A stretch of 33,965 bases of DNA, from positions 1 to 33,965 of the forward strand of contig CAINLR010000047.1 of the NCBI GenBank assembly GCA_903850425.1. The letters run 5' to 3'. A program made the position numbers and the translations under genes. Positions 1-33,965 of the stretch are shown one piece after another. This DNA comes from an uncultured Verrucomicrobia subdivision 3 bacterium. Lineage in GTDB: Bacteria > Verrucomicrobiota > Verrucomicrobiia > Limisphaerales > UBA11358. The stretch's first letter is position 1, and every line of letters begins with the position of its first letter. The notes under the pieces are model-generated. The model had not been told where the DNA came from. It saw nothing but the letters and a program-made list of their open reading frames with translations, and made no database searches.

Positions 1-107
1 CATTCCCTCAATGAAACGATTTTCCATTCCTGCGGTTGAGCCGGGAATTTTACCGGCTTGACGAGTTGGTTGATGGGTTGCGGAGCGGTTGCGGGGCATC
101 CAGTGGA

Positions 108-357
108 GATGAGGTTTTCTGTTGTGTTCATGTTTTGCGTTTTGTTCTGAAGGAGCGGGACTGCTCTCTTCACCCGCCCCGAGAGAGCAGACCCGCTCCT
201 GACAAAACGCACCCGTCTGTGCCTGCGCCGTCGGGCAGCGGAGCATCAGCAACTGAGTGACAGCGGGCGCAAAGATGTTGCGACCGCTGGCGCGATGTTG
301 CGCGGAGCAACCAGAGGCGCGGGTGCAGGCGGGATGAACACAACAGAAGACCTCATC
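108..357. repeat. Nested inverted-repeat element (MITE-like or decayed mobile end)
   Basis: The outer arms at 108-131 and 334-357 are 24-nt inverted copies with one mismatch (core TTCTGTTGTGTTCAT). Nested inside are arms at about 152-169 and 182-199, 18 nt with one mismatch (core CTGCTCTCT). They are flanked by GCGTTTTGT (138-146) and its complement (203-211), so the inner hairpin is longer still. No convincing gene lies inside: a short frame at 36-260 runs straight through the inner palindrome and its translation is low-complexity. The nesting resembles a non-autonomous transposable element or a REP-like cluster just upstream of a toxin-antitoxin operon. Family identity is unknown. The arms are seen directly; the mobile-element reading is inferred. 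Confidence 0.6.
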
Positions 358-435
358 GGCAGATGCCTCATCAACTCTCGCTACGATGGGGATGAAGTTT
401 TTTGCCTAAAAGCTTGAACAATTGGGCTGTTTTCG

Positions 436-477
436 TGTAAGAAATACAGGGCAGTTTATCTTACAGAACCGAACTGC
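436..477 (+). promoter_or_regulatory. Overlapping palindromes upstream of abiE operon (candidate operator)
   Basis: Two interlocked inverted repeats lie directly before the first toxin-antitoxin gene: TGTAAGA (436-442) with TCTTACA (459-465), and GCAGTT (451-456) with AACTGC (472-477). AbiEi antitoxins of known systems repress their own operon by binding inverted repeats in the promoter, so these are the natural candidates. No clean -35/-10 pair or Shine-Dalgarno could be assigned with confidence. The role is inferred from position and family behaviour. Confidence 0.45.
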
Positions 478-485
478 ATTATACC

Positions 486-1088
486 GTGCAAACCATTGAT
501 AAAAGCATTGTTAGCAGAATATACGGCAGCGGCAGGGGTGCGGTGTTCACCCCAACCCAATTCCTTGATTTGGGAGGCCGGCGTGCTGTGGACGTGGTTT
601 TGCATCGTCTGGCCAAGGCCGGGACGATCCGCCGACTGACCCGTGGGCTATACGACTACCCAAAGCAGCATCCCACTTACGGCATGATGTTTCCCAGCCC
701 GCAGGTCGTGGCCAAAGTTCTGGCCGGAAAAGACTCAACACGATTTCAACCGTCGGGAGCTTATGCGGCAAACTTGCTTGGCCTGTCCGACCAAGTGCCG
801 GCAAAAATTGTTTTCCTGACCGATGGGCGGGCGAAGCGGGTAAAAATCGGCCGTTCGGAAATCATCCTCAAACGGACCTCGCCGCGAAACATGGCCACCG
901 CCGGAAGATTGAGCGGATTGGTCATTCAGGCGCTGCGCTACATGGGAAAGAAACATGTGGATGACCGGGCGATTTCCCGGATGAAAAACAAAATGGCGGA
1001 TGCGGATACCAAGTCGTTGTTGAAAGACCTGACCTACGCTCCAGCGTGGATCGGTGACATCATGCGGCGTCTGGCAAAGAAAACCTGA
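486..1088 (+). CDS. AbiEi-type antitoxin/regulator (DUF6088-like), 200 aa
   Basis: This is the probable antitoxin and autorepressor of a type IV (AbiE-type) toxin-antitoxin system. The first ~60 residues look like a winged-helix DNA-binding domain, with a segment (VLHRLAKAGTIRRLTRGLY) typical of the AbiEi/DUF6088 N-terminus. The rest is the basic C-terminal domain of that family. Length is normal for the group. The start is GTG at 486; no better in-frame start exists and the N-terminal residues match the family. It ends 6 nt before the next gene, so the two are co-transcribed in the usual antitoxin-first order. Palindromes at 436-477 would be the autoregulatory site. The family is recognised from memory of its sequence pattern; the antitoxin role is inferred from the partner. 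Confidence 0.82.
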   Translation: MQTIDKSIVSRIYGSGRGAVFTPTQFLDLGGRRAVDVVLHRLAKAGTIRRLTRGLYDYPKQHPTYGMMFPSPQVVAKVLAGKDSTRFQPSGAYAANLLGLSDQVPAKIVFLTDGRAKRVKIGRSEIILKRTSPRNMATAGRLSGLVIQALRYMGKKHVDDRAISRMKNKMADADTKSLLKDLTYAPAWIGDIMRRLAKKT

Positions 1089-1094
1089 ACGAAC

Positions 1095-2117
1095 ATGGAC
1101 GCATTTGCACAATCAAGCGTGGAAGATCGCCGTCTGGCTTTTGAACAGGCCGCGTCGAAACGACAATTGAGTCCGCAAATTCTTGAAAAGGACTTTTGGG
1201 TTTGCTGGACGCTGAAGCAGTTGTTCACGTTGCCGACCATCGGGGAACATCTCATTTTCAAGGGCGGCACGTCGCTGTCGAAAGTATTCAAAGTCATTGA
1301 GCGGTTCTCCGAGGACATTGACGTTTCGATTGACCGGGGCTTCCTGGGATTCGGCGGCGACAACGAACCGGAGGCTGGTGGCAGCAACAAGGAGAAACAG
1401 CGGCGGATTGATGCGCTGCGGGTTGCCTGCCAGCAGAAGATTGCGAACGAACTGCAACCGGCGCTGGAGGCGGTCATCCGATCCAAGGTGCGCGGCGGTG
1501 AGGCGTGGTCGCTGCGCGCCGATGCCAATGACCCGGACGGCCAAACCTTGCTTTTCGATTATCCTTCGGCGTGGCCTGCGGCTGGAGTCGCGTATGTGCG
1601 TCAAACCGTGAAGATCGAAATGGGCGCGCGGGCGGATCATTGGCCATGTGAGGCGAAGTCTGTCACGCCGTATGTCGCCGAGGAATTTCCCCAGGCGTTT
1701 CGGGAGACCAGTTGCGCCATAAAGGTGCTGTCCGTCGAACGAACTTTTTGGGAGAAGGCAACCATCCTGCACGCGGAATTTCATCGTCCGGCGGACAAGG
1801 CGATGCCCGACCGGTTCTCACGGCACTACTGCGACTTCTACGAACTGATCCACAGGGGAGTCGCAACGGCAGCGACGCAACGGTTGGAGTTGCTGGAGCG
1901 CGTTGCGCAGCACAAAAATTTGTTCTTCAAATCATCCTGGGCCAAATACGGAGAGGCGGCAAAAGGGCAGCTAAAAATTTCCCCACCGGAACATCGCGTC
2001 AATTCGTTGCGCGAAGATTACGCGCGGATGCAGGAAATGTTCTTCGGCGAGCCGCCGGAATTCAACGCCATGATGGCGGCATTGAAAGAGTGGGAAGCGC
2101 AATTTAACCGGGTGTAG
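1095..2117 (+). CDS. AbiEii/AbiGii-type nucleotidyltransferase toxin, 340 aa
   Basis: This is the probable toxin partner. Residues 55-63 read FKGGTSLSK and 72-78 read SEDIDVS. These are the GS-x-K/R-like and D-x-D nucleotidyltransferase motifs that define AbiEii (the two metal-binding acids would be Asp74 and Asp76). A downstream TFWEKATILHAEFHR block and an RHYCDFYEL block are also characteristic. Family members transfer nucleotides and arrest growth, giving phage-abortive infection or plasmid stabilisation. Related MenT enzymes act on tRNA. The length is full and no frame damage is seen, so the module looks functional. Direct repeats begin 13 nt past the stop, placing it at the edge of an integrated element. 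ATG at 1095 is the only sensible start. Confidence 0.88.
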   Translation: MDAFAQSSVEDRRLAFEQAASKRQLSPQILEKDFWVCWTLKQLFTLPTIGEHLIFKGGTSLSKVFKVIERFSEDIDVSIDRGFLGFGGDNEPEAGGSNKEKQRRIDALRVACQQKIANELQPALEAVIRSKVRGGEAWSLRADANDPDGQTLLFDYPSAWPAAGVAYVRQTVKIEMGARADHWPCEAKSVTPYVAEEFPQAFRETSCAIKVLSVERTFWEKATILHAEFHRPADKAMPDRFSRHYCDFYELIHRGVATAATQRLELLERVAQHKNLFFKSSWAKYGEAAKGQLKISPPEHRVNSLREDYARMQEMFFGEPPEFNAMMAALKEWEAQFNRV

Positions 2118-2130
2118 ATCGCTTGATTCA

Positions 2131-2322
2131 GTGCCAGTAAGAGTGCCAGTAAATCTTCGCGAAATGGTCGCCGCTTTAGCTGTTTTTTTCCACGAAGTCC
2201 AAAACTTGCAGCCGGTGGTTGAGAACCCGCCCCAACCAACGCGAAATGCCTGAAAATTGATCAAAAAAGTGCCAGCAAAAGTGCCAGCAAACGGGTGATA
2301 AATGAGTAATTGGCGAGTAATT
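2131..2322. repeat. Paired 12-bp-period direct repeats (candidate integrase arm-type sites)
   Basis: GTGCCAGTAA occurs at 2131-2140 and 2143-2152. A one-base variant, GTGCCAGCAA, occurs at 2269-2278 and 2281-2290. Both pairs have an exact 12-bp period. A further pair GAGTAATT follows at 2304-2311 and 2315-2322. Short directly repeated boxes beside a tRNA 3'-end fragment (2466-2486) are what tyrosine-recombinase or Xis arm sites look like. The repeats are seen; the binding role is inferred. Confidence 0.55.
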
Positions 2323-2421
2323 ATTTGGTGTTGGATGCGTAATTTTCGAGTGCTTGACAAAAGTGCAAACCAGTCTGAATCTAGGGGCGTTCGTCAGTTA
2401 TGAAGCAGTTCGTTTCTGGTA

Positions 2422-2486
2422 GTGCGGTGGTAGTTGCTGAGTAGTAAAAACCTACTCAATTTGTGCGAGTCCCACCACCGGCACCA
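2422..2486 (+). other. tRNA 3'-end fragment with tRNA-like fold: probable attachment-site scar
   Basis: Bases 2466-2486 are the end of a tRNA gene: T-loop remainder CGAGT, T-stem half CCCAC, acceptor strand CACCGGC, then ACCA. A Leu-type acceptor would fit, but identity is uncertain. There is no matching 5' half (GCCGGTG) and no 5' T-stem half (GTGGG), so this is not a tRNA gene. Upstream sequence nevertheless offers GTGCGGTGGT (2422-2431), which can pair with 2474-2484 with one bulge, enclosing a perfect 7-bp hairpin (2438-2444 with 2452-2458). Integrases commonly duplicate such 3' ends as att cores. A truncated integrase lies 1.5 kb away at 4018-4212. Confidence 0.6.
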
Positions 2487-3093
2487 ATCTTTAAAACCGC
2501 CAATGAATACAGGGTAGAGCGCGGGTTTTGGAAAGCGGGAAAACCTGAATTTGTGCGCAAACTGTGCGCAAAGAATATTACTGCGCACTATGCTTCAAAC
2601 CTGTTTTGGGCATTATTTTACGCTGGTTTCCACTGCCATTCGATTCCCGGCTGCCATCGTCCCCGCCTCTGTCCATCCGCCTTGGCGCTCCCGGCTCGCT
2701 GGCGGGCAGCGTGGTGATGATGGCGGTCGTGCGTTTCCTCGTTCCCGCCGTCATCACCATCACCAGCAAATCAAAGTGCGGCAAATCAAGTCCAGCGAGC
2801 GCGGTGACGGTAATAAATCCAACTGCGGATCGGATGCAAGCACGAAAAACCCGCCAGCACGACGCCGGCGGCTTGTGCCACGCCAGATTTTGAGAAGTGG
2901 GAACGGGATGCGGCGCGCAGGTGTTACTGGCCGGCTTCCGCAAGCTGCTGTTGCGCGCGTTGCGCGTGCCGGATGTCGCGCGGCGTTTTCTTGTCTGCCC
3001 AGCCTTGTTTCCAGGGCTTACACAGGCCGCACGCGGACGCCTTGCGCGCCTTGATTCGCCGTTGCGCGAGATTCGTTTTCACAGGTTGCTGAT
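2487..3093. other. About 600 bp without a supportable gene
   Basis: Several frames of 60-170 codons are open on both strands here, but they contradict one another. They have Arg/Ala/Pro-rich compositions typical of GC-rich noncoding DNA, lack ribosome-binding sites and match no family I recognise. A TGTGCGCAAA duplication around 2554-2571 is the only local repeat noticed. This is probably decayed island DNA. Confidence 0.5.
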
Positions 3094-3411
3094 TTACGCC
3101 ATTGCCAGTTGCAGCGCGGCGAGCGGTTCCACGTCGCGTTCAATGACGCGCGCCTTTTCGTGCCGGGCCAGCCGCAAATCGTAATCGGCCTGCAAGCCGG
3201 TCCACAGTTCCGCGCTGGTGCCAAAAAATCGCGCCAGCCGCAAGGCGGTGTCCGCCGTGATGCTGCGCTTTTCCAAGACGATTTCATTGATGCGGCGCGG
3301 CGGCACGTTCAACGCCCGCGCCAGCGCGTTTTGCGAAAGACCACGCGGCAGCATGAATTCTTCGCGGAGAATTTCCCCCGGATGAATGGGCGGCAGTTTG
3401 TTCGTTTTCAT
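3094..3411 (-). CDS. higA: HigA-family antitoxin (XRE helix-turn-helix), 105 aa
   Basis: This is the antitoxin of a HigBA (type II) system; it binds and neutralises HigB and represses the operon. The N-terminal PPIHPGEILREEFMLP box followed by LSQNALARALNVPPRRINEIV is the classic VapI/HigA helix-turn-helix, and TADTALRLARFFGTSAELW completes the family core. The start chosen is ATG at 3411 (MKTNKLPP), which leaves a 4-nt gap after higB. A longer reading from 3432 would overlap higB without adding conserved residues. The C-terminal tail after residue ~80 is less conserved. Toxin-first gene order is typical of HigBA. Confidence 0.88.
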   Translation of the reverse strand: MKTNKLPPIHPGEILREEFMLPRGLSQNALARALNVPPRRINEIVLEKRSITADTALRLARFFGTSAELWTGLQADYDLRLARHEKARVIERDVEPLAALQLAMA

Positions 3412-3415
3412 ATTT

Positions 3416-3697
3416 TTAATGGTAGTCCACAATTTCCACGTCCAGCGCAGCTTCGCCCTGCCAGCGGAAGCAAATCCGCCATTGATCGTTCACGCGGATG
3501 CTGTGCTGGCCTTTGCGGTTGTCTTTCAAGGCTTCCAAGTGGTTGCCGGAGGGCACGCGCAAATCATTCAGGCTGCGCGCCTGATGCAACACCAGCAATT
3601 TCCGCCGCGCCACGCGCTGAATCTGCGCCGGCAACCGGCGGGAAGATTCATCGTTGAACAGCTTTTCCGTTTCGCGGCAGGCAAAGCTGCGTATCAT
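3416..3697 (-). CDS. higB: HigB-family toxin (RelE/ParE fold mRNA interferase), 93 aa
   Basis: The start MIRSFACRETEKLF and the blocks LPAQIQRVARRKLLVLHQA, RSLNDLRVPSGNHLEALK and INDQWRICFRW-like (VNDQWRICFRW) are those of HigB (plasmid maintenance killer) proteins. These cut mRNA on translating ribosomes. Length (93 aa) is standard and the basic residues of the RNase surface are retained. ATG at 3697 matches the family N-terminus. A strong sigma70-like promoter with a palindrome lies immediately upstream (3706-3734). The pair sits inside the same integration scar as the AbiE module. Confidence 0.87.
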   Translation of the reverse strand: MIRSFACRETEKLFNDESSRRLPAQIQRVARRKLLVLHQARSLNDLRVPSGNHLEALKDNRKGQHSIRVNDQWRICFRWQGEAALDVEIVDYH

Positions 3698-3705
3698 GTG
3701 CCAAG

Positions 3706-3734
3706 ACCATAACGCCGGGCGTCATGGCTGTCAA
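3706..3734 (-). promoter_or_regulatory. higBA promoter with operator-like palindrome in the spacer
   Basis: On the minus strand a perfect -35 TTGACA (3734-3729) is followed by a 17-nt spacer and -10 TATGGT (3711-3706). The palindrome ACGCC-G-GGCGT (3712-3722), extendable to 3709-3725, fills most of the spacer, where bound HigA would block polymerase. The -10 box ends only 8 nt before the higB ATG, so the transcript would be leaderless or nearly so. Confidence 0.6.
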
Positions 3735-4017
3735 CGGCGTTTGATAATGTCCGGCGGGCAAATTTTCCCAGTGCCGTAACCGTTGAGCATGGCGCGGCGT
3801 GATTCGCGCGCGGGTGAAGCGAAAGGCACGCCGGGCGGGACTTTCGCAAACCGGCGATGGCGTGCCGGTGCAAGGCCGTCAGGCCACAGCATGAGCGACG
3901 GCGGACGCGCGCGGCGAAAGACATTCGCCAAAAGAAAACCGTGAATGGTTGCACGCCCGTCTGAATTGAGCGCGGCGCGGCGCAAAGCGCGAACTGAAAT
4001 TTCCCCCGCTGGCGGGC
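3735..4017. other. Noncoding stretch with one long-loop hairpin
   Basis: No gene is supportable. GGCACGCC (3825-3832) is inverted at 3859-3866 (GGCGTGCC). Open frames here are short, antisense to each other and unlike any family known to me. Confidence 0.4.
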
Positions 4018-4212
4018 CTATTTCGTGATGTCCGGCAGTTTGTTGACGGCGGCGCGCTTGGCGATGTCGTCAATTTTGGTGTAGTTGCGGCTGATGCTGG
4101 CGGTTTCATGGCCAACGATGTCCATTGCCACGCTGTCAGACACGCCGGAAGATTTCAATGCGCTGGTGGTGTTGTAGCGCAGGGAGTGGAAACTGACGCG
4201 GCTGGTCGGTCC
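4018..4212 (-). pseudogene. C-terminal fragment of a tyrosine recombinase/integrase
   Basis: The last ~64 codons of a phage-type integrase survive. They contain the H-x-x-R box (HSLR), the G-H box (VGHE) and the catalytic tyrosine (RNYTKID), in the right order and spacing. Everything N-terminal to about 4212, including the first catalytic Arg and the DNA-binding domains, is missing. The frame upstream reads unrelated sequence up to the pyrK 3' end. The fragment ends in a normal TAG/TAA-type stop context at 4018. With the tRNA fragment at 2466-2486 and two toxin-antitoxin loci, it marks an integrated island that lost its recombinase. Confidence 0.8.
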
Positions 4213-4300
4213 GCAGCTCAATTCGGAGCGGGGTAATCTCGGCCGGCACTTGCAGGAAGATCTCGCCCGGCGACCACTTGCGGACGGCTCGGGCGGTATA

Positions 4301-5095
4301 TCATTTGTTCGCTGCCCAAACAATTGCGCGCGAATCAAACACCGGACCTTCGGTGCAGGTGCGCTGATATTCCCAAGTGTCACCGGCTTTCACCGGCGTG
4401 ACGCACGTCAGGCAGGTGCCGACGCCGCAGCACATATGCTCGTCCATCGAAAGTTCGCAGGGCAAATTGAAATCTTCCGCAATTTTGCCAATGGCCTTGA
4501 GCATCGGCGTCGGGCCGCAGGCGAACAATTTCCGGTTTCCGATTTCCGATTTCCGATTTCCGATTTCTTTCAGCAACGGCTGCGTGACCAATCCCTTTTC
4601 GCCGTGGCTACCGTCTTCCGTGGCCACGCGGACTTCCCAGCCGATGGCGGCAAATTCCTTCTCACACAAAATATCCACGCGCCGCCGGCCACCGACGAAC
4701 ACGATGCCCTTTTGCGGTGAGCGTTGCGCGAGCAGGAACATCGCCGCCATACCGTAGCCGCCCGCGATGAGCAGCGGCGTTTCGCCGCCATTTTCCGGCA
4801 CGGTGAAGCCGTGGCCGAGCGGCGCGATGACACTTAATTTCTCGCCCGCCCGCATCCGCGAAAGCACCGCCGTGCCTTTGCCGACGGTTTTGTAGAGGAT
4901 AGAAAAAGTGTCGGTGCCAACTTGGAATATGCTGAATGGCCGGCGGAGCAGCGCGTCTTTCAGCGGCAGTATGCGGACATGCGCGAACTGGCCCGGCTGG
5001 ATGAGCGGCGCGATTTGCGGCGCATGCAGCACGAGCCGGAAATACTGGTCGGTGTCGCGCTCGTTGGCGACGATGGTGACGGTTTGTTCAAGCAT
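4301..5095 (-). CDS. pyrK: Dihydroorotate dehydrogenase electron-transfer subunit-like iron-sulfur flavoprotein, 264 aa
   Basis: This is a ferredoxin-reductase-family protein of the PyrK type, which passes electrons from dihydroorotate dehydrogenase B (PyrD) to NAD. Residues ~1-95 form the FAD domain (LLRRPFSIF near 49-57 is the flavin-binding R-x-x-S-like box). Residues ~105-200 are the NAD-binding domain (LIAGGYGMAAM). The C-terminus has the [2Fe-2S] ligands Cys223-x4-Cys228-x2-Cys231 and Cys247. Residues 177-189 (EIGNRKSEIGNRK) are a repeat-encoded insertion just before the conserved FACGPTPML. It starts 6 nt after shc stops, so the two are likely co-transcribed. PyrD is not in the window. 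Another PyrK-like reductase role cannot be excluded. Confidence 0.85.
   Translation of the reverse strand: MLEQTVTIVANERDTDQYFRLVLHAPQIAPLIQPGQFAHVRILPLKDALLRRPFSIFQVGTDTFSILYKTVGKGTAVLSRMRAGEKLSVIAPLGHGFTVPENGGETPLLIAGGYGMAAMFLLAQRSPQKGIVFVGGRRRVDILCEKEFAAIGWEVRVATEDGSHGEKGLVTQPLLKEIGNRKSEIGNRKLFACGPTPMLKAIGKIAEDFNLPCELSMDEHMCCGVGTCLTCVTPVKAGDTWEYQRTCTEGPVFDSRAIVWAANK
4529..4567. repeat. Heptamer minisatellite inside pyrK
   Basis: Five tandem copies of a 7-bp unit (TTTCCGA, the first copy TTTCCGG) run from 4529 to 4563, with a partial sixth. Three units make 21 bp, so the coding effect is an in-frame 7-residue period (EIGNRKS). The insertion does not break the reading frame and falls in a loop before the conserved FACGP motif. 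Confidence 0.85.
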
Positions 5096-5101
5096 TGGGA
5101 A

Positions 5102-7102
5102 TTAAGTGGTCCCGCCGTTCTTCTTGGCGGCGGCGCGTTCGGAGATTTGTTTGTAAGTCGCCAATGCCAGCAAGGGCCAGGCGTTGCGATAGATGTCGTA
5201 TTTCAAATAAAACACCTTTGGAAAACCGGTGCCGGTGGTTTCGTGTTCCGTCCACGAACCGTCGGCGTTTTGCATCTGGGTGAGATATTCGAGGCCGCGT
5301 TTGAGCGCGGGGTTCGCGGGATCATCAAACGCGCACAAGCCCATCACCGCCCAAGCGGTTTGCGAGGCGGTGCTCGGTCCCTGGCCTTTGAAAACCGGGT
5401 CGTCGTAGGTGTTGCAGCGTTCGCCCCAGCCGCCGTCCTCGTGCTGGACGCTTTCGAGCCACGCGCGGCCACGTTGCAACCATTCTTCCTGCATGTTGAG
5501 GTTGAGCGCCCGCATCCCGCGCAGCACCTGCCAGGTTCCGTAAATATAATTCACCCCCCAGCGGCCATACCACGAGCCGTCGCTTTCTTGCTGCGCTTTG
5601 ACGTAATCCAGCGCGTCCTTCACTTGATGGTGACTCAAGCTCCAGCCCTCGTAACCGAGCAATTCCAAAATGCGCGCGGTGATGTCGGCGCACTCGGGAT
5701 CGAGCATGGCGTTGTGATCGGCGAACGGCACTTTTTCCAAAATATTCTTCGTGCAATCCTTGTCGAACGCCGCCCAGCCGCCGTCTTTGCACTGGAAGGT
5801 CAGCATCCATTTCAGGCCGCGCTTGAAGCATTCATCGCGTTTCTGTGGATTGTCCGTGGGCACTTTCCGCAATGCGAGCAACACCATCGCCGTGTCGTCC
5901 ACATCAGGATTCCATTTATTCGCATATTCAAAAACCCAGCCGCTGGGTTCCACATCCACGGGGTTTTTGTGATGCCAGTCGCCGCGAAAACGAATTTCCT
6001 TGTCCATCAGCCACGCGGCGGATTTCTTCACCGCCGGATGATCTTCGGGAATGCCGGATTCGCGCAGGCACATGGTGACGATGGCCGTGTCCCAGACCGG
6101 CGAGAAACACGGCTCGATGCGCACGCTGTCGGCGGTTTCGTGCTCCAGCTTCTTTAGCTCGCGTTCCTCGCGCTGAAGAATCGGATGGTCACTTTTGTAG
6201 CCCAGCGCTTTGAGCGCGATGACTGAATTCAGCATCGCGGGAAAGATCGCCGCCAGCCCGTCGCTGCCTTCAAAGCGTTCGAGCATCCACTGTTCACATT
6301 TGCGCAAGGCCCGTTGGCGAAAGGGATGAATACTGTGCTCGGCGAACCATTCGGCGAGTTTGTGCAAACGGTCGAGCCACAGGAAAAAGTTGCGCAGTGA
6401 AATCCGCTCCGGGTCGGGCGCGAGCGCAAGGTCACGCTCATGGATGCCATCGGGGTAAAGTTCGTCGAGATTGACCGACACCGGGCGCGTGGGTTTGAAA
6501 TGATTAATGATCGCGAGTGGCACAATCATGCCGCGCGACCAGTTGCTCATGTCCCAGAAGTTCACATGAAACCACTTGCCGATGAGCAGCACCTCGCACG
6601 GAATCGTCGGGACATGCTCCCAGGGAAACAAGCCGATGAGCGCCAAATACAATTTAGAAAAGGTGTTCATGCGCGGCACACCACCGAAATGCAGCGCTAC
6701 CTCGCGCGCCTTGAGCATCCGCGCATCCGTCACCGGCACACCGGCCAGCTTCAAGGCGAGGTAGGCTTTGATGGTGGCGTTTACTTCCGACGGACCACCG
6801 TGATAAATATTCCAGCCGCCGTCCGGCAACTGCATCGAGAAAATATGGTTGACTGCTTTGCGCTGCCATTCCTTGTCCACGTTGCCATCCCAGTGATGAT
6901 ACGCCACCGTGTCCGACACGAGCGTGGAATCCACCATCAGCTCACCCACCCAGTAACCTTCCGGTTTCTGTTCGCGCAACAGGAAATTCTGCGACCGCGT
7001 GAGGGCGGTCTGCAGGCGCTCGGCAAAATTTTCGGGCGCGCGGATTTCCGATCGGGCGGGTCCCGATTTTGCGCGTGAATCACTTTCAATCAACACGCGC
7101 AT
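5102..7102 (-). CDS. shc: Squalene-hopene cyclase, 666 aa
   Basis: The enzyme cyclises squalene to hopene/diplopterol, the hopanoid membrane lipids; it is a monotopic inner-membrane protein. The catalytic D-x-D-D is DVDD at residues 400-403. Several QW repeats are visible (QKPEGYWVGE near 45, QLPDGGWN near 91, QCKDGGWAAFD near 437, QESDGSWYGRWG near 505, QHEDGGWGE near 553, QNADGSW near 611). The C-terminal Y-x-x-Y-P-like region (FYLKYDIYRNAWPLLAL) is also present. Length is normal for the family (~630-720). No hpn genes for squalene synthesis or hopanoid side chains flank it, so precursors must come from elsewhere in the genome. It is followed closely by pyrK. Confidence 0.95.
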   Translation of the reverse strand: MRVLIESDSRAKSGPARSEIRAPENFAERLQTALTRSQNFLLREQKPEGYWVGELMVDSTLVSDTVAYHHWDGNVDKEWQRKAVNHIFSMQLPDGGWNIYHGGPSEVNATIKAYLALKLAGVPVTDARMLKAREVALHFGGVPRMNTFSKLYLALIGLFPWEHVPTIPCEVLLIGKWFHVNFWDMSNWSRGMIVPLAIINHFKPTRPVSVNLDELYPDGIHERDLALAPDPERISLRNFFLWLDRLHKLAEWFAEHSIHPFRQRALRKCEQWMLERFEGSDGLAAIFPAMLNSVIALKALGYKSDHPILQREERELKKLEHETADSVRIEPCFSPVWDTAIVTMCLRESGIPEDHPAVKKSAAWLMDKEIRFRGDWHHKNPVDVEPSGWVFEYANKWNPDVDDTAMVLLALRKVPTDNPQKRDECFKRGLKWMLTFQCKDGGWAAFDKDCTKNILEKVPFADHNAMLDPECADITARILELLGYEGWSLSHHQVKDALDYVKAQQESDGSWYGRWGVNYIYGTWQVLRGMRALNLNMQEEWLQRGRAWLESVQHEDGGWGERCNTYDDPVFKGQGPSTASQTAWAVMGLCAFDDPANPALKRGLEYLTQMQNADGSWTEHETTGTGFPKVFYLKYDIYRNAWPLLALATYKQISERAAAKKNGGTT

Positions 7103-7138
7103 ACTTTGGGGATTTGTGAAAATTCTGTAAAGAATTTA

Positions 7139-7173
7139 GTCGCGCGCCCAACGCTGAATGATATGGGCGCGAC
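7139..7173 (-). terminator. Possible intrinsic terminator between wrbA-like gene and shc
   Basis: Read on the minus strand, GTCGCGCCC (7173-7165) can pair with GGGCGCGCGAC (7149-7139) with a small bulge, followed by TAAATTCTTT. The U-tract is interrupted, so strength is doubtful. It would separate the WrbA/YceI group from shc-pyrK. Confidence 0.35.
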
Positions 7174-7210
7174 GCCCCTTGCCAGCGCCGCGCCCCGGAG
7201 ATTGCCGTGA

Positions 7211-7783
7211 TTATTTCTTCAAGCGCACCGCGTATTCCGCGACGCGTTTGCCAAGCAGTTCGCCCGTGAGCTTGTCCGGCGCGTTCGGCGCGACGTCGGG
7301 CAATTCCTGCCCCGCCTGCGCCATCACCCCGCTGTAGCTGCTCAGCCGGTTGATGCCCTTGTCGTTCATTGGCAGTTCCGGCAGGCCAACCCAGATCATG
7401 CCGAGCTGCATTGCCAGCGTAAAAAAATAATGCAGCGTGCTCAACTTGTCGCCGCTCGGTCCGCTGGAGACCGTGAAGCCCGCCGCCAGTTTGTCTCGCC
7501 AGGCGCCGGCATACCATTTGCCGCCGCAGGCATCGGCGAACGCCTTGAACTGCGCCGCCGGACCGCCCATGTAAGTCGGGCTGCCGAAGATGATCGCGTC
7601 GCTCGCGTCGAGTTGCGCAAACACGGCGTCGTTCTGGTAACGGCCTTTGACGATGTCGTCGCCGCTGATGGCAACGAGGTTGGTTTTCACTCCTGCGACG
7701 GACGCCGCGCCTTTTTGCACCGCCTCGGCGAGTTTGGTCGTGTGGCCGGAGCCGGAGAAATAAATGACAGATACGGTTGGCAT
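7211..7783 (-). CDS. WrbA-like flavodoxin-family NAD(P)H oxidoreductase, 190 aa
   Basis: This is an FMN-binding flavodoxin-fold reductase, most like NAD(P)H:quinone oxidoreductases of the WrbA group. The phosphate-binding loop SGSGHTTKLAEAV sits at the N-terminus (residues ~10-22). IIFGSPTYMGGPAAQFKAFAD (about 65-85) is the FMN-contacting block with the family's GSPTYMG motif. TVSSGPSGDKLSTL is the WrbA-like second loop. Length 190 aa fits. ATG at 7783 begins the first strand (MPTVSVIYFSG) directly. It lies with YceI and pirin, a combination often seen in electrophile/quinone stress clusters, which suggests two-electron quinone reduction. Confidence 0.83.
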   Translation of the reverse strand: MPTVSVIYFSGSGHTTKLAEAVQKGAASVAGVKTNLVAISGDDIVKGRYQNDAVFAQLDASDAIIFGSPTYMGGPAAQFKAFADACGGKWYAGAWRDKLAAGFTVSSGPSGDKLSTLHYFFTLAMQLGMIWVGLPELPMNDKGINRLSSYSGVMAQAGQELPDVAPNAPDKLTGELLGKRVAEYAVRLKK

Positions 7784-7820
7784 AATGTTATGGATGATTG
7801 GATTTTAATGGCTGGTTTGA

Positions 7821-8429
7821 TTACTTCGCCGCAGACGCTCCGGCGATGCTCAGCGAGAGATCAATCGTCGGCGAAACCTTGTCCAAGGCCTGGCCTTTTT
7901 GGATGTCAAAATCTTCACGATTGATCACGAAGTTGGCGCGGATGACCAGCAGATCGCCCTTCATATTCGGCACGCGGTCGCTCAGTTTGTCTTTGAGGTA
8001 GGTGAGTTTGACCGGCGCGGTGATGTCTTTCGCAACGCCGTGCAAACTGAACGTGCCGGAGACGTCAGCGGTGGTGACGTTGCCCTCGGTCTTCACGTTG
8101 GCGCAGGATTTTGCTTCAAAAGTGATTTCGGAAAACTTCTCCGCATCGAGCCATTTGTCGCTGTGCAGATGCCCGTTCATCATCGGATTGGGCACCGTCA
8201 ATGAGGCCGTGGTGACCACGATTTTGCCGGTCGTGGCCGCCGGATTTTCTGGGTCAAAGCTCACCGTGCCGGTGATGCCATTGGCGCTGCCGTTGATGGA
8301 TTCCAGCGGCGCATCCAATTTGAAGACGGCGTTGTTCACGCCCTTCGGATCTTTGAAGTCGAACGATTGCGGCGCGGCATAAACCGCCGTGGCCAGGGTC
8401 AGGAGGGGAAGAATATGTGTCAGTTTCAT
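7821..8429 (-). CDS. YceI-family secreted protein, 202 aa
   Basis: A clear signal peptide (MKLTHILPLLTLATAVYA, cleavage before APQS) precedes a YceI lipocalin-like beta-barrel of ~180 residues. Family hallmarks present are G-x-V-x-F-d-P (TGTVSFDPENP), a MMNGHLHSDKWLDAEKFSEITFEAK block and VSGTFSLHGVAKDITAPV. YceI proteins bind polyprenyl or quinone-like lipids in the periplasm and are induced by base or oxidative stress. The barrel could carry isoprenoid quinone, which would suit the neighbouring WrbA-like reductase; this link is inferred. Confidence 0.88.
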   Translation of the reverse strand: MKLTHILPLLTLATAVYAAPQSFDFKDPKGVNNAVFKLDAPLESINGSANGITGTVSFDPENPAATTGKIVVTTASLTVPNPMMNGHLHSDKWLDAEKFSEITFEAKSCANVKTEGNVTTADVSGTFSLHGVAKDITAPVKLTYLKDKLSDRVPNMKGDLLVIRANFVINREDFDIQKGQALDKVSPTIDLSLSIAGASAAK

Positions 8430-8437
8430 GTTTTAAT

Positions 8438-8707
8438 TTATTGGTTGGTTGGTTGATTTGTTTTTGATTTACGGAAAATTAAGGATGCGCCCGCGAGCAG
8501 CGCCGCACTGGCCAAGGCCGCTCCCAGAAAATCCACGCCGGGTTGAAACTTGTCTTCGGTGTGCAGCACTCGCATCTCGGTGACCGGCTCAATGGATTCG
8601 GTTTGCAGTTTCGTCTTCGTCCAGCCCCGATTGGCGCCGGTGGCCAGCCAGGTTGCCCCGGCGGCCATCACGGCCGTCACGGCGAGAATTCGCAGTAAAC
8701 GTTTCAT
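8438..8707 (-). CDS. Small membrane protein of unknown function, 89 aa
   Basis: I do not recognise a family. Residues ~4-25 (LLRILAVTAVMAAGATWLATGA) form a signal anchor or signal peptide. Residues ~60-80 (LGAALASAALLAGASLIF) form a second hydrophobic segment ending in basic FRKSK. About 35 polar residues lie between them, presumably in the periplasm. The C-terminus NQPTNQ is encoded by an AACC tetranucleotide run that reaches to the stop. It ends 8 nt before yceI and is probably co-transcribed with it. The position suggests an accessory part for the YceI/flavoprotein pair. Confidence 0.65.
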   Translation of the reverse strand: MKRLLRILAVTAVMAAGATWLATGANRGWTKTKLQTESIEPVTEMRVLHTEDKFQPGVDFLGAALASAALLAGASLIFRKSKTNQPTNQ

Positions 8708-8718
8708 GTTTGTTGATT

Positions 8719-8789
8719 TGTAGCGGCGGTCTGTGACCGCCAGGGTTAAGAGTGCCTGAAAAGAGCGGCGCTCATAGAGCGCCGCTACA
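8719..8789. repeat. REP-like double-hairpin intergenic element
   Basis: TGTAGCGGCG (8719-8728) is perfectly inverted at 8780-8789. Inside it are two further perfect hairpins: GGCGGTC/GACCGCC with a 3-nt loop (8725-8741) and AGCGGCGCTC/GAGCGCCGCT with a 3-nt loop (8764-8786). The element fills the gap between pirin and the small membrane gene and could act as a bidirectional transcript-end structure. Its build is that of dispersed repetitive palindromes; other copies would have to be sought outside this window. Confidence 0.8.
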
Positions 8790-8791
8790 GG

Positions 8792-9487
8792 TCAGTTCAA
8801 CTCGAACAAAAGCACCTGCGACGGCTTGGTGGCCGCGATCTTGATTTCGCTTTCCTCGCTGATCGCAATGGCATCGCCACCGCTAAGCTTGGAGCCGTTG
8901 ACGGTTACTTCGCCCTCAGCCACATGCAGCCACACGTGGCGATTGGCCGCGAGTGGCTGCCCCACCGACTGCCCGGCGTCCAGTTTCGCGAGCCACAAAT
9001 CGGCGTCCTGATGGATGGCGATGGAACCCTCGCGCCCGCTTTTGCTCGCGACCAGATTCAGTTTTCCCGTCGGCGCGGCGGCGTAATTCTTCTCCGCATA
9101 ACGCGGCGCCACGCCCTTCCGGTCCGGCTGAATCCAGATTTGCAGCAGGCGCAACGGATCAGTCTTCGACGGATTGAACTCGCTGTGCTGCACGCCGGTG
9201 CCGGCGGCCATGTATTGAAATTCACCGGCACGGATGACGCGGCCGTTGCCCAGCGAATCCTTGTGCTCGATGGCACCACTCAACACATAGCTAATGATTT
9301 CCATGTCGCGATGCGGATGCGTGCCGAAGCCCCGGCCCGGCATCACCAGATCGTCATTGATCACGCGCAGGCTGCGGTAGCCCATCCACTGCGGATCATA
9401 ATAATCCGCAAAACTAAACGTGTGATAGCTGTCCAGCCAGCCGTGGCTCGCGTGGCCGCGCTCATTTGATTTGCGTATAATTTTCAT
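8792..9487 (-). CDS. Pirin-family cupin protein (quercetinase-like), 231 aa
   Basis: This is a bicupin of the pirin/YhhW group, some of whose members have quercetin 2,3-dioxygenase activity while others act as redox sensors. The N-terminal cupin has the metal ligands in GFGTHPHRDMEIISYVLSG and GTGVQHSEFNP, giving the 3-His-1-Glu set. The C-terminal half (GSIAIHQDADLWLAKLDAG) is the degenerate second cupin. The start at 9487 (MKIIRKSNERGHASHGWLDS) matches the family exactly; an upstream GTG/ATG reading adds 14 unrelated residues. It is transcribed divergently from the EIIA-lysR pair across a shared control region. Confidence 0.9.
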   Translation of the reverse strand: MKIIRKSNERGHASHGWLDSYHTFSFADYYDPQWMGYRSLRVINDDLVMPGRGFGTHPHRDMEIISYVLSGAIEHKDSLGNGRVIRAGEFQYMAAGTGVQHSEFNPSKTDPLRLLQIWIQPDRKGVAPRYAEKNYAAAPTGKLNLVASKSGREGSIAIHQDADLWLAKLDAGQSVGQPLAANRHVWLHVAEGEVTVNGSKLSGGDAIAISEESEIKIAATKPSQVLLFELN

Positions 9488-9534
9488 TAGCAGACTATGC
9501 GCGCACTTGGCGAATTTGAGAAATACCATGTTTC

Positions 9535-9562
9535 TTGCCTCAGCATAACTTTAAGCTATGCT
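9535..9562. promoter_or_regulatory. LysR-type operator and promoter between pirin and EIIA-lysR
   Basis: AGCATA (9542-9547) and TATGCT (9557-9562) are exact inverted arms. The inner CTT/AAG also matches, giving a 21-bp imperfect palindrome. It contains the LysR-type T-N11-A signature (T9546, A9558). A possible promoter for the plus strand uses -35 TTGCCT (9535-9540), a 16-nt spacer and -10 TATGCT (9557-9562). That puts the transcript start within a few bases of the EIIA ATG at 9574. The site lies between divergent genes, as LysR targets usually do. Confidence 0.5.
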
Positions 9563-9573
9563 CGCTGGTGGAA

Positions 9574-9981
9574 ATGGATTTGAACGACTTTTTGGGTCCG
9601 AAGCCGATCGTAATTGACCTGCAAGCCGAAAACCGGTGGCAGGCCATTGATGAATTGGTTGGCTGCCTCGTGACCAACGCCAAGATCAAGCCCGAGCATC
9701 AGGAAGCAATTGTGAAGGCCATCAAAAAACGCGAAGCTTCAATGAGCACTGGAATCGGATTTGGCATCGGCATACCGCATGCATCAACTGATTTGGTTTC
9801 GGAAGTCGTCGGAGCCATGGGACGTTCGCGTAATGGGGTGGAATTCGGCGCGTTGGATGGCAAACCCGTCCGCCTAGTGATGTTGTTTCTGGTCCCTCAG
9901 GGGCAATTTCAAAAGCATGAGCACGCGCTGGCCACTCTGGCCAAGCTGCTGCATAACCATGATTTCAGGGACAGTTTATAG
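9574..9981 (+). CDS. PTS EIIA (fructose/nitrogen type) domain protein, 135 aa
   Basis: This is a single-domain EIIA of the mannitol/fructose/PtsN superfamily. The phosphorylated histidine lies in GIGFGIGIPHAS (His69 from the chosen start), followed by VGAMGRSRNGVEFGALDGKPVRLVMLFLVP, which is typical. No membrane EIIB/EIIC partner is nearby, so a regulatory PtsN-like role is more likely than sugar uptake. The start chosen is ATG 9574 (MDLNDFLGP) with GGTGG just upstream; a TTG at 9535 would add residues from the operator. It ends 11 nt before the LysR gene, so both are probably co-transcribed. Confidence 0.85.
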   Translation: MDLNDFLGPKPIVIDLQAENRWQAIDELVGCLVTNAKIKPEHQEAIVKAIKKREASMSTGIGFGIGIPHASTDLVSEVVGAMGRSRNGVEFGALDGKPVRLVMLFLVPQGQFQKHEHALATLAKLLHNHDFRDSL

Positions 9982-9992
9982 GAATTGTAAAT

Positions 9993-10880
9993 ATGGAACT
10001 CCGTCACTTTCGCTATTTCGTCGCCGTCGCCGAGGAGGAAAATGTCTCGCGCGCGGCGCTGAAGCTGCATGTCTCACAGCCGGGCTTGAGCCGGCAAATC
10101 CGCGACTTGGAAGATGAAATCGGCTTCGCGCTTTTCAAACGCAGCGCCAAATCGTTGCACCTGACGGCGGCGGGAAAATCGTTTTTGATCGAGGCGCGGG
10201 CGGTGCTTGCGCACGCCAATGATGCCGTGAATAAAGCCCGCGCCGTGGCGGGCGGAGCCACGGGCGAGATCAATGTGGGTTACGCGCCATCGTTGACCGT
10301 GCAGATTCTGCCGCAGGCGTTGCGCGCGTTTCAGGAGAAATTTCCCGGCGTGCGCGTGGCGCTGCACGACCTGACCACGGAAGAAATGCTCGCGCGACTG
10401 GGCGAAAAGAAATTGCAAGTGGCGCTCACCGTCCGCCCGCCGGCCAAACTGCTGCGCGGATTGAACTGTGAAGATCTGGCGCGTTATGAAATGTGCGTGG
10501 CGGTCGCGCCGAAGCATCCGCTGGCAAAATCAAAATTCATTTCGTTGGAGCAAATCTCGCGCGAGCCGCTCATCGCCTACAGCCGCAAGGAATATCCCGA
10601 ATACCACAGCCATCTGGCGACGCTGTTTACGCCGTTCGGTCGCAAGCCCAATGTGGTGAGCGAGCATGACGGGATAACCAGCCTCATCGCTGATGTCGAG
10701 GTCGGGCGCGGCTTTGCGCTGGTTCCCAGTTCGGTCGCGTGCATGGCCGGACCGCGCTTGAAATTGCTGGCGCTGCGCCCGGCTTTGCCGCCGATTCTCG
10801 TGGTGGCCGTTTGGCGCAAAGAGCCTGAGTCGGAACTGGTGAAATTCTTCATCGCGGCCGCCAGACCGCCGGCGAAGTAA
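9993..10880 (+). CDS. LysR-family transcriptional regulator, 295 aa
   Basis: The N-terminal winged helix (MELRHFRYFVAVAEEENVSRAALKLHVSQPGLSRQI in pieces, residues 1-60) is textbook LysR. Residues ~90-290 form the periplasmic-binding-like effector domain (INVGYAPSLTVQILPQAL). The sequence is closest in style to the CatR/BenM/YhaJ type that senses aromatic or quinone-like ligands. It probably controls the divergent pirin gene through the palindrome at 9542-9562, and perhaps the WrbA/YceI group beyond. Regulation of its own operon is expected from the family. Confidence 0.92.
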   Translation: MELRHFRYFVAVAEEENVSRAALKLHVSQPGLSRQIRDLEDEIGFALFKRSAKSLHLTAAGKSFLIEARAVLAHANDAVNKARAVAGGATGEINVGYAPSLTVQILPQALRAFQEKFPGVRVALHDLTTEEMLARLGEKKLQVALTVRPPAKLLRGLNCEDLARYEMCVAVAPKHPLAKSKFISLEQISREPLIAYSRKEYPEYHSHLATLFTPFGRKPNVVSEHDGITSLIADVEVGRGFALVPSSVACMAGPRLKLLALRPALPPILVVAVWRKEPESELVKFFIAAARPPAK

Positions 10881-10937
10881 CCGACAATTAGCAATTCCCG
10901 GCTCGCCAGTTGTCCGGCATTGAACTAGCCTTGCCCA

Positions 10938-11876
10938 ATGACGGATTTGTCCCGACCGGATATTATTTTGACCCACGAAAGCGACCTCGACGGTTTCGTC
11001 GCGGGCCTGTTTTTGCAGAAGCTCGCGAAGAAGATGTTCAATCGGGACGTGCCGCTGGAGGCCTATCATTACAATTACTGGAAGCAGCGGGAACTGCGCG
11101 AAAAGGCGGCGTGGGTTACGGACTTCACGTTTGAGACGCGGATGGACAAGCCGGACTGGACGATCATTGATCATCACGTCACGGAGGCGGAGCCAAAGTT
11201 CGCCCAGCTCATCCACGACAAAACCAAATCCGCCGGCCAGCTCTGCTACGAAATCTGCCAGCAACACGGGTTGGAATCGCCCACCATGGCGCGGCTGGCG
11301 CACCTGAACAACGTGGCGGACTTGTTTTTGGAGAATGATCCGGATTTTGAACTGGCGGGCGATTATGCGGCGCTGGTGAAGGTTTACCAGTTCTGGAATC
11401 TGCACTCGGTGATTGATGGCGAGATCGAGAAGTTGCTCAACCATCCGTTGCTCGAAGTGATGGCGGTGAAACGGCGCGTGGAAGATCCGCTCGGATTCGA
11501 CTGGAGCCGCAAAAACATCACGGAAATCACTCCGGTCATCGGCTATGTGGACACGGTCATTGGCAACAATAATTTGATCGTCCACCAGTTGCTGGAGCGG
11601 CAGGTGACGAAATTTCCCGTGCTGGTCACCTTGTTCAAACGTCCAAATAACGCGGTCATCGCCAGCTTTCGCAGCCGCAATGGCGAGGCGCTCAAGGTGG
11701 CGGAGAAATTGCAAGGCGGCGGCCACGCCAACGCTTCCGGCGCGATGCTGCCGAAGTCCGTCCGCAGCATTCAGGAGGGCATCGAGTATCTGCGCCAGGT
11801 GTTGAATTTGAAACACGAGACGCCGCTGAACAACTTCGGCAGTTTGCTCGACAGTTTTGCGCCGGCCAGACGCTGA
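10938..11876 (+). CDS. DHH-family phosphoesterase, 312 aa
   Basis: The two-domain DHH/DHHA1 architecture is visible. THESDLDG (residues 12-19) is the first metal-binding motif, DHH at 78-80 is the signature, and GGGHANASGA at 260-269 is the DHHA1 substrate-binding loop. Relatives include NrnA oligoribonucleases/pAp phosphatases and cyclic-di-AMP phosphodiesterases. There are no PAS, GGDEF or membrane segments, and the length (312) suits a soluble nanoRNase-like enzyme. RNase PH follows 66 nt downstream, so an RNA-turnover role is plausible. The exact substrate cannot be read from sequence. Confidence 0.85.
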   Translation: MTDLSRPDIILTHESDLDGFVAGLFLQKLAKKMFNRDVPLEAYHYNYWKQRELREKAAWVTDFTFETRMDKPDWTIIDHHVTEAEPKFAQLIHDKTKSAGQLCYEICQQHGLESPTMARLAHLNNVADLFLENDPDFELAGDYAALVKVYQFWNLHSVIDGEIEKLLNHPLLEVMAVKRRVEDPLGFDWSRKNITEITPVIGYVDTVIGNNNLIVHQLLERQVTKFPVLVTLFKRPNNAVIASFRSRNGEALKVAEKLQGGGHANASGAMLPKSVRSIQEGIEYLRQVLNLKHETPLNNFGSLLDSFAPARR

Positions 11877-11942
11877 TTTTTTTCGCGCCACCGGCATTTG
11901 GACTTTGCCCCGGCCGCTGATTGAACTAAAATCGTCGCACTT

Positions 11943-12683
11943 ATGGCAGATTCATCTCCCCGCGCTGACGGTCGCGCCGCTAACCAGATCCGGCCGCTGC
12001 GATTTCAAAATCACATTGCCCCTTACGCCGCCGGCTCCACGCTGATTGAATGGGGCAGCACGAGGGTCATTTGCGGCGTCACCATCGAGGAAAATGTGCC
12101 GCGCTGGATGAAAGAACAAAAAGTGGCCGGCGGCTGGCTCACGGCGGAATATTCGATGCTCCCCTACTCCACCTTGGAACGCAAACCGCGTGACATCAGC
12201 AAGGGCAAGCTGGACGGACGCTCGTCGGAAATTCAGCGGCTCATCGGCCGCTCCATTCGGGCGGCGGTGGATCTCGAGAAATTTGGTTCGCGCACGATCT
12301 GCGTGGATTGCGATGTGTTGCAGGCCGACGGCGGCACGCGCACGGCCGCGATCACCGGCGCATTCGTGGCGCTGTCGCTCGCAGTGAACAAGTTGATTGC
12401 CGAAAAGAAGCTGACCGTTAGTCCCATTCTCGCGGGCGTCGCCGCTGTCAGCGTCGGCATCGTTGCTGACCAACCGCTGCTGGATTTGTGCTACACCGAA
12501 GATGTGGCTGCCAGCGTGGATATGAATCTGGTCATGAACTCCGCCGGTGAATTCATCGAACTCCAAGGTTCAGGCGAAGAAGCCACGTTCACCGACACGC
12601 AACTCGCCGATCTGCTCGCGCTCGGCAAGATTGGCATCCGGGATTTGCTCGCGGCGCAACAACAAGCGATTTCCCAAGGTTAA
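11943..12683 (+). CDS. rph: Ribonuclease PH, 246 aa
   Basis: This is a phosphorolytic 3'-5' exoribonuclease that trims tRNA 3' tails. The N-terminus SPRADGRAANQIRPLRFQ, the block GGWLTAEYSMLPYSTLERKPRD and the phosphate-binding/catalytic stretch VDCDVLQADGGTRTAAITGA are diagnostic. Length is normal and the C-terminal helix is complete. The start at 11943 fits the family N-terminus. It stands between the DHH phosphoesterase and a histidine phosphatase whose GTG start is 6 nt past its stop. Confidence 0.95.
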   Translation: MADSSPRADGRAANQIRPLRFQNHIAPYAAGSTLIEWGSTRVICGVTIEENVPRWMKEQKVAGGWLTAEYSMLPYSTLERKPRDISKGKLDGRSSEIQRLIGRSIRAAVDLEKFGSRTICVDCDVLQADGGTRTAAITGAFVALSLAVNKLIAEKKLTVSPILAGVAAVSVGIVADQPLLDLCYTEDVAASVDMNLVMNSAGEFIELQGSGEEATFTDTQLADLLALGKIGIRDLLAAQQQAISQG

Positions 12684-12689
12684 AAGACT

Positions 12690-13352
12690 GTGGCCACCAA
12701 AACGAATTCCCAGCGAAAAAAGAAATCCGCTGCGCCCGCCACGCGGCTGCTCCTGATCCGCCACGGCGAAGTGGAGAAGCGCTATCAAAGCCTGTTTGGC
12801 GGACGCATTGACATGAACCTGTCGCCGCGCGGCAAGCGCCAGGCGAAGACGCTGGCGGATTATCTCAAAGCCAAGACAATTGACGCGGTTTACGCCAGCC
12901 CGATGAAGCGCGTGCAGCAAACGCTGGCCCCGACGCTCAAAAACAGCCGCCACGAACAAACTATTTTTCCCGACCTGCGGGAAATTGATTTCGGCGACTG
13001 GACCGGCCACGGCTGGGAAACGGTCCGCGCCAAATACAATTTCGCCATCCACGAGTGGCTGCATCAGATTGAAAATCCCGGCTCGCCAAACGGCGAAAGC
13101 GGAAAGACGTTTCGAGCGCGAGTTGAGCCGTGTTTGCGCGAAATCATCCGAAAACATCCCGGTCAGAACATCGCCGTTTTTTGCCACGGCGGCGTCATCC
13201 GCATGATTATTTCCATCTTGTTGGAGCTGCCGTTGCCGAAGACCAACGCGTTTGAAGTGGAATACGCCAGCATCACCCAGATTGCGCTGCATCCGCACAT
13301 GGCGGAAATTGAACTACTGAATTTTACGCCGTGGCGCGATTTAGTCGGGTAA
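12690..13352 (+). CDS. Histidine phosphatase (phosphoglycerate mutase/CobC-like), 220 aa
   Basis: A branch-1 histidine phosphatase. LLIRHGE contains the phospho-accepting His25, VYASPMKRVQQTL carries the second arginine, REIDFGDWTG the acid region, and VFCHGGVIRMI the second catalytic histidine. The first ~17 residues are Lys/Ser-rich and precede the fold. The start is GTG at 12690, needed for the full N-terminal strand and close to rph. The substrate is unknown: alpha-ribazole-phosphate or phosphoglycerate-type activities both occur with this sequence type, and there are no cobalamin genes nearby. Confidence 0.85.
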   Translation: MATKTNSQRKKKSAAPATRLLLIRHGEVEKRYQSLFGGRIDMNLSPRGKRQAKTLADYLKAKTIDAVYASPMKRVQQTLAPTLKNSRHEQTIFPDLREIDFGDWTGHGWETVRAKYNFAIHEWLHQIENPGSPNGESGKTFRARVEPCLREIIRKHPGQNIAVFCHGGVIRMIISILLELPLPKTNAFEVEYASITQIALHPHMAEIELLNFTPWRDLVG

Positions 13353-13380
13353 TGGTTCCGCACGGCAAAATTGAACTACC

Positions 13381-14277
13381 ATGAAAATAACCAAGCCGCT
13401 CTGGCGGATTTCCGTCACGACCACGCTGGAGGCTGAAGATGCCGTCTGCGAATTGCTCGCCACGCGACTGGGTGCGGCGGCATCGGCCTATTACGACTTG
13501 GAAACCCAGACGAGTTGCGTCAGTGCTTTCTCCCAGAAAATTTTGCCGCGCAGCCTGAAATCGGAAATTTCTTCCGGTCTGAAACGGGTCGAAAGCTTCG
13601 GGCTGAACCTTGGCAGCGGAAAAATTGCGGTTGCCAAAGTGAAGCGCGAGGACTGGGCAGAATCGTGGAAACGGCATTTTCATCCGCAGGAAATCGGCCG
13701 GGCGCTGCTGGTCAAGCCGAGTTGGAGCAAAAAAAAGCCGCGCAAAAACCAGGCGGTCGTCATTCTCGATCCCGGCTTGAGCTTCGGCACCGGCCAGCAT
13801 CCAACCACTTCATTTTGTCTCCACGAAATTGTTCGCTGTCTCAAAGCTGGGTCACGCGTGTCATTTCTGGACATTGGCACCGGTTCCGGAATTTTGGCGA
13901 TTGCGGCGACGAAACTCGGTTACGCGCCGGTTCACGCGTTTGATTTTGATGCCGAAGCGGTGCGCATCGCGCGTGAAAACGTCCGGATTAATCGGGTGGA
14001 TTCGCAGTTCAAGCCAACGCGGGGTGATATCACCACCCTGCCGCTAAAATCTTCTCGACAATACGATCTAATTTGTGCCAATCTCATGTCTAATCTGTTG
14101 GTGGCCGAGCGGCGGCGGATCGTGAACCGGCTGAAACCGGGTGGCACGCTGGTGTTGGCGGGGATTTTGGCGGCGGAATTCGCCGAAGTCGAACGGGCGT
14201 TTGTCGAGACGGGATTGAAATTGGTGGGCAGCCGGGCGGAGAACGAGTGGCGTTCTGGCGCTTTTTGTTTTGTCTGA
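13381..14277 (+). CDS. prmA: Ribosomal protein L11 methyltransferase, 298 aa
   Basis: A SAM-dependent methyltransferase that trimethylates ribosomal protein L11. The N-terminal half (about 1-130) holds the L11-recognition domain (VKREDWAESWKRHFHPQEIG). The core has LDPGLSFGTGQHPTT, a PrmA hallmark, then FLDIGTGSGILAIAATKLG (SAM motif I) and LICANLMSNLL (the N-x-x-x-N-like catalytic box). Length is usual. It stands 28 nt after the histidine phosphatase and is likely the end of the plus-strand operon. Confidence 0.92.
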   Translation: MKITKPLWRISVTTTLEAEDAVCELLATRLGAAASAYYDLETQTSCVSAFSQKILPRSLKSEISSGLKRVESFGLNLGSGKIAVAKVKREDWAESWKRHFHPQEIGRALLVKPSWSKKKPRKNQAVVILDPGLSFGTGQHPTTSFCLHEIVRCLKAGSRVSFLDIGTGSGILAIAATKLGYAPVHAFDFDAEAVRIARENVRINRVDSQFKPTRGDITTLPLKSSRQYDLICANLMSNLLVAERRRIVNRLKPGGTLVLAGILAAEFAEVERAFVETGLKLVGSRAENEWRSGAFCFV

Positions 14278-14398
14278 AAAAAATTGAACAGGTCCGCCGC
14301 GCGCGGGTCAGAAGAATTGTAGATTCCATTAGGTTTTTTGGAACTACCGCAGTTGGCACTATTTACGCTGACTGTGTGATGAAAGGAAAACAAACGGT

Positions 14399-14563
14399 AT
14401 GTTGAAAACAATCGAAGTTATCGGCGAAGTGATTCGCAACCCGAAACATCCATTCCGCAAAACCGAGCATCATTCGAAAAAGTCCCTCAAGAACCGCCAC
14501 GAACGCCGTAAGATCAAGGAATTCCTTTATCTTGGTGACTGGATGGCGGAAGAATCGGCGTAA
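14399..14563 (+). CDS. Small basic protein of unknown function, 54 aa
   Basis: ATG at 14399 opens a 54-codon frame ending TAA at 14561-14563. AAAGGA about 15 nt upstream may serve as a ribosome-binding site. The protein starts MLKTIEVIGEVIRNPKHPF, continues with a strongly basic stretch (KTEHHSKKSLKNRHERRKIK, residues 21-40) and ends in an acidic/aromatic tail (FLYLGDWMAEESA). The ordered change from hydrophobic start to basic middle to acidic end, and sensible codon use, argue that it is real. The basic middle suggests RNA or ribosome contact. I recognise no family. Confidence 0.6.
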   Translation: MLKTIEVIGEVIRNPKHPFRKTEHHSKKSLKNRHERRKIKEFLYLGDWMAEESA

Positions 14564-14924
14564 CGCCGTGTCGGGTCTTGGTGCCCAGTGGGGCAAAGAC
14601 CAAAGGCCAACAACTTCGAGCCAGCGAGTCACGGATACCAAGCCGGGAACTTTGGCGACTCGCCCTTCGACTTTGGCTGGTCATCACACCGCAACTCGCA
14701 CGATCTCTGAGCGACCAGTTCAGAGCAGGTTGTTGGTCCCTGAAAACAACCTCCTTTAATCAGCTCCCGGATGAAAAAATTGCCGCATTATTGTCTGGCT
14801 GAGTAAGCCATTGGATGGATCAATGGCAGGTTCAAACGTCCGGCGAACGGAGACATGGTTCTGGTCGCTGGAGGGATCATTGGTCTCGCAAGGATGGGAA
14901 AGGGGCTTGCCACCAATTTCGACC
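14564..14924. other. Intergenic, about 360 bp; one perfect hairpin
   Basis: No gene is supported. AGGTTGTT (14727-14734) is exactly inverted at 14745-14752, followed by CCTTTAAT. It may end transcripts from the plus strand, but it lacks a real U-tract. This is the convergent gap between the plus-strand prmA group and the minus-strand rpsR operon. Confidence 0.45.
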
Positions 14925-14959
14925 AAAATGCCGCCCGCTGGCCAGGCCAAACGGGCGGC
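14925..14959 (-). terminator. Intrinsic terminator of the dksA-rpmG-rpsR operon
   Basis: GCCGCCCG (14930-14937) pairs perfectly with CGGGCGGC (14952-14959) around a 14-nt loop. On the minus strand the stem is followed by ATTTTGG. It lies 8 nt past the rpsR stop, exactly where an operon terminator is expected. Confidence 0.75.
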
Positions 14960-14967
14960 GCGGAAAA

Positions 14968-15225
14968 CTACTTCATTAACAGCATCTGGCGCGCGCGCTT
15001 GATGGCGGTCGTCATGCGGCGCTGGTAATGCGCGGGCAGGCCGGTGTATTTGCGCGGCAGAATGCGGCCCTGGTCGGTCACGAAGGTGCGGAGCAGGGTC
15101 ACGTTTTTGTAATCCAGCGCGTCGAGCGTGAAGTCAATTTTTGGCTTCGGACGGGGCGTGCGTTTTTCGGTGGAGCGCTTGCCGCCGCGCTTGTCGGATT
15201 TTTCGGTGTTCGTCTTGCGAGGCAT
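14968..15225 (-). CDS. rpsR: 30S ribosomal protein S18, 85 aa
   Basis: The S18 core is clear: [35 protein letters not shown], read in overlapping blocks at residues ~37-71, followed by [12 protein letters not shown]. The N-terminus has a ~30-residue Lys/Arg/Pro-rich extension. Typical partners rpsF, ssb and rplI are absent. Instead it is third in an operon behind a DksA-like gene and rpmG, with a 2-nt gap to rpmG. Confidence 0.95.
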
Positions 15226-15227
15226 AA

Positions 15228-15395
15228 TTACTTGATCTCCTTATGCAACGTGTGGCGGCGGAGGGCGGGGTTAAACTTCTTAACCTCGAACTTTTCCGTC
15301 TTCAATTTTTTGTTGCGGGTGGTGGTGTAGCGCGAAGGGGATTTGCCTTCCTTGCGGGCTTCGCTGCATTCAATGGTGATAACTTCTCGGGCCAT
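15228..15395 (-). CDS. rpmG: 50S ribosomal protein L33, 55 aa
   Basis: The 55-codon frame has the L33 pattern: basic N-terminal strand [13 protein letters not shown], then [10 protein letters not shown], then [13 protein letters not shown] and LRRHTLHKE. It has a single cysteine (Cys10) in place of the two CxxC pairs of zinc-binding L33, so it is the zinc-independent (C-minus) form. It is separated from its neighbours by 3 nt upstream and 2 nt downstream, so translational coupling is likely. Confidence 0.93.
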
Positions 15396-15398
15396 AAA

Positions 15399-15968
15399 TT
15401 ATTCTTTCTCTTTCGGCTTTTGTTCTTCGGCTTCTTCGCCGTCTTCGGTTTCAACTTCCGGGACGCCACCCGTGGCATCGATGGACCCCAACGTGCCCAA
15501 CCGGCGGGAGCGCAACGCGCCGTCGCGTTCCAACTGCGCCTGGGCTTCCACCGTGAACCGGGTCCACGGAATCACTTCCAGCCGCATTTTGGGAATCGTC
15601 TTGCCGGTCAACTCGCAAACGCCATACGTGTTCTTCTCGATGCGCTTGAGCGCCTCTTCGATTTCAAACACCGCGTCTTTGTCGGCGGACAGCAAACTCA
15701 AGGCAAAATCGCGGTCAAAATTATCCGTGCCCGAATCCGCCATGTGCAGGCTGTATCCGGCCATTTCCTGCGCCGACTCCTGGGCCAGCCCATTCATCTG
15801 CTTGACGAGCTGCTCGCGCAACTCCAGCAGGTTCAGATAAAATTTATGCCACTCCGGCTTGATCTTCTTCAGGTCCGCGGGCCCGCCGGATTTGTTGACC
15901 GGACGACCGAGGATTGACGCAGCGGTAGCCGCCCCTGACGACTTGCCCCGCGATACAATTTTTTTCAT
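15399..15968 (-). CDS. DksA/TraR-family protein with degenerate zinc finger, 189 aa
   Basis: The start chosen is ATG 15968 (MKKIVSRGKSSG); a longer frame to 16118 adds sequence that looks untranslated. Residues ~45-130 form the coiled-coil region (LREQLVKQMNGLAQESAQ...DRDFALSLLSADKDAVFEIEEALKRI). They are followed by YGVCELTGKTIPKMRLEVIPWTR, the DksA zinc-finger segment. Only one of the usual four cysteines remains: the second is Thr and the distal pair is missing. The tail is acidic and Glu/Lys-rich. DksA acts with ppGpp in the RNA-polymerase secondary channel. Leading an operon with rpmG and rpsR suggests it tunes ribosomal protein output; this is inferred. Confidence 0.82.
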   Translation of the reverse strand: MKKIVSRGKSSGAATAASILGRPVNKSGGPADLKKIKPEWHKFYLNLLELREQLVKQMNGLAQESAQEMAGYSLHMADSGTDNFDRDFALSLLSADKDAVFEIEEALKRIEKNTYGVCELTGKTIPKMRLEVIPWTRFTVEAQAQLERDGALRSRRLGTLGSIDATGGVPEVETEDGEEAEEQKPKEKE

Positions 15969-16080
15969 TACTTTTTTCTTTTCGGTCACAACCAAAATTT
16001 GTTTCGGCCAAATTACGACTGGCCAACGCTTCAAAGGGGCGGGAATGTAGCAAAGCGCGCCAAATAATCCACAACAATTT

Positions 16081-16911
16081 TCAGGATTTTTTAAGCGGGA
16101 TCGCCGCCGGCTGCTCAATGCAGGCGTAAGCGTTGTGATTATGGATGCTTTCGAAGTTCTCCGCCTCCACTTTATACCACCGCACCAGCGGATGGGCGTT
16201 CAACCGCAGCGCCACATTACGCACCAGATCTTCGACAAAAACCGGGTTTTCATAGGCGCGCTCCGTCACGGCTTTTTCATCCTGCCGTTTTAACAGCGCG
16301 TAAAGCTCCGAACTCGCCGACGCCTCGACCATCTCAATCACATCCTCGATCCAGATGATTTTTTTGAACCGCAACGCCACGGTCACTTCCCCGCGCTGGT
16401 TGTGCGCGCCGTATTTCGCAATCGCCTTCGAGCACGGACACAGCGTCGTCACGTTCACTTTCAACGTCAGGACAAAATCAATTTCCTCGCCGCACGCCGC
16501 CGCATCGAACCGCGCGACGTAATCCATCAAACTTTCCTGCCGCGACACCGGCGACTTTTTGGACATGAAGTAGGGGAACTCGATCTCGAGGTGCGAGGTG
16601 GCCGAATGCAGTTTCTTTTGCAGTTCGCGCAGGATGTCCGTGATGTTTTCGACGTGAATGATATTGCCGTGCGCATTCAGCACCTCGACGAAGCGGCTCA
16701 TGTGCGTGCCCTTGAATTCCTTGGGCAGATCCACGAACATCCCGATCGTCGCCACCGTGTTTTGCACGCTGCGCGCCCGGTCGCGGACTTGGATCGGAAA
16801 CCGCAAACCGCGCACGCCGACCTTGTCAATCCGCAGTTCTCGCGTGTCGCGCTCGCTCTGTTTGTCGTCCAGTTTAGACGGTGCCGATTTGGTTTTGCCA
16901 GTTCGAGACAT
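16081..16911 (-). CDS. folE2: GTP cyclohydrolase I, FolE2 type, 276 aa
   Basis: This is the metal-flexible GTP cyclohydrolase that makes dihydroneopterin triphosphate for folate (and queuosine) synthesis. Diagnostic stretches are IDKVGVRGLRFPI near the start, TLCPCSKAIAKYGAHNQRG (catalytic Cys158 or Cys160 region) and FESIHNHNAYA near the C-terminus. ATG at 16911 starts a Lys/Ser-rich leader; upstream in-frame starts only add a Cys-rich, unlikely extension. FolE2 replaces or backs up zinc-dependent FolE, often under zinc limitation. The zinc-free L33 and DksA next to it make the neighbourhood notably zinc-independent. No Zur box was identified. Confidence 0.93.
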   Translation of the reverse strand: MSRTGKTKSAPSKLDDKQSERDTRELRIDKVGVRGLRFPIQVRDRARSVQNTVATIGMFVDLPKEFKGTHMSRFVEVLNAHGNIIHVENITDILRELQKKLHSATSHLEIEFPYFMSKKSPVSRQESLMDYVARFDAAACGEEIDFVLTLKVNVTTLCPCSKAIAKYGAHNQRGEVTVALRFKKIIWIEDVIEMVEASASSELYALLKRQDEKAVTERAYENPVFVEDLVRNVALRLNAHPLVRWYKVEAENFESIHNHNAYACIEQPAAIPLKKS

Positions 16912-16978
16912 GGGTAGATAATAGCAGCTTTGCGGACATTGGCAAAAATGTTCGCTTGAAAAGCCGAGGGCCTCTGAC

Positions 16979-17914
16979 ATGTTCATCCGCACGATGACCA
17001 TTGGGAACTATCTCCGACTGCTCCTCTTTACGTTGCTGGGCTCAACGGCCTGCGCCGCCGGCACCTTCCGCGTCGCCACTTACAACGTCGAAAATTATCT
17101 CGACCAACCGACTGAATCGCGGCACTTCGTCAAGTCGGCTGAGGCCAAAGCCAAGATTCGTGAGAGCATCCGCGCGCTGCAACCCGATGTGCTGGCGCTT
17201 GAGGAAATGGGCACGACCAACGCCCTGCTTGAACTGCGCGCGTCGCTCAAGGCCGACGGCCTCGACTTGCCCTTTTGGGAGCACGTCACCGGCGCGGACA
17301 CAAACATTCACGTCGCCGTGCTGAGCAAGTTTCCCATCGTCGCGCGGCATCCGCACACGAATGAAAATTTTCTTTTGGACGGACACCGCTGCAAAGTCAG
17401 CCGCGGTTTTGTCGAGGTGAAAATTCAGGCCGCGCCGGACTTTACCTTCACGCTTTTTGTCGCCCACCTGAAATCGCGCCGGCCCGTGCCGCAGGTGGAC
17501 GAAGCCGAGCAGCGACTGGCGGAGGCGAACGTGTTGCGCGGCATCGTGGACGCCCATTTCCAGGCCGATTCCAATGCGCGGCTGATCGTCCTCGGCGATT
17601 TCAACGACGTGCAGAATTCCCCTTCTACCAAAGCTCTCATCGAACGCGGCAAATTCAAACTCACCGACACGCGCCCCGCCGAGCGCAACGGTGACAACAC
17701 GCCGAATCCCAATCCGCACTACGAACCGCGCAACATCACCTGGACACACTATTACGGCGTCGAGGATTCGTTTGCGCGGATAGATTACATTTTAATCAGC
17801 CCTGCCCTGGTCAAGAATTGGCTTAAGCAAGACACCTATGTTGCGACCATTCCTAATTGGGGCATTGGTTCAGACCACCGGCCAATTGTGGCCACTTTCT
17901 CAACCGAAAATTGA
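16979..17914 (+). CDS. Secreted endonuclease/exonuclease/phosphatase-family protein, 311 aa
   Basis: A signal peptide (hydrophobic LLLFTLLGSTACA, cleavage near residue 27) precedes an EEP-fold hydrolase. TYNVENYLD is the N-terminal Asn motif, ALEEMG the Glu metal ligand, VAHLKSRRP the first catalytic His region, VLGDFND the Asp/Asn motif, and SDHRPIVATF the terminal Asp-His pair. All catalytic positions are present. Secreted members cleave nucleic acids or phosphoesters to scavenge phosphate; the substrate here is unknown. An in-frame ATG at 16994 is an alternative start. It is divergent from folE2 across a ~67-bp gap. Confidence 0.86.
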   Translation: MFIRTMTIGNYLRLLLFTLLGSTACAAGTFRVATYNVENYLDQPTESRHFVKSAEAKAKIRESIRALQPDVLALEEMGTTNALLELRASLKADGLDLPFWEHVTGADTNIHVAVLSKFPIVARHPHTNENFLLDGHRCKVSRGFVEVKIQAAPDFTFTLFVAHLKSRRPVPQVDEAEQRLAEANVLRGIVDAHFQADSNARLIVLGDFNDVQNSPSTKALIERGKFKLTDTRPAERNGDNTPNPNPHYEPRNITWTHYYGVEDSFARIDYILISPALVKNWLKQDTYVATIPNWGIGSDHRPIVATFSTEN

Positions 17915-17919
17915 CCGGT

Positions 17920-18120
17920 GTCAAATTTTCTTGGCTGAAATTCAACCTGATTCCAATAAGAATACGCGCAGACGGTGCTCAAACCCATCGCCTTGGCCAT
18001 TCGCAAACGGTCGCGCCAATATTCGGCAGGCACCCGCGCCGCTTGGGCTTCGCCGCCGCGGATTTGAAAGCGCGCGCCGTCGAGCAGAAAATCGTTCGTG
18101 CCGATGGTGATACGCAACAC
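17920..18120 (-). pseudogene. 5' fragment of a GH35-type beta-galactosidase
   Basis: About 67 codons match the start of GH35 catalytic domains: DFLLDGARFQIRGGEAQAAR, VPAEYWRDRLRMAKAMGLST and AYSYWNQVEFQP. The usual version is 'FLLDGKPF-I-SGE-HYAR-P-E-W-RL-MAKAMGLNT...WN-HEP'. The reading then runs into sequence antisense to the preceding gene. Some 500 or more residues, including both catalytic glutamates, are missing. It lies immediately downstream of the response regulator on the same strand. A fragment, not a working enzyme. Confidence 0.72.
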
Positions 18121-18176
18121 GTCTTATGACGCCTTTGACCCAGGAAGAACTCCTTGAGTTGAACTAAAGCAAGAAT

Positions 18177-18812
18177 TCAATTCCGCAGAAACTTCGCCAC
18201 CGCTTCGGTCCGCGTGCGCACCTGGAGTTTTTCGTAAATCCGGCGGATGTAGGTATGCACGGTCTCATAACTGATGCCGAGTTTTTCGCCAATTTCCTTG
18301 TAGATCAGCCCTTGGGCGAGCAAGTCGAGCACCTGCTGTTCGCGTTCGGAAAGTTCGGACAGGTCGTTCGCCGCCTGCTGCTGGCCGGCGGTTTTCTGAA
18401 ACGACTGCACGACTTTGCGCGCGATGTGCGTGGTCATCGGCGATCCGCCGCGCTGAACTTCGCGGATGGCCTCGATCAACTCTTTCGCCGGCGTGCGCTT
18501 GAGCATGTAGCCGTTCGCGCCCGCCGCCAGCGCGTTGAAAATATTTTCCGTGTCCTCATAGACGGTGAGCATCATCACCTGGATCTGCGGCAATATCTTT
18601 TTCAGTTGCCGCACGCATTCGACACCGTTTATGCCGGGCAGGTTAATATCCATCAGCACCACATCGGGTTTGATCTTCGGCAGGTCGGCCAGCGCGTCCT
18701 CGGCGCTGCCGTAATCGCTGGCGCAATGAAAGCCGTCCGTGCGGTCAATCACGCGCGCGAGCGTGGCGCGCAATTTGTCGTTGTCCTCGACGATGGAAAT
18801 TTTGATGGGCAT
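18177..18812 (-). CDS. NarL/FixJ-type response regulator, 211 aa
   Basis: The receiver domain (1-120) has the acidic pair in IVEDNDK, phosphoacceptor Asp55 in VVLMDINLPG, the Thr in MMLTVYED and the Lys in YMLKRTPAKEL. The C-terminal LuxR helix-turn-helix is LSEREQQVLDLLAQGLIYKEIGEKLGISYETVHTYIRRIYEKLQV. It starts 3 nt after the sensor-kinase stop, so the two form a cognate pair translated together. Its natural targets are the neighbouring hemicellulase genes; this is inferred from position. Confidence 0.94.
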   Translation of the reverse strand: MPIKISIVEDNDKLRATLARVIDRTDGFHCASDYGSAEDALADLPKIKPDVVLMDINLPGINGVECVRQLKKILPQIQVMMLTVYEDTENIFNALAAGANGYMLKRTPAKELIEAIREVQRGGSPMTTHIARKVVQSFQKTAGQQQAANDLSELSEREQQVLDLLAQGLIYKEIGEKLGISYETVHTYIRRIYEKLQVRTRTEAVAKFLRN

Positions 18813-18815
18813 AAA

Positions 18816-21707
18816 TTATTTTTGAGCAAGCGGCACAGTCAAACGCACCACGGTTCCGCCAGTTTCGCCCGGCGCAATTTCAAAGTCACCATGCACGTCC
18901 GCGAGCCGCTTCCGCATGTTTTTCAAGCCGTTGCGCAATTTCTTTTCCGCCACGTCGCGGAGGCCACGGCCATTGTCCTCAACGCTCAGGATAAATTTTC
19001 CCGGCTCCACTCGCAACTTCACGCGCGCCTCGGTGGCGTGGGCGTGCTTGACCACATTATTCACCGCCTCCTTGAAGGCCAGAAAAATATTGTGCCGCAC
19101 CTCGGGCAAAATGGCGGCCGGCGGCAGTTGGGTGGGCAGTTCCGCGCGGTAGCTCACGCCGGCCAGCGCAAAATAATCCTGGGCATATTTGCAGGCGTAA
19201 TTGGCCAGACTCTCCAGCGTGTCGTTGGAAGAATTCAGCGCCCACACAATTTCGTCGAGCGACCGCGTGGTGTCGCGCGCGGTCAGGGAAATCTGCTGCG
19301 CGTGCAACTCGACTTCGCCGGGCAAATCCTTGTCCGCCTCGGCGAGTTCGCCGAGCAGCGCGACCTGGGTGAGGTTCGCGCCAAGCTGGTCGTGCAAATC
19401 GCGCGCGATGCGGGCGCGTTCTCTTTCGAGCAGTTCCTTCTGCTGCAGGGCGCGCAACTGGCGTTTTAATTTAGCAGTAGAGATGAGATAAATGGTTCCC
19501 GCCAGCGCGCCGAGGAAAAACAGGATGGTTGCGGTGATGAACCAGGGGGTGCGCCAAAACGGCGGCAGGACGGTGACCGCCAGCGTCGCGCCGGCTTCAT
19601 TCCACACTCCGTCCTCGTTGCACGCGATCACATGAAATTGATATTGGCCGGGCGCGAGTTTGGGAAAATGCGCCACGCGTTCGCCGCCCGCGTCGGTCCA
19701 ATTTTTGTCGCGCCCGGCGAGCTGGTAGCGAAACCGCACGTCCGCGCCCGCGCGTTTGGGGGCCGAAAAATTCAGGCAGGTGAAATGGACATCCAATTGT
19801 TCATTTCCGGGTGCCAGCGTGACCGCGCCAGCCCAGGCCGAACTCAAGCGGTTGGTTTTCTGTTCCACCTCGTCAATCCGCACAGATTCGATGACCACCG
19901 GCGGCACCTGCTGATTCGGTTTCAACTCCGCGGGACTGACGGAGACGAGTCCTTCAATCGTCGGGAACAGCAGTTTGCCAGCTTGGGTGCGGAGGGCGGC
20001 GGGCTGCGCGCCGGCGGAACATTCGCGCGTGAGAAAGGTGCGGCAGGAAATGATTTTCAGCCCGCCGGCAGCCGCGTTCGTGAAAGTGACGCGGAGCAGT
20101 CCTTCATAAGAACCGATCCACAGATTATCCAGGTCGTCCTTGATAAAATAGCCGATGTCATCCGTGGCCAGCCCGTTGGTGGTGGAGAACCGCGTCCAGT
20201 GGCCCTTGACCAACCGCGCCAGACCGTGCCCCGCCGTGCCCACCCAAAGCGTGTCGTCGCGGTCAACGAGCAGGCAGGAAATGTCGGTGACCGGTGCGGC
20301 GACCGGCGCAATTTTGCCGGCGCGCAAGGCAAACAAGCCGCGGCCTCCGGTGCCGATCCAGAGATTTCCCGCCGCGTCCTCCGCCAGCGCGCGAACCGCG
20401 TTGTTCGGCAGTCCGTCGCTCACGGAATAAATTTTCCAGACGTGGCCATCGTAATGGCCAAGGCCCGCATCGCCGCCAGCCCAGGGGAATCCGTTACGAT
20501 CTTGAAACAGAGTGAAAATATCCTGGCCAATGTCGTGCGCCGCCGCTTCCGGCTGAAAATTGCCGCCGGCGAAACGGAACAAGCCCTCGCGCCGTGTGCC
20601 CGCCCAGATCTGCTGCTGCCGGTCCACCAACACCGACCAGGCGTTCGAGCCGGTGCCGATGCCGAAAGTGTTCAGGGCGTTGGTCTGCAAGCAAGCCAAA
20701 CCATGAGCGTTGAAGGTCACCCACAATCCGCCGGCCGCATCCTCCCCGACCGACTTGGCCACGCCGTCGGGCAGGCCGGCCGGGGTGTCGAAATAATTCC
20801 TTTTGACGCGGTAAAGCCCGCCGCCATCCGTGCCCGCCCAGAGATTCCCCTCGCGATCAAAGCACACCGAAAGCACAAAATCCCGGGAAAAATTTTCGCC
20901 CGCCGTGATGTGCCGCCACCCCCCCGCACTATCCGCCCAAAAGACGCCCGCGCCATGCGTGCCAACCACCAGATTGCCATCCCGGTCCTCGCCAGCGGCG
21001 GTGACATTGGCATCAATGATCTCCGGCCGATCCCCTCGCGATGTCTTGAACGGCACTGCCACGCGCGCACTGGTCCACGGAGTCGGCCCCAGCTCCTTTT
21101 CGAGCTGCTCGCCACGAAATTGCTGGACGCGTCCGCCCTGCAACTTCCAAGCAATGCCGTTTCGTCCCGGCACCAGGACATGTTTTGAACGATAAAAAAT
21201 CTCCAGTGCAAACGCGTCGGGAACGCCGGCGGGGCGCAGTTCCATTTTACCGTCCCGCCAACAATAAAAACTGCCGCCGGCCGTGCTGAACCAAATCGCG
21301 CCCGAGGCCTCTTCAAACGCATAGCTCACATTCCCGTTGGTGCCGCCGACCTCAAAATTTTTCACCGCGCCGTTGTGGATCACGCAAAACCCGGCGTTGT
21401 CCGTGCCGATCCACAAATTCGTGTGGCTGTCCTCGAACAGAAAAACAATGCTGTCGCTCGGCAGGCCCGGCGTGTTGTTGACGTTGAAAGGGGTGAACGA
21501 ATTGCCATCAAAGCGCACCAACCCATTGAGCGTGCCCAGCCAGAGATAGCCGTCGCGCGACTGTGTCAGGGCGATGACCGAACTCTGCGGCAGGCCGTCC
21601 GCCGTGCCCCAGACATCCACGATGAAGGGCGTGCCCGCCGTCGCCCGCGGTCCCAAAACCAGCGCGGCGGCCAGGCAGATGGGCAAAAATTGGATTCGGC
21701 GTTTCAA
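18816..21707 (-). CDS. Propeller sensor histidine kinase (Reg_prop, Y_Y_Y, HisKA_3), 963 aa
   Basis: A signal peptide (ICLAAALVLGPRATA) leads into a large extracytoplasmic sensor. At least nine propeller blades of the pattern xLWxGTxxGGLxRF are visible (GYLWLGTLNGLVRFDG, NLWIGTDNAGF, NLWAGTDGGGLYRV, QIWAGTRREGLFRF, NLWIGTGGRGLFAL, TLWVGTAGHGLARL, NLWIGSYEGLLRV and others). They are followed by a Y_Y_Y domain (~650-720). One membrane helix (WFITATILFFLGALAGTIYL) precedes a cytoplasmic HisKA_3 domain with phospho-His772 in ARDLHDQLGANL and an ATPase with KEAVNNVVKHAH and DNGRGL. Such sensors typically detect oligosaccharides. Its neighbours (CE15, GH51 and three glycosidase remnants) point to a xylan-derived ligand. 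Confidence 0.93.
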   Translation of the reverse strand: MKRRIQFLPICLAAALVLGPRATAGTPFIVDVWGTADGLPQSSVIALTQSRDGYLWLGTLNGLVRFDGNSFTPFNVNNTPGLPSDSIVFLFEDSHTNLWIGTDNAGFCVIHNGAVKNFEVGGTNGNVSYAFEEASGAIWFSTAGGSFYCWRDGKMELRPAGVPDAFALEIFYRSKHVLVPGRNGIAWKLQGGRVQQFRGEQLEKELGPTPWTSARVAVPFKTSRGDRPEIIDANVTAAGEDRDGNLVVGTHGAGVFWADSAGGWRHITAGENFSRDFVLSVCFDREGNLWAGTDGGGLYRVKRNYFDTPAGLPDGVAKSVGEDAAGGLWVTFNAHGLACLQTNALNTFGIGTGSNAWSVLVDRQQQIWAGTRREGLFRFAGGNFQPEAAAHDIGQDIFTLFQDRNGFPWAGGDAGLGHYDGHVWKIYSVSDGLPNNAVRALAEDAAGNLWIGTGGRGLFALRAGKIAPVAAPVTDISCLLVDRDDTLWVGTAGHGLARLVKGHWTRFSTTNGLATDDIGYFIKDDLDNLWIGSYEGLLRVTFTNAAAGGLKIISCRTFLTRECSAGAQPAALRTQAGKLLFPTIEGLVSVSPAELKPNQQVPPVVIESVRIDEVEQKTNRLSSAWAGAVTLAPGNEQLDVHFTCLNFSAPKRAGADVRFRYQLAGRDKNWTDAGGERVAHFPKLAPGQYQFHVIACNEDGVWNEAGATLAVTVLPPFWRTPWFITATILFFLGALAGTIYLISTAKLKRQLRALQQKELLERERARIARDLHDQLGANLTQVALLGELAEADKDLPGEVELHAQQISLTARDTTRSLDEIVWALNSSNDTLESLANYACKYAQDYFALAGVSYRAELPTQLPPAAILPEVRHNIFLAFKEAVNNVVKHAHATEARVKLRVEPGKFILSVEDNGRGLRDVAEKKLRNGLKNMRKRLADVHGDFEIAPGETGGTVVRLTVPLAQK

Positions 21708-21762
21708 TCTGGCGTGCAGAATACGCCGGGAAGAGCGCCGGAAAAAGAAATTTCAAAAACGG

Positions 21763-21892
21763 CTTGCGGGTGGCATGGGATGGGCTACGTTTTTGCCACC
21801 CGCAAGAACGGGTGCTCCGTTTTTCCTGTAGAAAGACGGTTTGACGGGCCGGCGACAGAATCTACTGTGTGCACGCCGGCCCGTTTTCTTTT
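21763..21892 (+). ncRNA. Candidate small RNA with two strong stems and intrinsic terminator
   Basis: A perfect 13-bp stem, CTTGCGGGTGGCA (21763-21775) with TGCCACCCGCAAG (21794-21806), is followed after a 37-nt linker by a perfect 11-bp GC-rich stem and a T-rich tract (21844-21892). No plus-strand gene lies upstream for the terminator to serve. The structure sits between the divergent kinase and esterase genes. It could be a free small RNA, a prematurely terminated leader of the esterase gene at 22118, or antisense control of the kinase mRNA leader. The promoter was not identified. Stems are seen; function is inferred. Confidence 0.45.
21844..21892 (+). terminator. Strong intrinsic terminator in the kinase/esterase divergent gap
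   Basis: ACGGGCCGGCG (21844-21854) pairs without mismatch to CGCCGGCCCGT (21874-21884) and is followed by TTTCTTTT. The T-tract is on the plus side only, fixing the direction. Confidence 0.75.
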
Positions 21893-21916
21893 GCGGGAAA
21901 CGACTTGCCGCCGGGC

Positions 21917-22090
21917 TCAAAAATACATTTTGAATTCGCCGCTGCAATGCAACAGGCCCAGCAGATACAGCATTCCGTCATAGTAACGCCACGGGCCGGC
22001 GGGCACCGGGGCGGCCCAAAGCGCGGCGACGAATTCCCGCGCGCTTGGCGGCGTGGCCGCGATTGATTTGAATCGGTTCACACCATAAAC
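21917..22090 (-). pseudogene. 3' fragment of a GH8-like (reducing-end xylanase type) glycosidase
   Basis: Minus-strand codons from about 22090 to the TGA at 21917-21919 read VYGVNRFKSIAATPPSAREF, then VAALWAAPVPAGPWRYYDGM and LYLLGLLHCSGEFKMYF. The 'G-WRYYDG-LY-L-LLH-SG-F-' ending is, as I remember it, the C-terminus of GH8-type reducing-end xylosidases common in Bacteroidota and Verrucomicrobiota xylan loci. An in-frame stop lies just upstream (22091-22093), and no start codon or catalytic residues remain. The identification rests on one short motif. Confidence 0.55.
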
Positions 22091-22117
22091 TCACGAATCA
22101 AATTCTTTATACCTGCT

Positions 22118-23590
22118 ATGTCACCCAGCCATCATCCCGTGTGTTGTCGTAGTATTATTGTGCTGCTGCTGGTGTTGGTGACGTCGCTGTCGGCACCAGC
22201 CCAATCCGCCGCCGTCACTTTCAATGATCATCAGAACATGATGGATCAGTTAGGGGTGAAAAAATTACGGCCCGGGCCGAATCCGAATAATCAATCCACT
22301 TTCGACGAAGCCACGGCGAACCCATACACCAACAGCCTGCCGGACGTGTTGACGATGAAGGACGGAACGCACGTCACGCGGTCGGAACAATGGCCGGCGC
22401 GGCGCGCTGAAATTCAGGCCGACTTTGAACGGGAAATTTATGGCCGCATTCCGGCAAACGTGCCGACGGTGACTTGGGAAGTGACCGCCACGAAACCAGG
22501 AACCAACGGCGGCATTCCCACGGTGACCAAGACTTTAATCGGGCACGTTGACAACCGTAGCTACACCAATATCACGGTGGATATTCAGGCGAGCTTCACG
22601 GTTCCCGCCATGGCAAAAGCCCCCGTGCCGATGATGATTGAGTTTGGCTTCGGGTTTGGCTTTGGCGGACCGCGCACGAATGCCGTGGCCCCGCTGAATC
22701 GTTCCGGCACCAATGCGCTGGGCACTAACGCCGTTTCGGGCCGGCGCGGTGGCTTCGGCGGCTTTGCTGGCGAACCGGCGTGGCATGCGCTCGCCATTTC
22801 CAACGGCTGGGGTTACGGCACGATCGTTCCCACCAGCTTTCAGCCCGATAACAATCACCTGACCTCGGGCATCATCGGCCTGGTGAACCAAGGCCAGCCA
22901 CGCCAGCCGGATGATTGGGGCGCGTTGCGGGCGTGGCAATGGGGCGTCAGCCGGATGATTGATTATTTCGAAGCCAAGCCTGATTCCATGGTGGACGCCA
23001 AAAAAATTGGCATCGAGGGACTCTCCCGCTACGGCAAGGCGGCGATTGTGACCGAAGCGTTTGAGCCGCGCATCGCCGTTGGCTTGATTGGTTCGTCTGG
23101 CGAAGGCGGAGTAAAACTGCATCGGCACATTTTCGGCGAAGGGGTCGAGAACCTCGCCGGCGGCGAGTATTATTGGATGGCGGGAAACTTCATCAAGTAT
23201 GGCGCGTCCGAGCCGCTGAAGACCGCCGCTGATCTGCCGGTGGACGCCCACGAACTCATCGCCCTGTGCGCGCCGCGTCCATGTTTCATCAGCTACGGAA
23301 TCGTCGAACGCGGCGATGCCAAATGGGTGGACGCGCACGGCAGCTTCATGGCCGGCGTTTTGGCTGGTCCAGTCTATCGGCTCCTCGGCAGGAAAGATTT
23401 TGGCACCCCGGGCGATTACCTCACCGACCTGATGCCGCCGGTCAATCAACTGATTGGCGGCGATTTGGCTTGGCGACAACATGATGGTGGCCATGACGTG
23501 ACGCCCAACTGGCCGGCGTTTTTTAACTGGGTTTCCGCTTACATAAAAGCGCCGCCACTCCCGGCCATTTCCGAAGCCATGCGCAACTGA
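22118..23590 (+). CDS. Glucuronoyl methylesterase-like (CE15) secreted hydrolase, 490 aa
   Basis: A signal peptide (RSIIVLLLVLVTSLSAPAQS) leads to an alpha/beta-hydrolase of carbohydrate esterase family 15. Ser303 sits in GLSRYGKAA, the CE15 nucleophile motif. ALRAWQWGVSRMIDYFE just before it and HDGGHDVTPNWPAFFNW (catalytic His459) near the end are family-typical. These enzymes cut the ester between 4-O-methyl-glucuronic acid side chains of xylan and lignin. A Gly/Asn/Thr-rich insertion at ~176-217 (GFGFGFGGPRTNAV...) is unusual. TTGATT (22063) and TAAACT (22086) may form its promoter. Together with the GH51 gene it makes a small xylan side-chain-removal set. Confidence 0.85.
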   Translation: MSPSHHPVCCRSIIVLLLVLVTSLSAPAQSAAVTFNDHQNMMDQLGVKKLRPGPNPNNQSTFDEATANPYTNSLPDVLTMKDGTHVTRSEQWPARRAEIQADFEREIYGRIPANVPTVTWEVTATKPGTNGGIPTVTKTLIGHVDNRSYTNITVDIQASFTVPAMAKAPVPMMIEFGFGFGFGGPRTNAVAPLNRSGTNALGTNAVSGRRGGFGGFAGEPAWHALAISNGWGYGTIVPTSFQPDNNHLTSGIIGLVNQGQPRQPDDWGALRAWQWGVSRMIDYFEAKPDSMVDAKKIGIEGLSRYGKAAIVTEAFEPRIAVGLIGSSGEGGVKLHRHIFGEGVENLAGGEYYWMAGNFIKYGASEPLKTAADLPVDAHELIALCAPRPCFISYGIVERGDAKWVDAHGSFMAGVLAGPVYRLLGRKDFGTPGDYLTDLMPPVNQLIGGDLAWRQHDGGHDVTPNWPAFFNWVSAYIKAPPLPAISEAMRN

Positions 23591-23605
23591 GCTAAGTGAC
23601 ACGCA

Positions 23606-23908
23606 ATGACGGACGCATTCAAATATTTCGCAGCGACTGTATTCTTCTTCGGTCAAGCTCTGGCTTCCGAGGCATTGCCGGTGCCAGCAACCGCGCGCGA
23701 ATCCATTTCGATCAACGACCATTGGCGGTTCACGAAAGGTGGTCCGACGAGCTTTGAGTCATTTCGAGCGCCTGACCGCAAGACTTTCAACGGGCTGTGT
23801 CTCGTGATCATTCGCGGACAGGCCGGCAAGCCTGGCGCTCTCAGGCTCACAGCCAAAATTGAGAGTTTGAAAATTGGGACTGTCACCGTTACAACTTTGC
23901 TACTATAA
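23606..23908 (+). pseudogene. GH2-like beta-galactosidase reduced to its two ends, 100-codon fused frame
   Basis: The frame keeps a secretion signal (FKYFAATVFFFGQALA) and the start of a GH2 sugar-binding domain (ESISINDHWRFTKGGPTS). Within ~15 residues it switches to FNGLCLVIIRGQAGKPGALR and LTAKIESLKIGTVTVTT, which resembles the C-terminal Ig-like domain of large GH2 enzymes. The central ~700-900 residues, including the catalytic TIM barrel, are absent, and the join is in frame. The result could still be secreted as a short peptide. It lies 15 nt after the esterase and 9 nt before the GH51 gene, so the operon context persists. Confidence 0.6.
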
Positions 23909-23917
23909 AATCACACG

Positions 23918-25861
23918 ATGAAAAAACTCCTCACCACATGGCTTGGCATCCTTAGCGTCTCAGGATTCGCCGGTCTCCCCACGTTCACCATTGACGCTGG
24001 CCAGCCGCTCGGGAAAGTCAGCCCCAAGCTCTACGGACTGATGACGGAGGAAATCAACCACAGTTACGACGGCGGGCTTTATGCCGAGCTGATTCAGAAC
24101 CGGGCGTTTCTCGACAACGCCGCAACGCCGGTTCACTGGTCGGTGGTCAATGACGAAAGCTCCGCCGCGAGCATCGCGTTGGATTCCGTCAATCCGTTCA
24201 ACGACCAACTTGCGATCAGTTTGCGGCTGACGGTGGCGCAGGCGGACAAAAAACATGGTGCGGGCGTGGCGAACGATGGCTATTGGGGAATTCCGGTGCA
24301 GCCCAAGACCAGTTATCGCGCTTCGATCCTTGCGAGAGCCGAAGCCGATTTTTCCGGGCCGGTCACGGTGTCCCTCGTGAGCGAGGATGGTCGCACCGTT
24401 TACGCGACGGGAAATATTTCAAAGCTTACGAAGGCGTGGAAGAAATTTGAACTCATCCTCAAGACAGGAAAAGTTGCGCCGACGACGCAGGCTCGTCTGG
24501 TCATCACGCTGGATCGGCCGGGAACCGTCTGGTTCGGCATGGTCTCGCTATTTCCGCCGACATGGAATGACCAGCCGAACGGATTCCGCAAAGACCTGAT
24601 GCAAATGCTGGTGGATTTGAACCCCAAGTTTTTGCGTTTTCCCGGCGGCAATTACGTCGAAGGCGACACGGTGGAAACGCGCTTCGAGTGGAAGAAAACG
24701 ATTGGCCCAATTGAGGAGCGTCACGGCCATCCCTGTCCGTGGGGCTATCGCTCAACCGACGGGCTGGGGCTTTTGGAATTTCTGAAGTGGTGCGAGGCCA
24801 TGAGGGCGGAACCGGTGCTGGCGGTTTACGCTGGTTATTCGCTGAAAGGCGCACACGTCAACCCCGGTGCTGACCTCGAACCATTCGTGCAGGAGGCGCT
24901 CGAAGAAATTGAATATGTGATGGGTGACCAGCATACGAAGTGGGGCGCGCAGCGCGTGAAAGATGGCCATCCGGCGCCGTTCCGTTTGAACTACGTCGAG
25001 ATCGGCAACGAAGACTGGTTCGACAAGTCGAAGAGTTATGACGGGCGGTTCGCTCAATTTCACGACGCCATCAAGGCGAAGTATCCGCAACTCAAGACGA
25101 TCTCAACGATCGGCGACGATCAACCCAAGGCTTCGTGGGTCAAGAGCCGCAAGCCTGATATGATTGATGGACATTACTATCGCTCGGCTGAAGAGTTTCT
25201 GCGCATGTCGCCTGGCTACGCGAAAGGGTATGACCGCAACGGCCCCGAAATTTTCGTCGGCGAATGGGCGGCGTATGAAACGTCGTTTCCCCCGTGGGAC
25301 AAGCTTTCCCAGAAGGAACCGCCCACGCCGAACTTGACGGCGGCGATTGGCGACAGCGTGTTCATGGCGGCGATGGAGCGGAATTCCGATCTCATTAAAA
25401 TGCAATGCTACGCGCCACTCTTGGTGAACGTGAATCCCGGGGGCCGCCAGTGGCGTCCGAACATGGTTGGCTACGATGCGCTATCGGCTTACGGTTCGCC
25501 GAGCTACTACGCCTTCCAGATGTTCAGCCGAAATGTGGGCGATGAAATTCTGTCCACTGCATCGGTTGAAACCTCCATCCAAGGTTCCGCCACCCGGGAC
25601 AGCCGGACCGGCGATATTTTTATCAAGCTGGTGAATCCGCAGGCGAATGCAGTTCCCCTGAACATCCAAATCAACGGGGTCGCGTCGCTCGCATCCAAAG
25701 GCAGCGCCATCACGCTGGCCGGAAATCCCGATGATTCAAACTCAATCACTCAACCGAAAAATGTCATCCCGCTGGCGACGACGACGCGCGGTGTCAAACC
25801 CGACTTCACCTACACCCTGCCACCGCACAGCATCGTGGTGCTGAAACTAAAGGCCCGTTGA
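23918..25861 (+). CDS. Secreted alpha-L-arabinofuranosidase (GH51 type), 647 aa
   Basis: This enzyme removes arabinofuranosyl side chains from arabinoxylan or arabinan. After a signal peptide (LLTTWLGILSVSGFAG) it shows the GH51 N-terminal box KLYGLMTEEINHSYDGGLYAELIQNRAF in pieces. A carbohydrate-binding-like insert follows at ~70-210, then the barrel with FLRFPGGNYVEGD, acid/base Glu365 in EIGNEDWF and nucleophile Glu449 in IFVGEWAAYE. The C-terminal beta-domain ends PPHSIVVLKLK. It is complete and in good frame. Spacing to the GH2 remnant is 9 nt, so an operon with the CE15 esterase is likely. Confidence 0.93.
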   Translation: MKKLLTTWLGILSVSGFAGLPTFTIDAGQPLGKVSPKLYGLMTEEINHSYDGGLYAELIQNRAFLDNAATPVHWSVVNDESSAASIALDSVNPFNDQLAISLRLTVAQADKKHGAGVANDGYWGIPVQPKTSYRASILARAEADFSGPVTVSLVSEDGRTVYATGNISKLTKAWKKFELILKTGKVAPTTQARLVITLDRPGTVWFGMVSLFPPTWNDQPNGFRKDLMQMLVDLNPKFLRFPGGNYVEGDTVETRFEWKKTIGPIEERHGHPCPWGYRSTDGLGLLEFLKWCEAMRAEPVLAVYAGYSLKGAHVNPGADLEPFVQEALEEIEYVMGDQHTKWGAQRVKDGHPAPFRLNYVEIGNEDWFDKSKSYDGRFAQFHDAIKAKYPQLKTISTIGDDQPKASWVKSRKPDMIDGHYYRSAEEFLRMSPGYAKGYDRNGPEIFVGEWAAYETSFPPWDKLSQKEPPTPNLTAAIGDSVFMAAMERNSDLIKMQCYAPLLVNVNPGGRQWRPNMVGYDALSAYGSPSYYAFQMFSRNVGDEILSTASVETSIQGSATRDSRTGDIFIKLVNPQANAVPLNIQINGVASLASKGSAITLAGNPDDSNSITQPKNVIPLATTTRGVKPDFTYTLPPHSIVVLKLKAR

Positions 25862-26429
25862 TGAGTTTCCAATCATGTTTCGGCGCGGACGTTATCGGAT
25901 CGGTCATGGCCGTGAACGAAAAGTTGATTCCACAACTCTTTTGAAAGTTATGATGCGGCCCCAAATTCTTTGCGGCTTAAGTGTCATGGTGTAGGTCGCC
26001 CTCGGTTCGCGAATGCGGAGAGTTCCTAGCTCCCACTTCGGCTCGCCAGGCCTATGCCACCAATCTGACCCTGAGCGCCGTGGCGATATACGGCCAGCAT
26101 TTCGCCAATGGCACGCAGCCGAATTACGTCTGGCCGCCGCCGGCCATGGACGGCAAATCGCGTGGCAAACGAACCCGCCAACGCTCACGGATTTAGGCAG
26201 TCAAAAGGGTGGGGTCGAATCGTGCAGCAATGGGTTCATCTTCATTACTGGGTCAACCAATGGGACGACAAATACACAAAGAGCCTGGTCCCCTGCCGCC
26301 GCGCTGCCACCGCCTTTCCGCCGCGCCCTCGCCTAACCCTTTTCAACTTTTCTGCGGACACTTTTCATGATTTGTCGTCGGGGCGCAATTTGAGTCAACT
26401 CGCCAAGCCGAAAAGTTTCCCGAAACTAT
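25862..26429. other. About 570 bp without a supportable gene
   Basis: One plus-strand stretch (about 26040-26160, reading AYATNLTLSAVAIYGQHFAN then WPPPAMDGK) has protein-like composition but runs into frame breaks on both sides. It may be a decayed gene piece. Nothing else is recognisable between the arabinofuranosidase and the tRNA promoter. Confidence 0.4.
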
Positions 26430-26458
26430 TTGCATTATGCTCACTAGACAAGTAAAGT
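26430..26458 (+). promoter_or_regulatory. Promoter of the initiator tRNA gene
   Basis: -35 TTGCAT (26430-26435), an exact 17-nt spacer and -10 TAAAGT (26453-26458) place the start near 26465, a few bases before the mature tRNA 5' end at 26471. Confidence 0.6.
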
Positions 26459-26470
26459 GTGGGTCTTAAT

Positions 26471-26547
<77 letters not shown>

Positions 26548-26553
26548 ATTTCC

Positions 26554-26585
26554 GGCCCTGAGACTCACGTTTCAGGGCCGTTTTT
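26554..26585 (+). terminator. Intrinsic terminator of the tRNA gene
   Basis: GGCCCTGA (26554-26561) pairs with TCAGGGCC (26572-26579) and is followed by GTTTTTG. It lies 6 nt past the CCA end. No gene lies between it and the convergent phage cassette end at 26709; that 120-bp gap holds only a CCCACACA-type simple repeat (about 26667-26700). Confidence 0.8.
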
Positions 26586-26708
26586 GTTGGTGAATATGCG
26601 TTTTCGCTCCTTTTCTTGATTCCCCTGCAACCGCGTGCAACTTGGTGCTTCTGGCCGCGCAACTACCCACACATCCACCCACACAAACCACCCACACATC
26701 GAGTTGAG

Positions 26709-27374
26709 TCAGGAAGTTTCCTTTTTCGCATTCACCAGACCGCGCAATTGGCCGTGACGGTAAGCAAAAAACCAAAGGCCGACTGCCGCAGCGACGCCGG
26801 CCAAAATCAGAAGCTCATTGCCCACGATCAGCGTCGGCAAAATAATCAGCGCGAGGCCACCGGCACAAATCGCCGCGCTCGTGGTGACACTACCGATGAG
26901 CAGTTTGAGTGGTGGATAAAAAAGTGTAGCCAGGCCGAACAGGAACAAGACCACGCCGACCCACACGATGCCTTTGAGGCTCGCCAGCTTCGCGCCGAGT
27001 TCGCGCGCCGTGTCTTTCTGCGCCGCTCCCAATTCCGTAGTTGCTCGCGTCTCTTCATGTTCGGTCACAGCCATCGGTGCGCTGATTACCAGGGCCGTGG
27101 CATTCGTGGCGGGCGCTCCACTCGTGTCGGCAGACACTCGCGTCTCCACCAGTCGAGAACCCGTCGGCACGGTGTAAGATTTGGTCCGAACGGTTTCTTG
27201 ATTTTGCCGCGAGGCTTGCGCCGGGTTGTCGCCTTGCACGACGGATTGCTCAATGCCTTGAGTAAATTTACTCACCGTGTTGGCGTGCCCGCCCCTGAGC
27301 GGCGCGTTGGTGCAGCCGGCCAGCAGCCAGACCGCCGCGATGATTGCAAAATCAATGAGGATTAACTTTTTCAT
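26709..27374 (-). CDS. Lipoprotein with C-terminal membrane helices, phage-cassette end, 221 aa
   Basis: The start chosen is ATG 27374 (MKKLILIDFAIIAAVWLLAGC) with AAAGGTG 10 nt upstream; a GTG at 27383 is less likely. LLAGC is a lipobox, so Cys21 would be lipidated. A polar Thr/Ala/Gln-rich region (~25-125) follows. About three hydrophobic stretches (VWVGVVLFLFGLATLFY, AAICAGGLALIILPTLIVG, LLILAGVAAAVGLWFFAY) end the protein. I recognise no family. Position after a membrane-anchored coiled-coil gene at the end of a head cassette suggests a lysis or envelope function, but this is a guess. Confidence 0.65.
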   Translation of the reverse strand: MKKLILIDFAIIAAVWLLAGCTNAPLRGGHANTVSKFTQGIEQSVVQGDNPAQASRQNQETVRTKSYTVPTGSRLVETRVSADTSGAPATNATALVISAPMAVTEHEETRATTELGAAQKDTARELGAKLASLKGIVWVGVVLFLFGLATLFYPPLKLLIGSVTTSAAICAGGLALIILPTLIVGNELLILAGVAAAVGLWFFAYRHGQLRGLVNAKKETS

Positions 27375-27654
27375 ACGATTCACCTTTCATGTGTTGATCC
27401 AACAAAATGCTGATGCGGTCCACCGTCCGCGCCATCACCGACTGGTTTTCCGTCAGGGTGGCGATGCTCGCCTTCAGATCGTGCCGCTCCTCGATGGCGT
27501 AATTCTCGCGGACTTCCATCGCCGAAATCCGTTTGTCCATGTTGACCCACAAGCCCACGACCGCCGCCGCGATGGACAGTAGTTGCAGGATATTCCCCAG
27601 GGTAATTTCCGGCGTGAACCGGATTTTTTTCGGATTCTGAATTTGTTCGTTCAT
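27352..27654 (-). CDS. Small single-pass membrane protein with coiled coil, 100 aa
   Basis: One hydrophobic segment (LGNILQLLSIAAAVVGLWVN, ~19-38) is followed by a heptad-like stretch (KRISAMEVRENYAIEERHDLKASIATLTENQSVMARTVDRISILL). Similar small phage proteins occur beside holin and lysis genes. The start overlaps the stop of the upstream DnaT-like gene by ATGA (27651-27654), and its own end overlaps the next gene by 23 nt, so all three are translationally coupled. Confidence 0.7.
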   Translation of the reverse strand: MNEQIQNPKKIRFTPEITLGNILQLLSIAAAVVGLWVNMDKRISAMEVRENYAIEERHDLKASIATLTENQSVMARTVDRISILLDQHMKGESYEKVNPH

Positions 27655-28205
27655 ACGCGGATCAGCCGCACCGCGCCGCTGGTGGCGCTGATTTGCGAGC
27701 CGTATTTCGCCAGCATGACTTGAGCGACTTGAGACAGCACCGGCCGGCGGTCGGTCTTGTCGTAACCGGTTTGAACGCCGCCGGAGTTGAAATACTTCAA
27801 TCCCTCGCCCGTTGGCGCGACTGTCCGGTCAGCGATCAAAAGTTCCCGCGCCATCTCACAAGTCGCCTGGACAACCGCTTTCGGCACGGTGTCGTATTGA
27901 ACGTAGTCGTAAGGAATCGGCAGCAGCACGGAGATCGGCACATGGACGTTGTCCGGCTCGGGGCACTTCGCGCGCGGCCATTGCAACCCTTGCACGGCAT
28001 TCGTGCGCGTGCCGTTGAATTGAAACTCCGCGTCAATCAGCCGCGACGCCATCACCAGCGCCACGGCTTTTTGATCGTCCGTCGCACCTGTCCACGCCGT
28101 GGCATACAGATGTCCAGCATGGTAAGCGTCGCCATCAGCCACGTCGGCGTAGCTGTTGGCATCCACCAGACCGGCCCCGGTCTCTTTGATGAGCGTGAGT
28201 GCCAT
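27651..28205 (-). CDS. DnaT-like phage protein (head-completion/adaptor position), 184 aa
   Basis: The opening MALTLIKETGAGLVDANSYADVADGDAYHA, read in blocks, and the later VQGLQWPRAKCP are typical of the phage family annotated as 'DnaT-like ssDNA-binding protein'. That family sits between capsid and tail genes and is more probably a head-tail adaptor. The start ATG 28205 fits the family N-terminus; the longer frame to 28286 is unsupported. Length (184) is normal. Confidence 0.78.
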   Translation of the reverse strand: MALTLIKETGAGLVDANSYADVADGDAYHAGHLYATAWTGATDDQKAVALVMASRLIDAEFQFNGTRTNAVQGLQWPRAKCPEPDNVHVPISVLLPIPYDYVQYDTVPKAVVQATCEMARELLIADRTVAPTGEGLKYFNSGGVQTGYDKTDRRPVLSQVAQVMLAKYGSQISATSGAVRLIRV

Positions 28206-28230
28206 ATTGATTCTCTGATGGTGGGAGCGT

Positions 28231-28998
28231 TCAGAATTGATCGTAAGCCAGCCCGCTCCCGTTGTTATAAAGCCGGACCGCTTCACTCGCGGTCAGCGCG
28301 CGACTCCAAAACCCGACTTCATCGATCGGCCCCACCCAGCCATAGATCGACGAGCCGGCGCCAATTCGCACCTGGTCGGGCATCACCCGTGAACCCGCTG
28401 ACACCGTCGCGGCATCCACCAGCCCGCCGTTATGGTAAAAACTCATCAAGTTGTCCTGCATCGTGACCACCAGATGATGCCATTGGTTCACCGGCAGCCA
28501 GGCCGTGACGAAGCCGCCATCCACCCCGAACAGCGAGCCCGAGACCGCGCCGCCAGCGTCACCCACCGGCACCAAACCCTGCACCTGAAAACAGTCCGTG
28601 TCGGAGTCCGACTCATACAGATTGAACGCGATTTGCCAGTTGTCGCAATTGCTGACATAAACCCATAACGACAACGAGAAATCCGCCGCCACCGACACCC
28701 GGCTGGCACTGCCAATCAGCCCCTGCCCACCGGTAAACACCGCGCCGAGATTGCGGATGCCGGGCCCGGATAGGATTGGCGTCGCCCCGGCTACCACCGG
28801 GGTCAAACCCAGTTTATCGGCGCGCGGCAGCCAGCCCGTGGCGTCCGTCTCATCCAAATCCCAATACGCCGCCAAGCCGGAGCGCAGCGACACCGGCGGC
28901 ACGCTGGCACCGGCTCGCGCCCGCCGTCGCTTCTGCTCCTCCAGCGCCAGCCACACGCGCCTCTGGCCACGCGTCATCGGTGGGTTAATACGATTCAT
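28231..28998 (-). CDS. LamG/concanavalin-like phage surface protein, 255 aa
   Basis: After a basic N-terminus (PMTRGQRRVWLALEEQKRRR) comes a LamG jelly-roll domain (~45-250): LAAYWDLDETDATG, FSLSLWVYVSN, WHHLVVTMQDNLMSFYHNG and the ending IDEVGFWSRALTASEAVRLYNNG. Such domains bind carbohydrate or cell-surface ligands and occur on phage decoration or fibre proteins. The start ATG 28998 overlaps the end of the upstream small gene (28985). A head-decoration role is inferred. Confidence 0.78.
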   Translation of the reverse strand: MNRINPPMTRGQRRVWLALEEQKRRRARAGASVPPVSLRSGLAAYWDLDETDATGWLPRADKLGLTPVVAGATPILSGPGIRNLGAVFTGGQGLIGSASRVSVAADFSLSLWVYVSNCDNWQIAFNLYESDSDTDCFQVQGLVPVGDAGGAVSGSLFGVDGGFVTAWLPVNQWHHLVVTMQDNLMSFYHNGGLVDAATVSAGSRVMPDQVRIGAGSSIYGWVGPIDEVGFWSRALTASEAVRLYNNGSGLAYDQF

Positions 28999-29185
28999 CC
29001 TGGGAAACAGGTTTGGTAGCGGGAGCTTTCGGTTGCTCCGGCGCAAGACTCACCACAGGTTGAACCGGATCGGCGGAGGACCGTCCGCAATGCGGGCAGA
29101 TCGTGACCACCGGTGCCGGGACTGGCGCGACAGCCGTCAGTAACGACTGTCGCTTCCGCCGAATGATGGGATAGGGACCATTCAT
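28985..29185 (-). CDS. Small CPHCGR protein of the phage cassette, 66 aa
   Basis: This short protein has a single CxxC knuckle (TICPHCGRSS) in the middle, a basic start (MNGPYPIIRRKRQSLL) and Pro/Ala/Val-rich flanks. No family is recognised. The start ATG 29185 has GGAAAGC upstream, and its end overlaps the LamG gene start by 14 nt. The knuckle suggests a half zinc site completed by dimerisation. Confidence 0.55.
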   Translation of the reverse strand: MNGPYPIIRRKRQSLLTAVAPVPAPVVTICPHCGRSSADPVQPVVSLAPEQPKAPATKPVSQDESY

Positions 29186-29219
29186 ATTTCTGCTTTCCAA
29201 TTTCTACTTTCTGCTTTGC
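29186..29219. repeat. AGAAAG/GAAATTGG-type short purine repeat
   Basis: On the minus strand the gap reads GCAGAAAGTAGAAATTGG followed by AAAGCAGAAAT: two copies of AGCAGAAA around GTAGAAATTGG. It resembles the GAAATCGG heptamer array found inside pyrK at 4529-4567. It supplies the ribosome-binding region of the CPHCGR gene. Confidence 0.5.
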
Positions 29220-29220
29220 C

Positions 29221-29448
29221 CTAGATGGCGTTAATGCCGATGGCGACTTGCCGCCAGTTCGTGCCATCACTGATGGCGAGACACGGCACGGAACCCGTGC
29301 CACCGGCGGACAGGTAGATGATGCGACGCGGAAATTTCGCCGCCGTGACGCCCGCAGCGACCGCCGCCGCGACGTTGGTAAAAGTTGTCGGCTGGATTTG
29401 TTCACCCGAACGAATCCGCTCAAAACTGCGAGGAAGAAGTTTGCCCAT
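29221..29448 (-). CDS. Small phage head-associated protein, 75 aa
   Basis: The start chosen is ATG 29448 (MGKLLPRSFERIRSGEQIQP). The C-terminal half is beta-rich and glycine-containing (YLSAGGTGSVPCLAISDGTNWRQVAIGINAI in parts). That pattern is common in small conserved phage proteins encoded just after the major capsid protein. The family is unnamed to me. A decoration or head-stabilising role is inferred from position only. Confidence 0.6.
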   Translation of the reverse strand: MGKLLPRSFERIRSGEQIQPTTFTNVAAAVAAGVTAAKFPRRIIYLSAGGTGSVPCLAISDGTNWRQVAIGINAI

Positions 29449-29477
29449 AAGTTTGTTTTTGTTGGTTGAGGAAGTTA

Positions 29478-29528
29478 CCGCCAAGAACGCCAAGATTTAA
29501 AACCTTGGCGTCCTTGGCGTCTTGGCGG
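29478..29528. repeat. Dispersed CGCCAAG inverted/tandem repeat abutting the capsid gene stop
   Basis: CCGCCAAGAACGCCAAG (29478-29494) is inverted as CTTGGCGTCTTGGCGG (29513-29528) with one bulged base. An extra CTTGGCGTC copy lies between them. The capsid stop codon (29529-29531) directly adjoins the right arm. Related AAGACGCCAAG units are, to my knowledge, scattered through genomes of this type. It could act as a transcription-end or mRNA-protecting hairpin. Confidence 0.7.
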
Positions 29529-30539
29529 TTAAATATTATGAGTGACCGCCACGACGGGGACGTTTTTGTTTTCCCACACGCGCACCCAGTTGGCGGCGGT
29601 GGCCAATTCAGCATTGGTCGGGTTGGCACCGGCCACGCTCGCGCTAGTGAACTTCACACCACGCGGATGCAGGATGAAGCGACGGCGATTGACGAGGAAT
29701 GTGTCGCTGTTGAGAGCGTCACGCGCCATTTCGCAACCTTCCGTGCCGTGACCACCCTCGACGGGCGCGCCGTTCAGATCGGCAAAACCCATGCCGAACG
29801 CGCCGGGGCCGAAGAGGTAAGTGGTATAAACCTGCCCATCCGTGGTGCCGTTGCGCGACGGACAGCCGTCATCCACGATGACGCGCCGGCCCTGGAACGT
29901 GCGGATTTGCGCTTCACCCTGACTGTCCGGGATGAAGTCAATCAGGTCCAGCTTGCGCAACGCGGCTTCAGTAGCGGAGTGCATTGCCACCGCGACGAGG
30001 CGGTCGCCCCGGTCGCCGAGCCGCTGGGTCGCATCCACGAAGGTCGCGCCGTTCAGCCGAGTGGCAGCCGTCTGCGCGGCGACGGATTCGGAATGAATCG
30101 CCAACAGATTGCCCGCCATGCTCGCCGCACCGAAGACGCCGGTGAGGGAGTTGATCAGCATGTATTGGTTCTGACGGTTCCAGTATTCCGCAAGGAAGTC
30201 CGCCAGCGCCAAGGCCGGATCATCACCGGCAACTTGCGTCGCCAGATGATTCCACGACCACGCATTGCCGTCGTTCTGGATGCGGGCGATGTCCTGGTCG
30301 GCCACGAGTTTCGCCGGCACGAGCGGTGCCGAATCAGAGAGCGGCTGGCGGTTGCCCGTCAGGTCATTCCAGTGCGGCATGTTGACTTGCGTGCCACCGA
30401 GCGCGGCGCGCGTGTCATAGTCCGGCGTGCGAATGACGATGCCGGATTGGAACAGGTCGGATTTCTCCGCCGTCCGTTGGAGAACGTAACCAGCGAACTG
30501 CGCTGGCACGATGATGTCTGCAAGTTGTGTCTTGGCCAT
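29529..30539 (-). CDS. Phage major capsid protein (gp13-like), 336 aa
   Basis: The sequence shows the pattern of a widespread siphophage/podophage coat family. It opens MAKTQLADIIVPAQFAGYVL, then NMPHWNDLTG, ADFLAEYWNRQNQYMLINSL, MHSATEAALRKLDLIDFIPD, RRVIVDDGCP, YLFGPGAFGMG, NRRRFILHPRGVKFTS and the closing VRVWENKNVPVVAV. Length is usual and the frame intact. It assembles the icosahedral shell on the scaffold encoded 25 nt upstream. Its stop abuts a repeat element. Confidence 0.9.
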   Translation of the reverse strand: MAKTQLADIIVPAQFAGYVLQRTAEKSDLFQSGIVIRTPDYDTRAALGGTQVNMPHWNDLTGNRQPLSDSAPLVPAKLVADQDIARIQNDGNAWSWNHLATQVAGDDPALALADFLAEYWNRQNQYMLINSLTGVFGAASMAGNLLAIHSESVAAQTAATRLNGATFVDATQRLGDRGDRLVAVAMHSATEAALRKLDLIDFIPDSQGEAQIRTFQGRRVIVDDGCPSRNGTTDGQVYTTYLFGPGAFGMGFADLNGAPVEGGHGTEGCEMARDALNSDTFLVNRRRFILHPRGVKFTSASVAGANPTNAELATAANWVRVWENKNVPVVAVTHNI

Positions 30540-30564
30540 AAACTAAGTTTTGTGTTGTGACCCG

Positions 30565-31320
30565 TTACGCCGCCGCCTTGAGGCGAGCAGCAAGTTGCGG
30601 ATCGGTTTTTTGGATCTTCATTTGCTCCGTGAGATTGAACGATTCCTTGCGGAACGGATTCTTCACGGACCGGTTGCCGGCGGCACCGCCACCAGAGCCA
30701 GCAGCACCGCTACCAGCGTTTGCTTCGAACAAGTGCGGTGCGTCGGACACCAACGCATCCACCCATTCAGCCAAAGTCATCGGCGACACGCCGTCCTTGC
30801 CCGTGCGGACAGTCTGGCCGTCAGCCTCGAAAGCCTGCGGCACGCCATTGACGAGCTTGAACGTCTGGCGGGCGCGGGCGGTAATGTCAGTCAATGCCGT
30901 CGGGCGCAGGCCACGTTTCGTGGCTTCACTCACGACGGCTTGATCAATCTGAATGGCCGTGAGGCGGGACGTGAGCGTGTCGCGTTCGGCGACCACGACG
31001 CCATGCGTCTTATCCCATTCGGCGCGGGCGGTCTTGATACGGGCATCAATGACCTTGTCCACTTCGCCGGCCTTGAGTTGGGCGGCCTCTTCCAACTTGC
31101 GTTTGTCATCGGCGAGCTGACGCACGGCGTCAGGGTCAATGCCTTCAAAGCGTTTCAGTTGGTTGGTGAGAGTGATGTTGTTCTGGCGGAACTCATCCAA
31201 CTTGGACTGACTCACGACGCCATCGGCGTCGAGCAGCCAAGCGCCGTCGCGCTCAATGTAGAAGGATTGATGTTCAGCAGGGATTTCCTGCTTGGTTGCG
31301 AATTTGTATTTCAGCGGCAT
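30565..31320 (-). CDS. Phage scaffolding protein, 251 aa
   Basis: The protein is highly helical, with a coiled-coil centre (LDEFRQNNITLTNQLKRFEG ... LADDKRKLEEAAQLKAGEVDKVIDARIKTARAEW). A Gly/Ala-rich linker (~205-222) separates it from a basic C-terminal segment (SVKNPFRKESFNLTEQMKIQ) ending in Ala-rich LAARLKAAA, as scaffolds that bind coat through their C-terminus do. Place between portal and coat supports this strongly. It begins 3 nt after the portal stop. Confidence 0.87.
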   Translation of the reverse strand: MPLKYKFATKQEIPAEHQSFYIERDGAWLLDADGVVSQSKLDEFRQNNITLTNQLKRFEGIDPDAVRQLADDKRKLEEAAQLKAGEVDKVIDARIKTARAEWDKTHGVVVAERDTLTSRLTAIQIDQAVVSEATKRGLRPTALTDITARARQTFKLVNGVPQAFEADGQTVRTGKDGVSPMTLAEWVDALVSDAPHLFEANAGSGAAGSGGGAAGNRSVKNPFRKESFNLTEQMKIQKTDPQLAARLKAAA

Positions 31321-31323
31321 AAA

Positions 31324-32841
31324 TCAGGTGATTGGTTGAGGTTTTTCGTTTTTGCTGACAGGCATCGGCGGCGTGACCGCGACCGGCGCGGGCGGACGCT
31401 TCTCGGTTGCCAGCAGTTTAATTTCTTCATCGTTGGTGCGACCAGGTGCGATGACTTCACCGGAGCGAAAGAGGTCGAGCATCGTTGCCTGACTGATGGC
31501 ACCAGCCTGCCACGCGGCGACCAGTGCGGTGATCTCCAGCGCCGACATGCCGGTAATGCTGAAGTCGGTATTCAGCGAAGCCAGCACGAGGTCGGGACCG
31601 ATGGCGTCAGGAATGGATTCGGTCGAGTTCCACCAATAGACCCAGCGCAGCACTTGTGTCAGCGATGCACTGATGCTCAGAGAGACGGTGTTGAGAATGG
31701 AGTTCTCGCCGGATTGACGGAGTTCGATGGCAGCGGCGGTTTCGCCGACGCGCTTCTGGGATTCGAGCATCCGGGTGCCGAGGACGGCCATGAGTTGCTC
31801 GTCACGATCCATCGCGCGTTCAAAGGTGGACAGACCTTGACCGTGGAATTCAAGATAGCCAGCCGTGGCGCCGGGCGCTTCGGCGACCCATGCCGTGCTA
31901 CTACCGATGCGAAGGCTGGAGTTCTTGTCGAAGCCAGAAACCCAAGCGGTAGGCAATGCGGTGTAGTGCATCCCATGCTTGTAGTCAGCATTCAGGCGGT
32001 AGTGGTCGAGATTGACAGCGAGGATGTCGGCCAGCGGGATCTTGTCCACTTCCGGCAGGGAGTGACGAGGACCGTGAAAGACAAAGGGAATCAGCGGCAG
32101 CGGTTTGCCGAGACGAAGCGGCGTGATGGTGTCAGTGAGCTTCCATTTCTTTTTGCCACGGTTGCGAGTGGCGGAAGTATTTTGACCATCAGAAAGGAAT
32201 TGCCAGATTTCGACTTGGTAAGACCAGTCGGCTTTTGCATCAGCAGTGGATTGCGGCGGCACGAGTTTCAGAACGCGGAGTTGCTGGATTTCTTCCGGCT
32301 CGAATGGATCATCTTCGGCGACGGGCGTTTGGCTGATTTCCTTGAGGACGACCAGCGTGAGGACGTTGCGACCATTGACCCGTTCCGTGTGCCAGTTGAT
32401 GATGTCTTCAGTCGAATAGGCGACGGAGTAAGCGCGCTGCTCGGCTTCGCTGTTCCAGTCAATCAAAGTGCCGGCACGACCGACGTTGATGATTTCCGTG
32501 ACGAGTTTTTTTGTGAAGGCAGACAGAGACGTGCCGAGCATGTCGGCATCTTCCACAAATTCGGTGAGTGCATCCGCCACGCCGCCGGATTCAGGAAGCT
32601 TGAAAGTTGGATCACGGCGGAAGATCAGACCGACAAAGCCATCAGCAGTGCGGGCGGAAGCGTTGAAGAAGGCGGCGCGATTTTTGTAAGCGAGATATTC
32701 TTTGTCATCCTGACAGTCGAGACGTGGAAGATATTTTTCGGCAGCAGATTTGACGGCATCTTCGCCAGCGAAGACATCACGCGCCCGTTGCCAGGCGAGG
32801 ACGTTTGCGTCGTAATCAGGATGTGTCGAATTGACGGGCAC
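31324..32841 (-). CDS. Phage portal-like protein (DUF4055 family), 505 aa
   Basis: HPDYDANVLAWQRARDVFAG and EKYLPRLDCQDDKEYLAYKN are the family's N-terminal signature; FFNASARTADGFVGLIFRRDP follows. Later blocks (PLPLIPFVFHGPRH, LADILAVNLDHYRLNADYKH, AVLGTRMLES) complete a portal-type fold of ~500 residues. DUF4055 proteins occupy the portal slot in many tailed phages. The start is GTG at 32841; no Shine-Dalgarno is visible. A terminase would normally be encoded just upstream, but none is seen. Confidence 0.86.
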   Translation of the reverse strand: MPVNSTHPDYDANVLAWQRARDVFAGEDAVKSAAEKYLPRLDCQDDKEYLAYKNRAAFFNASARTADGFVGLIFRRDPTFKLPESGGVADALTEFVEDADMLGTSLSAFTKKLVTEIINVGRAGTLIDWNSEAEQRAYSVAYSTEDIINWHTERVNGRNVLTLVVLKEISQTPVAEDDPFEPEEIQQLRVLKLVPPQSTADAKADWSYQVEIWQFLSDGQNTSATRNRGKKKWKLTDTITPLRLGKPLPLIPFVFHGPRHSLPEVDKIPLADILAVNLDHYRLNADYKHGMHYTALPTAWVSGFDKNSSLRIGSSTAWVAEAPGATAGYLEFHGQGLSTFERAMDRDEQLMAVLGTRMLESQKRVGETAAAIELRQSGENSILNTVSLSISASLTQVLRWVYWWNSTESIPDAIGPDLVLASLNTDFSITGMSALEITALVAAWQAGAISQATMLDLFRSGEVIAPGRTNDEEIKLLATEKRPPAPVAVTPPMPVSKNEKPQPIT

Positions 32842-33897
32842 GAGCGCACTTTAGCACGCGTTTTTGAAATTTTTTTGCAATGCCAAATCACCCACTAGAC
32901 GGATGCTGCCGCACGATGTCACACGCCGACAGACGCCGACATTTTTTTGCAATATTTCCACTTGACGGTTTTTCAATTCGGCCATGCGGCAGCAACAAAA
33001 TTAGTTCGCGTTGCTCAACAGGAAGTTTGTTCGCTGCGCTCAACAATGACGAATCGCGCGTCAAATTCACGGTCTCCATTTACGATGATCATTTCCCGCG
33101 CGCGGACGCCGGCGCTCATGCTGGCGGCGGCGGCTAACGCCACCGCTACGCCAGCACCGGCCAGCCTTCACAGGTTTACGAATGTTTTCTCACGGCTGGC
33201 CTTTCGCTGACAGCGCGCGCGATTCGGACGTCGCAGGTTGTCGGATGGTTGTAGGTCTTCTTCACGCTTTCAGGTTGGCGGATGATTTAGCGCGCTGTCC
33301 GGCGTTGAACTCCTCGTCGCTAACGCTCCTCGTCGTGGGTTGGTCACACTTCCGGCAGCGTGACCGAAGGCCGCGAGACTACGTCCGGCCACATCCAGCA
33401 TTATGGCCCAGGCTTCACCGAGCCGACACTTATACTCGTGCCTCGCATCAAGTATCGGCACGGTTCAGCCAGTGCCCGCTGCCTGACTCGACATTTTCCG
33501 CCCGCTCCATTCACTACCGCACTCCGCTACACAGATTACGCGGGATGCTCTCGCTCATTCCGACGGTCGCAAATTGCCGAGACAGGCATGGATTCAGGCG
33601 GGCACTCCCGTTGATCTTCGTTGGCTCCCTACGGTCGGGGACAGTTTGCTCGCGTTGCTCGGATAAATAATTGGGTTGGTTTTTTTGTGAAGGGCGCTTC
33701 GTTTTCAAGTCCATTTTTCACTGCTCACCGAGTCCCCTCAACCATCAGTCGCCTTGTCACGGCCTCACCCAAGACACCAGCCCGCCTCTCGCGGCTCCTT
33801 CTGAAGACCACTTCCACGGAGGAGGGCTAGGGGTTCGGCTTTTTCGCGAACAAGGCGACCGACGGATGAGGGGCGAGCAGTGCATAAAAAAAAGACT
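32842..33897. other. About 1 kb with no supportable gene upstream of the portal
   Basis: The first 150 bp carry a 13-bp direct repeat ATTTTTTTGCAAT (32869-32881 and 32941-32953), a tandem ACGCCGAC pair (about 32923-32940) and a 9-bp inverted repeat GCTGCCGCA/TGCGGCAGC (32905-32913, 32985-32993). Beyond 33000 the sequence is full of half-palindromic motifs such as TTCGCTGCGCTCAAC and CTCGCGTTGCTCGG. Frames of 60-160 codons on both strands have Arg/Ser/His-rich, non-protein-like composition. No terminase motif was found in any frame. It may be regulatory DNA followed by repeat debris. Confidence 0.55.
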
Positions 33898-33965
33898 ATG
33901 AAAACTACATCACAAAAAAAGACGAACAGGCTCCCTCAAGAATCGAAGCTAGTAGTGCCGCAGGC
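33898..33965 (+). CDS. Start of an unidentified gene, cut by the window end
   Basis: ATG at 33898 opens 22 codons (MKTTSQKKTNRLPQESKLVV...) to the window edge with no stop. The preceding AT-rich stretch (ATAAAAAAAAGACT) offers no clear Shine-Dalgarno. The polar, Lys/Gln-rich start is reasonable for a real protein, and it points away from the phage cassette. Too short to assign. Confidence 0.4.
   Translation, partial: MKTTSQKKTNRLPQESKLVVPQ

Follow-up and report, generated by a model that had tools for sequence, protein, structure and literature searches.

A probable capsid-forming phage satellite of Verrucomicrobia with a predicted large structured RNA between its terminase and portal genes

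cf-PICIs are described as encoding their own capsid, portal, connector and TerS/TerL, while their tails come from a helper (PMC10690885). Their average size is given as 14 kb and they are reported primarily from Enterobacteriaceae, Lactobacilli and others (PMC10803314). A comparable gene set, comprising TerS, TerL, portal, capsid, scaffold and a head-to-tail adapter, is listed for the Streptomyces phage satellites MulchRoom and MiniFlayer, of which MulchRoom also possesses an integrase and is thought to obtain its tail from a helper (PMC10690885). Large noncoding RNAs are known from phages as well. GOLLD and ROOL are encoded by phages and prophages, frequently in the vicinity of tRNA genes, and their function is given as unknown (PMC12286853). 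Furthermore, PLE satellites produce a very abundant noncoding IIR transcript and ICP1 a noncoding transcript of approximately 800 bp (PMC7567579).

The stretch of DNA analyzed here (33,965 bases, in the following called the window) is a complete contig, C47, of a Verrucomicrobial genome and contains a phage head cassette. This cassette is likely the right-hand half of an integrated, tail-less and capsid-forming satellite of about 18-23 kb which carries a predicted RNA in the gap between TerL and portal. The best reading of the element is that it would work like a cf-PICI, a likeness read from its gene content. Capsid-forming tail-less satellites would thereby be extended to Verrucomicrobiota, with several copies in one genome; a literature search found no paper on such satellites in Verrucomicrobiota.

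Head cassette and packaging genes

The initial annotation had described an intact head cassette bordered by a tRNA gene. Portal, scaffold, capsid and adaptor could indeed be confirmed by PHROGs and Pfam and are intact, and the tRNA gene was found as well (Table 1). The products of p1 and p2, however, are not recognizable as head proteins.

Table 1. Features of the head cassette and of the adjoining structured region, in window coordinates.
Feature	Position	Strand	Evidence
tRNA-Met	26471-26547	+	ARAGORN; adjoins p1 end of element
p1, lipobox-like N-terminus and hydrophobic stretches as read from sequence	26709-27383	-	ORF
p2, small protein, single hydrophobic stretch	27352-27654	-	ORF
Head-tail adaptor	27651-28286	-	phrog_477 (2e-33), PF20557
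LamG/ConA-like domain protein (LamG fold)	28231-29046	-	PF13385 (4e-17)
p6, small conserved protein adjoining capsid gene	29221-29493	-	conservation among copies
Major capsid protein	29529-30539	-	phrog_247 (1e-91), PF20036
Head scaffolding protein	30565-31320	-	phrog_206 (5e-39)
Portal	31324-32841	-	phrog_145 (E 1e-117), PF13264
Structured RNA (predicted), 3' domains	32970-33601	-	nhmmer 408 bits; profile positions ~1550-2186; covariation at 32991-33347
Structured RNA (predicted), hairpin domain	33609-33960	-	nhmmer 238 bits; profile positions ~466-803; reaches contig end; covariation at 33667-33948
R1 domain match	33739-33868		125.8 bits

Family searches with p1 and p2 in PHROGs, Pfam and NCBIfam yielded no match or matches at chance level (E 0.01 or worse), and from their sequences both are taken for membrane proteins. 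p1, the final gene of the window copy, was found in two further copies of the genome, and p2 matched on contigs C112 and C129 as well as in the relatives L037, L042 and L054. p6 shares 66-90% identity with three other copies in the genome and has matches in many relatives. The LamG-fold protein, perhaps a head decoration, varies among the copies (26-42% identity to its C112 and C129 counterparts). The real start of the adaptor probably lies near 28208.

The reported lack of a terminase turned out to be a contig artefact. C47 ends within a dispersed repeat, and three further contigs among the six with a full-length capsid gene behave alike: on C47 (1.1 kb), C10, C69 and C80 the sequence upstream of the portal start is only 0.3-1.1 kb long, while C129 stops within the scaffold gene and C112 continues for 2.4 kb. 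The genome encodes seven intact TerL genes, none of them on a cassette contig, and the TerL neighbours on C67, C90, C92, C156 and C191 are parts of the same repeat region. As the assembly breaks in this repeated TerL-to-portal region, the terminase is hidden from the window. The TerL-side contigs carry TerS, TerL and helicase/primase genes. No copy joining TerL and head genes on one contig was seen in the source genome; that C47 connects to one of the TerL contigs is probable from the shared repeat and from the relatives. The initial annotation had named both terminase and tail genes as possible occupants of a contig break, and of these the terminase was found but not the tails.

In related Verrucomicrobia the layout is contiguous, with replication genes, TerS, TerL, a gap, portal, scaffold, capsid and adaptor in this order, followed by p1 or, in some, by anti-phage defence genes. 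The TerL end and the portal start are both present in this layout in 13 of 43 relative loci, with a gap of 2.8-6.5 kb, and six contiguous elements (G001-G005, G007) exhibit the complete order from TerS to p1. Relatives with the same gene order and the same tail-less end have capsids 56-95% identical to that of the window. Within the family, 17 of 49 genomes were positive for the capsid and 21 for TerL, with both occurring together in 16. All six genes tested, including the adaptor, are under purifying selection (dN/dS 0.04-0.44; capsid: 0.04-0.38, 15 pairs; p1: 0.17-0.20, 3 pairs).

The structured region between TerL and portal

Upstream of the portal, the "1 kb of noncoding DNA" is not empty. 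A conserved region of predicted structured RNA, with a noncoding core of about 1.8 kb, fills the space from TerL to portal and terminates in this 1 kb, which has 29 matches in the genome (the self-match counted). The window end carries a shorter variant. A view of the whole block as noncoding had to be corrected, since profile positions 20-450 show a weak period-3 signal, fitting a conserved gene (about 140 aa) in antisense orientation which is located directly downstream of the R1 domain on the opposite strand; positions 466-2240 are without this signal. The structured RNA overlaps the start region of this gene. It is probably not a mere 5' leader of it, as A-C cells outnumber G-U cells when the strand of the gene is folded.

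Compensatory base-pair changes are strong in three tested domains and support extensive pairing. In two of the three, wobble pairs in the alignments point to the late-operon strand: G-U to A-C cells number 119 to 14 on the forward and 40 to 36 on the reverse strand in A4, and 125 to 34 and 64 to 52, respectively, in A5. A6 is neutral in this respect (160 to 42 forward, 159 to 48 reverse). It is conceivable that the region works as DNA rather than RNA, with palindromes serving packaging, recombination or an origin. The self-complementary stretches, the neutral A6 test and the position beside TerL, a possible place for a packaging site, are in line with this idea. A DNA hairpin is, however, expected to show no G-T preference over A-C, whereas the forward-strand G-U excess of A4 and A5 is largely lost upon folding of the other strand, and the 28 copies of R1 show 54 to 9 forward but 18 to 41 reverse. 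A function as DNA therefore appears unlikely.

At the gathering score Rfam returned the tRNA alone and no match for the structured region; a permissive search gave two matches far below the gathering score. The block has the appearance of a new ornate RNA of giant size, as predicted from sequence. Across the order, 46 of 293 genomes gave a match to the RNA region. When the conserved motif was searched as a DNA pattern, 84 viral contig stretches were obtained, and as only eight of the 79 new loci derived from it matched the RNA model well (six of these on contigs already in the set), most pattern matches are due to chance. TerL C-terminal fragments lacking the remainder of the gene were observed beside RNA copies in three places (C185, G052 C101, G041 C55).

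We tentatively put forward, as a possibility with the odds against it, that this giant structured RNA of about 2 kb represents a class of its own, hitherto undescribed, in the packaging/head operon of a new Verrucomicrobial capsid-forming satellite family. Such an RNA might help to make or load the particle, for example as packaging-motor RNA, RNA cage or encapsidated RNA, and might additionally exist in a shorter chromosomal "solo" form beside a conserved small antisense gene. The predicted RNA is conserved, so far undescribed and bigger than GOLLD as sized in the literature. Lying amid a viral packaging operon, it makes the role of giant phage RNAs testable at a defined site, flanked by the genes for the motor and the portal.

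The absent tail, the element ends and the nature of the element

The absence of a tail, in contrast to that of the terminase, is real. No tail module was recognized among the ORFs scanned (not every small ORF) of the six contiguous elements, and none of ten ORFs scanned beyond the adaptor or p1 is a tail gene. A tail module is present in a sister phage, L075, which has the same head module with TerL about 10 bases from the portal, followed downstream by neck, tail terminator and tape-measure genes. When seven L075 tail proteins were searched against 79 loci, matches were confined to L075 and the kindred L077, and of 12 genomes or records searched with the L075 tape-measure protein 10 lacked a match. 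The genome of the window also harbors, on C176, a tailed prophage that encodes both head and tail of its own. Nevertheless, the element may carry a tail of a kind foreign to PHROGs and Pfam.

Of the three options considered in the initial annotation, a satellite is best supported, as the relatives keep packaging genes and no tail module was recognized. The satellite would use its own replication genes, build its own heads from its own portal, scaffold and capsid, and package its DNA with its own TerS/TerL motor. A helper phage would supply the tails, which would dock through the conserved head-tail adaptor, and probably lysis too. The large multi-domain RNA of the TerL-to-portal region would most likely be read in the late-operon direction.

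The tRNA-Met is the probable integration site. It adjoins p1 also in the relative L038, and L048 has a truncated tRNA-Met copy next to p1 (read by eye). An integrase is present on C90, one of the TerL-side contigs, and in G001. No convincing attL/attR direct repeat pair was found between the ends of the six contiguous elements, and the ORFs tested at the left ends of G002, G005 and G007 matched no integrase family; the element ends are therefore approximate. For the left-end gene pairs of these three (433/342, 398/390 and 405/367 aa) Pfam found nothing, while PHROGs and NCBIfam, searched with the first pair, each gave a single match, at about E 0.006 and to the 342 aa protein.

Alternatively, the element could be a tail-less virus in its own right, in which p1 and p2 replace the tail and deliver the DNA without a helper. 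The lack of a recognized tail module and the presence of p1, under purifying selection, after the adaptor in all six contiguous elements would fit. Yet no known delivery protein was matched by p1 or p2, the head-tail adaptor, a part for tail docking, is kept and selected, and in L051, L067, L068, L072 and G061 no p1 was found behind the adaptor; the genes scanned at this place in L051, L067 and L072 are defence-like (AIPR, Z1, Eco57I-type methylase, helicase, DUF499, nSTAND) and not tail genes. We thus regard such a virus as improbable.

That the copies are ordinary prophage remnants which lost their tails by decay is very improbable. Decaying copies do exist in the genome (truncated capsid gene on C95, portal remnant of 85 residues on C136, p1 remnant on C62), but gene order and tail-less end are constant across the range of capsid identities, selection acts on every gene tested, and TerL is intact in seven places.

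Slightly less credit still is due to a gene-transfer agent or a domesticated capsid used by the host, although selection on the head genes would suit it. A gene transfer agent is a single, vertically inherited locus with tail genes which packages host DNA, unlike the present element with its several divergent copies per genome, its patchy capsid distribution and no recognized tail. Linkage to TerS/TerL and replication genes, integrases in some copies and truncation of others also speak against host use. A very recent deletion can be dismissed, as relatives with a capsid only about 56% identical have this tail-less layout too.

Comparison with known systems

The portal is homologous over 95% of its length to that of siphophages with a DUF4055 portal, such as Dinoroseobacter phage vB_DshS-R5C; the top match to phage records is 34.8% identical (among the best 30 of 1431 matching records). 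Like cf-PICIs, the element encodes a major capsid protein, portal and head-tail connector, together with TerS and TerL, here on other contigs and in the contiguous relatives, and it is chromosomal, of a size of the same order and without recognized tail genes. It differs in having a scaffolding protein instead of a head maturation protease or HNH endonuclease, neither of which was recognized among the ORFs scanned (not every small ORF), and further in its large structured RNA between TerL and portal, its Verrucomicrobial host and its several copies per genome.

With MulchRoom and MiniFlayer, as far as these are described, the element shares the set of TerS, TerL, portal, capsid, scaffold and adaptor. 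Unlike the element, both are reported to bear direct terminal repeats, and MiniFlayer to have a tail-fibre gene and no lysogeny module (PMC10690885); a giant RNA is unmentioned in the available text of that source. The likeness to PLE and ICP1, as these are described, is that of a satellite or phage with a very abundant noncoding RNA; for their transcripts, antisense homology to leader sequences rather than a covarying fold is described (PMC7567579). Like GOLLD, ROOL and OLE, the RNA would be very large and elaborately folded, as predicted here from covariation. It differs from them in having no Rfam match at the gathering score and in its position between TerL and portal, and its core of about 1.8 kb compares with GOLLD members of which many are given as >800 nucleotides (PMC12286853).

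Head genes and terminase genes of the element

ORF calls and protein-family matches place the head cassette on the minus strand of the window, as initially annotated, in the order portal, scaffold, major capsid protein, p6, LamG-fold protein, head-tail adaptor, p2 and p1 (p6 being a small protein), of which p2 and p1 are read as putative membrane proteins. The bordering tRNA gene, a tRNA-Met beyond p1, is also present. The reported lack of a terminase holds for the window itself but not for the genome. The window spans an entire contig (C47), one of the 197 of the 6.89-Mb source assembly, and the absence of genes beyond position 33965 is therefore uninformative. Related head genes are found on five further contigs of the same genome (C10, C69, C112, C80 and C129) and degraded copies on three (C95, C136 and C62). 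Like C47, the contigs C10, C69 and C80 stop 0.3–1.1 kb upstream of the portal gene, C129 stops within the scaffold gene, and C112 extends 2.4 kb upstream of the portal gene. The window sequence past the portal gene has 29 matches in this genome, counting itself, and its last 129 bases form the start of C171 (100% identity). Parts of this repeat region adjoin TerL genes on C67, C90, C92, C156 and C191, with C90 and C92 having beside TerL only a part that is absent from the window's end. Counting those on C13 and C130, the genome has seven intact TerL genes, all from a single family, and three fragments, alongside six full-length capsid genes and a truncated one. C90 was found to carry TerS and a tyrosine integrase, and each of the six remaining TerL contigs has a TerS relative ahead of TerL. 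Helicase or primase-like genes were among the ORFs scanned on C90, C92 and C191, and one of the genes upstream on C90 has a match to NGO0469, a family of phage replication-initiation proteins.

Searching named genomes with an alignment of six capsid proteins yielded 28 loci, 14 of them titled Verrucomicrobia subdivision 3 or Limisphaerales, three other Verrucomicrobia, five only "bacterium", one a beta-proteobacterium MAG and five distant ones (38–47% identity) from other phyla. From IMG/VR, the best 80 of 312 confirmed candidates were retained. In 13 of 43 loci (L037–L079) the TerL end and the portal start are both present in the element layout, with a gap of 2.8–6.5 kb between them; L068, with a broken TerL, is left out of these 13. 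L074 and L075 represent a sister lineage, whose TerL is 27% identical and ends about 10 bases before the portal gene. Longer stretches of six relative genomes (G001, G002, G003, G004, G005 and G007) share one contiguous order, in which replication genes are followed by TerS and TerL and, after the gap, by portal, scaffold, capsid, adaptor and p1. Judged by shared content, the element measures approximately 18–23 kb. Pairwise dN/dS between copies within the window's genome indicates purifying selection, with values of 0.04–0.38 for capsid (15 pairs), 0.12–0.22 for portal (6), 0.14–0.23 for scaffold (3), 0.09–0.44 for adaptor (6), 0.17–0.20 for p1 (3) and 0.10–0.16 for TerL (6). Retention of gene function alongside divergence of the copies, some of them decaying, is the pattern expected of a transmissible element.

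Element ends, tail genes and a possible helper

In most insertions homology ends within a few hundred bases past p1. A tRNA-Met follows there in the window and in L038, and part of one, succeeded by an integrase gene, in L048. Other tRNA 3′ ends were read by eye beyond p1 in L042, L043, L050 and L057, where ARAGORN reports none. In G001 an integrase gene follows on the opposite strand, and G004 is nearly identical to G001 over this part. Four loci (L051, L067, L068 and L072) run on for several kilobases past the adaptor gene without p1, as does the longer record G061. The ORFs scanned past the adaptor in L051, L067 and L072, which may belong to the element or to the host, include AIPR, Z1, an Eco57I-type methylase carrying a DUF3800 domain, a helicase, DUF499 and nSTAND; these matches are in part typical of anti-phage defence, Z1, DUF499 and nSTAND being regarded as defence proteins.

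The absence of recognised tail genes noted initially extends to the contiguous relatives. None of the six contiguous elements has room for a tail module between adaptor and p1, which lie less than 1 kb apart. Ten ORFs past the adaptor or p1 in L051, L067, L072, L048 and G003 matched no tail family. The sister phage L075 has the same head module in a tailed phage, where the adaptor is followed by a neck protein (phrog_169), a tail terminator (phrog_179), a minor tail protein, an assembly chaperone and a tape-measure protein. When seven of its tail proteins were searched against 79 loci, including the contiguous elements and most cassette and TerL contigs of the window's genome, only L075 itself and L077 (four of seven), a relative in which the RNA profile described below found nothing, were matched. 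Of 12 genomes or records searched with the tape-measure protein, 10 gave no match; the remaining two were its own record and the window's genome, with a weak match on C176 inside a separate tailed prophage. This prophage has a TerL, portal, capsid, tail terminator and tape measure of its own, with portal and capsid of different families (phrog_2662 and phrog_10). That it might act as a helper is no more than a suggestion.

Coordinates of features in the window, its genome and related loci
Feature	Location	Basis or remark
Head cassette	window 32841 to 26709 (−)	ORF calls, family matches
tRNA-Met	window 26471-26547 (+)	beyond p1
RNA domain A6	window 32991-33347	covariation
RNA domain A4	window 33667-33948	covariation
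Short RNA-profile match	window 3806-4003	77 bits
Antisense gene, ~140 aa	L012 14912-15322; L025 667-1077; L033 6930-7361; others	at RNA 5′ end
Second antisense gene	L012 15229-16047	some elements only
IS110-type transposase gene	L029 (C67) 9637-11142	in RNA region beside TerL
TerL C-terminus fragment, then RNA	C185:35633-40300 (L031); also G052 C101, G041 C55	partial copies keeping RNA end
Tailed prophage	C176:107000-128000 (L253, L036)	
Defence-like genes after adaptor, copies without p1	L051 9928-16049; L067 14367-20923; L072 12894-17099	family scans

A predicted structured RNA between TerL and portal

Within the 1 kb of noncoding DNA bordering the cassette, two stretches belong to covarying domains (A6 and A4) of what is predicted to be a structured RNA filling part of the TerL-to-portal gap. 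Among six elements the gap block is collinear and 70–84% identical; unlike in the head genes, its indels are mostly not multiples of three and its mismatches show no period-3 peak. A profile of 2250 positions detected 69 stretches scoring 60 bits or more among the loci collected, duplicate loci set aside. Positions 466–2240 appear noncoding, and a weak coding-like signal at 20–450 agrees with a conserved opposite-strand gene of about 140 aa, which has tblastn matches in 27 of 34 loci tested (L050 and L269 being one element), no Pfam or NCBIfam match, and copies in satellites as well as beside solo RNAs. A second antisense gene in the gap, present in only some elements and with homologues in G001, G007 and C11, encodes a putative sigma-factor/HTH-like protein that matches no family.

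Fold scans (18 windows, up to 25 sequences, 15 shuffles each) gave consensus folds on the forward (TerL-to-portal) strand more stable than column shuffles (z −0.9 to −22.9), with the lower energy on this strand in 16 windows. Coding controls on the same strand (8 sequences, 12 shuffles) ranged from +0.6 to −3.7, and two blocks neighbouring the RNA, at −0.2 to −5.9, are thus not clearly structured. Paired cells amounted to 96.8% in A4 (21 sequences), 94.3% in A5 (16 sequences; absent from the window) and 91.7% in A6 (24 sequences), compared with at most 50.3, 47.8 and 45.0% for slid structures, over which the proposed ones are favoured by being derived from the same alignments. Changes on both sides of a pair affected 76, 95 and 99 cells, respectively, versus 22.5 ± 3.5, 29.5 ± 4.3 and 39.3 ± 4.0 in shuffles, which leave relatedness in; none of 500 shuffles reached the paired share or double-change cells of any domain, while two reached the A6 count of double-change pairs and two the A4 count of further pair types. 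No Rfam family matches the RNA at or near its gathering score.

From its G-U/A-C counts and the fold stability of domain R1, the RNA is most likely read in the direction of the late operon, antisense to where the ~140 aa gene starts. In A4 and A5 G-U cells exceed A-C cells on the forward strand, with much of the excess lost on folding the other, and both strands of A6 behave alike. Over 28 copies of R1 the forward strand has 54 G-U and 9 A-C, compared with 18 and 41 on the reverse, and in all 28 single-sequence folding gives the forward strand the greater stability. Full-length copies (L041, L042, L043, L044, L051, L072 and L073) span about 2.2–2.6 kb of profile match, including the part overlapping the antisense gene. 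The window has a shorter variant (profile 466–803, then 1550–2186).

Distribution and proposed working

Among 49 genomes of the family TerL occurs in 21 (in some as fragments only), R1 in 19 and the capsid in 17. TerL and R1 coincide in 16, R1 is without TerL in three and TerL without R1 in five (Fisher p 4e-6, relatedness ignored). Across the order, 46 of 293 genomes, representing 29 of 118 genera, contain an R1 match. Of fourteen stretches around R1 matches, four contain element relatives (L262, L265, L268 and L269) and L270 TerS alone; the other nine, some cut by contig ends, have no element proteins within the stretch and include weaker "solo" RNA matches of about 550–650 nt. The RNA domain is therefore not confined to recognisable satellites. 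The solo chromosomal form, with satellite genes absent from the stretch, was seen in L261, L263, L264, L266, L271 and L272; a RadC-type gene adjoins it in L261 and L264, with a homologue beside L267.

The element has its own head, packaging and replication genes and no recognised tail. After induction it would replicate, its own TerS and TerL would fill its own heads, and its adaptor would join these to helper tails, with the RNA presumably made together with the late genes. In open-licence literature no paper on phage satellites of Verrucomicrobia or on Limisphaerales prophages was found, and a search for large noncoding RNAs together with terminase and portal genes in prophages led only to papers on Staphylococcus phages. 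A packaging role of the RNA, considering its position, is only a guess. Expression of GOLLD is reported to increase in the course of phage lysis, and ROOL to be capable of equalling 16S rRNA in abundance, the function of both being unknown (PMC12286853). By analogy with these two RNAs, the gap RNA may assemble into a multimer.
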